A stretch of DNA of 47,862 nucleotides, taken from a virus. Shown here piece after piece: positions 1 to 47,862 of this stretch. The stretch is from IMG/VR virus record IMGVR_UViG_3300043464_001238, positions 1 to 47,862 of that record, one strand, 5' to 3'. Made by a program: the position numbers and the translations under genes. The notes under the pieces were generated by a model, which was given only the letters and a program-made list of their open reading frames with translations, did not search any database and was not told the origin of the DNA. Position 1 is the first letter of the stretch; every line of letters starts with the position of its first letter.

Positions 1-1
1 C

Positions 2-1021
2 GGTGAGATCTTAGAAGATCGAATTATCACTCAGAATGGTGTGCCGATTACCAGGGATACGATTGATCCGTTAACACAGAAGCGCTACGGATACGTTCAA
101 GCCATCCTGGTAGACACCAACCCATTTACGGGTGTATTGACACTTCGCAAGCGTGGTTCCGTTGAGGCAACCCCAGATCGAGCACTGGTTACTCCTGCTA
201 CCAGGCCGCCAAACGTGGGGCGTTTCTTCATGACGGGTACGCGTTACTGCTGTTCTTGCCAAGATTTCACAAGGCGAGATTATGCATTCATGATGAATCT
301 AAAAGATTCCAACCGTAGATGTTTCCCCAGGAATAGCATCGGCAACGTGAAGCCTGGTCGCAAGGAAATCATTACGCTCAATGGTCTCGTCAACAATAAT
401 GCAATGACACCAGGTAATGTCAATCGTGGAATGCAGATTGTTGCCCCTGCGCCAGAATATAATGTTCCACCAACCATCACACCAAACGCGTCGGTAGTAG
501 AAGGTACGACCAGGGACAGTCCTGGTTTGTTTACAGACTTTGGCTCTGTTTACTTAAGGGGTACAGACCCAGCATTACCTGGTGCAAAATCAGACGGCTT
601 GCCAACTTACGCTGACTACTCCACGGTAGGAAATGAGTTGGTATCCTTGACGGATACGTGGACCCCAGTCTTAGATGAATTTCGGTATTGCAAACATGTT
701 TACGCAATGCGCTTTAAGGAGGGCGTATTCCCGCCCGAGCCGTCAGATGTTCCAATAAGCAACGGCAGTTTGGTTGAATGGGAACAACAACTTGTGGATA
801 CAAATGAAAAAAACCAAGAAAGAATCAGCGTCGAACTAGCCAGGCACGCTGTTTCTTACATGGATGTACCACCGTATAACTGCCAGGCACCAATGATGAT
901 GCCAATGATGCAGAAGCTGTTTAACGTACCGTCGACCTTTATTCGCATGCAAGGCTTCTCAATGTTTGACAAGGAAGGAAATCTGTACATTCCTTCTCAA
1001 GGCGGCATGCCCGCAACTTAA
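2..1021 (+). CDS. Virion-associated protein with split SWIM-like Cys/His motif (5' end outside window)
   Basis: The reading frame is open to the left edge, so this is the C-terminal part of a longer gene; an internal GTG at 41 is not needed as a start. It carries CxC (in TRYCCSCQDFTRR) and, about 140 residues later, CxH (in FRYCKHVYAM). Together these match the ligand pattern of SWIM zinc fingers, CxC...CxH, but with a far longer spacer than usual. The C-terminus is Met/Pro/Gly-rich. Position just before fibre genes suggests a neck or tail structural protein; this is inference. I know similar CSCQDF segments from cyanophage structural proteins but cannot name the protein. Confidence 0.75.
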   Translation, partial: GEILEDRIITQNGVPITRDTIDPLTQKRYGYVQAILVDTNPFTGVLTLRKRGSVEATPDRALVTPATRPPNVGRFFMTGTRYCCSCQDFTRRDYAFMMNLKDSNRRCFPRNSIGNVKPGRKEIITLNGLVNNNAMTPGNVNRGMQIVAPAPEYNVPPTITPNASVVEGTTRDSPGLFTDFGSVYLRGTDPALPGAKSDGLPTYADYSTVGNELVSLTDTWTPVLDEFRYCKHVYAMRFKEGVFPPEPSDVPISNGSLVEWEQQLVDTNEKNQERISVELARHAVSYMDVPPYNCQAPMMMPMMQKLFNVPSTFIRMQGFSMFDKEGNLYIPSQGGMPAT

Positions 1022-1029
1022 GCAAATAG

Positions 1030-1040
1030 ATTAAAATAGA
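1030..1040 (+). promoter_or_regulatory. Putative late promoter box
   Basis: ATTAAAATAGA lies 22-25 nt before the ATG of the collagen-like gene. It matches the box TTA(A/G/C)AATA found before several other genes in this window, consistent with a -10 element without a visible -35. Confidence 0.5.
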
Positions 1041-1062
1041 TTATTACGGTAGGTAGGCTGAA

Positions 1063-2364
1063 ATGTTACTGCTGACTTCCACGTCGGATGCTGTTCGTAT
1101 TGTTACTTCGGCGGCAACGAATGTTGAAGTTCATGCTGCGTTTGCAGATAACAACAGCGGTAATGTGTCCGCCGGTAGGCTTGACACCAATATCACAACT
1201 GCCACAACAACTACAATTGTCACTGGTCCCACAACCTCTACTATTCAGCGCAACTTAAGAACCTGTTTTATCAAGAATGATGATCCAACTTTAAGCAACA
1301 GTATTACCATCAATCACACTGATGGTGCACTAACAACCACGGTGTGGACCGGTTTGCTTCTCGCTGGCGAATCTGTGGTCCTCAATGAGAACGCAGATTG
1401 GGTTGTATACGATTCCGCCGGTTTGGCGAAGGTCTATACAATGATTGGCCCGACAGGTCCCACTGGCCCTAGTGGCGGACCCACCGGCCCTACTGGTCCC
1501 TCTGGTACTACAGGCCCCACAGGTCCAAGTGGCCCTACAGGTGCGAGCGGCATACAAGGCGTCACTGGCCCCCAAGGCGCAACTGGTATTCAAGGTATTA
1601 CCGGTCCTACAGGCGTAGCTGGTCCTACAGGTGTCACTGGAGTTACCGGCGCCACAGGCCCCATTGGTATCACAGGTGCCACAGGTATTCAAGGTGTAAC
1701 AGGCGTAGATGGAGCCACTGGTCCCACCGGTGCCGCAGGTATTGACGGCCCTACTGGTGCCACTGGTGTTCAAGGTATTACTGGTCCAACAGGTGCCACT
1801 GGCATACAAGGTCCCACTGGTATCCAAGGAGTTACTGGAGTAACGGGCGCAACAGGCATTGCGGGTCCTACCGGTGTCACAGGTGCTACCGGAGTTCAGG
1901 GCATAACTGGTCCCACGGGTGCTACCGGTGTCGCAGGAGTTACCGGTGCCACTGGTACGCAAGGCGCTACAGGAGCCACAGGTGCCACTGGCGTGCAAGG
2001 TGCCACTGGCGTTGTTGGCATCACAGGGGCAACCGGCGTACAGGGCGTAACAGGTGCCACTGGAATCACAGGGCCAACAGGTGCTACTGGTGCGGGAATC
2101 ACAGGGCCAACAGGTGCCACAGGTGTAGGAATAACAGGTGCCACAGGAGTTGTTGGAATTACAGGGGCGACAGGTGTTCAAGGTACTACCGGTGCCACGG
2201 GCGTTGCTGGCCCCACTGGTGTTACAGGCGCCACAGGAGTGATAGGCATTACAGGAGCTACTGGCGTAATAGGTGTATCAGGTGCAACAGGGGCTACCGG
2301 CCCTGCAGGCGCAACAAAATACGGTGATATTCTTGCTCTTCAATACGGCGCAGCAGTGCCCTAA
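1063..2364 (+). CDS. Collagen-like Gly-X-Thr repeat fibre protein
   Basis: A 433-residue protein with a non-repetitive N-terminal domain (about residues 1-127), then roughly 95 Gly-X-Y triplets (about 129-418) and a short C-terminal tail. Y is almost always Thr and X is Pro, Ala, Val or Ile. Such collagen-like stalks form trimeric rods in phage tail fibres; the N-terminal domain would attach to the virion. Thr at the Y position can stabilise triple helices and is a possible O-glycosylation site. The large antisense Cys-rich frame here is an artefact of the repeats. The neighbouring genes are fibre-like and a sugar/methyl transferase follows shortly. Confidence 0.85.
1447..2316 (+). repeat. 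Collagen-like triplet repeat tract
   Basis: About 290 codons of imperfect 9-nt units encoding Gly-(Pro/Ala/Val/Ile)-Thr, with occasional Gly-X-Gln/Asp triplets such as GIQG and GVDG. Synonymous codons vary between units, so the tract is old or selected against slippage rather than freshly expanded. Confidence 0.85.
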
Positions 2365-2382
2365 CATTTACTTTTACCCGCC

Positions 2383-2835
2383 ATGCCCGCTAACACTTCG
2401 CCCATTTGGACGTTAACCCCAAACGTCAGCCATGCCGACATCTTGACTACAGCCACCAACACTAATACCACGGCCCCTGGTACAGTAGGGACCAACTGTT
2501 TCGTAGCATTTACATCTGGCGTAAACGGCTCTTACGTACAAAAATTCCGCTTCTCATTCGTTTCAACCACAAGTGTTATTAGCTCTGTTGCCACTACACT
2601 GCAAGTGTACTCATCCACTGTCAATACTGGTGCCACAACAACAGCCAACACCGACTTGCTTGCGATAGTTCAGGCTGCAGCGCAAACTGTCTCGGCAGTA
2701 ACAACTGCGCCCTACCAAATCGAGATTCCGTTTAACTTTGCAATTCCAGCTAACAGATTCCTACTCGTGGCGCAATCCGTTGCTCAAAACACCAACTCCA
2801 ACTGGCAGGGATTGGCGATTGGAGGTGACTACTGA
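2383..2835 (+). CDS. Putative virion protein, beta-rich, 150 aa
   Basis: Thr/Ser/Val/Ala-rich and without Lys-rich or catalytic motifs, as expected for an extracellular beta-structured phage protein. It starts 18 nt after the collagen-like gene and its TGA overlaps the ATG of the next gene (TGATG), so the three are probably one transcription unit. I do not recognise a named family; a role as fibre tip, adaptor or chaperone is possible only from context. Confidence 0.7.
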   Translation: MPANTSPIWTLTPNVSHADILTTATNTNTTAPGTVGTNCFVAFTSGVNGSYVQKFRFSFVSTTSVISSVATTLQVYSSTVNTGATTTANTDLLAIVQAAAQTVSAVTTAPYQIEIPFNFAIPANRFLLVAQSVAQNTNSNWQGLAIGGDY

Positions 2836-3776
2836 TGATTAACGTATTCAGCGTTCCAAAGCCGCAAAACGGTTTTGTCGACGTATTCCCAGGTTTTGCA
2901 AACGCCAACACACAGTGGGTTCCCTGGGAGAAACCAGCAGGTATTGCCATGGTTCGCATCGTCTGCATCGGTGGCGGTGCAGGCGGTGGCAGTGGTTTTC
3001 CCAGCGCAACTACCAACGCTCGTGGTGGCGGTGGCGGCGGTGGTAGCGGTGGCATTACCACAGTAGAAATCCCGGCTCCTTTACTGCCAGACATCCTGTA
3101 CGTCTCAGCAGGTATTGGTGGTAACGGTGCTGCTTCTTCAACTACTGTTGGCCTCCTTGGAACTGCTGGAGTTGCTTCGTTTGTTTCAATTGCTCAATCC
3201 ACAGCAGCTATTTACACCGTTTGTTTTGCCAACGCAGGTGCTGCAGGTACAACTGCGGCTTCGGCTACGGTTGTCGGTAACGCTGGTAACGCAGGTGCTG
3301 TTGCAACAGTTGGTGCCGCTCTGCTTGCCGGATTAGGCACTTTCGTTGCTTACGCTGGACAGGCCGGTGGTGCTGGTGGTGCAGTCGCTAACGGTGCAGG
3401 GGGCGCAATCACATACCCAACGACCGGACTACTCCTCTCCGGTGGTGCAGGCGGTGGAGGCGGCTCTACTGGCGCAGGGGGCAACATCACAGCGCCAGCA
3501 TCTCAGACCACTGTCTTGAACCTATTTCCAACGTTGAACGGTGGCGCGGCAGGCGCTACGGCAGGTAACGGCTCTGGAGGCCACCGTCGCCAAACTCCCC
3601 TACTTTCTACCGGTGGGTCTGGCGGTGGCTGTAACAGCGGCAACGCACTTGGCGGAAATGGAGGTGGCGGTGGCGTCGGTTCCGGTGGAGGAGGCGGTGG
3701 TGCTGGTGGTACCACAGGTGGAAGTGGCGCTGGTGGAAATGGTGGCGCAGGCCTAGTTCTAATCTATTCTTGGTAG
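2835..3776 (+). CDS. Glycine-rich fibre or adhesin-like protein
   Basis: A 313-residue protein with an ordinary N-terminus (about 1-45), then long glycine-rich runs (GGGAGGGSG, several G7-G8 stretches) interrupted by beta-like Ala/Thr/Val segments. Phage Gly-rich domains of this sort fold as polyglycine-II bundles in receptor-binding tips and adhesins, for example T-even gp38. It is translationally coupled to the upstream gene and closes the first fibre cluster. Receptor-binding function is inference from composition and position. Confidence 0.75.
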   Translation: MINVFSVPKPQNGFVDVFPGFANANTQWVPWEKPAGIAMVRIVCIGGGAGGGSGFPSATTNARGGGGGGGSGGITTVEIPAPLLPDILYVSAGIGGNGAASSTTVGLLGTAGVASFVSIAQSTAAIYTVCFANAGAAGTTAASATVVGNAGNAGAVATVGAALLAGLGTFVAYAGQAGGAGGAVANGAGGAITYPTTGLLLSGGAGGGGGSTGAGGNITAPASQTTVLNLFPTLNGGAAGATAGNGSGGHRRQTPLLSTGGSGGGCNSGNALGGNGGGGGVGSGGGGGGAGGTTGGSGAGGNGGAGLVLIYSW

Positions 3777-3820
3777 ACGGGGTACAATTGGTTCCTTCAC
3801 CGTCATAGTGTTTGTTGACA

Positions 3821-5440
3821 ATGGCAAAACCTCGCCTGCATTTGATTGGGATATTTCACACACAGGCAACCAGTCAATACTCTCACTGTGCATTTACTGG
3901 TAAGGCTTTGCGTTTTCCCAAGATGATGCAGGCGTATGGCTATGACGTGATCGAGTACAGCAACGAGGGAAGTGAAGCTGGCGCAACAGAGCACGTACCA
4001 ATCCTGACCGAGAAAGAATTCAAGAAGTTTTACGGTGATCGGAAGAAAACCGACTTCCATGGCAACGATGCAACCATTGGCAGCGAAGGGCATCAAGCAT
4101 TTGAAGAACGTTTAATTGTTGAGATGCGTAAACGCCTGGAGCCACATGACATTATTTGTCATCCCTTCGGGCACGCCCATCAAATTCTCATGGAGAAGTT
4201 CCCCACTCATCACCATGTAGAAACGGGGATTGGGTATCCGACTTTGATGCCGAACAGTTTTCGGATCTTCGAGTCATACGCCTGGATGCATTACCACCAG
4301 GGACAAGAAAAAAGGCAAGGCAAAAACTACGAATGGGTTGTGCCTAATTACTTTGAATTGTCTGATTGGGATCCTTGTTACGAAGACGGAGAATATCTTG
4401 CATTCCTTGGACGCATCTGTTCAGTCAAAGGGATGGACACCATTAAGGAATTGGCAAGCCACAGTCCATGGCCAATTGTCATCCACGGTCAAGGTGATCC
4501 AACCCCCTGGAGCCATCCGAACATTAAGTACGGCGGTCCGTTGGTAGGTCGTGAGCGGTCTGATTTCTTAGGTAAAGCACGTGCAGCTTTGATGCCAACT
4601 AATTTCACTGAGCCGTTCGGCGGCAGTGGCGTAGAAGCAATGTTGTGCGGCACTCCGTTAATTGCAGTTGATTACGGAGCCTTTACTGAAACTATAATCG
4701 AAGGTTACACAGGTTTTCGCTGCCATACTCTCCAAGATTGGATTGACGCCATCCACGCAGTAGGAGATCTCGACCGTCAGGTAGTTGCAGCCACTGCCAG
4801 GTCTCGTTACAGCCTGGAAGCTTGTGGAGCAAAATATGACAAGATCTTTAAAACAATCGATGCTCTTCACCACGCGGGTTGGTATCAGTTACGAGAGCCG
4901 TCCAGGATTGACTACAATCACCTTGATGCCGAAGAACGTCCATTCGCAAAGCGACTCACAAGTTGGATTGGGGAGAATCTTCATCCCACACACGTACTAG
5001 ATCTTGGTTGCGGGCCAGGTACTTATGTTGATTGCTTTACTGACCTTGGAATTGATTGTATTGGTTATGACACTGATTTGCGTGTCGAGAATCAAGATCG
5101 CCTTCTTTGCAAGAGTCTTTTTGATCTTGAGCATTCTGCACCTGTCGTCTTATGCATGGAAGTGGCAGAGCACATTGATGGGTCTGAGAATCAGCGGATT
5201 GTTGACACAATGCATCAAGCACTGGAACCTGGCGGCGTGTTAATTTGGACCGCCGCTAAAACAGGCCAAGGTGGCGTTGGTCACATTAACTGTCAAACCA
5301 AAGACTATTGGAAACTGCTTCTTGAAGATACAGGGTTGATTCGTGACCAGGAAATTGAAGCCCAGTTAATTTCCTTTATTGAGAAGGGTTATCATATGGG
5401 TTGGTTCCTTCAAAACCTTTTGGTGTTTCGTAAGCCATGA
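3821..5440 (+). CDS. Glycosyltransferase-methyltransferase fusion
   Basis: Two enzymes in one chain of 539 residues. Residues about 1-340 resemble a GT-B fold glycosyltransferase of the GT4 type: LAFLGRICSVKGMD begins the donor half, and EPFGGSGVEAMLCGTP carries the E-x7-E-like nucleotide-sugar motif. Residues about 390-530 are a class I SAM methyltransferase: VLDLGCGPGTY (motif I), a YDTD acidic turn and LEPGGVLIW. ATG 3821 is preferred over an upstream TTG at 3812. The gene follows three fibre genes, so modification of a fibre or virion protein is a reasonable inference; substrate and linkage are unknown. It overlaps the next gene by 4 nt (ATGA). Confidence 0.85.
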   Translation: MAKPRLHLIGIFHTQATSQYSHCAFTGKALRFPKMMQAYGYDVIEYSNEGSEAGATEHVPILTEKEFKKFYGDRKKTDFHGNDATIGSEGHQAFEERLIVEMRKRLEPHDIICHPFGHAHQILMEKFPTHHHVETGIGYPTLMPNSFRIFESYAWMHYHQGQEKRQGKNYEWVVPNYFELSDWDPCYEDGEYLAFLGRICSVKGMDTIKELASHSPWPIVIHGQGDPTPWSHPNIKYGGPLVGRERSDFLGKARAALMPTNFTEPFGGSGVEAMLCGTPLIAVDYGAFTETIIEGYTGFRCHTLQDWIDAIHAVGDLDRQVVAATARSRYSLEACGAKYDKIFKTIDALHHAGWYQLREPSRIDYNHLDAEERPFAKRLTSWIGENLHPTHVLDLGCGPGTYVDCFTDLGIDCIGYDTDLRVENQDRLLCKSLFDLEHSAPVVLCMEVAEHIDGSENQRIVDTMHQALEPGGVLIWTAAKTGQGGVGHINCQTKDYWKLLLEDTGLIRDQEIEAQLISFIEKGYHMGWFLQNLLVFRKP

Positions 5441-5670
5441 CCAACACACCAGGCTTTGGCGATGTTGTTGACTCCACTAAAGCTCCAAGTGAAGAACAAC
5501 TCACACGCCGTCAATATGGATTCAGCTCCGTTTATTACGACGGATCTCCCACTGTTTACAAAACTGGAGATGTAGTCAACTTGCCCTACGAGGCAAATGA
5601 ACTATCCTCCATGGAATCACTTGGTCTTGCTTGGGCAGCATACGCAGAAGGCATACTGCCCGAAGACTGA
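5437..5670 (+). CDS. Small conserved-looking protein, 77 aa
   Basis: Coupled to the transferase by an ATGA overlap. Rich in Ser, Tyr and acidic residues with no recognisable motif, membrane segment or cysteine pair. It converges on the DNA-binding gene at 5675 with only 4 nt between the stops. Function unknown. Confidence 0.65.
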   Translation: MTNTPGFGDVVDSTKAPSEEQLTRRQYGFSSVYYDGSPTVYKTGDVVNLPYEANELSSMESLGLAWAAYAEGILPED

Positions 5671-5674
5671 TGCC

Positions 5675-5893
5675 TTAAGCTGCCGTAGCAGCAGCCTCCA
5701 GTTTGCGAAGGTGCTTACGTACTGCTGCTACGTTCCAGCGATAGGTGTCGCGTGAACGTGTATCAGGAAAGGCAGCGTAGTGAGGGCCAAGCTTCAGTGT
5801 GCCGTCATCGCGGTACTTGAAGAGAGTCTTTTTATCAATGCCGAGAAGTTCTTCGGCTTGTTGGACCGTGACCCAACCTGGATGCTTAGCCAT
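5675..5893 (-). CDS. Excisionase/MerR-type helix-turn-helix protein
   Basis: A 72-residue protein. VTVQQAEELLGIDKKTLFKY is a typical winged helix-turn-helix of the phage excisionase/MerR type, followed by a charged C-terminal helix. It is a lone minus-strand gene in a plus-strand block and divergent from the HNH gene, as expected for a small regulator. Target unknown. Confidence 0.7.
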   Translation of the reverse strand: MAKHPGWVTVQQAEELLGIDKKTLFKYRDDGTLKLGPHYAAFPDTRSRDTYRWNVAAVRKHLRKLEAAATAA

Positions 5894-6028
5894 AAAAAGG
5901 CATGTGCTTGCCTCTGTACGTTATGGGTCTCAAGCAGATCGTCAATGGATTTAAGCAAGATTTTATCTCTTTGTTTACATTGGTCTACATGTCCTGAAAT
6001 TAGAATAAGTTAACGGCAACCGAAGAGC
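5894..6028. promoter_or_regulatory. Divergent intergenic region
   Basis: About 135 nt between the minus-strand regulator and the plus-strand HNH gene. It holds the TTAGAATAAG box near its right end. A 24-codon ATG frame (5923-5997) is present but has no ribosome-binding support. Confidence 0.45.
6000..6009 (+). promoter_or_regulatory. Putative late promoter box
   Basis: TTAGAATAAG, with the hexamer TAGAAT ending 22 nt before the ATG of the HNH gene. Same box as before other virion genes here. Confidence 0.5.
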
Positions 6029-6400
6029 ATGTTCAACTGTGAGCAGGAACCCCTTTCCCTTCTCCTTGAATTAACTCCTAAATTGGCCAAAAAACGTTAC
6101 CGTCAATCCATATACGATGCGTGGGGCCACAAGTGTGGCTATTGCGAGGACCAAGCTACATCCTTGGATCACATTGTCCCAAGGTTTCGTTCTGGTTCTA
6201 GTAATCGGAACAACCTTCTGCCTTGCTGCAAAAGATGTAATGCAAACAAAGCTAGTTCAAAAATGGAAGAATGGTATCCACAACAGACGTACTACACCGA
6301 AGTAAGGATGAACAGGATTGAGGCCTGGATACACCAAGAAATTATCGACCTGTTTACTTATAATATTGAGACGGTACCAGATACATTTGCTGCTGGATAA
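6029..6400 (+). CDS. HNH endonuclease
   Basis: A 123-residue protein with a complete HNH core: CGYC (first zinc pair), SLDHIVPRFRSGSSNRNNL (catalytic His and Asn) and CCKRCNANK (second zinc pair). Such proteins occur in phages as free homing nucleases and as packaging-associated nucleases. Its stop overlaps the start of the large 904-residue gene (TAATG), so both are expressed together; this argues for a working member of the operon. Confidence 0.85.
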   Translation: MFNCEQEPLSLLLELTPKLAKKRYRQSIYDAWGHKCGYCEDQATSLDHIVPRFRSGSSNRNNLLPCCKRCNANKASSKMEEWYPQQTYYTEVRMNRIEAWIHQEIIDLFTYNIETVPDTFAAG

Positions 6401-9114
6401 TGGCATTAACTTACGATCCAACAAATAAAAAGTGGAATCTGGCACAGGAGAAAACAGACTACCAAACTAATTTTCCAACTAATCTAGAGAACTCAGGCAC
6501 GGTAAATCTTTGGGTAAAAACGGAACAAGCAAGTAGTTTTAACAAAGGGCAACAATATTTCTATACCGTTGTAACGGACACAGCGGCCCAGGCTACATCC
6601 CCTGGAAAAGGTTGGGCCGCTGTAGGTTCAGTGCCAAGGGATGACTTTACTGAAAAAAGCATCAGCCAAGCGCTCTCAAAGTTTGGAGGATTAAATAGTC
6701 TCACTTACGTGTTTGCGGCCGAACCACTATTTAAAAAGGCTACGGCGACGGCAACAACTTACAGAAATAATGAACAAACAAACAACTTAAACACACAAAG
6801 AAACCAAGCGAATACAGCTTTAAACACTGAGAACACAAACAAAAACAACGCCTACAATACAGTCCTTGCAACAGCTAATTCAACTCAAGGGGGAGACTAT
6901 GTTACGCAAAGGGAGCAAATCAGAAAGCTTCAGGGTATTAGTGATGTAGCTAAATCACAATTAGAGGATTACTTCAAAGCTTTTTATTCAACTGAAAAAT
7001 TGCAAACCTGGGATGCAAACCTGGGAGCAAAACCGCAGTATGGTGACTTTGATCCAAAGTACTACAAATCAATCAACCCAGATGTAGAACAAAAATGGAA
7101 AGCTGCAGTTGCTAATGATGATATTGACATTACCCAAAGATATTCTGAAAACTCTTATTACCTTCAACACTACACATCCCAAGGGAAGGCGGCTGGGATG
7201 CGTGGTAATGCCGCAGAACAAACAACAGCAGCAAACCAATACCTGGAACGCAAGCCAACCGATGCCGACATCCAGGCTGCCCGTAGCCTCCAGCTAGGCC
7301 TTAATACTGACACACAAACTGAACGCCTCTTGGCAGTACCTGAGGTTTCTGCTGAATGGGATAAAGCAAAAGCAGGTGATCAATACTGGAAAACACTGGG
7401 CAAAGAGAAGTTCTTAAACCCAGAGAAACCTGATGAATTTGCCGCACTGTTCCGTTTGTCCCAACGACCAGAAGACAAACAAGTAAGTTTTGCTTACAAC
7501 TTGAATGCTGGGTATGGCGTCACGGAATTAGAAGATGCAGTAAACCAAGCGGTTGGCGAAAAGGCAACAGTAGACGCAAAGAAATTTGGTGCGTTAACTC
7601 AAAATGTGTTAAAGGACACCATTGAGCAAATGAAGAAGGCCAAGGGAAAAGAACAAATGCTTGGCCTTATGCAAGGCTTCTCCGGCTTTGGAGAAATCAT
7701 GGACATCAACAAAGAACTCAGTAACAGCATCCTTGGTGATTCTGGGGTTGGTGGTATTCTTTCTTTTACATCAGGCAAAGCGTCCCAGGATTCCCTGGAG
7801 AAAAGCCTTCAAAACATAACAGGTGTCAACAACAGCACCACCTACAACTGGCAACAATGGTTTGATACGGAGCTAAAGAAGAAGTACGAACAAGAAGTTG
7901 AACTTGGTTACAGCACCGAGGCAGCAAAAGACACCATCAAAGTTGAAGCGCAGTTTGCGAGGGATTTTATGGATAAGTACTTGATCCCACGTTTTAACAC
8001 CTCTCGTTCAATCAGTGAATTCACGGAGTACCTTGATGTTCGGCAACAAGAGCAAAACCCGTTCCAAACGCAGGACATGCTAAACGCTGTTAGTCAGGTT
8101 GCCAACTTGCGTGCCGATCAGTTCTTAACCCAAGTTCAAAATACTCCCGACCGTTACTTCAATGCCGACTTTTATTTCAATCCCACTGGAGACAAAGCGC
8201 GGGTCGATGCGTACTCGCAGCAAGCTCAGGCAGTAGCAGATGATTGGGAAAAGGCAAAAGCCGGTGACGAATATTGGGCGAGCCAGGCATATCGCTTTGG
8301 TATCGATCCAAATAACAAAGAACAATTTGCGCGAATGCACTTCCAGGTCAAGGGGAAAGGTTTGGGATACGACCCGGCAGAAGACGTATTAAACGCAGGG
8401 AAAGTACAAGATGAAATTTACAATAAAATCTTGCCTTCTCTTAAAGAAGAAGCACTAAAACAGGGATCAATCTTTGGTCAATTCATCACGCCAGAAGAGT
8501 TTGCCGATGAGATGTTGCAGGGCCTAGACCCAACGGATAAAGCTACTTGGCAAAAAGCGCTGGATGCTGTTGGCCTGAAGGATTTCCAGGGCAACCTGGG
8601 TGAATTTAAAGACTTAGTTGCAGAGACATTACGCACGGGTTCCGCACAACAAATCAGAGAGCAGATCAAATACCTGAATGAAAAAGGCGAGAAGCCTACT
8701 CAAAAAGTTTTAGGTGTTGATTACATTGAAAGGCCCGAAGATTACAAGACAGACTCGATCAAATCAGAAACAGAAATGTACAGAGTCTTTCAACAGGCCG
8801 GTTACAAGGGAACAGAAGATGAGTTTTACACTGATTTGTTCCCCGATACGGACCGAAGTGAGCAGCAGCTTCTCACCAAGGCGGGCGCAGGCAGCGCCCT
8901 TCAGTTAAAAGGACTTGACCTAAGTGATCCATTCGCATCCCTTGGTACTATCCAAGGTTTCTTTGGTGATGAGGACACCGATACAACAGATGAGACAACC
9001 ACCAAAGAAAAAAGTATCTTTAACTTAGGATTGGATAATGAAGAAACAAGCTACAAATCAAAGACAGGTAGCCAAATCTTGGGTGAATTTACATCAATGT
9101 TTAAAGGATTCTGA
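6400..9114 (+). CDS. Large putative internal virion protein, 904 aa
   Basis: Rich in Lys, Asp, Gln, Asn and Ala with no signal peptide or membrane segment. A segment around residue 320 (WDKAKAGDQYW) recurs around residue 615 (WEKAKAGDEYW). Around residues 210-230 is DFDPKYYKSINPDV, resembling the FD-YYL-NPDV repeat of cyanobacterial and phage secreted proteins. Length, position after the HNH gene and repeat architecture suggest a structural or ejected protein. No enzyme motif seen; exact role unknown. Confidence 0.75.
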   Translation: MALTYDPTNKKWNLAQEKTDYQTNFPTNLENSGTVNLWVKTEQASSFNKGQQYFYTVVTDTAAQATSPGKGWAAVGSVPRDDFTEKSISQALSKFGGLNSLTYVFAAEPLFKKATATATTYRNNEQTNNLNTQRNQANTALNTENTNKNNAYNTVLATANSTQGGDYVTQREQIRKLQGISDVAKSQLEDYFKAFYSTEKLQTWDANLGAKPQYGDFDPKYYKSINPDVEQKWKAAVANDDIDITQRYSENSYYLQHYTSQGKAAGMRGNAAEQTTAANQYLERKPTDADIQAARSLQLGLNTDTQTERLLAVPEVSAEWDKAKAGDQYWKTLGKEKFLNPEKPDEFAALFRLSQRPEDKQVSFAYNLNAGYGVTELEDAVNQAVGEKATVDAKKFGALTQNVLKDTIEQMKKAKGKEQMLGLMQGFSGFGEIMDINKELSNSILGDSGVGGILSFTSGKASQDSLEKSLQNITGVNNSTTYNWQQWFDTELKKKYEQEVELGYSTEAAKDTIKVEAQFARDFMDKYLIPRFNTSRSISEFTEYLDVRQQEQNPFQTQDMLNAVSQVANLRADQFLTQVQNTPDRYFNADFYFNPTGDKARVDAYSQQAQAVADDWEKAKAGDEYWASQAYRFGIDPNNKEQFARMHFQVKGKGLGYDPAEDVLNAGKVQDEIYNKILPSLKEEALKQGSIFGQFITPEEFADEMLQGLDPTDKATWQKALDAVGLKDFQGNLGEFKDLVAETLRTGSAQQIREQIKYLNEKGEKPTQKVLGVDYIERPEDYKTDSIKSETEMYRVFQQAGYKGTEDEFYTDLFPDTDRSEQQLLTKAGAGSALQLKGLDLSDPFASLGTIQGFFGDEDTDTTDETTTKEKSIFNLGLDNEETSYKSKTGSQILGEFTSMFKGF

Positions 9115-9413
9115 TGTCTGACAAACGCAAGAAAGCCGCTGGCGCTGCCAAGTTGGCAAAAGATAAAATGGCCTGCAACAAACCGCAGCGCACTCCAGGT
9201 CATGCCACAAAGTCTCATGTTGTAAAAGCATGTAAAGACGGTGAAGAAAAAATTATCAGATTTGGACAGCAAGGAGTTGAAGGCGCAGGTAAAAACCCAA
9301 CTTCAGAAAAGGACAAGGCCCGTCGCAAGTCTTATTACGCACGTCACAATGCACAAGATTCAAGTCCCGACAAAATGTCAGCACGCTACTGGAGCCACCG
9401 TGTAAAATGGTGA
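9114..9413 (+). CDS. Basic conserved cyanophage protein, 99 aa
   Basis: Starts inside the preceding stop (ATG overlaps TGATG). It is highly basic, with the segment EEKIIRFGQQGVEGAG and then a C-terminal RRKSYYARHN...ARYWSHRVKW block. I recall this C-terminal pattern from a widespread family of small cyanophage proteins of unknown function. Nucleic-acid binding is possible from charge but not shown. Confidence 0.75.
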   Translation: MSDKRKKAAGAAKLAKDKMACNKPQRTPGHATKSHVVKACKDGEEKIIRFGQQGVEGAGKNPTSEKDKARRKSYYARHNAQDSSPDKMSARYWSHRVKW

Positions 9414-9431
9414 GCACCACATTGGTTTCCC

Positions 9432-9557
9432 ATGGCCAAACCCAAGTCCAGCTCAGTCGTCAAGATTGAATCCCGCCCTAAAAAGACTCGTCAAGGACAG
9501 GGGCAACACTCACTTCCTAATCACGGACGCAAACAAACACGCGGCCAAGGTAAGTAA
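9432..9557 (+). CDS. Tiny basic protein, 41 aa
   Basis: ATG at 9432 to TAA at 9555, starting 18 nt after the previous gene. The product begins MAKPKSSSVVKIESRPKKTR and ends in RGQGK, a pattern I recall from small conserved proteins of cyanophages (SSVVK...KKTRQG...RGQG). It has no hydrophobic segment. Probably nucleic-acid or capsid associated, which is inference from its charge. Confidence 0.65.
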   Translation: MAKPKSSSVVKIESRPKKTRQGQGQHSLPNHGRKQTRGQGK

Positions 9558-9571
9558 ATTGTGTATGATTG

Positions 9572-9591
9572 GGAGTAACTAATGTTACTCC
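9572..9591 (+). promoter_or_regulatory. Hairpin abutting the lysozyme start codon
   Basis: GGAGTAAC, loop TAAT, GTTACTCC: a perfect 8-bp stem ending one nucleotide before ATG 9593. The only Shine-Dalgarno-like GGAG lies in its 5' arm. A TATGAT at 9564-9569 would place a transcription start inside that arm, so a locally started mRNA would lack the hairpin. This resembles the T4 lysozyme (gene e) control. Confidence 0.6.
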
Positions 9592-9592
9592 T

Positions 9593-10252
9593 ATGTCGGA
9601 TCTTTCCGCTGCGCTTAATCTGATCAGGAAATACGAAGGTTTTAACGAACAAGCTTTCGCAGATCCTCACACAGGGAAAGATCCGTACACCATTGGTTAC
9701 GGCACACAGTTTTACCCTGACGGTTCTCCTGTCAAACGTGGTCAACGTTGCAGTCCACAAAAAGCACTGGAGCTGTTATTCCACGAAACAAATATCATTG
9801 ACACCCAGCTGCTAAAGCAAAACCTGGGCCTTGATGACGGCATGCGTCAAGCCTTGATTTCTTTCATTCACTCCATCGGCTGGGAACCCTTCCTTTACAG
9901 CGCCATCATCGATTGCATTGAACACGAAGATTACTGCGGTGCCACGCGAGAAATGGGCCGGTGGATCTTCAATGCTGATCATCAAGTCGTTGGTAATCTC
10001 CTGGATCGACGCCGAGAAGAAATCAACTTGTTCCTCCAAGGAGTTGATGCAAATCCCTGGGCCTCTACCGAGGTATTGTTGACGGCATTCCGCAATTACA
10101 CCGCAGCACCTCATCAGGTGAAAGCAGTACGACGTTTGGAAGAACTCATGAGTCCATACATCCTGGCAGAGTTTGGAAATAACTTCCGGATTGATGAAAA
10201 CCCTTGGTTTGATTTTAACGACCAAGAAGCAGATCTTCTGTCCGCCAGCTAG
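9593..10252 (+). CDS. T4-type lysozyme (endolysin)
   Basis: A 219-residue muramidase of the phage lysozyme type (glycoside hydrolase family 24). IRKYEGF carries the catalytic Glu; DPYTIGYGTQFYPDG corresponds to the conserved TIGYG active-site loop with its Gly/Thr residues. It cleaves peptidoglycan at lysis and would need a holin or other route across the membrane, as no signal peptide is visible. ATG 9593 is chosen over TTG 9569 because the TTG form would translate through the hairpin. A second lysis enzyme is encoded at 20220. Confidence 0.85.
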   Translation: MSDLSAALNLIRKYEGFNEQAFADPHTGKDPYTIGYGTQFYPDGSPVKRGQRCSPQKALELLFHETNIIDTQLLKQNLGLDDGMRQALISFIHSIGWEPFLYSAIIDCIEHEDYCGATREMGRWIFNADHQVVGNLLDRRREEINLFLQGVDANPWASTEVLLTAFRNYTAAPHQVKAVRRLEELMSPYILAEFGNNFRIDENPWFDFNDQEADLLSAS

Positions 10253-10254
10253 CA

Positions 10255-10263
10255 TTAGAATAA
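10255..10263 (+). promoter_or_regulatory. Putative late promoter box
   Basis: TTAGAATAA, hexamer TAGAAT ending 15 nt before ATG 10277 (27 nt before the alternative ATG 10289). It would let the NblA-like gene be expressed apart from the lysozyme. Confidence 0.45.
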
Positions 10264-10276
10264 TTGCAACACGCAA

Positions 10277-10582
10277 ATGAAGGCTGGAATGGAGAGATCA
10301 GTCGAGCCCAGGGAATTTGAACTCCCGTTGGAATTGCAGTTCTCCATGCGCAAGGCAGAACTTGCAGCGCAAGAGATGACATGGGACGAATTGCTGTACG
10401 CACTTCTGAACCTCTACCACCAGCGGCTGATGGAGTGGTATGCCATCAAGGATATCCTCGCAGCAGAAAACATCTCGATTGACTTCGACATTCCCACCGA
10501 CTTGGAATTAGCAGAACTCGCCGCCGCTTGTATTGGCGACGACGAGGATGACGAAGACGAAGATGAGCTTCAACCGTTTTGA
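10277..10582 (+). CDS. NblA-like phycobilisome degradation protein
   Basis: Residues about 16-62 follow the NblA pattern: a start LPLELQFSMRKAELAAQEMT, then DELLYALLNLYHQ and a Lys-containing end helix. In NblA this is L-LEQEF-LR-----Q-MS-EQ---FL--LYRQ-M, a helix-turn-helix dimer that brings Clp protease to phycobilisomes. The protein is longer than the usual ~60 residues: a 15-residue N-terminal extension and a C-terminal tail of about 14 Asp/Glu residues. nblA genes are known in Microcystis and Planktothrix phages. An alternative start is ATG 10289. The match is by eye; a generic coiled helical protein is the alternative. Confidence 0.6.
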   Translation: MKAGMERSVEPREFELPLELQFSMRKAELAAQEMTWDELLYALLNLYHQRLMEWYAIKDILAAENISIDFDIPTDLELAELAAACIGDDEDDEDEDELQPF

Positions 10583-11061
10583 GCTTCGTCCAAATCAATA
10601 AGGCGGTTGAGGTACCACTGTGCCTTCTTCAGTGATTCTGTCCCGCCTTTATGCTTCTCACGCCAGATATACTTCATGCAGTTGCCCTTGCAGTAACCAC
10701 GGAATTCTTCGGTGGTTAAAGCTGCCTCAATGGCTTCAATTGTTTCGATGCCCCCATCGGTGTAATGAGAAGGATGGTTAACCACATCCTCCTGGAGCAC
10801 CGGAGCCTTTTCTTTCGTTAGCCAGGGCACAGGACAAATACCGTCCTTGCAGCCAGAATCGTCTGTTACCGGCTCAAACCACGACGTTTGCGTGACTGCT
10901 CCAGCATCTCCTCGCTGGGTCCCTCCAGGTCCAGCACTAACGCCCTGGGTTTCGGTGATGCGCCCATCTGCAGGCCCTCCTCCATTGACGGAATATACCC
11001 CGTCGTTCCAGGCCGTTGCCCCTCGAGATTCAGTGGATTCCTTTCCCGCCCCTGTTGACAT
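10570..11061 (-). CDS. DUF3310-type protein (start uncertain)
   Basis: The C-terminal half contains the DUF3310 signature: NHPSHYTDGGIETIEAIEA, then YCKGNCMKYIWREKHKGG and KAQWYLNRLID. This phage family is of unknown function and sometimes labelled nucleotide-kinase-like. The only in-frame ATG is at 11061, but the first ~65 codons overlap another, better-looking minus-strand gene and have a Gly/Thr-rich composition typical of an off-frame shadow. Translation probably begins at a downstream GTG or TTG at or below about 10866, for instance the GTG preceding VNHPSH with AGGAGG just upstream. Its 3' end overlaps the NblA-like gene tail to tail by 13 nt. Confidence 0.75.
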   Translation of the reverse strand: MSTGAGKESTESRGATAWNDGVYSVNGGGPADGRITETQGVSAGPGGTQRGDAGAVTQTSWFEPVTDDSGCKDGICPVPWLTKEKAPVLQEDVVNHPSHYTDGGIETIEAIEAALTTEEFRGYCKGNCMKYIWREKHKGGTESLKKAQWYLNRLIDLDEAQNG

Positions 11062-11207
11062 GCGACCAAGCCTCGGTTGTACATATCCATTAATGGTACA
11101 TCATTCGCTTCATTGTCGAGCGGTGCACCAAAATCTTCTTCGCTGAGGCAGCGGCACTTTACTTCGTCTTGAATGAAGCTATCTAAGAAACCTGCGACGC
11201 CATGCAT
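10866..11207 (-). CDS. Conserved-looking phage protein, 113 aa
   Basis: Starts at ATG 11207 and ends at 10866. Charged, with KPRALVLDLEGPSEEMLEQS and a basic end RKRRGLSR; contains NRGLVACQQGRERNP. Sequence character (balanced charges, no low complexity) makes it likelier to be real than the overlapping extension of the DUF3310 frame. No known domain recognised. It is divergent from the plus-strand gene at 11249. Confidence 0.6.
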   Translation of the reverse strand: MHGVAGFLDSFIQDEVKCRCLSEEDFGAPLDNEANDVPLMDMYNRGLVACQQGRERNPLNLEGQRPGTTGYIPSMEEGLQMGASPKPRALVLDLEGPSEEMLEQSRKRRGLSR

Positions 11208-11248
11208 GGCGAATACCCTGGTTGATTTATTGCTTCTACAATGATACT

Positions 11249-11620
11249 ATGGCAAAATTCTTTGACCCCAATTACGATCCAACGGCTGACGCTGGTACGT
11301 CAGGGGCTGAGGTTACTGACCTTAATCCTGAACAGGCGTACGATACAGATTTACGTCGTTTCCCGTCAGAAGAAAGACAAGCTGTTGAATCGTTAAACGA
11401 TAATCAAGACCGCGTTGGTAAGTTCTTTAGGGCAGCCAAAACCGCTGGGGCATACCGACAAAGAGCAGGTATTGCTGAACCGACCATCCGAGGTAAAACC
11501 CCAAGAACAGAAGCAACAATGGACGGTGTTGCACTGCCAAGTATGGGGGACACAATCGGACGAGCCGGAAGTACCGGCTACGCCCGTAAACCTGGATCAA
11601 GCTTTGGTAAGCAATACTAA
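11249..11620 (+). CDS. Hypothetical protein, 123 aa
   Basis: Begins MAKFFDPNYDPTADAG at ATG 11249; an in-frame TTG/ATT extension upstream is not supported. Acidic N-terminal half, basic Gly/Ser/Arg-rich C-terminus. A TACAAT lies only 6 nt upstream, so either the mRNA is leaderless or this is chance. It overlaps the convergent dCTP deaminase gene by 4 nt. Function unknown; possibly a small virion protein. Confidence 0.65.
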   Translation: MAKFFDPNYDPTADAGTSGAEVTDLNPEQAYDTDLRRFPSEERQAVESLNDNQDRVGKFFRAAKTAGAYRQRAGIAEPTIRGKTPRTEATMDGVALPSMGDTIGRAGSTGYARKPGSSFGKQY

Positions 11621-12204
11621 ACCTGGGAGAACACAACGTTCTTTGGTTGGTCTTGATACTTACCTTTCCGGTCCTGGTAAGTAACTTCACAATGGCTACC
11701 AGTGTGGAACAACAGCTGAGTAATTCCCTCGTTCGCATAAATGCGATTGAACAAACCAGTGCAGTTACTGATTTCAAGCGTAAGGTAACCCTCCCATCCT
11801 GCTTCGGCAGGCGTGATGTTTACCATAATCCCTGACCGCGCATACGTAGATTTACCAACAGCTACAACACTAATGTTGCTAGGGAGCCTCAGACGTTCAT
11901 GCGCTACGCCAAGGCAATAGCCGTACGGCGGCAGCAAGAAGTATTGGCCACGTTCGTCTTCCCGCAGATCCGCTGGCTTCAAAATATCGGGATCAAAATT
12001 CTTGGGGTCACAATCCCCGGCTTGTACACGGCCAAAAATCAGGCACTGACTAGGTGATAAGCGAATGTCATATCCGTACGAACTGAGGCCGTAACTGAGA
12101 AGTTTCCGTCCATTCTCCTTGCTTACCAAATGATCCACAAATGGATCAATCATCCCATGTTCAAGGGCCTGCTCACGAATTTCCCAGTCGGCAAGGATGC
12201 TCAT
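11617..12204 (-). CDS. dcd: dCTP deaminase
   Basis: A 195-residue member of the dCTP deaminase/dUTPase trimer family. LLSYGLSSYGYDIRL is the N-terminal signature, VGKSTYARSGIMVNITPAEAGWEGYLTLEISN carries the nucleotide-binding Ser/Arg and the catalytic Glu region, and YANEGITQLLF is the C-terminal strand. It converts dCTP to dUTP, feeding thymidylate synthesis for phage DNA. Length matches the bacterial enzyme. Upstream is an A/G-rich leader with CTCTAGAGTG, possibly a promoter. Confidence 0.9.
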   Translation of the reverse strand: MSILADWEIREQALEHGMIDPFVDHLVSKENGRKLLSYGLSSYGYDIRLSPSQCLIFGRVQAGDCDPKNFDPDILKPADLREDERGQYFLLPPYGYCLGVAHERLRLPSNISVVAVGKSTYARSGIMVNITPAEAGWEGYLTLEISNCTGLFNRIYANEGITQLLFHTGSHCEVTYQDRKGKYQDQPKNVVFSQV

Positions 12205-12236
12205 AATTCCTTTTAATCCTTTTCACTCTAGAGAAA

Positions 12237-12824
12237 TTAACAGAGAATGTGCCCCCTTGGTTCGTAAATATCCTTAAAACGTTCGATTGCTTTCCCCGTA
12301 TCTTCCATGGGAGGCAGGTACACCAATAGTGAGGTGCACGTTTTATGCACGCCAACACCTGTGCTCTTGCGAACTGTTAACGTTGGTGGCGTCCGCAAGA
12401 TGCAGATGGGAAAATCAAAGATCTTAAACTCGTAACGAATCATGTCCGGGCAGTTGGTAAAGTACAAGCCCTGACTTACTTCTCTTGCTAACCAGCTGCG
12501 GTACAGCTTTCGGAACCACACCGCATGTGACGATGTCAAAGTTGGAGAAGAAGACCGTGTCATCTTCCAGCGTTCATTCTTCTTGTCCCAGAAGTATGCG
12601 CCACTGGGAGGAAAGACGTAAACCTTGCCGTACCACGTTTGGCAGTTCAATCCATCGTCAGATGGAGTGAAATACTTCTTGGCATCGACGTATTCATTTG
12701 CAAAATCTGAGCTGGCAACATCAAGATCAATACCCTCCATCAGGGCGTGCGCTGCTGAAACCAGGTCAGAACTTGTGATTAACTCACGATCTTCTGCGTG
12801 AGCCTTGATGTTTTCAATTGCCAT
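12237..12824 (-). CDS. Dam-like DNA N6-adenine methyltransferase family protein
   Basis: A 195-residue protein with DVASSDFANEYVDAKKYFTP and WYGKVYVFPPSGAYFWDKK, which resembles the N-terminal part of the phage DNA N6-adenine methyltransferase family (PF05869 type: DPA...YFT-DDGL-W-G-V--NPPYG). The usual DPPY/NPPY catalytic tetrapeptide appears here as VFPPSG, so activity is doubtful. A second conserved block is FTNCPDMIRYEFKIFDFPIC. Related proteins are common in cyanophages. It is coupled to the next upstream gene by a TGATG overlap. Family by eye, moderate certainty. Confidence 0.5.
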   Translation of the reverse strand: MAIENIKAHAEDRELITSSDLVSAAHALMEGIDLDVASSDFANEYVDAKKYFTPSDDGLNCQTWYGKVYVFPPSGAYFWDKKNERWKMTRSSSPTLTSSHAVWFRKLYRSWLAREVSQGLYFTNCPDMIRYEFKIFDFPICILRTPPTLTVRKSTGVGVHKTCTSLLVYLPPMEDTGKAIERFKDIYEPRGHILC

Positions 12825-13210
12825 CAGTCTTCCGATACTTTGTTGTAGTCGATTTCCAAGTAACGCATGCCCGCTGCATCATTGATGATGTAACCAGCTT
12901 TTTCCGTTGGATTAATTTTCTGTGCAGCACTGAGGATACGCCTGAATGTCTCAGCTAAATCCCCATCATTACCGCGTTCACACTCCTCTTGCGCTGAGTG
13001 CATCTCCTTTAGCGTCATGAAGAACATCGAACGGTCGGAATTGTCAGGTTGAAACACCATCACCCCTGGACCTTCATGCTCCCACATTTTGCAATAATGC
13101 TGCCCCATGTCACCAAGGATCAACTTGATAGTGGCATCAAGCATCTTGGCTTTCGTTTGATCAAGCTCAGGACCGATCACCGATGCGATCAACTTTTCAC
13201 GACGGCTCAT
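12824..13210 (-). CDS. Hypothetical protein, 128 aa
   Basis: Lies in a tight minus-strand unit (TGATG overlap downstream, 14-nt overlap with the upstream gene). Mixed helical protein with single Cys residues and MFFMTLKEMHSAQEECERGN in the middle; no recognised family. Its neighbours (HTH protein, Dam-like protein, dCTP deaminase) suggest an early or DNA-metabolism role. Confidence 0.65.
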   Translation of the reverse strand: MSRREKLIASVIGPELDQTKAKMLDATIKLILGDMGQHYCKMWEHEGPGVMVFQPDNSDRSMFFMTLKEMHSAQEECERGNDGDLAETFRRILSAAQKINPTEKAGYIINDAAGMRYLEIDYNKVSED

Positions 13211-13664
13211 TTTTGATCAACCCCTGCTTGATTAATGCTTCCAGTAGTTTATTGGTTGGTTTGTACAAGACAACCATCTTGCCCAGGATACCGCGTTTTT
13301 TTACGAGGCGTCCAGTATCGTCCTTCAGTTTTTCAAATTCTCCTGAACGGATCAGATATTCTGCCACACAACGTAGCCGTCGTTTAAGTGGCAATTCGGC
13401 TTGCGGGAATTTGCCGCAGATTGTATCAGGTGTTAAGTCCTGGAACGCAAGACGCAAACGATTGGCAAGTGTCATACCAAAGTTCGCATCCTCTTCTTCA
13501 TAATTTTTTAAGTTTTCCAGGTATCTTTGCAGGCACCCGTCATCGAAAGATCCTTCGGGTGGCAAGAACATTTCCACTTGATCCGCAAGTGATGCTGGCA
13601 ATACTTCCCTGTAATTGACCAGGGTTACAACCTCAGTTTCAATCCCGTGAAATCTGTGCGGCAT
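13197..13664 (-). CDS. Hypothetical, possibly winged-helix, protein, 155 aa
   Basis: The C-terminal half (RRLRCVAEYLIRSGEF ... LVKKRGILGKMVVLYKP) has the helix-helix-beta-wing look of a winged-helix DNA-binding domain; this is inference. It overlaps both neighbours by a few nucleotides in the same operon. Not recognised as a named family. Confidence 0.65.
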   Translation of the reverse strand: MPHRFHGIETEVVTLVNYREVLPASLADQVEMFLPPEGSFDDGCLQRYLENLKNYEEEDANFGMTLANRLRLAFQDLTPDTICGKFPQAELPLKRRLRCVAEYLIRSGEFEKLKDDTGRLVKKRGILGKMVVLYKPTNKLLEALIKQGLIKNEPS

Positions 13665-14089
13665 TATACGAGACGATCGGGGTTAGTTGTTTTATATTTG
13701 GTCGACCGTGCACCGGTGTTGCCAATAAAATCCCAGAGATCACTTTGGCGATTCTTGCAGAATGCGTGAATCATCTGGTTCCATGGGATACGAATAACCG
13801 CTTTGCGATTGGGATCTGGCGAAATATTGACGTAGTGAACACCTTCTACCCAACCCTTGTCAGGAGTCTTACGTCCAATAGAAATCCAATTTCTGATCGT
13901 TTGATCGGATACGCCCAACCGCTTGGCACACTCCTCAGTTGATACGTATTCATCTGCGTAAATCTGGGGATTCAAGATATTTGTTTCATCTTCTCCGTAA
14001 CGACTGTGCCACATTGACGAAAGGATGTTGCGAATACCCTTGAGTTCGGTGGCAATATCCTCCAAACCTTTTCGTAAGCCGTAGTTCAT
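13664..14089 (-). CDS. Helix-turn-helix DNA-binding protein
   Basis: A 141-residue protein. VSTEECAKRLGVSDQTIRNWISIGR (about residues 49-73) is a MerR/excisionase-type helix-turn-helix, followed by YVNISPDPNRKAVIRIPW as the wing. The N-terminal 45 residues form a helical extension. It is the first gene of the minus-strand unit 14089-11617 and divergent from the gene at 14141, so it may regulate its own promoter region. Confidence 0.7.
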   Translation of the reverse strand: MNYGLRKGLEDIATELKGIRNILSSMWHSRYGEDETNILNPQIYADEYVSTEECAKRLGVSDQTIRNWISIGRKTPDKGWVEGVHYVNISPDPNRKAVIRIPWNQMIHAFCKNRQSDLWDFIGNTGARSTKYKTTNPDRLV

Positions 14090-14140
14090 AGCGACAAATC
14101 CTCTCTATAGATGCTAGTGTGTGTGAAAAGGTTTTGCATC

Positions 14141-14452
14141 ATGGAAGAACAAATTCCCCCTAGTCAGTTTCCGGGTCAGCCCACTGGTCAGGACTATTTC
14201 ATGAATGAGATCAGCCCTGAAAATCTTGCAGCAATGAAAGCAAGAGCAAAAGAACTAGCCATCCAACAAGCCTTGGCCCAGCAAGCGAGCTTTCAACAGC
14301 AACCGCCGCAGGTGATGTATGTTCGGCGCAACCTTACCGTTGCAGAATTACTGGTTGTATTCCTCATTTCCTGTGGAATTGTAACAGGAATCCAATTTGT
14401 TTGGCACGGTGTTTCCAACCTGCTGCCCAGGATTGAGGTAAGGGTTAAGTGA
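14141..14452 (+). CDS. Small membrane protein, 103 aa
   Basis: Begins MEEQIPPSQFPGQPTGQDYF. Residues about 67-87 (VAELLVVFLISCGIVTGIQF) form one transmembrane helix, with a basic segment just before it and a short tail ending RIEVRVK. The N-terminal half is soluble, helical and Ala/Gln-rich. ATG 14141 is preferred over an upstream frame opening at 14111. A holin-like or virion membrane-interaction role is possible but not shown. Confidence 0.7.
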   Translation: MEEQIPPSQFPGQPTGQDYFMNEISPENLAAMKARAKELAIQQALAQQASFQQQPPQVMYVRRNLTVAELLVVFLISCGIVTGIQFVWHGVSNLLPRIEVRVK

Positions 14453-14463
14453 GCAAAGAGAAC

Positions 14464-14491
14464 TATAATTAGGTATAATACTGCGCAGTAT
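14464..14491 (+). promoter_or_regulatory. TATAAT boxes and 14-bp palindrome before fibre gene
   Basis: Two -10-like hexamers (TATAAT at 14464 and 14474) are followed by the perfect palindrome ATACTGCGCAGTAT at 14478-14491, seven nucleotides before the GTG start at 14498. The palindrome could be an operator or a short hairpin limiting initiation. Confidence 0.5.
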
Positions 14492-14497
14492 AAGTAG

Positions 14498-16774
14498 GTG
14501 GCCACCAATAGAAGGATCAGCGAGTTTCCGTCGATTGACGGCACCGCGATTGTTGATGAAGACCTCATGACGCTGGTCCACGTTTTTGAAGTGGACCCGG
14601 TACTGCGCAACAAAAAAATTACCTTCAGTCAATTCCGTACTTACCTAGATCAATACTATGCAAACGTCACTGGCGAAACAATCAGTGGCAATGTTGTAAT
14701 TCAAGGTGGTTTAACCGTTAGTGGTACAACAACCCTGAGCACAGTAACAAGCTCAGGCCTTGGAACATTTAGCGGTGTTATCGTCCAGAACAATTTAAAT
14801 GTCAGCGGCACTACCAGTGGAACAACCTTCACTGGCTCCATGGCAAACTTTGTGTCCGGACGATTTACGGACAGAGTATCTGGCGCCACTATCACCGGCA
14901 ATAACATCCAAGCAACCACAGGTAACTATCAGTCTCTTACTGGTGTGACCGGTGTTTTTACAACCAGTCTCTCTGGTGCGACAATTACCGGCAACGTTGG
15001 TCAATTTACCACGGTCTCAGGCCAATCAATTTCTGGTGCAAACATCACCGGTGTTTCTGGCGTATTCACCACCCAGTTATCCGGCGCCACAATCACGGGC
15101 AATACCATTCAAGCGACAACTGTCACCGGCATTACCGCTAACGTCACCACAGGAAACTTTCAAACACTCACGACTGCCACTGGAATCATCCAGTCGACAC
15201 TTACAGTCACTGGCGTCAGTACGTTTGTCAGCTCAGGTCTTTTCCAGGGCAACGTCAATGTCACTGGTACTCTCAGCGGCAACACAATTACTGGTGCAAC
15301 GGGCGTCTTTACATCTGTAACAGGTGTATCCGGTGTTTGTACAACACAGTTATCGGGTGCCACGATTACCGGAAATGTGGGGCAATATACGTCGCTTACT
15401 GGTGTTACTGGTGTATTCACAACGTCTGTTTCTGGTGCCACCGTTACAGGCAACACGGGACAATTTACGACCGCAAATGCTGTCACAGGAAACTTTACGT
15501 CACTTACTGGTGTAACCACAACTGGTACCCTGGCTCGATTTACAACTGTTACTGGCATCAGCGGCGCATTTACATCGTTAACAGGACAAACAATCACAGG
15601 TGTTAGTGGTGCATTTACATCGCTGACCGGCGTAACAGGCGTCTTTACTGCATCGTTATCAGGCGCAACCGTAACCGGTACCACGGCTCAATTCACGACC
15701 GTCACTGGCGTCAGTGGAGCATTTACGGTTCTTACTGGTGTGACCATAACCGGCACAACGGCTAACTTTGCATCAGGCGTATTCACAACACAGCTTTCAG
15801 GTACGACCGTCACTGGTACAACCGCCAACTTCACAAGTGGTATTTTCCAGAACTTAACGGCAACCAACCAAACGTTTGGCGGCAACCTTACATTCTCTGG
15901 TAATACAACAACACTGGGATCCGGCTTTATTGTTTCCGGTCTTAGTGTCACTGGAACAATTAGTGGCATCACTGTTACCGGCACTGCAGGTCAATTCACA
16001 ACTGCAACTGCTGTCACTGGTAGCTTCACGTCATTAACTGGTACAACCACGACAGGTACTACTGCCAACTTTGCATCTGGCGTATTCACGACCGTAGTCT
16101 CTGGTGCGACGGTTACTGGTAATACCGTTAACGCAACCACTGGTAACTACCAATCAATCACAGGTGTCACTGGCGTATTCACTACGTTATTGTCTGGTGC
16201 TACCGTAACCGGCACAACGATCCAAGGCACAACAATCACTGGTGTAAGCGGTGCATTTACTGTTGTTACTGGTGTAACTGTCACGGGTACAACCGCTAAC
16301 TTTGCCAGTGGCGTATTCACCACACGAGTCTCTGGCACAACCGTAACCGGTAATACGGGTCAATTCACAACTGTCACGGGTATCAGCGGTGCATTTACTG
16401 TTGTAACAGGCGTAACCGTTACCGGCACTACGGCTAACTTTGCATCTGGTGTATTTACCACCGTCGTTTCGGGTACAACCGTTACTGGAGCAACAGCTAA
16501 TTTTACAACTGCAAATGCTGTCAGCGGTAACTTCACATCGCTAACCGGTACAACAACCACTGGTACTACCGCCAACTTTGTCAACGGTAACTTCAGTACA
16601 CAAGTTTCTGGCGCCACAGTGACCGGTGCTACGGGTGCATTCACCAATATCACCGGTAGTATTCTTCGGGTTACAACTCCCTCTGGCGCAACACCAGCCA
16701 TTGTTTGCTCCGGTGTTGTTTCCGGTAGTGCATCTGGTTTTGTAATTCAAGGACCATTAATCATCCTTCCTTAA
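14498..16774 (+). CDS. Repeat-rich tail fibre, 758 aa
   Basis: GTG start. Residues 1-55 (MATNRRISEFPSIDG...) form a distinct N-terminal attachment domain of a type common in cyanophage fibres. Nearly all the rest is imperfect ~15-20 residue repeats of the form GVFTTxLSGATVTGNTxQFTT, rich in Thr, Gly, Ser and Val, as in triple beta-helical shafts. There is no C-terminal chaperone domain; the last ~30 residues (TPSGATPAIVCSGVVSGS) differ from the shaft. It likely forms the shaft of a tail fibre and shares repeats with the next gene. Confidence 0.8.
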   Translation: MATNRRISEFPSIDGTAIVDEDLMTLVHVFEVDPVLRNKKITFSQFRTYLDQYYANVTGETISGNVVIQGGLTVSGTTTLSTVTSSGLGTFSGVIVQNNLNVSGTTSGTTFTGSMANFVSGRFTDRVSGATITGNNIQATTGNYQSLTGVTGVFTTSLSGATITGNVGQFTTVSGQSISGANITGVSGVFTTQLSGATITGNTIQATTVTGITANVTTGNFQTLTTATGIIQSTLTVTGVSTFVSSGLFQGNVNVTGTLSGNTITGATGVFTSVTGVSGVCTTQLSGATITGNVGQYTSLTGVTGVFTTSVSGATVTGNTGQFTTANAVTGNFTSLTGVTTTGTLARFTTVTGISGAFTSLTGQTITGVSGAFTSLTGVTGVFTASLSGATVTGTTAQFTTVTGVSGAFTVLTGVTITGTTANFASGVFTTQLSGTTVTGTTANFTSGIFQNLTATNQTFGGNLTFSGNTTTLGSGFIVSGLSVTGTISGITVTGTAGQFTTATAVTGSFTSLTGTTTTGTTANFASGVFTTVVSGATVTGNTVNATTGNYQSITGVTGVFTTLLSGATVTGTTIQGTTITGVSGAFTVVTGVTVTGTTANFASGVFTTRVSGTTVTGNTGQFTTVTGISGAFTVVTGVTVTGTTANFASGVFTTVVSGTTVTGATANFTTANAVSGNFTSLTGTTTTGTTANFVNGNFSTQVSGATVTGATGAFTNITGSILRVTTPSGATPAIVCSGVVSGSASGFVIQGPLIILP
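14650..16640 (+). repeat. Beta-helix shaft repeat tract
   Basis: Tandem degenerate repeats of about 50-60 nt encode the shaft. Near-identical phrases such as TGTTANFASGVFTT recur several times and again in the following gene near 16975, giving substrates for recombination. Confidence 0.7.
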
Positions 16775-16783
16775 TTTTTTGGC

Positions 16784-16793
16784 TTAAAATAGG
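16784..16793 (+). promoter_or_regulatory. Putative late promoter box
   Basis: TTAAAATAGG, hexamer TAAAAT ending 22 nt before ATG 16813, followed by an A/G-rich leader. Confidence 0.5.
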
Positions 16794-16812
16794 TAAAAAC
16801 AGGTAAGCAACA

Positions 16813-19065
16813 ATGCCGTACGGTACTATCAAGGTTGATACGATTACGTTTACGAATGCGGGCGTAGATAAGAGTGTTTCAATTTCGGGCTTAGTTCAAA
16901 ACCCTACCTTTACCGGTAACGTAACGGCAACAGGTACCATCTCCGGTTTAATTGTTCAGGCCCCAACGGTAACTGGTACGACTGCCAACTTTGCATCTGG
17001 TGTTTACACCACGCAAATTTCTGGTGCAATTGTTAAAGTTCCAGCAGGAAGCGCTGGTGCTCCAAGTATTCAAGTAGGTGTTGGCGCAAGTGTGGCGCCT
17101 GGTTTATATGGTGCAGGCACTGACCTTTTAGGTATTAGCACAGGTGGCGCAGGAAGAATTTTTATTGATTCAACGGGCAGACTTGGGGTTGGGACAAGTA
17201 GTCCATCATCACCTTTACATGTTTTATCCTCTTCTACACTTATAGCAACTTTTAGTGGGCCTGCTAACGCTTATTTAGATGTTACCGATGGTACCGGTGT
17301 TTTTCGTGTTCAATTATCTTCAAATACTCCAGTAATAGGATCAAGCACAAACCATGGTTTAATTTTTAATACCAACGCCACTGAGCGTATGCGTATTTTG
17401 GCCGGAGGCAACGTAGGCATTGGAACAGGTAATCCTCAAGCAACCCTTGATGTTGGCGCAAAGTTTAGAGTTGATACAACAAGTGCGTTTGGCGTTCTAA
17501 GTCTTGCCAGGCCCGATGGTACTCACTCTCCTTTTATCAGAGGAGCAGATAGTGCCGGAACAGCATCTGCGTTGCGTTTGGGAGATGTAGGTGGCTCACA
17601 AGCCGCAATGGACATTTCTGCTGCTGGGAACATTATTTTTTACACCAATACGGCAACAACCGAACGTCTCCGCATTGACAGCTCTGGTCAACTCACAGTA
17701 GCCGCAAAAACAAACGGTGTCACCAATGGCATAATTTACAACGTACCTTATACCGGCGGACAAGCTAACGCAGTATCACAAGTTCTTGCCGCTGCTACAG
17801 GAACCGCCAACGCTTTGGCGCGGATCAACATGTCAACTGTTGATCTTGCAAACACCAACGGTAGCTTTATCTCTTTTGCTACCTCTGCCGGTGGCGGTGG
17901 GTCGCCGGTAGGCGATTTAACAACAGAAAAAATGCGTATAAGCCCAGTAGGTAACGTGGGGATTGGGACGACTTCGCCTACTGCAAAACTTACAGTATAC
18001 GGAGACGGCACCTCAACAGACACACTTGATGTTGTCAACCCATCTGCTACTAACGGTGCAACTATTCGTTTTGCTGACGTAAATTCAAGCTCAGCAATCA
18101 AAACAATCCCAGCAAGTAGCACTCATTCGCTAGGTTTCTTTGTTGCTGATGCAACCGTAGAACGGATGCGCATCGACAGCTCCGGCCGGGTGCTGGTGGG
18201 GACGAGTACGTCTTTTGGTGTTGGCACATCAAATGCCGGCCAACTCCAGGTAGCCGACACGAGTATCGGAATTGTTTCCCTTTCAACGTTTGCTAATACG
18301 GGAAACGGCGCGTTCTTAATGCTTGGAAAATCAAGAGGTACAAGCATTGGTTCTTACACGGTCGTTCAAGCCAATGATCAACTCGGTACTATTCGGTTTG
18401 CCGGTTCAGATGGAACATCCTTTCAGACATTTGGCGCTTCCATTGAAGCCTATGTAGACGGCACCCCAGGCACCAACGACATGCCAGGCCGCCTAGTGTT
18501 CTCCACCACCGCCGATGGCGCGAGCAGCCCGACGGAGAGGATGAGGATTGGTAACAGTGGATTTACCAATCTTTTTGTAACGGCCAATGATGGATTCCAA
18601 AGCCGAAATAGTGCTGCCGCTGGAACAACTCTCGCTGTATTTGCTGGCAGACATTCAGCGACTAGCACGACAGATGGGACTATCAGTTTTCAAGTCTGGA
18701 CTAACGGCAACGTCCAGAACACCAACAACTCTTACACAGCTATTTCTGATATCAAGCTGAAGGAGAATATCGTTGATGCAAGCTCCCAGTGGGCCGATCT
18801 CAAGGCACTTCGGGTTCGCAACTACAATCTGAAGGAAGGGCAGACCCATAAGCAGATTGGACTCGTTGCTCAGGAAGTGGAGCCCATCTCTCCTGGACTG
18901 GTCTACGAATCCCCCGACCGCGACGCAGAAGGAAACGACCTCGGCACCGTCACCAAGAGCGTCAACTATTCGGTGCTCTACATGAAAGCAGTCAAAGCCC
19001 TGCAGGAAGCCATGGAACGCATCGAAACTCTGGAAGCCAAGGTCGCAGCCCTGGAGGGAAACTAA
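16813..19065 (+). CDS. Tail fibre with C-terminal S74 intramolecular chaperone
   Basis: 750 residues. Residues 1-75 repeat the shaft phrases of the previous gene (TGTTANFASGVYTTQISGA). The middle has head-type repeats such as GRLGVGTSSPSSPLHV and ERMRI(D/L)SSG(R/Q). From about residue 642 a Peptidase_S74 domain begins: SDIKLKENI holds the presumed catalytic Ser-Lys, and IGLVAQEVEPISPGLV follows. The end is a coiled coil (ALQEAMERIETLEAKVAALEGN). S74 domains trimerise the fibre and then cut themselves off. The last ~330 nt look more GC-rich than the preceding shaft, suggesting modular exchange. Confidence 0.9.
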   Translation: MPYGTIKVDTITFTNAGVDKSVSISGLVQNPTFTGNVTATGTISGLIVQAPTVTGTTANFASGVYTTQISGAIVKVPAGSAGAPSIQVGVGASVAPGLYGAGTDLLGISTGGAGRIFIDSTGRLGVGTSSPSSPLHVLSSSTLIATFSGPANAYLDVTDGTGVFRVQLSSNTPVIGSSTNHGLIFNTNATERMRILAGGNVGIGTGNPQATLDVGAKFRVDTTSAFGVLSLARPDGTHSPFIRGADSAGTASALRLGDVGGSQAAMDISAAGNIIFYTNTATTERLRIDSSGQLTVAAKTNGVTNGIIYNVPYTGGQANAVSQVLAAATGTANALARINMSTVDLANTNGSFISFATSAGGGGSPVGDLTTEKMRISPVGNVGIGTTSPTAKLTVYGDGTSTDTLDVVNPSATNGATIRFADVNSSSAIKTIPASSTHSLGFFVADATVERMRIDSSGRVLVGTSTSFGVGTSNAGQLQVADTSIGIVSLSTFANTGNGAFLMLGKSRGTSIGSYTVVQANDQLGTIRFAGSDGTSFQTFGASIEAYVDGTPGTNDMPGRLVFSTTADGASSPTERMRIGNSGFTNLFVTANDGFQSRNSAAAGTTLAVFAGRHSATSTTDGTISFQVWTNGNVQNTNNSYTAISDIKLKENIVDASSQWADLKALRVRNYNLKEGQTHKQIGLVAQEVEPISPGLVYESPDRDAEGNDLGTVTKSVNYSVLYMKAVKALQEAMERIETLEAKVAALEGN

Positions 19066-19067
19066 AC

Positions 19068-19574
19068 GTGGATATTATTCTCCACTTGGGAGGTAATTCG
19101 GTCAGAGCAACTAAGGCCGCTGAACTTGCTCTGCAATATCCAAATGCAGCCGTGGTCATCTCCTCGGAAGGGGGTGACCATGGCCTCAGTTATTACGACG
19201 CTGCTGGCATTGATCGCAGTCGAATTACAATCGACATGCAGGCCTGGGACACCGTCACCAACTTCACTCATACCTATAAGTTGTTGCGTCGACTTGGCAT
19301 CACACGTTTGTTTGTGGTCACTGATTCCTCCCACATGCCACGAGCGCTTGCTATTGCAGAACAAGTGTGGGGTGGGCGTGTTCCCATTGAAGGTCACAGT
19401 TACCAAGATGGTGATGGCTACAAAACATCCGACGCCACTCACATCAAAATCGACACATGGAGAGCCTGGATGTGGCGTAGACTTGGTATTTTGCCGTACT
19501 GGATTTCTGTAAGGCAAGCACGAAGTGGGTTTGTGTCAACAGAAAAACATTCATTTTTGGAAATTGGTTTTTAA
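19068..19574 (+). CDS. YdcF/ElyC-like DUF218 protein
   Basis: A 168-residue protein starting at GTG 19068, two nucleotides after the fibre stop. ILHLGGNSVRATKAAELALQ, VVISSEGG, DTVTNFTHTYKLL and LFVVTDSSHMPRALAIAE match the order of motifs in the DUF218 (YdcF/SanA/ElyC) family, which has a Rossmann-like fold and in bacteria affects envelope homeostasis. No N-terminal membrane helix is present, unlike many bacterial homologues. Substrate unknown; the position after a tail fibre suggests a virion or envelope-related role by inference only. Confidence 0.75.
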   Translation: MDIILHLGGNSVRATKAAELALQYPNAAVVISSEGGDHGLSYYDAAGIDRSRITIDMQAWDTVTNFTHTYKLLRRLGITRLFVVTDSSHMPRALAIAEQVWGGRVPIEGHSYQDGDGYKTSDATHIKIDTWRAWMWRRLGILPYWISVRQARSGFVSTEKHSFLEIGF

Positions 19575-19600
19575 CTAAGGTTGCTTAAATCAACAAACTG

Positions 19601-19610
19601 TTAAAATAAG
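19601..19610 (+). promoter_or_regulatory. Putative late promoter box
   Basis: TTAAAATAAG, hexamer TAAAAT ending 19 nt before ATG 19627, followed by AAAAAC. Confidence 0.5.
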
Positions 19611-19626
19611 AAAAACATTTATCAAC

Positions 19627-19950
19627 ATGTCTACTGTTACCTGGGATATTGCACAGCTTGAGCGTCATCTTCCTGATGGAGACACATGCCCAGACGGTGC
19701 TGTTTCCACGATCCACTGGACTGCATCCCTGGAAGAAGGCGGTGAAGTAGCCAGTGTTTACGGCAGCGTTGGGTTAGGTGAACCAGCCTCCGGTTCCTTT
19801 ACGCCGTACAATCAACTGACCAAATCGCAAGTTGTTGGTTGGTTACTGGCAGCACTTGGCGTTGATCAAGTTGTTTCCATTGAGAAAAGTTTGAATGACC
19901 AAATTCAACAAAAACTCAACCCAACATCAGCTGCTGGCATCCCCTGGTGA
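19627..19950 (+). CDS. Small phage protein, 107 aa
   Basis: Begins MSTVTWDIAQLERHLPDG and contains YNQLTKSQVVGWLLAALG and a C-terminus ending GIPW. I recall this pattern from a widespread family of small phage proteins of unknown function found near tail and lysis genes. No enzyme motif. The promoter box upstream points to late expression. Confidence 0.7.
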   Translation: MSTVTWDIAQLERHLPDGDTCPDGAVSTIHWTASLEEGGEVASVYGSVGLGEPASGSFTPYNQLTKSQVVGWLLAALGVDQVVSIEKSLNDQIQQKLNPTSAAGIPW

Positions 19951-19986
19951 TTATTTGCTATATTTTACGTAAGCTAACTGACTGAC

Positions 19987-20178
19987 ATGGCCTGCAAAAA
20001 GTCTCAACTGGTTTCCGCCATCAACTCCTTTGGTTCTGCACGTGCCACAGGTGACGGCAACCTTATTGCGTTTGCCGCTGAACTCATTGGCAAACTGGTT
20101 GATACCCTGGAGTTTGAACCGGAATCGGAAGAAGAAGCTATTACTCCCGAAGTTGTGGCAGAAGAAACTGCTGAGTAA
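19987..20178 (+). CDS. Small acidic helical protein, 63 aa
   Basis: MACKKSQLVSAINSFGSARATGDGNLIAFAAELIGKLVDTLEF followed by a Glu-rich tail. The pattern is familiar from cyanophage genomes, function unknown. Upstream GCTATATTTTACG may serve as promoter. Confidence 0.65.
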   Translation: MACKKSQLVSAINSFGSARATGDGNLIAFAAELIGKLVDTLEFEPESEEEAITPEVVAEETAE

Positions 20179-20189
20179 TTGACACACTT

Positions 20190-20218
20190 GATCTAAAGTT
20201 AGTAAAAAGCTTTAGGTC
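20190..20218 (+). promoter_or_regulatory. Hairpin abutting the endolysin start codon
   Basis: GATCTAAAG pairs with CTTTAGGTC (nine pairs, one G-U) around an 11-nt A-rich loop, ending one nucleotide before ATG 20220. A TTGACA at 20179-20184 lies just upstream as a possible -35. Placement relative to the start is the same as at the lysozyme gene. Confidence 0.55.
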
Positions 20219-20219
20219 G

Positions 20220-21227
20220 ATGTCAATAAAATTTGTCGAGGCAGCCGAGTTTTTCAAAGGACTGCCACATCAAGTTGACGCATTTAACTGGCTCCAGGAT
20301 CAGGTTTCCTCCTCGGTCCTGGAGACTTTTGCGTCTAAGTACCGAAAAAAACCAACACCGCCCCAAAGTTTTGACAACACCTGGGACGGTGTATTTGCCG
20401 CAGCAAAAGCAGCGGGCAGTAAATATCCGGAAGTTGTTGCGGCTCAGTGGGCACTGGAATCAGGCTGGGGCAAACACACATCAGGTACTCACAACTACTT
20501 TGGATTAAAGGGAAGTGGGTCCAACGTCAACACCCAAGAATTTCTCAACGGTAAATGGGTCACGATCAAAGCCGGATTCATTGATTTCCCCGACCTTTAC
20601 ACCTGTGTTTGCTACTTAGTCGAGCGCTGGTACAAAGACTTTGGTCGTTACCAAGGTGTTAATCGTGCCAAAAGTGCTGAAGAATGCGCCAGGCTTTTAG
20701 TTACCGAAGGGTATGCCACTGATCCAAACTACGCAACAAAACTGATTGGCATTTTATCCAAACAAGACAAGCCCTCAACGCCAGCAATAAAACCTGAAAC
20801 GTCAGCTAAATTCCAACCCTGGAGCCCATTCACAACCAAAGTCACGGAACACATCACCTACGGTGAATTGACTTTGAATCAAGAAGCTCGTCGTTTCACC
20901 AAGCAGTACCAGTGTGAGACAGCTTTGGAACTGTGTAAGTTCTTAGAAAAAGCACGTGCTGCATTTGGAAACAAGCCGTTGGTAATTACCAGTGGTTCAC
21001 GGCCGGAACCAATTAATTCACAAGTTGGTGGCGCAAGAAACAGTGAGCACACCTACGACGCACCCTCTAAAGGTGCCGTTGACTTTTACATTGATGGCGT
21101 CAGTGTCTACACACTGCAAGACTGGTGTGACAAAAATTGGCCGTACTCAGTTGGTTATGGTGCCAAAAAGGGATTTGTTCATCTTGGGATGAGGGAAAGC
21201 AAAGCGCGAATTCGCTGGGACTACTGA
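20220..21227 (+). CDS. Two-domain endolysin: glucosaminidase plus M15-like peptidase
   Basis: 335 residues. About 50-180 form a FlgJ-type N-acetylglucosaminidase/muramidase domain: VVAAQWALESGWGKHTSGTHNYFGLKG has the catalytic Glu, and FIDFPDLYTCVCYLVERWYK and YATDPNYATKLI follow the family order. About 195-335 resemble the peptidase M15 zinc carboxypeptidase type: ITSGSRPEPINSQVGGARNSEHTYD...AVDFYI supplies the H and D metal ligands and GYGAKKGFVHLGM the third His. It would cut both glycan and peptide bonds. The domains are linked by a Pro/Lys-rich segment. It overlaps the next gene by 1 nt. Confidence 0.85.
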   Translation: MSIKFVEAAEFFKGLPHQVDAFNWLQDQVSSSVLETFASKYRKKPTPPQSFDNTWDGVFAAAKAAGSKYPEVVAAQWALESGWGKHTSGTHNYFGLKGSGSNVNTQEFLNGKWVTIKAGFIDFPDLYTCVCYLVERWYKDFGRYQGVNRAKSAEECARLLVTEGYATDPNYATKLIGILSKQDKPSTPAIKPETSAKFQPWSPFTTKVTEHITYGELTLNQEARRFTKQYQCETALELCKFLEKARAAFGNKPLVITSGSRPEPINSQVGGARNSEHTYDAPSKGAVDFYIDGVSVYTLQDWCDKNWPYSVGYGAKKGFVHLGMRESKARIRWDY

Positions 21228-21394
21228 TGGCTAAAGTAAAAAACAAAGATCCACACATACGTGTCAATATGTGTTGGCAAGTTGGTGATGAAAAAAAATG
21301 CGCCACACTCTCGAAAGAGGCGGCGTATGCAACACGGGATTGGGTAGAGCAACAAGGCGGATGCACTTGGTGGTTTCAAGCGCTGCCAGATTGA
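21227..21394 (+). CDS. Small protein with paired cysteines, 55 aa
   Basis: ATG overlaps the endolysin stop (TGATG). Starts MAKVKNKDPHIRVNMCW and ends GGCTWWFQALPD; three Cys and three Trp, no membrane helix. Probably co-expressed with the endolysin. Unknown function. Confidence 0.6.
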   Translation: MAKVKNKDPHIRVNMCWQVGDEKKCATLSKEAAYATRDWVEQQGGCTWWFQALPD

Positions 21395-21559
21395 TCAGCG
21401 ATCTTTGGCGCGACCAACCAACAAAGCACCAGCTTCAAGGAAACGATAGAGATAACCAATAAATGTGTCGTCTTTGCGCGTCGGAGTCAGCGCACAAACT
21501 AACGAACAAAAAGCGTGGAAAGCAAACAAGATTTCCAGGTAACGTTGAAATTGGGACAT
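21395..21559 (-). CDS. Small hydrophobic protein, 54 aa
   Basis: ATG at 21559, TGA ending at 21395. Begins MSQFQRYLEILFAFHAFCSL, continues with CALTPTRKDDTFIG and a second hydrophobic stretch FLEAGALLVG. A strong promoter box (TTAGAATAAGG) lies 19 nt upstream, supporting this as a gene. Similar short two-helix proteins occur in cyanophages. A holin-like role is possible given the adjacent endolysin, but it is on the other strand. Confidence 0.6.
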   Translation of the reverse strand: MSQFQRYLEILFAFHAFCSLVCALTPTRKDDTFIGYLYRFLEAGALLVGRAKDR

Positions 21560-21574
21560 GATCAATACCTTTTT

Positions 21575-21585
21575 CCTTATTCTAA
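21575..21585 (-). promoter_or_regulatory. Putative late promoter box
   Basis: On the minus strand TTAGAATAAGG followed by AAAAAGG, 19 nt before the start of the 54-aa gene. It lies across the stop codon end of the upstream minus-strand gene. Confidence 0.55.
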
Positions 21586-22023
21586 ATTGCTAGGCTTATA
21601 AATATAGAAAGATTTAAGATCTGGATTTATTCTCCACCTTGGGTCTTCATGCGTTTCAAACCAACGTCGCCACACCTTAAATTGTTTGTCTGGTACTGCA
21701 GACTCACACCTTAAACACAAAGAATCACCAGGCGGTAAATCAGTTACCCAATGACGAACTTGACGGATAGCTAAAGCTTGTATCTTGTTTCCTTCTTGCC
21801 CTGTCAAGGATGCCGACAAGGAACGCACCGACTTTTTGTTGCGTCTATTAAACCAGTCATTGAGTTGACGTTTTGATTTGCCGACTGCCAAGCTGGCCAG
21901 CCAAATGCAACCAGCATCCGTCCTTAGCCACGGCATCAGGCGCATCTTAAAGATGTACCCGTTTTTTAGTTGATACGTTGTTGTTTTTTTGCGGCGTCTA
22001 AAGCGTTTAGCTTCATACGTCAT
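21577..22023 (-). CDS. Basic hypothetical protein, 148 aa
   Basis: Lys/Arg-rich N-terminus, KSKRQLNDWFNRRNKKS in the middle, and QALAIRQVRHWVTDLPPGDSLCLRCESAVPDKQF later; ends with a Tyr-rich tail. The look is of a nucleic-acid binding protein. It overlaps the 45-aa gene upstream by 11 nt. Family not recognised. Confidence 0.65.
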   Translation of the reverse strand: MTYEAKRFRRRKKTTTYQLKNGYIFKMRLMPWLRTDAGCIWLASLAVGKSKRQLNDWFNRRNKKSVRSLSASLTGQEGNKIQALAIRQVRHWVTDLPPGDSLCLRCESAVPDKQFKVWRRWFETHEDPRWRINPDLKSFYIYKPSNLE

Positions 22024-22150
22024 ACATCTTGCAGCAACTAGCGTGTGGATTTTCTTGGCAGTACTGATACCAACGATGTGCCTGAGTTTTTGTTTTGGTT
22101 GGCCTTTGTTTTGTAAGACGAGACCAAAACGAAAGCAATCGGTAAATCAT
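22013..22150 (-). CDS. Tiny protein, 45 aa
   Basis: Begins at ATG 22150 inside the preceding stop (ATGA overlap) and ends at 22013, overlapping the next start. Sequence MIYRLLSFWSRLTKQ... ends with HRWYQYCQENPHASCCKMYDV; the -CxENP...CKMYDV ending is one I recall from small cyanophage proteins. The overlaps on both sides support a coupled three-gene unit. Confidence 0.6.
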   Translation of the reverse strand: MIYRLLSFWSRLTKQRPTKTKTQAHRWYQYCQENPHASCCKMYDV

Positions 22151-23091
22151 GGTCTGTTGGTGAGAGGGATAAAGATATCAGGGAACTTGTCCGTGTCCTG
22201 GTGCTCAGACTCCCATGCTTGCTGCCATTCTGACAGAGAGTGATCGTGAATGGCAAGAAAATATTCTTGATCATCTGCAGTGTCAACGTTTACCCAATAT
22301 TGATCACCTTGTTCAGATGGAATTTGGTCACCAATAAACCAAGTGGAACCATCGAGCACGGTAACGGTAATGCCTGAGTTAATAGCGCAGAGCAGTTCGG
22401 TGAATCCATTTGGTTGTTGTACGCTGCTGGAAATGACAGTGTCAACAAAAACAGGAGAAATAACATTGATTGTACGGCTGAAATCAATTGAGGTCTCCTG
22501 GAGCAGCAACGCAATATCACCCTCATCCTCCAGGGCGATGAACATCTCGGTTGGAGGAAACTCAACAACAAGTCCAAGCTCGTAATCAAGTGGTTCATTG
22601 CGAGTAGTCGAAACACAAATCAGGTATGCGCCAGCTTCCAGGGCGTAGTAGCGATCGTCGCCACGGTCGACGCGAAACCTTGAGAAACGGTTGTACAAAT
22701 CTGATTGTGCGCCCATAACCGTACCAAGGTACGGATGTGAGATTTCGTTGTCGCTGATGATTGACACAGAGTCTTCATCAAAAACTCCACGTCCTTGGAT
22801 AGGAATTGAATCCAAGTTGTACGCAGAAACTTGAATGTAGTTCGGACGCGGTGGCCCTTTGGTAACAACAATCCAACCAGGGATTACAAGGTTAATTTGA
22901 AACCAATGGTTGTAAGTGCCGCCGCCGAAGCCACCGTTTGACGTTTGGTTGGTATCCTTGTAGCCAATGACTTTATTTTGCGGGCCCAGCTTACCCTTTA
23001 AATAGCGCAGTGAAGTTGTACTAAAGGTACCAAGTACCAATGGATTTGATTTACTGCGATTGGCTTGGGCAATAGCCGGGTTGCGCGACAT
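22147..23091 (-). CDS. Putative virion structural protein, 314 aa
   Basis: Starts MSRNPAIAQANRSKSNPLVLG, with FSTTSLRYLKGKLG and GYKDTNQTSNGGFGGGTYNHWFQINL near the N-terminus, then beta-rich acidic sequence. This N-terminal pattern is one I associate with conserved cyanophage structural proteins, unnamed. A perfect late-promoter box (TTACAATAAGG) precedes it, consistent with a virion role. It is coupled to the 45-aa gene. Confidence 0.7.
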   Translation of the reverse strand: MSRNPAIAQANRSKSNPLVLGTFSTTSLRYLKGKLGPQNKVIGYKDTNQTSNGGFGGGTYNHWFQINLVIPGWIVVTKGPPRPNYIQVSAYNLDSIPIQGRGVFDEDSVSIISDNEISHPYLGTVMGAQSDLYNRFSRFRVDRGDDRYYALEAGAYLICVSTTRNEPLDYELGLVVEFPPTEMFIALEDEGDIALLLQETSIDFSRTINVISPVFVDTVISSSVQQPNGFTELLCAINSGITVTVLDGSTWFIGDQIPSEQGDQYWVNVDTADDQEYFLAIHDHSLSEWQQAWESEHQDTDKFPDIFIPLTNRP

Positions 23092-23111
23092 TATTTGATA
23101 TAATTCCTTTT

Positions 23112-23122
23112 CCTTATTGTAA
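23112..23122 (-). promoter_or_regulatory. Putative late promoter box
   Basis: Minus-strand TTACAATAAGG then AAAAGGAATTATAT, hexamer ending 24 nt before the start at 23091. Confidence 0.55.
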
Positions 23123-23133
23123 GTGCGCTCAAT

Positions 23134-23805
23134 TCAACCCTCATCGTATTCAGGTGGTGGTGCTGCTTCCCGTGGATTGGTAATCGTTTGTTTGTACTGC
23201 GTGGCAGCCAGAGCGTCAGCCTGCACTTTCTTCCGTGCCCTGGCATAGCACATTAATTTACTTGGCTCAAATTCCAAGACGAGTGGGTGAATGCGGCCAG
23301 GGGGATAGTCCCTGTTCCAGCTGGAAAGCATGTGTACAGGATTAAAACATTCCGGATTGCCACACACGCGAGTCACAAAGAACTTACCAACATCTCCCCA
23401 CGCGCACTGGTAGACAGCTTTATGGAGCGAGACGTATTCAGATGATTGCTTGGCGTAATGAGAACGGTAAGAAGGAAGGCACGCACGTTTGGAATTACCA
23501 CGTATGTGCCAGCACTCATCCATGGTTGTGACATTAATTCGGTTCCAGATCGCAGCATATTTGTGCTTGTAGTTGGGATCCAGGTAGTTGATGTCAAAAC
23601 CGCAGACGTTCTTCCAGATTTTTTGGACACAGTAGTAACACCAATGGTTTTCCTGGTCACGTATGTCGTGGTTGTGCGGACACACGTAGCCCCGGTAGTA
23701 GCCGTACTCATCGAGGGTCTTGTCGTCACATTGATTTGCATTTCGCAAATAACGAATGTTGAGCCGAGCGTTAAGTTCGGAAACCTGAGCAATCAAATTT
23801 GCCAT
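23134..23805 (-). CDS. HNH-type homing endonuclease-like zinc protein
   Basis: 223 residues with several metal clusters: VCPHNHDIRDQENHWCYYC (Cys/His) near residue 45, CWHIRG near 100, and VTRVCGNPECFNPVHML near 165. The last has the C-N-P-x-C-x-N-P-x-H form of the H-N-H homing endonuclease family. It starts one nucleotide after the upstream gene's stop. Two such genes side by side next to a long inverted repeat suggest a mobile cassette. Confidence 0.65.
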   Translation of the reverse strand: MANLIAQVSELNARLNIRYLRNANQCDDKTLDEYGYYRGYVCPHNHDIRDQENHWCYYCVQKIWKNVCGFDINYLDPNYKHKYAAIWNRINVTTMDECWHIRGNSKRACLPSYRSHYAKQSSEYVSLHKAVYQCAWGDVGKFFVTRVCGNPECFNPVHMLSSWNRDYPPGRIHPLVLEFEPSKLMCYARARKKVQADALAATQYKQTITNPREAAPPPEYDEG

Positions 23806-23806
23806 G

Positions 23807-24142
23807 TCAGTTTGAGTCCAATATGAGATTGGTGGTAAGGGATCTGGAGCGAAGGATCAGTTCCTTGCGATTGTCACGGTCAGATGCGACGTGAATGACA
23901 TCGCTCTCCAGGGGGTCCTGGCCGGTGCGTAGGAAGTAGACAAGCCTGTGGGCCTGGTACTGCCCTCCCCCCAGCCTCACCACGTAGTAGCGGGTGGCTG
24001 GGACGTATTTCCCGGCCATGTCTCCTTCGGCGTGCCAGCCCGTTGTACAGGCCCATTCCAGGCCCGATGGGTACCGAGTCGACAACCGAAGCTTGGATTC
24101 CAAGTGCCAGAGAGGTGGCAGTGGTACACGTGGCCTACCCAT
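23807..24142 (-). CDS. Degenerate HNH-like endonuclease, 111 aa
   Basis: YYVVRLGGGQYQAHRLVYFL and DVIHVASDRDNRKELILRS follow the order of phage HNH proteins (YY-VRL-...-AHR-V, IDHIDGDR-NNR), but the central D-H is replaced by I-H-V-A, so nuclease activity is uncertain. ATG 24142 is chosen; an upstream TTG extension would translate the palindromic element. The left arm of that element begins 2 nt before this ATG. Confidence 0.55.
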   Translation of the reverse strand: MGRPRVPLPPLWHLESKLRLSTRYPSGLEWACTTGWHAEGDMAGKYVPATRYYVVRLGGGQYQAHRLVYFLRTGQDPLESDVIHVASDRDNRKELILRSRSLTTNLILDSN

Positions 24143-24143
24143 A

Positions 24144-24367
24144 AAACCCGAGAATGCCCCCTGTTTATCTTTATTAGATCCAAATGACACTTTGCCGAAA
24201 GTGTCATTATTTGTCAAGTAATCTCAAGTGAGATTGTACTTGAGACACTAAACACAACCCACCAATCCCACCGTCTCATTCCTGTCTCACCATGACTCAA
24301 ATAATGACACTTTCAGTAAAGTGTCATGTGCGTCACGTAAAGATAAAAGGGGGGCATTCTCGGGTTT
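24144..24367. repeat. 224-bp nested palindromic intergenic element
   Basis: Outer arms 24144-24172 and 24339-24367 are inverted copies, 27 of 29 identical (core AAACCCGAGAATGCCCCC). Inside, 10-11 nt from each arm, are two palindromes: AATGACACTTT-gccg-AAAGTGTCATT (24183-24208) and AATGACACTTT-cagt-AAAGTGTCAT (24303-24327). The ~94-nt centre has a further palindrome AATCTCA-AG-TGAGATT (24220-24235). The layout is symmetric. Candidates: divergent operator, replication origin, or miniature mobile element; no clear target-site duplication is visible. Confidence 0.75.
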
Positions 24368-24484
24368 CACCCGTACTCCACCCCCTCAATGCGTACACCT
24401 TGCTACAAAAAATCCCCTGTTTCCAGGGGATCCATCACCTTGGCACCAATCAAGCCTCAGTCGTCTCACATGAGACCAGTCTCA
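24241..24484. promoter_or_regulatory. Cluster of GTCTCA/TGAGAC hexamers
   Basis: TGAGAC at 24241; GTCTCA at 24273, 24284, 24463 and 24479; TGAGAC at 24471. 24463-24476 is the perfect palindrome GTCTCACATGAGAC. Together with the nested palindromes this gene-free stretch (24143-24481) is dense in potential protein-binding sites. I see no gene in it. Confidence 0.45.
24407..24431 (-). terminator. Rho-independent terminator of the glycosyltransferase gene
   Basis: Minus strand: ATCCCCTG, loop GAAA, CAGGGGAT, then TTTTTTG. A strong 8-bp GC-rich stem with a U tract, 50 nt beyond the stop at 24482. Confidence 0.8.
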
Positions 24485-25744
24485 CGCCGCAGCCCCAACC
24501 GTGCGTTTTTCCTTCTTCTCCTTCTTTTTCTTCTTTGGCTTCTCTTCCACTTCCGGCTCACCACCCTCCACCACCTCCTGGAACACCCCTCCAAACTGAG
24601 ACGCAACTGAGTCCCAACTGAATTGAGGATCCGTCACCCGCTTGTAGCAGGCATCGGCCACACTGTTCAGGTACTCCCGATCGTCGTAGAGGTTGGCAAG
24701 GATCTGCGCCAGGTGTTGGTCGGAGGGGCAGGGCATCTCCCGTGCCATGTTGGTGTCCACATCCACGTGGTCGCAACGAATCAGTGGGGCATAGCCCTCA
24801 AAAATCTCTTTGGTACTGGTGTGATCCGGCACCACCTGTGCCACACGGCAGGCAGCATTCTCAAAGTTGACTAGCTCCCAGCCACCCCCCTTGGTGGTAT
24901 TGATTCCAATATCAGCCGCGTTGTAAATGCAATTCAGGAACTCCACCGAAACGTTCGGCGGCCCCTGGTTGTTATTGGTCATGATGATGCGACCGTTTGG
25001 ATCAAGTCCGTTCTTACTCATCTCCCGCCCGAAGAGCGGCATGATATCCCACCCCTGATCCTTGGTACCGCAGTGCATATAAAGTTGCGTATCCGGGCGA
25101 CCGACTGCGAACTTGGCAAAGGCTGCAATCGTAATGTCCATGCGTTTGCGGAACTGATTCCTGTTGGCATTCAGGCAGATGAAGATGTCCTCCGACAGCC
25201 CCAGCTTCTTGCGTGCCTCCTTCTTATCCATGGGATAAAAGAGATCCGTATCCAAACCATGCGGAATTACAGTGACCGGCTTGGTGATACCCGCCTTAAA
25301 GAATTCGTATGCACCAAATTCCGTAAATGCAATCAACGCATCCCATTCATTGATGTGTGCATCGATGCCACCAATCCAGTTGTAGCTATCCATCGTGAGG
25401 TAGCCACAGAACTTAAACTTCTTCTGCTGGTGCAGATCTTGAATACGCCTGTACTGTTCACTGACAATCCAAGGATCATTCAAGCTGAACACAATATCCG
25501 GCTGTTCCTTCTCAACAATCTCCCGAATGCGATCCTCACCAAAGGGCGCCTGCTGGAATCGGTTGGACGCAGGATACATCTTGAAATCTTTCTGCTCATC
25601 CGTTGGATCCCCATGCCAATTACATGCGAGCACCACAATTTCAAAGTCATCCTTCAGTCGCGGCAGTACCGCACCACTGACACGGCCGAAACCAGTCATT
25701 GCTGCAAAGTCAGCAACCCAAAGGATCTTAGTTTTTTTAGCCAT
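24482..25744 (-). CDS. GT4-type glycosyltransferase
   Basis: 420 residues. ILWVADFAAMTGFGRVSGAVLPRL is the N-terminal GT-B Gly-rich loop; VTVIPHGLDTDLFYP is the interdomain signature; NANRNQFRKRMDITIAAFAKF and NTTKGGGWELVNFENAACRVAQVVPD supply the donor-site Arg/Lys and the E-x7-type loop. The C-terminal 35 residues are an acidic then Lys-rich tail (KPKKKKKEKKEKR). Substrate unknown: phage DNA, virion or host surface are possible. Own terminator downstream; possible -10 TATAGT before the start. Confidence 0.85.
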   Translation of the reverse strand: MAKKTKILWVADFAAMTGFGRVSGAVLPRLKDDFEIVVLACNWHGDPTDEQKDFKMYPASNRFQQAPFGEDRIREIVEKEQPDIVFSLNDPWIVSEQYRRIQDLHQQKKFKFCGYLTMDSYNWIGGIDAHINEWDALIAFTEFGAYEFFKAGITKPVTVIPHGLDTDLFYPMDKKEARKKLGLSEDIFICLNANRNQFRKRMDITIAAFAKFAVGRPDTQLYMHCGTKDQGWDIMPLFGREMSKNGLDPNGRIIMTNNNQGPPNVSVEFLNCIYNAADIGINTTKGGGWELVNFENAACRVAQVVPDHTSTKEIFEGYAPLIRCDHVDVDTNMAREMPCPSDQHLAQILANLYDDREYLNSVADACYKRVTDPQFSWDSVASQFGGVFQEVVEGGEPEVEEKPKKKKKEKKEKRTVGAAA

Positions 25745-25773
25745 TTAAGACGGATTATCTCGTTTTACTATAC

Positions 25774-26127
25774 TCAATTCGACGGAGTAGTCGACCGTAC
25801 CAACTCTTTTTGCTCTACAGTTTTAGCCTTCAACTTCTTCTTGAGGAATTCTGCTGCCCGATGCGTCTGCGTGGTATCGCCACAAGTATAAAGATCGATT
25901 GCACAATACCCAATCTCGGGCCACGAATGAATTGATGCGTGGGATTCAGCCAGCAGTGCCAATAGTGTGACACCTTGCGGCTTAAACTTCTCGCCAATAA
26001 TGCGCAGGATAGTTGCTTTGGCCATTACCAAAGAAGCCTCAAGCAATCGTTGAAGCTCCTGGTAATCATCCAAAATCTCTGGATCACAATCGTATAGATC
26101 CAGTATCAGATGCCGGCCATTTCCCAC
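25774..26127 (-). CDS. speD: S-adenosylmethionine decarboxylase proenzyme
   Basis: A 117-residue bacterial-type SpeD. LLAESHASIHSWPEIGYCAIDLYTCG carries the self-cleavage site Glu61-Ser62 (Ser becomes the pyruvoyl group), His67 and Cys82. It makes decarboxylated SAM for spermidine synthesis. speD is a known auxiliary gene in cyanophages. GTG start; its first base overlaps the primase-helicase stop (TAGTG), so it is translated behind replication genes. Confidence 0.9.
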   Translation of the reverse strand: MGNGRHLILDLYDCDPEILDDYQELQRLLEASLVMAKATILRIIGEKFKPQGVTLLALLAESHASIHSWPEIGYCAIDLYTCGDTTQTHRAAEFLKKKLKAKTVEQKELVRSTTPSN

Positions 26128-28757
26128 TACATTGTTGCATCATTCTCTATTGTCTCACCAGTAGGTACAAAAAGCTCAGGGTATTGATCCTTATAACGGT
26201 CAGGGTTTGCTGCAAATTCCACAACCGAAGGCAGTTGCAAGTACCTGTCAATATTCGACTCCTTGATGGCAATGTTAAAGACCTGCATACCAGACGCCGC
26301 CTTCTTGGAGTAGACGTTCAGCTTGAGCTGGTGCCTGCAAATGTCCAGGAACAAGGGCTCAAACCTGCCGCGTGACATGATGCCCACGTTGCAGTTGCGA
26401 CAGAACTCCGCATAGCTGGCATACAACCAACGCGTATTGTCCTTGTAATAGCCGCCAGTTCCATTTGGATTCTGCTGACAGAAGCCAACGTGCGTCATCA
26501 CATTCGGCTGGAAGACCAACTTGTGATCCATCCAATCCAACAGTGGATTAGAACGCAGGCTTTGCTGCTTCTCATACTTACGAAAGAAATCAATCTTCTT
26601 GCCGGTTTCCATGAGGCAAGCACGCATGTCATCCTCAGTCATATCCAACAACCAGTTCACCAACCCTGGCAACAAAGGAGCGAACACACCCTGAGGAACA
26701 CCCTTGGAATCGAACTTAATCAGTTCCTTTTGTTCTGCCTGACCGCCCTCAAACGGACGGTCGAACGGAATAGTAAGGCGGCGACGCGCAAGGCCAGAAG
26801 TGTAATCAGTTGATTGAATAGCTTCATTAGCTGTAATCATCACAACTCCATGATACTGAAACGGATCTTGACCTTCGCTTTGATACTTGCGTTCACTACG
26901 GATCCAATCATTACCAGTAATTGCCTTCAGCTTTGATACCGATCCACCCCACCTATCAGCATCCTGGAACAGCAGAAGCTTCTTACCCATGTAGCTTGCA
27001 GCTTCAAACCTGTTCTTCTCCAGATTCTCAAAGTCTGTTGAGTAGGTGTTCTGCTTACCAACCAATGCCACAGCCAGGTTTGCATAGGTCGACTTACCGG
27101 ACTTACCGGGGCCAACAATCTCCACAAACTTCTGGATCTCATAACGCCCTAGTAGCGTGGCACGCAACCATGCACGTAACACCTGAACACGTTCCCAGCT
27201 ACCGTGCTGCACATGCTTCAGCCACTTAATGATGTCTTCACACCCAGCCGCTGGATCATACCGATAAGGCATTTGCTGGGTCAGGTGCATCCCCCGATTG
27301 AATGGAAGCAACTCCTTCTTCTCAATATCCAATACCCCATTGGTAAACAACAGGTAGTTGGAACCGTCATACCAATCATCAAACACCAACACCGCCTGGA
27401 GCTGCAGGTAGATGTCATTCATCAAATTAGAAGTGAATCCACCGGGAAGTTGCAGTACTTGCAGCTTTTTCCGAATGTCACCCATCATTTCGATCTTCGT
27501 GAGAGGCGACCAAAGCCCATCACTTTCTTTAGCATAAATAAAGAATTGACCGTGGGCTTGACTAAAGCGCAGATCTCCGTTATATGTTGAGCGCAAATGA
27601 TCTACGATTTGGCTGGATGACGGGTTCTTTGACGTTTTCTTCTCTTCTTTTGACTTCATGTTTTTTGTGTCCAGCTCCTGCGACTGCCATTGATTTGTCT
27701 GAGTGGCATCGGATGCAGCACATGGAGCGGTTACGGGAGTCATTTGAGATTCTTCCAGATCAATTTCAGCCAATAATTTTGAAGCATGCTCTAATGTCGC
27801 ATCATCAACACTCAGCCCCCTATACTCCTGGGACGGCTGCCACCCCTGCTCACGAGCAACGTGAATCAGTGAACCAATGCTGCGACCAGAGCCACGAGTA
27901 AACGACAGCCACCGCCGGTGACACTCCCCCTCCCTATACTTGTCCGACTGCTTGGACCATTCTTCCCACTGATCAAGGAGGGATTCATCGAGATTATGGA
28001 GTGATTGACCGACCGTAATCCAGATGTCATAGTCATCCGCCGCCTCTGGAGGCATACCCCACATTGCCTCTGCGGCAAGCTTCATATCCCGGTCAAGGTC
28101 CACAACACTATTGATCGCAAAGCCTGGGCCGATAACACGCGTTGTTTCCTTTGCCGGAATACCTTGCTTGACATTCTTGTTGATGATGGCATTCAACAAG
28201 AAGTCCGGCATTTCAGGCACAGCTTTTGCCCACTCAAACCCAAGGTCTGGAGCCGTGTAGTACCCATCCGTTTCCGGATGTAACCCCATTAACACACCCT
28301 GGTGCCGCTTCCACAAAATCTCAAGCTTCTCTTTGTCTACTGCTGCGTGCCACGTGTACTTATTCCGAACGATGTGCTTATGTTTCTCACGACTAACCCG
28401 GTATAACCTACGCTCCCTACCTTCCTTCCCACTGAAAATTGTTAGCGTGGGCGGCATCACCTTAATGAAAGGTGCATCAGCCAACTCCTCCACCAGCTGG
28501 TACACCGATGGCCCATCAATGTCAATCCAGATAAAACCGTACGGATGGTTGTAGACAGGACCACCGAGCAGGCCGATAGCCTTACACTTCCCGCTTGTCA
28601 ATTCATCTTCAATTTCCTTGACACTAAACGGTTTGTTCTGCCATCCGGCAACATACGGATCCTTGTTGGCACCAAGCGGAGTGAGTGGCCAATCCGCTGG
28701 GATGTAATCAAAACGAATTTCGCCGGGCCGGAGCGAGAGCTGAGAAGTATTAGTCAT
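26127..28757 (-). CDS. Primase-polymerase/D5-type SF3 helicase fusion
   Basis: 876 residues. About 15-190: primase-polymerase (AEP) domain with WIDID at 77-81 as metal-binding acid motif. About 225-305: PriCT-2-like linker (DYDIWITVGQSLHNL ... GSGRSIGSLIHVA). About 500-720: D5-type superfamily 3 helicase with Walker A GPGKSGKST (549-557), Walker B LLLFQDAD (594-601), motif C VVMITAN (638-644) and Arg finger ARRR (657-660). It would both prime and unwind DNA at the fork. It overlaps a 61-aa gene upstream (ATGA) and speD downstream. Confidence 0.9.
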   Translation of the reverse strand: MTNTSQLSLRPGEIRFDYIPADWPLTPLGANKDPYVAGWQNKPFSVKEIEDELTSGKCKAIGLLGGPVYNHPYGFIWIDIDGPSVYQLVEELADAPFIKVMPPTLTIFSGKEGRERRLYRVSREKHKHIVRNKYTWHAAVDKEKLEILWKRHQGVLMGLHPETDGYYTAPDLGFEWAKAVPEMPDFLLNAIINKNVKQGIPAKETTRVIGPGFAINSVVDLDRDMKLAAEAMWGMPPEAADDYDIWITVGQSLHNLDESLLDQWEEWSKQSDKYREGECHRRWLSFTRGSGRSIGSLIHVAREQGWQPSQEYRGLSVDDATLEHASKLLAEIDLEESQMTPVTAPCAASDATQTNQWQSQELDTKNMKSKEEKKTSKNPSSSQIVDHLRSTYNGDLRFSQAHGQFFIYAKESDGLWSPLTKIEMMGDIRKKLQVLQLPGGFTSNLMNDIYLQLQAVLVFDDWYDGSNYLLFTNGVLDIEKKELLPFNRGMHLTQQMPYRYDPAAGCEDIIKWLKHVQHGSWERVQVLRAWLRATLLGRYEIQKFVEIVGPGKSGKSTYANLAVALVGKQNTYSTDFENLEKNRFEAASYMGKKLLLFQDADRWGGSVSKLKAITGNDWIRSERKYQSEGQDPFQYHGVVMITANEAIQSTDYTSGLARRRLTIPFDRPFEGGQAEQKELIKFDSKGVPQGVFAPLLPGLVNWLLDMTEDDMRACLMETGKKIDFFRKYEKQQSLRSNPLLDWMDHKLVFQPNVMTHVGFCQQNPNGTGGYYKDNTRWLYASYAEFCRNCNVGIMSRGRFEPLFLDICRHQLKLNVYSKKAASGMQVFNIAIKESNIDRYLQLPSVVEFAANPDRYKDQYPELFVPTGETIENDATM

Positions 28758-28939
28758 TCGTTAACTGATGGCATGAGTTCCACTTTAAAGTCTTTATTGG
28801 CAAATACCTGGTCCTTCACCAAGAAAAAAGCATGAAGATGCATAGGGGTGGGCAGATAAAAACAGTCCCCATCCATCGCACTATTCATGCGATTCTGAAG
28901 ACTATTCATCCACTCACCAACGGAAACGTAGATTTCCAT
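28754..28939 (-). CDS. Small protein coupled to primase-helicase, 61 aa
   Basis: MEIYVSVGEWMNSLQNRMNSA...; ends ELMPSVNE with TGA overlapping the primase ATG (ATGA). No recognised family. The coupling suggests a role in or timing with replication. Confidence 0.6.
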   Translation of the reverse strand: MEIYVSVGEWMNSLQNRMNSAMDGDCFYLPTPMHLHAFFLVKDQVFANKDFKVELMPSVNE

Positions 28940-29038
28940 CGGAGGGTTGTCTGGCTGTTTACTTATCCTAGGGCCACCAATCCAAGGACAACCTTACGAC
29001 TTCCCAGAGTTTTGAGACTCATTAGACCCACTTATATC

Positions 29039-29893
29039 TTAGACAAGATCCTGGTCCTGCTGACCATACTCTTCCATTTGCGTGTAATACTCTTCAACCA
29101 GTTTGTGCCAATCCGCATGCAAAGCATTAAGAAAATTCCTGGAGATCTTAAAGACTTGTGTACGCACCGGTGTTGATACCAAGATGGCAGCCTGCTGGAC
29201 CTTGATGCCAAGCGTCTGGGTAATAGCCAAGTCGTAAGCCGCGAGCTGCTTCAAAGTTTTTTTGAATTTCATGTGACCACCCAAGAGATCACGCCATTCA
29301 GGCGACCCCTTCTCCAGGTCTTTAGGCCACTTGCGACTGTAGGGTTTGACGCTGGTCTTCAAATCAGCGAGAGTAAGCTTGTTATTAACCACACCGATAA
29401 TGTCGGGAGCACCAGCCCAAGCTCGCCCGTCAGGATCGCAACCCCAAACGCGAGCAACGTCATCAGCGCCAATAGTGAATTTAAACCGATCAACCACAGG
29501 CGTCTCTGCCCATAAGACTTCGTCAAACTGATCCAGAATTGACGGCATGCCTTGCCAAAAGTCTTGGTACTCATCAGCGATCTCCGGGGTTTTGTTCCCT
29601 TTTAGGTACTGCTCCATACCATAGTGGATGGCAGTCCCCCTTTCGGCAGCGGCCTCCTTAACACCTGGATTATTTTTTGACCACATTTCGAGCTTCCGTT
29701 TGTTTGCTTCGGAAGCAGTCTCAGATATGATTGTAGTTACAGACGGGGCTGGGCCAGTAGGTAACGGCGTGGTGTAATGCCTTTTGCCGTTAAGCGTAAT
29801 TCTGGTTGCGGCCCTGTTTAGGTTCCGCATGAGATCCGGTTGCTTATCCTGGACCTTAATCCAAGGATCCGATAAATCTATCTTAGCAACCAT
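29039..29893 (-). CDS. PD-(D/E)XK (RecB/Cas4-like) exonuclease
   Basis: 284 residues. GTAIHYGMEQYL gives the motif with conserved His; AGAPDIIGVV...LTLADLKTS is the PD...(D/E)XK core; QLAAYDLAI is the Q-x3-Y motif typical of RecB-family nucleases. It probably degrades host DNA or processes phage ends in recombination. About 100 nt without a gene separate it from the 61-aa gene. A TAATAT lies before the start as possible -10. Confidence 0.85.
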   Translation of the reverse strand: MVAKIDLSDPWIKVQDKQPDLMRNLNRAATRITLNGKRHYTTPLPTGPAPSVTTIISETASEANKRKLEMWSKNNPGVKEAAAERGTAIHYGMEQYLKGNKTPEIADEYQDFWQGMPSILDQFDEVLWAETPVVDRFKFTIGADDVARVWGCDPDGRAWAGAPDIIGVVNNKLTLADLKTSVKPYSRKWPKDLEKGSPEWRDLLGGHMKFKKTLKQLAAYDLAITQTLGIKVQQAAILVSTPVRTQVFKISRNFLNALHADWHKLVEEYYTQMEEYGQQDQDLV

Positions 29894-29945
29894 TGAAGCT
29901 TTTGTATATTATCCTCAAGTTACCACACTAATTATCAAAGTGCGA

Positions 29946-30050
29946 ATGAACGGTTTTGTGTACGCAATCTCCAGCATCCTCCTGGCTCTATTGACAGTTG
30001 TGGCCATTGATGCTTACCTGATCTTTATTGCCTCTACTCCAGGACAATGA
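29946..30050 (+). CDS. Single-helix membrane peptide coupled to Hli, 34 aa
   Basis: MNGFVYAISSILLALLTVVA followed by IDAYLIFIASTPGQ: almost one long transmembrane helix. Its TGA overlaps the Hli start (ATGA). Size and topology are those of small photosystem/cytochrome b6f subunits, but I cannot match it to psbN, psbT, petN, petG or others. Coupling to Hli suggests they work at the thylakoid together. Confidence 0.6.
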   Translation: MNGFVYAISSILLALLTVVAIDAYLIFIASTPGQ

Positions 30051-30295
30051 CAGGACTCGATAAGTTCTGGTACTCAATCCGTGGATGGTACAGCTGCATA
30101 TCCTGGATCATCATTGAAATTGTCAAGGAGTATCTCCCAGACCTAGTCTTCTGGAAGCCACCCACTCACCCAGATGATTTCACCTGGTATGCAGAGCGTG
30201 TCAACGGAAGGCTTGCCATGCTAGCAGTAACCATCATTTTAGTCACCGAGTTAACCACCAAATCTTCCATTTGGAATCTTGTCCATGTCCTGTAA
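30047..30295 (+). CDS. hli: High-light-inducible protein (Hli)
   Basis: 82 residues. AERVNGRLAMLAVTIILVTE (about 49-68) is the chlorophyll-binding helix signature E-x2-N-G-R-x-A-M. Hli proteins are single-helix thylakoid proteins that dissipate excess light energy and protect photosystem II during infection. The N-terminal 45 residues are longer than in typical phage Hli and contain a second moderately hydrophobic stretch (WYSCISWIIIEIV). Confidence 0.85.
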   Translation: MTGLDKFWYSIRGWYSCISWIIIEIVKEYLPDLVFWKPPTHPDDFTWYAERVNGRLAMLAVTIILVTELTTKSSIWNLVHVL

Positions 30296-30422
30296 TCTCA
30301 CCCGTTTCTACTACGACCTTGACGGCTGGCCCGTAGTGGAAGACATTGAAACCATTGAAGCCGACGCATTTGAACAAAGCTTACAGAACGAAGATATCTC
30401 TTATACTCGAGTTGATTTGTAA
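30285..30422 (+). CDS. Small acidic protein, 45 aa
   Basis: ATG 30285 overlaps the end of hli by 11 nt; product MSCNLTRFYYDLDGWPVVED continues as an acidic helix and ends YTRVDL. The next gene starts 6 nt after its stop, so it fills an otherwise empty gap in the operon. Function unknown. Confidence 0.6.
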   Translation: MSCNLTRFYYDLDGWPVVEDIETIEADAFEQSLQNEDISYTRVDL

Positions 30423-30428
30423 AACGCC

Positions 30429-31013
30429 ATGACTAGCTGGGACGACTACTTTACCGAAGTAAAACCAAAGCTTGGCGCCAGGGCACAAAGCTTTGAAAAG
30501 ATCTTTGCCTACCTGGATGAAACCACCAATCCAACCATTATCGAAACTGGCACATACCGCGAAGAGAACAACTTCACCGGAGATGGTTGCTCGACCCTTC
30601 TCTTTGACAACTACGTCAACGATCGTGGTGGCAGCGTAATCTCTATTGACAATGACCCCAAAGCCTGCGCTCTGGCTTCGGCAAACACCAGCAATCTCAC
30701 TGAAGTTGTTGAGTCCGACTCCGTTGAATTCCTTGGCACGTTACGGGGAAGCGTCACGCTCCTCTACCTAGATTCCTACAACATCCAAAATTGGCAAGAC
30801 GACTGGGCCCCAGCTGCACATCATCTTAAGGAATTGTTCGCAGCCAAGGACATCATTCAGCATGACACCCTTATTGTTATTGATGACAACATCAAGCACG
30901 AGGGTAAGCGCCTGGGCAAAGGACGCCTGGTCTACGAACTGATGGAGTCCCTAGGCATCGAGCCATTCCTTGACGACTACCAGGTTGGCTGGGTGTGGCA
31001 GGAGCTCTCATAG
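30429..31013 (+). CDS. SAM-dependent methyltransferase-like protein
   Basis: 194 residues. IIETGTYREENNFTGDGCST is a motif I-like loop, GGSVISIDNDPKACALA gives the acidic residue after strand 2, and VTLLYLDSYN and HDTLIVIDDNI the later strands. This resembles the class I methyltransferases annotated with cephalosporin-hydroxylase-like proteins. Target unknown. Followed by a terminator-like hairpin. Confidence 0.7.
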   Translation: MTSWDDYFTEVKPKLGARAQSFEKIFAYLDETTNPTIIETGTYREENNFTGDGCSTLLFDNYVNDRGGSVISIDNDPKACALASANTSNLTEVVESDSVEFLGTLRGSVTLLYLDSYNIQNWQDDWAPAAHHLKELFAAKDIIQHDTLIVIDDNIKHEGKRLGKGRLVYELMESLGIEPFLDDYQVGWVWQELS

Positions 31014-31018
31014 TTGTG

Positions 31019-31049
31019 AATGCCGTATTGCAAAAGTTGATACGGCATT
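31019..31049 (+). terminator. Perfect 10-bp hairpin after the methyltransferase
   Basis: AATGCCGTAT pairs with ATACGGCATT around an 11-nt loop, 6 nt after the stop. The 3' flank (TCATACTATTT) is only weakly U-rich, so it may be a terminator or an mRNA-protecting stem. Confidence 0.65.
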
Positions 31050-31124
31050 TCATACTATTTGAGTTAGTCCAAAAGACGCATGTACACCAACACGTTTATA
31101 CTTAGAGGACCCCGTACTTCTGAA

Positions 31125-31337
31125 ATGTCTTTATCCAGTCAGGTCAAAGAAGCAGTCAATCAAGCTGCCGAACATCTTCGTGACGCGCTTGCGTTTGCCG
31201 CCAGATCTGAACATCCAATGACCATTGCAACTATCTCCGATCTTCTCGTACGTTTAGAATCAGTTGAATCCATGGATCAGATCTTAGAAAAGTTTGGTCA
31301 TGGCCACAAACAAAAAGAGGACAGTCCCTTCGGATGA
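31125..31337 (+). CDS. Small helical protein, 70 aa
   Basis: MSLSSQVKEAVNQAAEHLRD then ALAFAARSEHPMTIATISDLL; a conserved-looking pattern from cyanophages, all-helical. ATG 31125 is preferred; an in-frame ATG at 31080 gives a 15-residue extension (MYTNTFILRGPRTSE) that cannot be excluded. Function unknown. Confidence 0.65.
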   Translation: MSLSSQVKEAVNQAAEHLRDALAFAARSEHPMTIATISDLLVRLESVESMDQILEKFGHGHKQKEDSPFG

Positions 31338-31482
31338 AGAACGGTTAGACCGTTACTTTGCATGGTTGAGTCATCAAATTCCCAAGCCACCCCTTGGGTG
31401 GGAGTTGAGTATGAAACCATGTAAGTGGGCTAAAATACTGGAAGAACGCAAACAAAACAATGGCAGACAAAAAGAAACCTGA
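31300..31482 (+). CDS. Possible overlapping small gene, 60 aa
   Basis: MATNKKRTVPSDEERLDRYF, then a Pro/Trp-rich centre and basic tail. It overlaps the genes on both sides (38 and 23 nt) but covers 120 nt otherwise empty. No promoter of its own is seen; the box for the next gene lies inside it. Could be chance. Confidence 0.4.
   Translation: MATNKKRTVPSDEERLDRYFAWLSHQIPKPPLGWELSMKPCKWAKILEERKQNNGRQKET
31430..31440 (+). promoter_or_regulatory. Putative late promoter box
   Basis: CTAAAATACTG, hexamer TAAAAT ending 23 nt before ATG 31460. Confidence 0.45.
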
Positions 31483-31627
31483 CGGTTTGTACAAAAACAT
31501 TCAGGACAAGAAGGAGCGTATTGCTGCAGGTTCCGGCGAGAAGATGCGGAAACCTGGTGAGAAAGGCGCACCAACTGCCAAGGCATTCAAAGATTCTGCT
31601 AAGACCGCAAAGAAAAAGAAAAAGTGA
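31460..31627 (+). CDS. Small Lys-rich conserved phage protein, 55 aa
   Basis: MADKKKPDGLYKNIQDKKER, GSGEKMRKPGEKGAPTAKAF and a poly-Lys end. I recall the DGLY-NI-...-R-I-AGSGEKMR-PG pattern as widespread in cyanophages and other marine/freshwater phages; function unknown, possibly a capsid or DNA-binding protein. A structured RNA follows at once. Confidence 0.75.
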   Translation: MADKKKPDGLYKNIQDKKERIAAGSGEKMRKPGEKGAPTAKAFKDSAKTAKKKKK

Positions 31628-31628
31628 T

Positions 31629-31745
31629 AGTGTATCGGAGAGCACTAAAGCTCCAGGGAAATAGTCGAAACCCTGACACCTTACGGTAGGGCTTGCAACA
31701 GCGGTAAGGAGAATACAATCCCGGTGTGAGTAGCCGGGATTTTTT
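31629..31745 (+). ncRNA. Structured RNA candidate ending in an intrinsic terminator
   Basis: In order: AGTG/CACT (31629-31632 with 31643-31646) interleaved with GGAG/CTCC (31637-31640 with 31651-31654), which would form a pseudoknot; AGGG/CCCT (31655-31658 with 31671-31674); a 6-bp stem CCTTAC/GTAAGG (31679-31684 with 31704-31709) topped by GCT/AGC; then the terminator. No reading frame of note. It does not match the consensus of glutamine, PreQ1, THF, SAM or cobalamin riboswitches that I can recall. Could be a small RNA or an elaborate 3' UTR. Confidence 0.5.
31717..31745 (+). terminator. Rho-independent terminator
   Basis: AATCCCGG, 9-nt loop, CCGGGATT followed by TTTT. Ends the unit that includes the 55-aa gene and the structured RNA. 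Confidence 0.85.
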
Positions 31746-31786
31746 GTGTATGATGTTTATGTTCCCGCTCTGCTTTGCATCGGGCT

Positions 31787-31858
31787 AGGTCGTTAGTCTA
31801 TTGGTAAGGACAGGTGGACAACACACATTGAAAGTCGGTTCGATTCCGGCACGACCCT
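31787..31858 (+). other. tRNA-like element with aberrant anticodon arm
   Basis: Acceptor AGGTCGT/ACGACCC (six pairs, first pair A-C), TA linker, D arm GTCT-ATTGGTAA-GGAC, T arm GTCGG-TTCGATT-CCGGC with a canonical T loop. Spacing is that of a 72-nt tRNA. The 21 nt between D and T arms (31813-31833) do not form a normal anticodon stem and have no T at position 33: registers give AAC or CAA with poor stems. CCA is not encoded. Either a decayed tRNA, a tRNA mimic, or an attachment-site remnant. Confidence 0.45.
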
Positions 31859-31887
31859 TTATACTGAAAAAGAATGCGTAGGCATTA

Positions 31888-32136
31888 GTGCCAACAAGTA
31901 CACGCAGGTTACAAGAAAACCGGCAGAGATTCTTGGAATACAAGAAGACTCTTAAGTGCGAGCACTGCGCCCTGGAAGACTATAGAGTCCTTGAGTTTCA
32001 CCATATAGGTGACAAGGATTTAAATGTGTCAAGTATGGTCAATCACGGATACGCCTGGCGCCGTATCCAAGAAGAAATCAATAAATGCATTCCGCTGTGC
32101 TGCAACTGCCACAGGCTTGCGCACTGGAGCGATTAA
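31888..32136 (+). CDS. HNH endonuclease, 82 aa
   Basis: GTG start. KCEHCALEDYRVLEFHHI is the first Cys pair plus HH, and EINKCIPLCCNCHRLAHW the second Cys pair and terminal His: a compact free-standing HNH homing nuclease. It lies 29 nt after the tRNA-like element and is convergent (4-nt overlap) with the 730-residue gene. The pairing with a tRNA-like sequence fits homing-nuclease behaviour. Confidence 0.8.
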   Translation: MPTSTRRLQENRQRFLEYKKTLKCEHCALEDYRVLEFHHIGDKDLNVSSMVNHGYAWRRIQEEINKCIPLCCNCHRLAHWSD

Positions 32137-34325
32137 CGTCCAATAATACTTCCAGCATTAAAACGGTTTAATGCATCTTCAAATTTAGATCCAACAACAT
32201 CCCACCAAGGACGGCCAACTGTTTTAGTTCCTGCAACCGAACCATAAGGTACTTGGACCGGTTTACCACCAAGAATTGCAGTACCCATGCGCGGTTGAAT
32301 TGTGGGGGTTGACCCTGCATATGTTGGATACGAAGAAGGAACTTGATTCCTGGTGGCAAAATCTTTACCAGTACGTGATTTATAAGCACGATTTAAAGCT
32401 TTACCTGTTTCAACTAAACCTTGGCCAGCTAGTAAGCCACCAGCAAGTGGGAGTGCACTACCAACCGCAGCAGCAGGACGTACATATCCAGCAGCCTGAA
32501 GCGCTTGTAGCCCTTTGGCAGTAGCGCCGCCAACCGCCGAACCAATTGCTGTATTTAATGCAGCTGTTGTTCCTGCTTGCATATAATTACCGCGAGACAA
32601 AGCATCAACAACAGCAGGATCCATTGCTGTTGCAATACTGCCTGCAGCAAAACCACCAAGTCCCAATCCTTTAATAGGTTTAGATTGCTCAACTAAATTT
32701 TCAACAGTTCTATTTAAAAGTTTATTAGCAGCTTGCGGACGTAACGCATCACGGTTAATGATTAAATCATAAGAAGGGTTGTTTATATTTTCTGCAAATT
32801 CTTTTTGCGCTTTTTCAGTGCCTTTTGCAAGCATTGTTTCTATTATTCTTGTATGCGGATTTATACGTTCAATTGTGGATGCGTTATACCTTGGATAAAC
32901 GTGTTTAAATGTTGTATCAAACTCATCAACAGTAAATGGAGAATACCGAGTTTTATCTACTGGAGGAAGAATACCAATTTGACGTAAATCAGTTTTGCTT
33001 GCAAATGATCCAAACGGATTTGTTGTTTGCCCTTCTATGGGAAACTTACCTATTTGCCCAGTTACCGCAGGAGTAGGTGGCGTTACAGGCTCTCCAACAT
33101 TTGGAACAAGACGCGCAAATTTTTCAATTGCTTGAGAAGGACTTATTCCTTCTGCATCAGCTAATCGTTGTAGGTTTTCGTCTAATAAATTCCCTGGTTT
33201 CTTAATTGGATTTCGTTCTCCCGGAATTATTGCACCAGTTCCAGAACTGCCGGCAACTGTTTTATCAGGAGTTTTTGTATAAGTTTGATAAGTAAATGGT
33301 AAATTGCGTTCAGCCAGAAGTGATTGCAAATCTCCAACAGTTAACTCGCCCCTGGCACCAATCAAATCTTTTCTAAAATGTATGTCTCCAGCATTTCCGC
33401 GACTGTCAGTAATGCCCCAAGAAGGGCCGGTACCTGGCCCTAGGTCTTCATACAGTTTAAATTTTACCCTTGGATCAACTGATAAATAATCTTTCTCATT
33501 GTCTACTGAAAGGGAATTGAAGCTGCTTTTTTTTATATTTCCTGTGTATAAATACTCTGCTTCTTTAGAAGGATCTGCGTTAATGCGTGAAACATAAATT
33601 GAGGGATTGTCCCCTGTTAATTTTTGACCTTGCCCCCAGTTTCCTTCTGCATAAGTATATTGCGGTTGGTCTGTGTTTCCCCAAACGTAACCAGCAGTTC
33701 GCCCTGGTATTTTTGAAGACAATACATTTATTTTACTTGCAAGTTTAGCTGCTTCGTCATTCCATTCTTTTGAGCTTTCAAATTGATTAATTGCTTTGCC
33801 TAATTTATCTGAAAGAATTTCAGCATAGTCTTGAGCAAAGCGTCCTGGGTTTGGTCCTGGTGTAACTGTAATTGCTTGTATATCTCCTTCTGGAAAAATT
33901 GTTTTATTTTGAACTGCTTGTGAATATGAGCCCAGCTCAGGACTTGGAGCCTCTGGCTGCCCACTTAAATATGAAGGAAAACTTTTTTGACTTTTGTATA
34001 AATTATCTGGGTACAAAGGAGAGCCTGTTGTCGAATCTCCTTTACGAACATCTTTGTCAAATACACGACTACTTGCAACGCCTTGATGTAAAGGTACAAT
34101 AGGCAGCGATCGATTGCCCGTTCTGGAAACATCAAACATATTGGGATCAGCCTGCGGAAACATCCGCATGGCTTCTTGTTGTTTAATGTTTAACTTATCT
34201 TTTTCGTTGAGTAAGTTTTGAAAAGGTAAAATTGTTCCCAAAGGAACTGCTGCTGTAAATGCGCCTAAACTTCCAAGTGTTTGTAACGCCTGCTTTTGTT
34301 CTTCTGTCAATGGCTTATTAGGCAT
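32133..34325 (-). CDS. Large putative internal virion protein, 730 aa
   Basis: Starts MPNKPLTEEQKQALQTLGSL with a hydrophobic stretch. The C-terminal third (about 550-650) has Gly/Ala-rich hydrophobic segments (GLGLGGFAAGSIATA, AAGYVRPAAAVGSALPLAGG) of the kind found in ejected, membrane-penetrating phage proteins. The DNA here is visibly more AT-rich than neighbouring genes. No enzyme motif. It is directly coupled to the Dps-like gene (adjoining start and stop). Confidence 0.7.
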   Translation of the reverse strand: MPNKPLTEEQKQALQTLGSLGAFTAAVPLGTILPFQNLLNEKDKLNIKQQEAMRMFPQADPNMFDVSRTGNRSLPIVPLHQGVASSRVFDKDVRKGDSTTGSPLYPDNLYKSQKSFPSYLSGQPEAPSPELGSYSQAVQNKTIFPEGDIQAITVTPGPNPGRFAQDYAEILSDKLGKAINQFESSKEWNDEAAKLASKINVLSSKIPGRTAGYVWGNTDQPQYTYAEGNWGQGQKLTGDNPSIYVSRINADPSKEAEYLYTGNIKKSSFNSLSVDNEKDYLSVDPRVKFKLYEDLGPGTGPSWGITDSRGNAGDIHFRKDLIGARGELTVGDLQSLLAERNLPFTYQTYTKTPDKTVAGSSGTGAIIPGERNPIKKPGNLLDENLQRLADAEGISPSQAIEKFARLVPNVGEPVTPPTPAVTGQIGKFPIEGQTTNPFGSFASKTDLRQIGILPPVDKTRYSPFTVDEFDTTFKHVYPRYNASTIERINPHTRIIETMLAKGTEKAQKEFAENINNPSYDLIINRDALRPQAANKLLNRTVENLVEQSKPIKGLGLGGFAAGSIATAMDPAVVDALSRGNYMQAGTTAALNTAIGSAVGGATAKGLQALQAAGYVRPAAAVGSALPLAGGLLAGQGLVETGKALNRAYKSRTGKDFATRNQVPSSYPTYAGSTPTIQPRMGTAILGGKPVQVPYGSVAGTKTVGRPWWDVVGSKFEDALNRFNAGSIIGR

Positions 34326-34879
34326 TACCCATTCCGCAACGTAGCCTTAACAAACCAAGCAGCTTTAAATGCCTGGCCAACAAGATCAGCCATGTAGTTT
34401 TGAATATCAATGGCCCCTACCTTGGCGGCAATAGGCTCAAGCTTCTTGGCTTTCATGCCTAGCTCTTCAAGGTTCTTGTAGTACACGCCAAGCATGTCAG
34501 CGCCCTTGTAGGAAGTCACTGCTTGCATTGGAGGAGCTGCATCCTTGAGACCGCAGCCACACTGTGGCATGAGATAATCCATCGACCTAACAAACTCAGC
34601 AAGGGTATCGAACTGTTCCAGGTGAGCTTCGTATTGATCCTTTAGGAATGCGTGGACCCCAAAGAAGTTTGATCCTTCGTAGTTGAGATGAATCAAATGT
34701 GATTGAGTCTCAAGTTCCTTGAGGTAAGCGCAAAGTGAAATGCACTGCTGGATGAATGCACCCACATCACCACCAGCCTTGGATTTAGCGGGAGCCTTAG
34801 GCTTGTCCTGGGGCCGAGGAACAGGTTGTGCCTGAGGAGTTTCCGCAGCCTGGTACTGTTGAGGGGCAGGAGTATACAT
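34325..34879 (-). CDS. Dps-like ferritin
   Basis: 184 residues. Residues 61-100 align with the Dps core: HLIHLNYEGSNFFGVHAFLK then DQYEAHLEQFDTLAEFVRSM. Against E. coli Dps, His64, His76, Asp91 and Glu95 fall exactly on the ferroxidase ligands H51, H63, D78 and E82 (spacings 12, 15, 4); the D67 position is Lys80. DLVGQAFKAAWFVKATL matches the last helix. A 37-residue Pro/Gln/Lys-rich N-terminal tail resembles DNA-binding tails of Dps. It would oxidise and store iron or shield DNA from peroxide. CGCG at 107-110 is unusual. Placement among virion genes also allows a packaged or structural role. Confidence 0.7.
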   Translation of the reverse strand: MYTPAPQQYQAAETPQAQPVPRPQDKPKAPAKSKAGGDVGAFIQQCISLCAYLKELETQSHLIHLNYEGSNFFGVHAFLKDQYEAHLEQFDTLAEFVRSMDYLMPQCGCGLKDAAPPMQAVTSYKGADMLGVYYKNLEELGMKAKKLEPIAAKVGAIDIQNYMADLVGQAFKAAWFVKATLRNG

Positions 34880-34928
34880 GGTTACTTATCAATAGTTCTA
34901 GTTTATCAGCCGTCAATACCTCAACGGC

Positions 34929-36263
34929 TTATCTTGAGATTTCTTCCCAATCCAATGCAGCATGCACAGTTGATGTGTTTGCACTAGCAGCCAAAACAAG
35001 TGACAACTCATAAGGAGTACCAGTTAAACCATTACGCTCTAACTGAAATTTAAACAATGCTTCTTTCAAGATGTCGATTGTAGTACTGGATTGGTTGCTG
35101 CCAGCAAAATATCCTTGAGCAAGAACGCGTCCGCCCGTAGTTGCAGTACCAGTTAAGTTGTATTCCACGGCAGAGTCAGCACCTGCACTTACCCAAGTAC
35201 CAGCAGTAGTGGTTGCACTGGCTACCACGCGCCACACATAGTTTGCAGTACCTGCTGCCGACATAATTGAGATGGCGGTCAAGATGACAATTGCATCAAG
35301 CGCCGTTGTTTTTAACCGCAGCGAAATCACTGGATAAAATGTGCCAGCCGTAGTCAGACTATAAGGTGCAGTAATTGTAGTGCCAATGGCTTGCTGGAGG
35401 CCACGTAACTCATAGCCACCTTCTGAAATAACACTTGAACAAATTTGTTTCAGTGTACTGCTACTTGCAGTAGCAGCAGTATTTCTAATTTCATAACGTA
35501 AAGGTAACGATGCGGTTGTGATGTAAGTAGATGTAATTAAGTTGGCATGATGGAATGAATGACAATGAATTAACTTACCGTCAATAACAAAACCTACCCG
35601 TACAGTACCAAGACCCAGCCACTCAATATCCATGAACAGGATTTGAGCTTTAGTTAGGTCAAGCGTAATACCAGATACGCCTGTACCATCAAGCTTGTCA
35701 ATATTCCAATTCGATTGAGCAACTCTGGTTTCAGTTACAGAACCAGTTACAAGACTGCGCTCAACAAATGTTGCCGCACTGGTCCCATCTTTTTCTATAT
35801 AGATGCCATTGTCGGCGCCGTAGTAGCCAACCCGTTGACGCAACCCAGTCTTGAATGCGTTCATCACAAAGGTTGACATCACCAACAAGGACTTGCCTGG
35901 TTGATACGCAAACACCTTTGTTGTTTCCCTGATGATTTCAGAGCCAGATGTTGTTGTGACGTTGAGGTCTACAAGTCCAGCATTAGCGTTAAATGCTGTA
36001 GTGCCACCGACACCACTGGTTGTAGTCCACAGACCATTATCTTTATAACGATGGCTGGAATCAAACAGTGTTAAGGGTGTGGAAGAACGCAATCGACCAA
36101 AGGCATCAGAAGCAACGCCTGCAGGCTGGATGTTAACCACCCCACTGGACGTACTGGTTACTTCAATTGGCTGACCACTTGCAGTGGTTACGACAATTCC
36201 AGAACCGTAATCTGCATATCCCGAAGTTCCATCACCATAATCATTGATATAACGGATAATCAT
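34929..36263 (-). CDS. Virion structural protein, 444 aa
   Basis: After a short N-terminus (MIIRYINDYGDGTSGYADYG) comes VNIQPAGVASDAFGRLRSST, PLTLFDSSHRYKDNGLW and AYQPGKSLLVMSTFVMNAFK. This DAFGRLR...TLFDS...YQPGKS order is found in a widely conserved phage structural protein family without an assigned role. ATG 36263 is chosen because a promoter box ends 21 nt upstream; an earlier in-frame ATG at 36314 would add a Lys-rich run. An inverted repeat AGCCGT/ACGGCT (34908-34929) lies at the stop. Confidence 0.75.
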   Translation of the reverse strand: MIIRYINDYGDGTSGYADYGSGIVVTTASGQPIEVTSTSSGVVNIQPAGVASDAFGRLRSSTPLTLFDSSHRYKDNGLWTTTSGVGGTTAFNANAGLVDLNVTTTSGSEIIRETTKVFAYQPGKSLLVMSTFVMNAFKTGLRQRVGYYGADNGIYIEKDGTSAATFVERSLVTGSVTETRVAQSNWNIDKLDGTGVSGITLDLTKAQILFMDIEWLGLGTVRVGFVIDGKLIHCHSFHHANLITSTYITTASLPLRYEIRNTAATASSSTLKQICSSVISEGGYELRGLQQAIGTTITAPYSLTTAGTFYPVISLRLKTTALDAIVILTAISIMSAAGTANYVWRVVASATTTAGTWVSAGADSAVEYNLTGTATTGGRVLAQGYFAGSNQSSTTIDILKEALFKFQLERNGLTGTPYELSLVLAASANTSTVHAALDWEEISR

Positions 36264-36280
36264 TTTGCCATAAGACTTTT

Positions 36281-36291
36281 TCTTATTGTAG
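36281..36291 (-). promoter_or_regulatory. Putative late promoter box
   Basis: Minus-strand CTACAATAAGA then AAAAG, 21 nt before ATG 36263 and overlapping the last codons of the zinc protein gene. Confidence 0.5.
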
Positions 36292-36504
36292 TTCTTCTTG
36301 CCTCCACTCAGCACGCAAGTGGCCGTAGTCCCGTGGCTCAGTAACGCTTACATCAGTTGCACCACACACACCACAAGTTCCCATGTGATTTGTAGAACAA
36401 TTGTCTGGCCCAATATAAGTTCCATTTTTATACCAAGCCCCATACTTTACACCACACGTGTGGCATATCCAAGTTGGATAATCAACTCGCTTTTGTTTCT
36501 TCAT
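36283..36504 (-). CDS. Zinc-ribbon protein, 73 aa
   Basis: MKKQKRVDYPTWICHTCGVK ... DNCSTNHMGTCGVCGATDV: two CxxC knuckles form a zinc ribbon. It overlaps the upstream gene by 23 nt. Related small ribbons in phages are of unknown function; nucleic-acid binding is possible. Confidence 0.65.
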   Translation of the reverse strand: MKKQKRVDYPTWICHTCGVKYGAWYKNGTYIGPDNCSTNHMGTCGVCGATDVSVTEPRDYGHLRAEWRQEELQ

Positions 36505-36895
36505 TGCCTTCAATAAGATCAACTAATGTTTTGCACTTAAGGTAATCATCTTGTGCACTCTTGGCTACATTTGTAGCTGCAATCAAAAATGCTTTGTAGA
36601 ACTGTTCGCCAGTTAGTTCATGCGCAAATTCACAAAGAGTGTCACTAAAGTGTTCGATTGCTTTCTGTAGATAAATGTTGTCATCTACCTCGGTAGGTCC
36701 AATATCAACTTCGGCAAGTTCTTTGTAAAACGACCGCCAGTCTGGCATCTCATACGTAGCCTTGGAGGTGTCGTGCAAATTTTCGCGTGAGTCTTTAGAC
36801 ATTAACGGTTCATCCATGGAAGCAACAACGGCGTGAGTGCGGTACCACTTTTGCCATTCCTTGATGGCATTGATGGGTTCGTGGGGATGGTCCAT
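36482..36895 (-). CDS. Hypothetical protein, 137 aa
   Basis: Helical and acidic; MDHPHEPINAIKEWQKWYRT at the start and a C-terminal helix bundle around FSDTLCEFAHELTGEQFYKA. No known family recognised. First gene after a terminator, so it probably has its own promoter, not evident to me. Confidence 0.6.
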   Translation of the reverse strand: MDHPHEPINAIKEWQKWYRTHAVVASMDEPLMSKDSRENLHDTSKATYEMPDWRSFYKELAEVDIGPTEVDDNIYLQKAIEHFSDTLCEFAHELTGEQFYKAFLIAATNVAKSAQDDYLKCKTLVDLIEGNEETKAS

Positions 36896-36902
36896 AAAAG
36901 AA

Positions 36903-36930
36903 AAAGCACACCCGCATTGTGATGTGCTTT
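36903..36930 (-). terminator. Rho-independent terminator
   Basis: Minus strand: AAAGCACA, 12-nt loop, TGTGCTTT, then TTCTTTTA. It separates the gene ending at 36956 from the one starting at 36895. Confidence 0.7.
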
Positions 36931-36955
36931 GAAGCAGCTGTGTTTGATATGAAGC

Positions 36956-37282
36956 TTAAGATATAACTACTTCGGGTTCTGTATCAAGCGCAACCGCTGG
37001 CAGCATACCAGCCTCGTATTGACGCACTGCTTCCACCATCTGGAAGTACTTCTCCCGGCAGTACGGACCTGCCTCATTCAGGCAGAAGGCTTCCCACAGG
37101 CCGGTGTAGAGGCCGTGCATGGGATGCTGTGGGTGCTGGCGTCCAGAGCACTCATACATGTGCTCAGTAAAGTCCGCTTTCTTTTGCTCAGCAATAACAT
37201 TCCAGTTGCGGAGTTGTTCCTTGAGCCAAGGGGTATCAAAAGCCCCAGCAGTTTTAAGTTTGATTGCGAGGTCATCAGTCAT
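36956..37282 (-). CDS. Hypothetical protein, 108 aa
   Basis: MTDDLAIKLKTAGAFDTPWL ... with three Cys and several His in the middle (HMYECSGRQHPQHPMHGLYTG). ATG 37282 is preferred; a longer frame upstream is the antisense/off-frame shadow of the neighbouring gene. Function unknown. Confidence 0.6.
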   Translation of the reverse strand: MTDDLAIKLKTAGAFDTPWLKEQLRNWNVIAEQKKADFTEHMYECSGRQHPQHPMHGLYTGLWEAFCLNEAGPYCREKYFQMVEAVRQYEAGMLPAVALDTEPEVVIS

Positions 37283-37472
37283 TGGAATCCAGTGCGGTAA
37301 TGGAAGTGAATACAGAAGACACAGTGGGGCTTGCTTCGTAGAGGAGATCATCAATCTCATCCTGGAGCGCAATCGCAATATCCTGCGGCGTTTTACCACC
37401 GAAGGAGTCATACTCCACTTCAATGTCAATTGCAAATGACACCGTTAGTTTTGGCACAGTAACTGGTTCCAT
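37275..37472 (-). CDS. Hypothetical protein, 65 aa
   Basis: MEPVTVPKLTVSFAIDIEVE then FGGKTPQDIAIALQDEIDDL: a beta-alpha pattern common in small phage proteins. ATG 37472 chosen over GTG 37496. Overlaps the next gene by 8 nt. Confidence 0.6.
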   Translation of the reverse strand: MEPVTVPKLTVSFAIDIEVEYDSFGGKTPQDIAIALQDEIDDLLYEASPTVSSVFTSITALDSND

Positions 37473-37500
37473 CAATAACTGGAAGGACCCAGTCACTATA

Positions 37501-37764
37501 TCAGTTATTTAGAAGTCGTTCCAGTGAATGGGCTTGATGTTGCTGGTAGTAACCAAGACGTTCTTGGATTACGTTGTAGTAATTGATAGCACCATCTACC
37601 ATTTCTTCTGCCGTCATTTGGCCTGCAAGGTTTTCATTTGCAAGCATGGCGGCAGTAAGAATGACAACTCCAAACTCCTGTTTAGAACCAATCAACGCAG
37701 AAAGAGGTGTCCCATCCTGAGTAAAACCAGCAATCAAACTATTGAGAACTGAATCTCCCCCCAT
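37501..37764 (-). CDS. Hypothetical protein, 87 aa
   Basis: MGGDSVLNSLIAGFTQDGTP, then a mostly helical protein (VVILTAAMLANENLAGQMTAEEM) with a Gln/His-rich end. Preceded by GGGGAGATTC-type purine-rich sequence. No known family. Confidence 0.6.
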   Translation of the reverse strand: MGGDSVLNSLIAGFTQDGTPLSALIGSKQEFGVVILTAAMLANENLAGQMTAEEMVDGAINYYNVIQERLGYYQQHQAHSLERLLNN

Positions 37765-37787
37765 GGAACACCCCGTATAGCCTTAAG

Positions 37788-38105
37788 TTATTTACCCATC
37801 TTAGCCAAGTAATACCAATAAGCATTCATAGCATTTTGATGGAACCTCTTACCAAGAAGCAACTTAAGTTTCTTTTGGTCTAATTCATCCGCACGTGTTT
37901 CGTTGTACGGCAGTACCTGATCCTGATCTTTGAGCATATCGATCTCAAGATCATTCATTTCCAGCTGAAGATCAAAGTCTTTTACTGCGTGTTGATGGCA
38001 GTTCATTTTGATCTTGGCATCATCCACATTGGATGGCGCTTCAATCTTCAGGTAGAAATTGTCCTGGATACTCGGATGCTTGTAGGTCCACACGTGGTTC
38101 GACAT
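37788..38105 (-). CDS. Hypothetical protein, 105 aa
   Basis: MSNHVWTYKHPSIQDNFYLK ... acidic helical C-terminal half (DLQLEMNDLEIDMLKDQD) and a Tyr-rich end. It overlaps the Gp157-like gene by 65 nt; ATG 38105 is the first good start in this frame. Possibly a partner of the Gp157-like protein; function unknown. Confidence 0.55.
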   Translation of the reverse strand: MSNHVWTYKHPSIQDNFYLKIEAPSNVDDAKIKMNCHQHAVKDFDLQLEMNDLEIDMLKDQDQVLPYNETRADELDQKKLKLLLGKRFHQNAMNAYWYYLAKMGK

Positions 38106-38742
38106 AGATTCGCTTAGAACGGATGCTGTACTCTTGACAAACCTTGACCCCACTTGGTAGAAGTTGTCCGGCTTGGTAGGCGTCGCGGATGGCATCGAGG
38201 TTTGGGAGTACTTTAGTTTTGGTGGCAGGTTCTGTTCTTGTAGAAAGAACTTCTCCTGACATTGAACGTAGCACAATTTCTTTAGTTGTGGTGACTTGTT
38301 CTTCGATGCAATAGAGTTGCCTGTGTTCAGGACTCCAAACGTCTGGATCCGACGAGACTTCAACCGTTAACTCCCTCTTCTTTACAAGTGTAAACTGATA
38401 GTTGCGGCCAGTGATTTTGTTGGTATCAAATGGCAGTGACCGCTTCAACCAGTTTAACAACCCCTTGAGGGACCGCAGTTGGGATTCGTGATGACGCTTG
38501 GCTTGCGTAATGAGTTCAGTTTCTTTCTTGATACGTTCCAAGGCGTCGTCGTGCGCCGCCATGGCGTAATAGATACGATCAACTTTTTCAGACCGTAGGT
38601 TGGCGCAACTCTCAAGCTCTGCTTTTGCCAAGTCCTGGGACTCAGGAGTAAGTAGAGGCAGTGATTTTTCAAGAGCATTGTAGTGCTCGTAGAGTTTGAT
38701 GACACTAAGCTCGTTGAGTTTAGTTGATGTGATTTGAGTCAT
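38041..38742 (-). CDS. Siphovirus Gp157-like protein
   Basis: 233 residues. The first 110 are coiled-coil helices (LYEHYNALEKSL ... DDALERIKKETELITQAKRH) followed by a LKGLLNWLKRSLPFDTNKI stretch, then a beta part beginning YQFTLVKKRELTVEVSSDP. This is the layout of the Gp157 family (PF05565), found in phage recombination/replication modules beside SSB and recombinases, as here. Confidence 0.65.
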   Translation of the reverse strand: MTQITSTKLNELSVIKLYEHYNALEKSLPLLTPESQDLAKAELESCANLRSEKVDRIYYAMAAHDDALERIKKETELITQAKRHHESQLRSLKGLLNWLKRSLPFDTNKITGRNYQFTLVKKRELTVEVSSDPDVWSPEHRQLYCIEEQVTTTKEIVLRSMSGEVLSTRTEPATKTKVLPNLDAIRDAYQAGQLLPSGVKVCQEYSIRSKRIYVEPRVDLQASEYPGQFLPED

Positions 38743-38932
38743 GCTTCAAAAGAATGTGTTTGATGTTGGCTTCAACATTTTTAAGCGCACGCCAGTCACC
38801 AGTGGTACCTGATGTTACAAGCGTGGCACCAGACGGATGCTTGAAAATCAGATGTTTCTTTTTCCTGATCAGAATAAAGTCGTAGGTTTTAGCTAGTGCA
38901 ATGATTTGTTTTGTTGCATCGTGTTTAGTCAT
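38720..38932 (-). CDS. HicA-like small protein, 70 aa
   Basis: FILIRKKKHLIFKHPSGATL with the HxxxxHP-G pattern, then TSGTTGDWRALKNVEANIKH: this resembles the HicA-type dsRBD-like fold (beta-hairpin, His, C-terminal helix). Variants of this family are common in cyanophages without a HicB partner, and none is seen here. ATG 38932 overlaps the stop of the 37-aa gene (ATGA). Confidence 0.5.
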   Translation of the reverse strand: MTKHDATKQIIALAKTYDFILIRKKKHLIFKHPSGATLVTSGTTGDWRALKNVEANIKHILLKHDSNHIN

Positions 38933-39042
38933 GCCCAACTATGTTGAACCTTGTTAATCAAATAGGTCAGCGCCATGCCTGCCGCTGCCCACAACAAATC
39001 TTTAACAACGGGAAGAACAATGCCAAGGATGGATTCAAACAT
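38929..39042 (-). CDS. Small membrane peptide, 37 aa
   Basis: MFESILGIVLPVVKDLLWAA then AGMALTYLINKVQHSWA: amphipathic/transmembrane helix. It ends in ATGA overlap with the HicA-like gene and is preceded at 28 nt by a copy of the conserved early-region repeat, which supports it as a gene. Confidence 0.6.
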   Translation of the reverse strand: MFESILGIVLPVVKDLLWAAAGMALTYLINKVQHSWA

Positions 39043-39069
39043 GAGTTGATTAGTGGATTTGGTTAAGGT

Positions 39070-39093
39070 CAGTTTAACGTCATGACCAGGACG
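39070..39093 (-). promoter_or_regulatory. Early-region repeat, copy C
   Basis: On the plus strand CAGTTTAACGTCATG then ACC and AGGACG. Third, most divergent copy of the element at 43407 and 46481; 28 nt before the start at 39042. Confidence 0.6.
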
Positions 39094-39098
39094 CATCG

Positions 39099-39428
39099 TC
39101 ACTTCTCTGTATGAATTAACACAGAGATGTTATCAGCAAGCGCCTGCACTTTCTCTTTAACAGTTTTGATTTCAAGCATCATATCCTCACGGGAGATAAA
39201 CATCTTGGGACCATAGGGATCATCCTTGCCTTCAGGATCAACAATGTCCCGTGCTTCTGCTTCAGCAGCATAGACACATTCCTGGAACATCTCCCAGGCA
39301 ATCTTCTCATCCATGATGGTCTGCGTCCCTGGATGAAATGTTGTTAATAGTTTGCCTAAGAACTGGGCCTTCTTCTGGAAGATCTCAATGAATTGATCTT
39401 CAGGTAACCCACATGAATCAAGTTTCAT
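39099..39428 (-). CDS. Hypothetical protein, 109 aa
   Basis: MKLDSCGLPEDQFIEIFQKK; helical, acidic, ends in a coiled-coil-like segment (MMLEIKTVKEKVQALADNIS). Overlaps the upstream gene by 11 nt. No known family. Confidence 0.6.
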   Translation of the reverse strand: MKLDSCGLPEDQFIEIFQKKAQFLGKLLTTFHPGTQTIMDEKIAWEMFQECVYAAEAEARDIVDPEGKDDPYGPKMFISREDMMLEIKTVKEKVQALADNISVLIHTEK

Positions 39429-39621
39429 TGTCGTTTAGTGCGTCAGATACAGCAAGAGTAAGCGCATCAAAAATAAATTGTTTTTGTTTTTCTTCACCCC
39501 ATGACATCCATTGTTCTAGTGAGCAGTCGTTTTCATCCCACTCAATGACAATTGTACCGGAACCATCAGGCTCTTCTTTGTATTCAATTTGTAGGTTGTT
39601 GACCCAAGAATTGTTCGACAT
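39418..39621 (-). CDS. Hypothetical acidic protein, 67 aa
   Basis: VNNLQIEYKEEPDGSGTIVI then EWDENDCSLEQWMSWGEEKQ: a beta-hairpin followed by helices, strongly acidic. Acidic small early proteins can act as inhibitors or DNA mimics, but nothing specific supports that. Confidence 0.6.
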   Translation of the reverse strand: MSNNSWVNNLQIEYKEEPDGSGTIVIEWDENDCSLEQWMSWGEEKQKQFIFDALTLAVSDALNDNET

Positions 39622-39751
39622 GACTGGTTAATACTTGTTCGGCATAGGTTTCAGAATCCATCTTTATCTCGGCACCAATTTTTACAAGTGCCCAATGTAT
39701 ATCATCGTCAATTTCAAGATGATAACTGTGTTTACCATTAGACAAGATCAT
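39584..39751 (-). CDS. Hypothetical protein, 55 aa
   Basis: MILSNGKHSYHLEIDDDIHW ... ends FLGQQPTN. ATG 39751 overlaps the stop of the SWIM-like gene (ATGA); a longer frame upstream is the out-of-frame shadow of that gene. Confidence 0.55.
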   Translation of the reverse strand: MILSNGKHSYHLEIDDDIHWALVKIGAEIKMDSETYAEQVLTSHVEQFLGQQPTN

Positions 39752-40692
39752 GATTTCTTGACGGCCTCCTTGAGTTGTGGTAGTGAGGTTCCAGGGAATG
39801 GAATGTAACCCGCCTCCATCATATTGAAGAACAAGTCCCATGCATCGTTCTGTGTCAGGACCTCCTGTGGTTTGTAGGTACGCCAGTGGCTAAGCGGTGC
39901 TTGCGCACCTGACTTGGTGTGAAGCAATACGAAACGTCCATCACCGTTGGAGTCAACAGGAGGTGCGTACCACCAAGCCACGCACTTGTCAGACACACCA
40001 CTATGTGCAGCATTACGAATCTCAGTACGTTTGCAAAGCAGTTCCCTGTATTTCTGAAACCAAGTCAGGTGAATACACCACGGTTTAAATCCCTGGATCT
40101 CTTCTTGGAAAGCAGATAGGTTGTTGAGCTGACGTTGAAACGACCCACACGAGCAACTAGGTTCATTAAGCACCTGCTGTTGTTCTTTGTCGTTGTCCAA
40201 CTCAGAGTCCATATCAAACGGCCGATTCGAAAACCGAAATCCGTCTGGCGCCACCAAATGGCCCAGGTCCGTTTGGTCAGACTGAAGCAACGTGGTGAGC
40301 TTAACGGCATCTGATAAGTGTATAAACTTGTCTGCCCAGTGGGCTTGGAGTTTTGCATGGGATGTTGTGTGTCCAAGGGCGTGAGTGTAGGTCCATCCTT
40401 TAAACAATACGTAAGCATTGTTACGCCATACACTAGGGCCACGGTAATGAGGGCCAAGGTACGAAAAGAAATCTTTTAGACGGTGAGTATAGGAGCTAAA
40501 CGCAGTCTTAATCAACTGCCTGTCATAAGTCTGCTCACTACCATCGCGACGCACAACAATACAATTGTCGCCTCGCACACCAATGCCAGCAATCTCGGAG
40601 TCATCAAAATCCTGGTAAGCACGACGGATGTTAGTACGAGTGTAAATGCTGGCTTGTGCAGCGTTGAGTTCAAGAACAGTTTGAGTAGTCAT
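39748..40692 (-). CDS. SWIM zinc-finger-like protein, 314 aa
   Basis: Near residue 185 SCSCGSF gives CxC and, about 36 residues on, WCIHLTWFQKY gives CxH: the SWIM pattern with nearly usual spacing. The N-terminal part is DNA-metabolism-like in character but unrecognised. ATG 40692 is favoured because its leader (CCCTCAACTCAACC) resembles the one before the GP88-like gene; ATG 40719 is possible. SWIM domains bind DNA or protein. Another CxC/CxH protein opens the window. Confidence 0.6.
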   Translation of the reverse strand: MTTQTVLELNAAQASIYTRTNIRRAYQDFDDSEIAGIGVRGDNCIVVRRDGSEQTYDRQLIKTAFSSYTHRLKDFFSYLGPHYRGPSVWRNNAYVLFKGWTYTHALGHTTSHAKLQAHWADKFIHLSDAVKLTTLLQSDQTDLGHLVAPDGFRFSNRPFDMDSELDNDKEQQQVLNEPSCSCGSFQRQLNNLSAFQEEIQGFKPWCIHLTWFQKYRELLCKRTEIRNAAHSGVSDKCVAWWYAPPVDSNGDGRFVLLHTKSGAQAPLSHWRTYKPQEVLTQNDAWDLFFNMMEAGYIPFPGTSLPQLKEAVKKS

Positions 40693-40711
40693 GGTTGAGT
40701 TGAGGGTTGAG

Positions 40712-40912
40712 TTAGACATGCCAAGAATCTTCTTCTTGGATGTTGGAGTTAGTGCGGCTCTGGACTAGGCGGTGAGCTTGTTTGCTCATGCGGTAGGTCC
40801 CGTATGCCAGTGCAGCCCAGGCAACGGGAGTGCTGCCGACCGCAATGATAGCAGCACCAACCAATGCCGTGGTGCTACCCGCAATGATAGCAGCCGCATC
40901 AGCCTTGTGCAT
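40712..40912 (-). CDS. Small membrane protein, 66 aa
   Basis: MHKADAAAIIAGSTTALVGA and IIAVGSTPVAWAALAYGTYR: two hydrophobic Ala/Gly-rich helices joined by a Pro turn, then a basic tail. First gene of a minus-strand run; divergent from the plus gene at 40994. Function unknown. Confidence 0.6.
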   Translation of the reverse strand: MHKADAAAIIAGSTTALVGAAIIAVGSTPVAWAALAYGTYRMSKQAHRLVQSRTNSNIQEEDSWHV

Positions 40913-40993
40913 TGTGTACTCCTTAATACATTGTGAAGGTTGACGTTGCATTTAACTATGGAAGTACAATTGATTTGTAACAACTGAATACCT

Positions 40994-41260
40994 ATGGAAG
41001 AAATTCAGTACGTACCCCTGAACAAGTTTCAGATTGAACCATCGCTTGACGATAAGTTCTGGCTAGAAAAAATCAAACGTTCAATTCAAGACTGTAACTC
41101 CGTAAGTGAGTTAAAAGAAATGGCGACCTTGCTTGCGCAGATCGCCACTAATCGTCAAGGTTGTATCCGAGGGTTAGTCCAGGATATGTTCATCTTCAAT
41201 AATGTTTCCATTAATCAAGATGACCTGGCTAACCCTAAGGTTGAACCTACATCAAAGTGA
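40994..41260 (+). CDS. Lone plus-strand small protein, 88 aa
   Basis: MEEIQYVPLNKFQIEPSLDD and KIKRSIQDCNSVSELKEMAT, TNRQGCIRGLVQD: helical, a pattern I associate with small conserved cyanophage proteins. It is the only plus-strand gene between 32.2 and 47.7 kb; TACAATTG at 40965-40972 upstream may be its promoter. It overlaps the next convergent gene by 9 nt. Confidence 0.6.
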   Translation: MEEIQYVPLNKFQIEPSLDDKFWLEKIKRSIQDCNSVSELKEMATLLAQIATNRQGCIRGLVQDMFIFNNVSINQDDLANPKVEPTSK

Positions 41261-42292
41261 AGAGTCTTCCCCTGTCAACTCATCGCGAGAAGGCAGGGCT
41301 TTGACATCTACTGGATCCATGGTGCGGGACACAGGCAGAATCTCAACACCTTCCTTAATGCCATAGGCACCACCGAGTTTGTCTGAGTCCTGTTTGGCAT
41401 GGACGTTGATGTAGTCCTGGAACATCTCTTGATACTTCCAGGTTGATTCCCGATCTTCATCAGGAATTGACAGACGATTCAAAGATTCGACTGCATCTTC
41501 CTGGGAGCTGTAATCAGGAATGTCAAAGGATTCAATGGCGCAGATCTCAACGTTGTTGGCACCGCGCATTTCATTTGCCAGCACAGGGCAGAACACCGTA
41601 GTGGCATAGAACTTTTCATTGAATGCCAGAGGCACCTCAGAGTCCAGTGCTTTGCTCAGGCACTTGGACATTTCTTTTTCATACAGACGAATCTTTTCAG
41701 AAACGTCAGTACCATTCAAGCCTTTCAGCGTCAGCACCATAGGGATCTTATGGGCACGCTTGTTGTCCTGGGTCAGCACATACACCAGGTATTTGGTACG
41801 CACGCTGTACCTGCGCTTGTACATTTCACCTTTGCTGTTGGCAAGATCAGATGCAATCTTGTCTGCTTCAAACAGTTCTTTGACATTTGGGTTGTCAAAC
41901 GAACCAATCACCTGGCGCATCCCAGAAGTTTCTTCAACCATCAGGGGAGAACGCAACAGCACCTGAAGGCGAGGCTCAACAAAGTTCAACCCTTCTTCAA
42001 TCGAAGTGTTGGGAGCCATACCAAAGGTTTGCTTGTAGTTCCAGATGACTGAACTTTTAGCAAACTGATCTTCAGTTGCGGTCCAACCGCAGGTATCTAG
42101 GTCAGACTTACGAACAAACCAACCACGAGTCTTGGACTTGTTTAGTGGTTGGATAGTGACCAGGTTCTGGTAACCCGATACAAATTCTTTGGACTGGAAC
42201 ATCTTGAAAGATTCCAGACCGCGTGTAACAAGAACGGAAGTTTTCTTCGTAGCCATTGTGTTGATGTCCTTCAAAGACGGAAGTTGGGTCAT
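41252..42292 (-). CDS. Conserved replication-region protein, 346 aa
   Basis: Begins MTQLPSLKDINTMATKKTSV (alternatives ATG 42331 and 42256). Mixed alpha/beta with VPMVLTLKGLNGTDVSEKI-like beta segments and an acidic C-terminus (DELTGEDSSL). It lies in the SSB-PolA block. I recall similar ~350-residue proteins in cyanophages and cyanobacteria (perhaps DUF5895) but am unsure. No ATPase or nuclease motif is visible; single-strand annealing or DNA binding is a guess. Confidence 0.6.
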   Translation of the reverse strand: MTQLPSLKDINTMATKKTSVLVTRGLESFKMFQSKEFVSGYQNLVTIQPLNKSKTRGWFVRKSDLDTCGWTATEDQFAKSSVIWNYKQTFGMAPNTSIEEGLNFVEPRLQVLLRSPLMVEETSGMRQVIGSFDNPNVKELFEADKIASDLANSKGEMYKRRYSVRTKYLVYVLTQDNKRAHKIPMVLTLKGLNGTDVSEKIRLYEKEMSKCLSKALDSEVPLAFNEKFYATTVFCPVLANEMRGANNVEICAIESFDIPDYSSQEDAVESLNRLSIPDEDRESTWKYQEMFQDYINVHAKQDSDKLGGAYGIKEGVEILPVSRTMDPVDVKALPSRDELTGEDSSL

Positions 42293-42344
42293 GGTCAGTT
42301 CGTAGTAAACGATGGATGCTTTTAACGCCATCCCAAGGCGTGAC

Positions 42345-42569
42345 TCAGTCTACGTCAAAAGGCAGCCGAGCTTTTTCTTTGTCAAGATTCTTCAAGTAAT
42401 CGTTGTGTTCATCAACGATTTCTTGCATGGCCTCATGAATACTTTCACGGGCATACCCCATTGCCAAAAGAAACTGAATGAAGTGCGCCATCACCTCATC
42501 CGTAGTAACAGCTTGGGACTCAAATGAAATACTTAAATCTTCATCCGAGTGGGAAAACCGAATCGTCAT
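42345..42569 (-). CDS. Hypothetical protein, 74 aa
   Basis: MTIRFSHSDEDLSISFESQA then a helical acidic body. Start overlaps the SSB stop (TGATG), so it is translated behind SSB. Function unknown. Confidence 0.6.
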   Translation of the reverse strand: MTIRFSHSDEDLSISFESQAVTTDEVMAHFIQFLLAMGYARESIHEAMQEIVDEHNDYLKNLDKEKARLPFDVD

Positions 42570-43384
42570 CAGAAAGGAATCTCGTCGAGGTTGGGGGCTT
42601 GTCCGTATTGACCAGGAATCTCAGGCAGACCGCCACCTGATGTTTGGTTCCAAGGATCGTTGTTCTCCTCAGCGGTGCGGCCACCCCAGAGGGATGTTAC
42701 CTCACCTGCCGATGCCACAGTTGTTTGCGGTGCTACAGGCTTAGGCGCACTACCGTCTGCCCCCTTGGGAGCCAAGGTCATATTGACCAGTTGAAGTTTG
42801 GAGATGTTACGAATCTCCTGGGTATTGGCATCTTTAAAACGATCAGTAACCAATCGCCCATGGATCGTAATGCCCGTGCCTTTCCTGGTGAAGTTCACCA
42901 GAAGTTCGGCTTGATTAAACTTGTCTGTTGCATTGTTGATTGCATAGAAGTTAAACAGATCTGCCTGACCCTTACCTGTATTAACTGAGATGCTTTGATT
43001 GGCAATCATCAAACCATCAGCGGTTGTTTTAAATGCACGTGCATCAGACTGATCAATGTCTTTAACACAACGGCCAGTCAATACAATTGAGTTGAGGATT
43101 GGGAATGTATCCGTAACCTCTGCAACAACTCCTCCATGTAGCGAATACGTTTTGGATTCGAGATCATAACGTAGCTTGGCGCCGTGAATGTAGATGAGGT
43201 TTCCTTTATGCAGCCGCTGGAAACGCTCGGATTGTTTTCCGTAGATGTTGTATTCAATTGTGGTAGGTGCTTTGTTTCCAACGGGAGGAAGGATGACGGA
43301 GCAACGAATTGCAGTTGAAGATGCGCTGGTAAAAACTTCGCGTGGGTTTTCACCCAACTGTGCGCAGATGCAACAAAAGTTCAT
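42569..43384 (-). CDS. ssb: Single-stranded DNA-binding protein with two OB folds
   Basis: 271 residues. Two OB-like halves: about 15-90 (IEYNIYGKQSERFQRLHKGN then LIYIHGAKLRY) and about 95-205 (NSIVLTGRCVKDID, FNFYAINNATDKF, GTGITIHGRLVTDRF). The second is clearly SSB-like with the G-L--D-----G core. A Gly/Pro/Asn-rich linker leads to the acidic tip LDEIPF, like the DDDIPF tip of bacterial SSB that recruits partners. Tandem OB folds in one chain suggest a dimeric rather than tetrameric SSB. A conserved repeat lies 22 nt upstream. Confidence 0.8.
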   Translation of the reverse strand: MNFCCICAQLGENPREVFTSASSTAIRCSVILPPVGNKAPTTIEYNIYGKQSERFQRLHKGNLIYIHGAKLRYDLESKTYSLHGGVVAEVTDTFPILNSIVLTGRCVKDIDQSDARAFKTTADGLMIANQSISVNTGKGQADLFNFYAINNATDKFNQAELLVNFTRKGTGITIHGRLVTDRFKDANTQEIRNISKLQLVNMTLAPKGADGSAPKPVAPQTTVASAGEVTSLWGGRTAEENNDPWNQTSGGGLPEIPGQYGQAPNLDEIPF

Positions 43385-43406
43385 GGGATCAAAAGGATAG
43401 TGTTAC

Positions 43407-43434
43407 AGCAGTTTAGCGTCATGCTTGGGACGTG
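43407..43434 (-). promoter_or_regulatory. Early-region repeat, copy B
   Basis: Plus-strand AGCAGTTTAGCGTCATGCTT then GGGACGTG; 26 of 28 positions match copy A. It ends 22 nt before the SSB start and overlaps the tail of the 57-aa gene. Confidence 0.65.
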
Positions 43435-43592
43435 GAACCAAATACCCTGCGAGCTTCTCCAAGAACTGTTATGTACTTGCTGTTTAATTCTTCGTCGTTC
43501 CAGCAAGAACTATCAAACATTGAACAAAAGAAATGATCAGCAGCCAAGTACAAGTCTTTAGCCAGAAGCTCGTAATCAACTTGAGGGTCCAT
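43419..43592 (-). CDS. Hypothetical protein, 57 aa
   Basis: MDPQVDYELLAKDLYLAADH then a helical body with CSMFDSSCW. ATG 43592 chosen over a TTG at 43601. Starts 5 nt after the polymerase stop. Function unknown. Confidence 0.55.
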   Translation of the reverse strand: MDPQVDYELLAKDLYLAADHFFCSMFDSSCWNDEELNSKYITVLGEARRVFGSTSQA

Positions 43593-43597
43593 GGTAA

Positions 43598-45424
43598 TCA
43601 ATGGGTTTCAGACCAGTTGGATCCTACACGAGAGTCGCCTTCAATCAAACACCTGAACCCAAAGAATTCCTGTGCTTGTGGGAACGCAGCCATCGCCTGC
43701 TCTTGGATCTTTAAGATGTGTTCCGGTTTGGCAGCCAACTGAACTTCATCATGGATCATCAGCATTTGTTCCCAGTCTTCTCCATACACCAGGCCTAAAT
43801 TATTGGTGATGTTGTTTTGAATTGTAATAACAACTTGCTTCATAAGGATTGCACCTGCTGATTGCAACAACACATTCAATCCTTTAAACGCTGAACGACA
43901 ATACAAATGCCGACCATCAAGCCCAATCAAATACGTGCGTTCTGCAAGTGTATTTTCAATTTGTTCTTTAAGGTGACGCAATGCAGGTACACCTTTCATG
44001 AATGAATTGATTGCAGTCCTTCCTAGTTGACGCAGAACTGTTTCATCTTTTTCATTCGGATCCACAATCGTACCAGCCTTTAGTGCACCAGCTCCATACA
44101 ACAATCCATAAAGCAAACGCTTAGAAATATCCCTGGTAGCCACACCAAATAGTTCCTGGTTGATTGTATGGATATCTGATTCAGGATTAACAACAAGCTT
44201 GGCGTACTCACCGCCATCCCAAATGGCTAGATATCCAGCAAGACAACGCAGCTCTAACGCTTTGGCATCGATACCAAGTAGCTGCCAACCCATAGGAGCA
44301 TGGAAAAAAGAACGGCATTCTTTACCGTAAGGTGAGTAACCAGCAGGGACTTGACCCATGTTTGGGTTGCGATGAGCGCAGCGGCCAGTGATACAACCAT
44401 TAGTAACAACATCACCATGCATGCGACCAGTGTCGTTATTAACCAACTTGTTCCAAGCGTTGTTGCCATCTACGATTTGCCCCAGACGTTTTTTGACCAG
44501 CATGTATTGAGCTAGTACTTGGGCCTCTGGGTATGGAAGTGATTCAAGTACATCGTCATCAAGAATACAATTGCCTTTCTCAGTTGTTTTTTCAGGAGTC
44601 CATCCGTACTTTTCTTGTAGACGATTAACAATTTGCTTACGAGAGCCAGGGTTAAATTCTTCATAGTGAATCTTTACAAATGGTTCACCCTTGATATAAC
44701 CTCTGGTTTTGTTGTTGACCTTTGGAATAAATACTGTTTCATGTTTGATTGGTGGAAAGATTTCTTTTAGCTTTGCCTCGATGTCTTGTTGCTTTGTGCG
44801 TAGTTCATCCACAAGATCAAGAGATGCATCAACATCAAAAGGAATACCTGATCTAATTTGTCGGTTAATCGCGATAGCAAAGTCATGCTCAAGTTTGAGC
44901 GCTGATTGCGGATAGTATTCGTCTGCGATCTTTTGCCAAAGCCTGGTAGTAATGACAACGTCCTGGACGCAGTACTCCAACATTTCCTCAGAGTATTGCG
45001 AGAAATCTTTGAAGTTGATTTTGTTATCGGCCAGGCGCCATCCCCAGGCCTTAAGAGAAGCTGATCCCCGCAGTTTCGATGGAACTTGCGGATATTGTTC
45101 TGTGTCAAGGTCATTGAGTAATTCCTTTGGCCAGATCAATCGAGTGCATACAAGTGTGTCGATGACTCTGGCACTGTATGTGAAAGAAGGATAAAGCTTT
45201 GTTAGTACAGGGATGTCATAGAAGATTACATTGTGACCAAGGAGTACATCAGCGGTTGCCAAATGAGCAAGAGCATCAGTAATACGATCAGGCCCGTAAG
45301 TAAAAGTTTGTTTTCTATTGATGTCATAGATAACAATGCAATGAACAACAGTGGCCTGATCGTACAACCCGTCCGTCTCACAATCGAATACAAGCCAAGT
45401 ATCACTTGCGGAACTGGGCTTCAT
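43598..45424 (-). CDS. polA: Family A DNA polymerase, T7-type
   Basis: 608 residues. 3'-5' exonuclease: FDCETDG (Asp14, Glu16), GHNVIFYD (63-70) and YCVQD (151-155). Polymerase: motif A GIDAKALELR (Asp386), motif B RDISKRLLYGLLYGAG (Arg431, Lys435, Tyr439), motif C IHDE (557-560). The O-helix residue equivalent to E. coli Phe762 is Tyr439, as in T7. It is ~100 residues shorter than T7 polymerase and seems to lack the thioredoxin-binding insertion. Start ATG 45424 is preferred; an upstream ATG 45463 adds 13 residues and deepens overlap. Confidence 0.93.
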   Translation of the reverse strand: MKPSSASDTWLVFDCETDGLYDQATVVHCIVIYDINRKQTFTYGPDRITDALAHLATADVLLGHNVIFYDIPVLTKLYPSFTYSARVIDTLVCTRLIWPKELLNDLDTEQYPQVPSKLRGSASLKAWGWRLADNKINFKDFSQYSEEMLEYCVQDVVITTRLWQKIADEYYPQSALKLEHDFAIAINRQIRSGIPFDVDASLDLVDELRTKQQDIEAKLKEIFPPIKHETVFIPKVNNKTRGYIKGEPFVKIHYEEFNPGSRKQIVNRLQEKYGWTPEKTTEKGNCILDDDVLESLPYPEAQVLAQYMLVKKRLGQIVDGNNAWNKLVNNDTGRMHGDVVTNGCITGRCAHRNPNMGQVPAGYSPYGKECRSFFHAPMGWQLLGIDAKALELRCLAGYLAIWDGGEYAKLVVNPESDIHTINQELFGVATRDISKRLLYGLLYGAGALKAGTIVDPNEKDETVLRQLGRTAINSFMKGVPALRHLKEQIENTLAERTYLIGLDGRHLYCRSAFKGLNVLLQSAGAILMKQVVITIQNNITNNLGLVYGEDWEQMLMIHDEVQLAAKPEHILKIQEQAMAAFPQAQEFFGFRCLIEGDSRVGSNWSETH

Positions 45425-45635
45425 CGTAAACGTCGAGTTCTTGACGGGCGAGCTGGTCATCATTCTTGTTAATCCAATTTAAAATTTGTTGCGCACCCGC
45501 ACGATACGGATGCGAAAAAATCTTGGTAAGAGCTACGTCAGAGTCTAATGGAACCAACTGAAAAGAGTTAGTTTTGTTGCATGCATGTACCGCATGCGGC
45601 GCTCCTGATTTCCAAGAGACAATGACGTAGCTCAT
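45402..45635 (-). CDS. Hypothetical protein, 77 aa
   Basis: MSYVIVSWKSGAPHAVHACN ... ends DVYDEAQFRK, overlapping the polymerase start by 23 nt. Mixed alpha/beta without motif. Likely co-transcribed with polA. Confidence 0.6.
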   Translation of the reverse strand: MSYVIVSWKSGAPHAVHACNKTNSFQLVPLDSDVALTKIFSHPYRAGAQQILNWINKNDDQLARQELDVYDEAQFRK

Positions 45636-45691
45636 CTGAACAAGAAGATAACTGTCAGATGTTATCAGACCTATTTGTCAATGCAAGATAT

Positions 45692-46459
45692 TCAGGATGT
45701 CTTCTGCATTGATTTACCGTACCCAACAAACTTCCCATCCTTCTTGCGTTGAGACAACGCTTGGGATGCAGGAGTGCCAGCCCTCTGGGACCCATGAACC
45801 AAAAGTGCGAATGACTTGTCACCAAGGCAGTGGCTATCGTCGTGATCGATCTCAAGTCCACGTTCCGCTGCTTCTTCTTCCGTGTACACCACATACGCAA
45901 TGCGTGTGTAAACGTCCGGATACTTGGGCAGCATGTAATCCAACGTACCACCGTAAGATGCGGTGAGATAAAAGTTGGATGGTATCAAATCTTTAAGGTT
46001 GTACCACATCCCAAGAGACTTGGTATAGGCATAGAACTTTTGCTTAGGGCGTTGCTTGGCAACCATCAGCCATGCCTTGAGATAGTTCTCAGTCCAGAAA
46101 TCTCCTGACTCGTGGACACGCACCAGTTCTTTTGGTGGTTGCATGCTGAGCGACATGTCAATTAGATCACGCAACAACAACGCTTGGTTTCCATTGCCAT
46201 ACATAACACCACGCAACAGATCCCAGTTGTGCCAGCGTGCCTCCCGTACGTTTGGCCTAACTTCTGCCATGGCAGCAAAACAGCGGAACGCATCTGCTGT
46301 TGTGCCATTGTGTTGTGGCAGATCAATGATGGAACCAGTGGCACGATCGGCCATGGTCTTACACACACCTGCGTGAGGGCAGGCGTATCCCGCTGGCAGC
46401 GAGAAGATCAAACGATTCTTGAGCTTGCCGTTGCCGGTAGAAAACTTGAGAAGTTTCAT
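45692..46459 (-). CDS. GP88-family phage protein
   Basis: 255 residues beginning MKLLKFSTGNGKLKNRLIFS with LPAGYACPHAGVCKTMADRA: the S-x-N-x-K-x...LPA-x-CP-x-A-x2-C signature of mycobacteriophage gene product 88 (PF17338). Later FWTENYLKAWLMVAKQRPKQKFYAYTKSL and DDSHCLGDK follow the family order, with clustered Cys/His that could bind metal. Biochemical role unknown. A conserved repeat ends 21 nt upstream. Confidence 0.75.
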   Translation of the reverse strand: MKLLKFSTGNGKLKNRLIFSLPAGYACPHAGVCKTMADRATGSIIDLPQHNGTTADAFRCFAAMAEVRPNVREARWHNWDLLRGVMYGNGNQALLLRDLIDMSLSMQPPKELVRVHESGDFWTENYLKAWLMVAKQRPKQKFYAYTKSLGMWYNLKDLIPSNFYLTASYGGTLDYMLPKYPDVYTRIAYVVYTEEEAAERGLEIDHDDSHCLGDKSFALLVHGSQRAGTPASQALSQRKKDGKFVGYGKSMQKTS

Positions 46460-46480
46460 GGTAGTTGAGTTGAGTTGACT

Positions 46481-46508
46481 AGCAGTTTAACGTCATGCTT
46501 AGGACGTG
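46481..46508 (-). promoter_or_regulatory. Early-region repeat, copy A
   Basis: Plus-strand AGCAGTTTAACGTCATGCTT then AGGACGTG. Read on the minus strand it holds TTAAACT, which could act as a -10, and ends 21 nt before the GP88-like ATG. A TATAAT lies just upstream of it on the minus strand. Confidence 0.65.
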
Positions 46509-46532
46509 TATGATTATATGGGGTGTAGCAGA

Positions 46533-46569
46533 GCAGCGTCAACCCCGAGGGAGTCAGGGTTTCTGCTGC
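46533..46569. other. GC-rich hairpin
   Basis: GCAGC/GCTGC and AACCC/GGGTT pair around an 11-nt loop with a 3-nt internal bulge. It lies between the early small-gene set and the GP88-like gene; possible terminator without a U tract, or RNA-stability element. Confidence 0.5.
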
Positions 46570-46606
46570 TTCCCCTGGCTGGTAAACGAATGACCTTGCG
46601 GCTTGA

Positions 46607-46882
46607 TCACCGTGAGGTCACACCCTCCAGCTCAGCGGCGATGGCGAGGAGCTCGGCGCGAGCAAGTCTGCGTTCAGATGCTCTGCATTGGTGTTCAAGT
46701 GAATCTGAGAATCCTCCTTCGCACGACTCTTCTTCCGGCACCACCTGATCCGCAGCAGCTTTCAGGGCAGCGGCGACACCAGACCTAAAACGTTGGTGAG
46801 TGGCGTCAGACCACGCATTAGTTGCGGAAGCATTAGCGGCACTCAGCACCGCCTGCGCGGCGGGGGAGAGAAGTTCAGTCAT
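46607..46882 (-). CDS. Small Ala-rich protein of picocyanobacterial type, 91 aa
   Basis: MTELLSPAAQAVLSAANASA ... RSGVAAALKAAADQVVPEEE. I recall the LSPAAQAVL-A...AALRAAADQVVP pattern from many Synechococcus/Cyanobium genomes and their phages. GC-rich relative to most of the window. Its ATG overlaps the upstream stop. Function unknown. Confidence 0.7.
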   Translation of the reverse strand: MTELLSPAAQAVLSAANASATNAWSDATHQRFRSGVAAALKAAADQVVPEEESCEGGFSDSLEHQCRASERRLARAELLAIAAELEGVTSR

Positions 46883-47060
46883 CGTAGTGCGGGTAACAAA
46901 AGAGTTTTTCAATACGTCCAACCTCAATCTCAAATTGTTCAGCCATATCAAACGGCTGGCAATCATGAGTTTCGGCTAGTTCGCTTAACTGGAGACACGT
47001 CACCTCGCGGAGTTTCTCAAGAAGAAAGCAACGGAGAGCTCGTTTATGCTCTGGCTTCAT
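46875..47060 (-). CDS. Small protein, 61 aa
   Basis: MKPEHKRALRCFLLEKLREV ... charged helices with three Cys, ends HYDD. ATGA overlap with the upstream gene and 8-nt overlap with the downstream one. Unknown function. Confidence 0.6.
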   Translation of the reverse strand: MKPEHKRALRCFLLEKLREVTCLQLSELAETHDCQPFDMAEQFEIEVGRIEKLFCYPHYDD

Positions 47061-47419
47061 TCAGGTAGCGCCTCCAGTGCGCGGCGAATGGTTTCAAGTT
47101 CACTCAGTGCCCAAATAGACTCGGCTTTTTCAATTCTGTCGACAAGCTCCAGCGCCTGCTCTTTCAAGCTCGGCGGCTTGGGACGCCTGGCGGCGCGGAG
47201 TTCATCAGCAGGGCGGTCGCCAAAAAGCAATGCTTGTCGTTTAGCGCACGCCTCCAGTTCCTGGTCGGCGCCTGCTTGAAACGCTTGGATCAATAGAACA
47301 TCAGGATGTTCTTCTTCGTCAAACCATTTGTCTTCCCACTTCTTTAGTTGATCAGAAGGTGGGATGGCAGGGTGTGGATCAATGACAAACAACTTGTCAC
47401 CATTAATTTGTTTAGTCAT
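47057..47419 (-). CDS. Picocyanobacterial-type protein, 120 aa
   Basis: HPAIPPSDQLKKWEDKWFDE, then QAGADQELEACAKRQALLFG and LRAARRPKPPSLKEQALELV ... RRALEALPE. I recall this combination (ADxELEAC...LRAARRPKPPSLKEQAL) as abundant in Synechococcus/Cyanobium and their phages. Locally GC-rich. Coupled on both sides by ATGA overlaps. Function unknown. Confidence 0.7.
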   Translation of the reverse strand: MTKQINGDKLFVIDPHPAIPPSDQLKKWEDKWFDEEEHPDVLLIQAFQAGADQELEACAKRQALLFGDRPADELRAARRPKPPSLKEQALELVDRIEKAESIWALSELETIRRALEALPE

Positions 47420-47655
47420 TTTTCATCCTCTAGATTGTTTTCAACCCAGTCACCAAGGGTTGTTTTCAATGCTTGGTACTCACCCCAGCTAAATGACATA
47501 CGTTGTTCACCAGCACTGGTACTAAGATGTACATCAAAACCTTCACCGTTGTACCATTCGGTTACTTCAATAAAGTCATCTGGTTTAGCGCAGTAATCAT
47601 ATTCTTGTAAACAATTCCAACGTGCATTGCGTTGGTATTGGCTGGTAAATGACAT
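47416..47655 (-). CDS. Hypothetical protein, 79 aa
   Basis: MSFTSQYQRNARWNCLQEYD, FIEVTEWYNGEGFDVHLSTS and MSFSWGEYQALKTTLGDWVE: compact beta-rich protein. ATG 47655 preferred over upstream ATG 47712. First gene of the coupled minus-strand set. Confidence 0.6.
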   Translation of the reverse strand: MSFTSQYQRNARWNCLQEYDYCAKPDDFIEVTEWYNGEGFDVHLSTSAGEQRMSFSWGEYQALKTTLGDWVENNLEDEK

Positions 47656-47725
47656 TTGTGTTACACAGTGAACGACATGGTGTACGTCAATTGGAGTAAA
47701 CTTCAGTATCAACAGATACAGAATA

Positions 47726-47845
47726 ATGGATCAAGCACTGCTTGTGTACTTGGCAAACCAAAAGAAAAAACAAACACGCAAGGATGTAGAGTCCAAGCGT
47801 GCCATCAAGGAATTAAAAAAACAACCTGCTGAAGTTGTTGTCTGA
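47726..47845 (+). CDS. Tiny basic helical protein, 39 aa
   Basis: MDQALLVYLANQKKKQTRKD then VESKRAIKELKKQPAEVVV. Plus strand, divergent from the early set. ACAGAATAATGG at its start resembles the TAGAATA box but too close to serve as a normal -10. Short, so only moderate support. Confidence 0.45.
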   Translation: MDQALLVYLANQKKKQTRKDVESKRAIKELKKQPAEVVV

Positions 47846-47862
47846 TTCAACAGACTCACCAG

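Follow-up and report, generated by a model that had tools for sequence, protein, structure and literature searches.

A Dps-family mini-ferritin encoded beside exchanged genes in phages of the Synechococcus phage S-EIV1 lineage

The stretch of DNA analysed here (the window) is a viral record, 47,862 bases in length, and encodes a real phage Dps (Table 1). A preliminary description of the sequence had proposed a phage-encoded Dps-like ferritin, and this was confirmed: the record is viral and S-EIV1-like, and its product scored 40.8 bits with the Pfam Ferritin family (PF00210; cut-off 24.5, E=2.7e-10) and matched the PHROG 3636 profile ('DNA binding protein') over residues 42-182 (E=1.1e-26). The likeliest role, and one that we regard as fairly probable, would be that of a catalytically competent Dps made during cyanobacterial infection and limiting Fenton damage to phage DNA.

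Table 1. Positions of dps, its upstream element and neighbouring features in the window, with the predicted helices of the protein.
Feature	Position	Strand	Description
dps ORF	34325..34879	-	Dps-family mini-ferritin, 184 aa, ATG start
Downstream ORF	32133..34325	-	730 aa; ATG overlaps the dps stop by one base (TAATG)
dps upstream element	34890..34917	-	-38 to -11 from the ATG; core GATAAACTAGAACTATTG
Upstream gene	34929..36314	-	Virion structural protein, PHROG 1645 (head and packaging), E=1.6e-150
Hypervariable island	32138..36285		About 4 kb between well-conserved flanks, dps inside
Predicted helices (AlphaFold)	residues A 35-66, B 72-99, BC 101-106 + 111-114, C 126-153, D 157-183		

Family, ligands and fold of the phage protein

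PHROG 3636 takes in E. coli Dps, phiEco32 gp67 and Privateer Dps as well as the window protein. The solved relatives closest by sequence were 3kwo ('Putative bacterioferritin', E=1.9e-7) and chains called neutrophil-activating protein, all of which we take to be of the Dps type. With the NCBIfam Dps equivalog NF006975 (E. coli-type) the protein reached 17.7 bits, the cut-off being 114, and we accordingly make no claim of orthology to E. coli Dps. The cyanobacterial DpsA equivalog NF052461 gave no match to the window protein at E up to 0.01, and the S-EIV1 orthologue scored 21.5 bits with it, below its cut-off of 300.

Relatives were drawn from the best 80 of 124 IMG/VR loci and the S-EIV1 record, all fetched with the dps protein. 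The alignment comprised 62 rows, 61 of them distinct, with the window counted twice. H64, H76, D91 and E95 paired with H51, H63, D78 and E82 of E. coli K-12 Dps, at spacings of 12, 15 and 4 residues that are the same in both proteins, and all four were identical in 62 of 62 rows. H61, N66, E68, H86 and C107 were likewise invariant in all 62. In the last helix, K172 and W175 paired with K157 and W160 of E. coli Dps. The exact ligand spacings and the matching final helix, both of which had been claimed from the sequence beforehand, were thus borne out by the alignment. When dps was compared with 12 relatives, dN/dS was 0.04-0.14 in ten of the pairs, the other two having no computable dS; dps is under purifying selection.

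The preliminary description had made its proposal depend on a four-helix bundle, and this is what was found for the predicted monomer, as judged by its AlphaFold helices, by Foldseek and by VIA-align. The AlphaFold model, built from 32 sequences, had a mean pLDDT of 80, the long helices reaching about 90 or higher and the stretch around the BC loop about 70. It shows a four-helix bundle with a short BC helix, which is the Dps topology. The PDB matches listed by Foldseek, 50 rows, are all Dps-family entries, with TpF1 and MrgA counted as Dps. VIA-align placed Bacillus subtilis MrgA at Z 19.2 (1.9 A over 142 residues) and Thermosynechococcus elongatus Dps at Z 18.9 (1.9 A over 145 residues). The top row was a non-Dps protein, thioferritin 2vzb (Z 19.3), and further non-Dps chains of the ferritin fold came near the Dps proteins: 2qqy (18.8), the mini-bacterioferritin 9qq5 (18.7), YciE (17.9) and rubrerythrin (17.3). 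Because such chains score alongside Dps, the fold by itself is no proof of Dps. The modelled fold points to the ferritin superfamily, and ligand spacing together with sequence narrows the assignment to Dps. By homology, the protein would form a 12-subunit cage with ferroxidase sites shared between subunits.

Ahead of the bundle lies a Pro/Lys-rich tail (residues 1-36), predicted to be disordered with pLDDT under 50 at residues 1-3 and 5-36. K26, P27, P30 and K34 were present in 62 of 62 rows and K28 in 61. The start of the protein, MYTPxPQ, was also well conserved (Y2 in 61, T3 in 59, P4 in 55, P6 in 59 and Q7 in 56 of the 62 rows). The tail carried four or five basic residues and a net charge of +1 to +4 in every row. 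The DNA-binding-like Lys/Pro-rich tail noticed earlier is accordingly retained here as a conserved, basic, predicted-disordered segment. Taken whole, the protein carries a net charge between -3 and +2, close to neutrality or weakly acidic, so any DNA binding would depend on the tail. The basic Pro/Lys residues would fit DNA tethering, and the conserved MYTPxPQ residues suggest a specific partner besides DNA. A basic disordered tail is a feature of only part of the Dps family.

The S-EIV1-like lineage and the surroundings of dps

Fifteen of the 18 window genes tested matched the fetched part of Synechococcus phage S-EIV1, including polymerase, SSB and primase; the three that did not were the genes flanking dps on each side and the ORF that comes next on the upstream side. 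Judged by these gene matches, the window phage belongs to the S-EIV1 lineage. A high-light-inducible-like gene at 30047-30295 (PHROG 178, E=4e-4) and the Synechococcus host of S-EIV1 point to a photosynthetic host. When the window protein was used as a query at E up to 0.001, S-EIV1 was its only match among phage records. The S-EIV1 protein (KJ410740; AHV82153.1, 'DNA-binding ferritin-like protein') is the orthologue, 64% identical over its full length, with the same ligands, the same kind of tail, a stop-start overlap with the next gene and a syntenic site. It differs in its downstream partner, which is annotated 'sulfate adenylyltransferase'. As the orthologue was annotated already, this type of gene was on record in the lineage before.

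Loci fetched by dps itself give no evidence for its conservation, and only a test based on the polymerase counts. Thirty-five loci were fetched with the phage DNA polymerase, and 34 of the records were searched for Ferritin; L104, which shares a contig with the dps-containing L001, was left out. The gene was found in 16 of the 19 records with an S-EIV1-like polymerase (identity of 71% or more). The three records without it are contigs of 11, 39 and 45 kb. The two longer ones stop short of the expected place of dps, if gene order is the same. On the 11-kb contig 8.2 kb remain, against 7.6-11.6 kb required in ten of the positive records, and it may therefore end before dps. No Ferritin match was obtained in the 15 records with a distant polymerase (35-42% identical), which are mostly short fragments, the longest being 45 kb; the search was positive in 14 of 14 control genomes. 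The consistent presence of dps in the lineage, its hypervariable surroundings and own upstream element, and its stop-start overlap with a swapping gene were not found reported in the literature searched. The results suggest that Dps is kept throughout a freshwater cyanophage lineage and is not the occasional passenger of one phage.

Eight loci, found through dps and chosen by eye for near-identical flanks (about 94-99% at the nucleotide level), were compared with the window. The downstream gene (window 32139-34322) gave no alignment of 120 bases or more in any of the eight. The upstream virion gene aligned closely in two of them (L001, L002) and in diverged form in two more (L035, L008); L031, L080, L003 and L004 gave no alignment. 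dps aligned in all eight (77-96% of residues), and in L031, L080 and L035 the near-identical flanks enclosed divergent dps alleles (79-81% nucleotide identity). In the S-EIV1-like lineage, dps persists and its neighbours on either side are exchanged.

The preliminary description had placed dps between two virion genes. This was correct for the upstream side, where PHROG 1645 matched with E=1.6e-150, but the 730-aa downstream ORF matched neither PHROG nor Pfam at E up to 0.1, and a second flanking virion gene is therefore unproven. The ORF has no known relatives outside the S-EIV1-like phage group, and AlphaFold gave no usable model of its product (mean pLDDT 35). An overlap of the dps stop with the following ATG (TGATG or TAATG) was seen in 46 of 81 relatives, a set fetched via dps (the best 80 of 124 IMG/VR loci and S-EIV1) that contains some near-copies; the other 35 lacked it. 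An ORF of at least 90 codons followed in 41 of the 46 overlap cases.

The downstream partners of dps form several groups. The window 730-aa protein, the 488-aa protein of S-EIV1 and the kinase-like partner in L044, among others, carry the C-terminal motif GKPxxVPxGSVAG. A scan of L001-L133, many of which end before reaching that region, found the GSVAG motif in 12 loci; in L032, L047 and L051 it lies far downstream of the ORF that follows dps and outside that ORF. HExxH-like partners do not carry the GKPxxVPxGSVAG motif. Of ten partners tested against PHROG, one gave a weak match (L014, E=0.075); of ten tested against Pfam, two gave matches, both below cut-off (ABC1 for L044, PCP_red for L014). 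The L044 partner is kinase-like by eye, its Pfam match being to the ABC1 kinase-like family at E=0.021, and phmmer against the PDB gave no match for it. The partners in L032 and L052 resemble HExxH metallopeptidases by eye, and Pfam gave no match for them. The annotation 'sulfate adenylyltransferase' of the S-EIV1 downstream gene was not upheld, as neither Pfam (E up to 0.1) nor NCBIfam (E up to 0.01) gave a match. Kinase and peptidase domains are described for the 'polyvalent' proteins of phages, whose presumed route is injection together with the phage genome (PMC5512222); a term search of that paper found neither Dps nor ferritin. The likeness of the dps partners to such proteins may serve as a lead, and the retained dps with its exchanged, overlapping neighbour offers a concrete starting point for testing what an uncharacterised protein family does.

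dps has an upstream element of its own. Its distance to the ATG is fixed, and of 59 distinct upstream sequences most retain it, also in cases where the upstream gene is a different one. The element is poor in a minority: training scores ran from -22 to 36.6 bits with a median of 28.5, and the lowest tenth lay at about 0 or below. The only strong match in the window, whose own copy was included in the training set, was at dps (33.2 bits, the next being 13.3), and two matches above 12 bits were observed against 0.7 expected. The TAAACT/TACAAT/TATAAT part resembles an (extended) -10 promoter box and may act as one. A late promoter common to virion genes was considered and rejected, as the window scan scored highly at dps alone.

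Candidate roles of the phage Dps

An attacked cyanobacterium continues to produce peroxide in the light, and its photosystems are rich in iron. In the role that we favour, the phage Dps would be made during infection and its subunits would assemble, by homology, into a 12-subunit cage. Di-iron sites between subunits, formed by H64 and H76 of one chain and D91 and E95 of its partner, would oxidise Fe2+, preferably with H2O2, and the cage would store the product. In a cell that photosynthesises and is rich in peroxide, less hydroxyl radical would then arise near phage DNA, whether replicating or packaged, and the disordered Pro/Lys tail would probably tether cages to DNA. That the ligands are invariant speaks for genuine iron oxidation. 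Against a stress role alone stands the location of the gene, since a function in the virion or in host interaction would be just as much at home in a hypervariable island next to a virion gene.

The main rival draws on that location. Dps cages or subunits would be packaged or capsid-bound and delivered with the DNA, condensing or guarding the incoming genome or carrying iron. We consider this unlikely. The upstream neighbour of dps belongs to a head and packaging family, the conserved MYTPxPQ start is more specific than a plain basic tail requires, and three of 16 viral-structure matches (E up to 0.001) are longer proteins under the unchecked label 'Prohead protease'. For phage Privateer, Dps packaging has been reported. 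Yet the downstream neighbour has no virion match, and the upstream virion gene is unaligned in four of eight near-identical relatives in which dps aligns. The dps genes of Privateer and phiEco32 lie among replication and nucleotide genes, away from head genes, and the SU10 proteome includes DNA polymerase and thioredoxin (PMC4281155), which makes cytoplasmic carry-over likely there. Virion proteomics of the S-EIV1-like lineage was not found in the literature searched, which did not extend to the original description of S-EIV1. A related reading takes Dps as the constant half of a two-gene module, co-translated with a swapping partner that is perhaps packaged and delivered to the host like 'polyvalent' proteins, Dps being the packaged carrier or guard of cargo and DNA. 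It draws on the 46 of 81 relatives in which the dps stop overlaps the following start, on the exchange of partners beside a retained dps and on the detection of another phage's Dps with virions, and we rate it as decidedly unlikely.

Photosystems give the host a high iron demand, and the cage might capture host iron for phage metalloenzymes or for export from the lysed cell. The conserved iron-oxidising ligands would agree with this, as would that demand, but the sequence offers nothing to separate scavenging from detoxification and the conserved DNA-binding-like tail would be superfluous, so that we find the proposal very doubtful. The tail, with its strongly conserved KPKAPAKSK-like segment, would rather suit an architectural, DNA-condensing protein that retains the ferritin fold mainly as a scaffold. 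Such a protein would have no need for four invariant metal ligands at dN/dS of 0.04-0.14, and this explanation appears highly improbable. Least probable of all, in our estimate, is that dps serves here as a recombination anchor, its conserved sequence enabling the exchange of neighbouring cargo genes by homologous recombination while its function lies elsewhere. The downstream side is replaced in eight of eight loci, and in six the upstream gene has diverged or is absent, the genomes being about 94-99% identical outside, and the divergent alleles (79-81%) of L031, L080 and L035 lie within near-identical flanks. An anchor would account for the position of dps, but not for the conservation of ligands and tail. 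With protection of phage DNA inside the infected cell as the preferred reading, the S-EIV1-like Dps is a good test case for phage control of iron and peroxide in photosynthetic hosts, and a test case too for phage Dps cages travelling in the virion.

Comparison with Dps of other phages and of cells

With the Dps of Aeromonas phage APT65 as query, 138 of 50,697 phage records were matched, itself and duplicates included; phiEco32, whose gp67 is annotated 'member of the Dps family', was among them. The Dps proteins of the Kuravirus/Grimontviridae type (phiEco32 gp67, SU10 CDS67, Privateer and phage 7-11) are phage-encoded like that of the window, but they are only 15-20% identical to it and form a separate well-supported clade. 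In phiEco32 and Privateer, dps is located among nucleotide and replication genes, unlike the window dps. SU10 CDS67 is reported to be common to all five C3 phages compared and Dps to occur in the SU10 phage proteome (PMC4281155), and Dps was detected with purified Privateer virions (PMC7881722). The freshwater cyanophage S-SRM01 (Kyanoviridae) and its relatives, with 292 matching stretches in viral contigs, provide a further cyanophage Dps, which differs from ours in being 16-19% identical, in lacking the N-terminal tail and in forming a separate clade. Other studies propose that the Dps of Gratiaviridae gut phages and of Lactobacillus plantarum phages raises the oxidative tolerance of the host (PMC8008677, PMC6669764) and count ferritin among the ROS defences of freshwater phages (PMC6802176); the Gratiaviridae and L. 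plantarum phages belong to lineages and hosts unrelated to the window phage.

Cellular Dps proteins (E. coli Dps, B. subtilis MrgA, Listeria Dps and the HP-NAP class) share the fold and the canonical carboxylate ferroxidase ligands, and the seven compared were 17-26% identical to the window Dps. W52 of E. coli Dps, the Trp beside the first ligand, is replaced by Leu65 in 62 of 62 phage rows. NpDps4 and TeDpsA, which are Dps proteins with a His-type ferroxidase, have the cyanobacterial setting and the Dps fold in common with the window Dps. The His type is defined by His78 in place of a conserved Asp at site A (PMC6675082). A cyanobacterial ferroxidase of this type was ruled out for the phage protein: Asp91 is kept in 62 of 62 rows, which makes the window Dps one of the canonical type.

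In a tree of 21 Dps proteins, which included no cyanobacterial cellular Dps, the S-EIV1-like, S-SRM01-like and Kuravirus/Grimontviridae-type proteins formed three separate supported clades. The S-EIV1-like clade was placed next to Fusobacterium with a long branch, and the program warned that this join may be false. Three phage clades in a tree of this composition would fit several acquisitions. Two scans of genome contigs with short exact peptide patterns, which distant relatives would escape, found no cellular relative. The S-EIV1-like Dps adds to the phage Dps proteins already known, and what it contributes beyond them is its consistent presence in a lineage and its site beside a swapping, overlapping gene.

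Probable recombination around dps

The Dps-family mini-ferritin gene (dps) lies within a variable region (see table). In three viral relatives (L031, L080, and L035), dps alleles were divergent (79-81% nucleotide identity) within near-identical flanks on both sides, which suggests recombination. The upstream element was retained in most relatives irrespective of which gene sits upstream. Elsewhere in the window, a high-light-inducible-like gene, typical of cyanophages, is adjoined by a 194-aa ORF matching PHROG 24975 (unknown function).

Features of the window and relatives
Feature	Position	Strand	Remarks
Hypervariable island	32138-36285		~4 kb; contains dps
tRNA-Leu (caa)	31787-31858	+	near variable island
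High-light-inducible-like protein	30047-30295	+	PHROG 178, E=4e-4
Downstream ORFs of dps	window 32133-34325; also L044, L032, L052, L059, L082		swapped fast; overlap dps stop codon
Element upstream of dps	34890-34917		core -10-like
S-EIV1 AHV82152.1	L082:20555-22021		annotated as sulfate adenylyltransferase

ORFs downstream of dps

The fast-swapping downstream ORFs listed in the table lacked known relatives, and several had a C-terminal GSVAG motif in common. By eye, the L044 variant looks kinase-like and those of L032 and L052 look HExxH-like. AHV82152.1 of Synechococcus phage S-EIV1 matched neither Pfam (up to E 0.1) nor NCBIfam (up to E 0.01); the annotation is probably erroneous.

Dps-like folds in other phage proteins

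Hits in the viral structure library BFVD include several proteins from uncultured phages, 290-763 aa long, in which a Dps-like fold is embedded. Three of these are named 'Prohead protease' and are possibly Dps fusions to head-maturation proteins.
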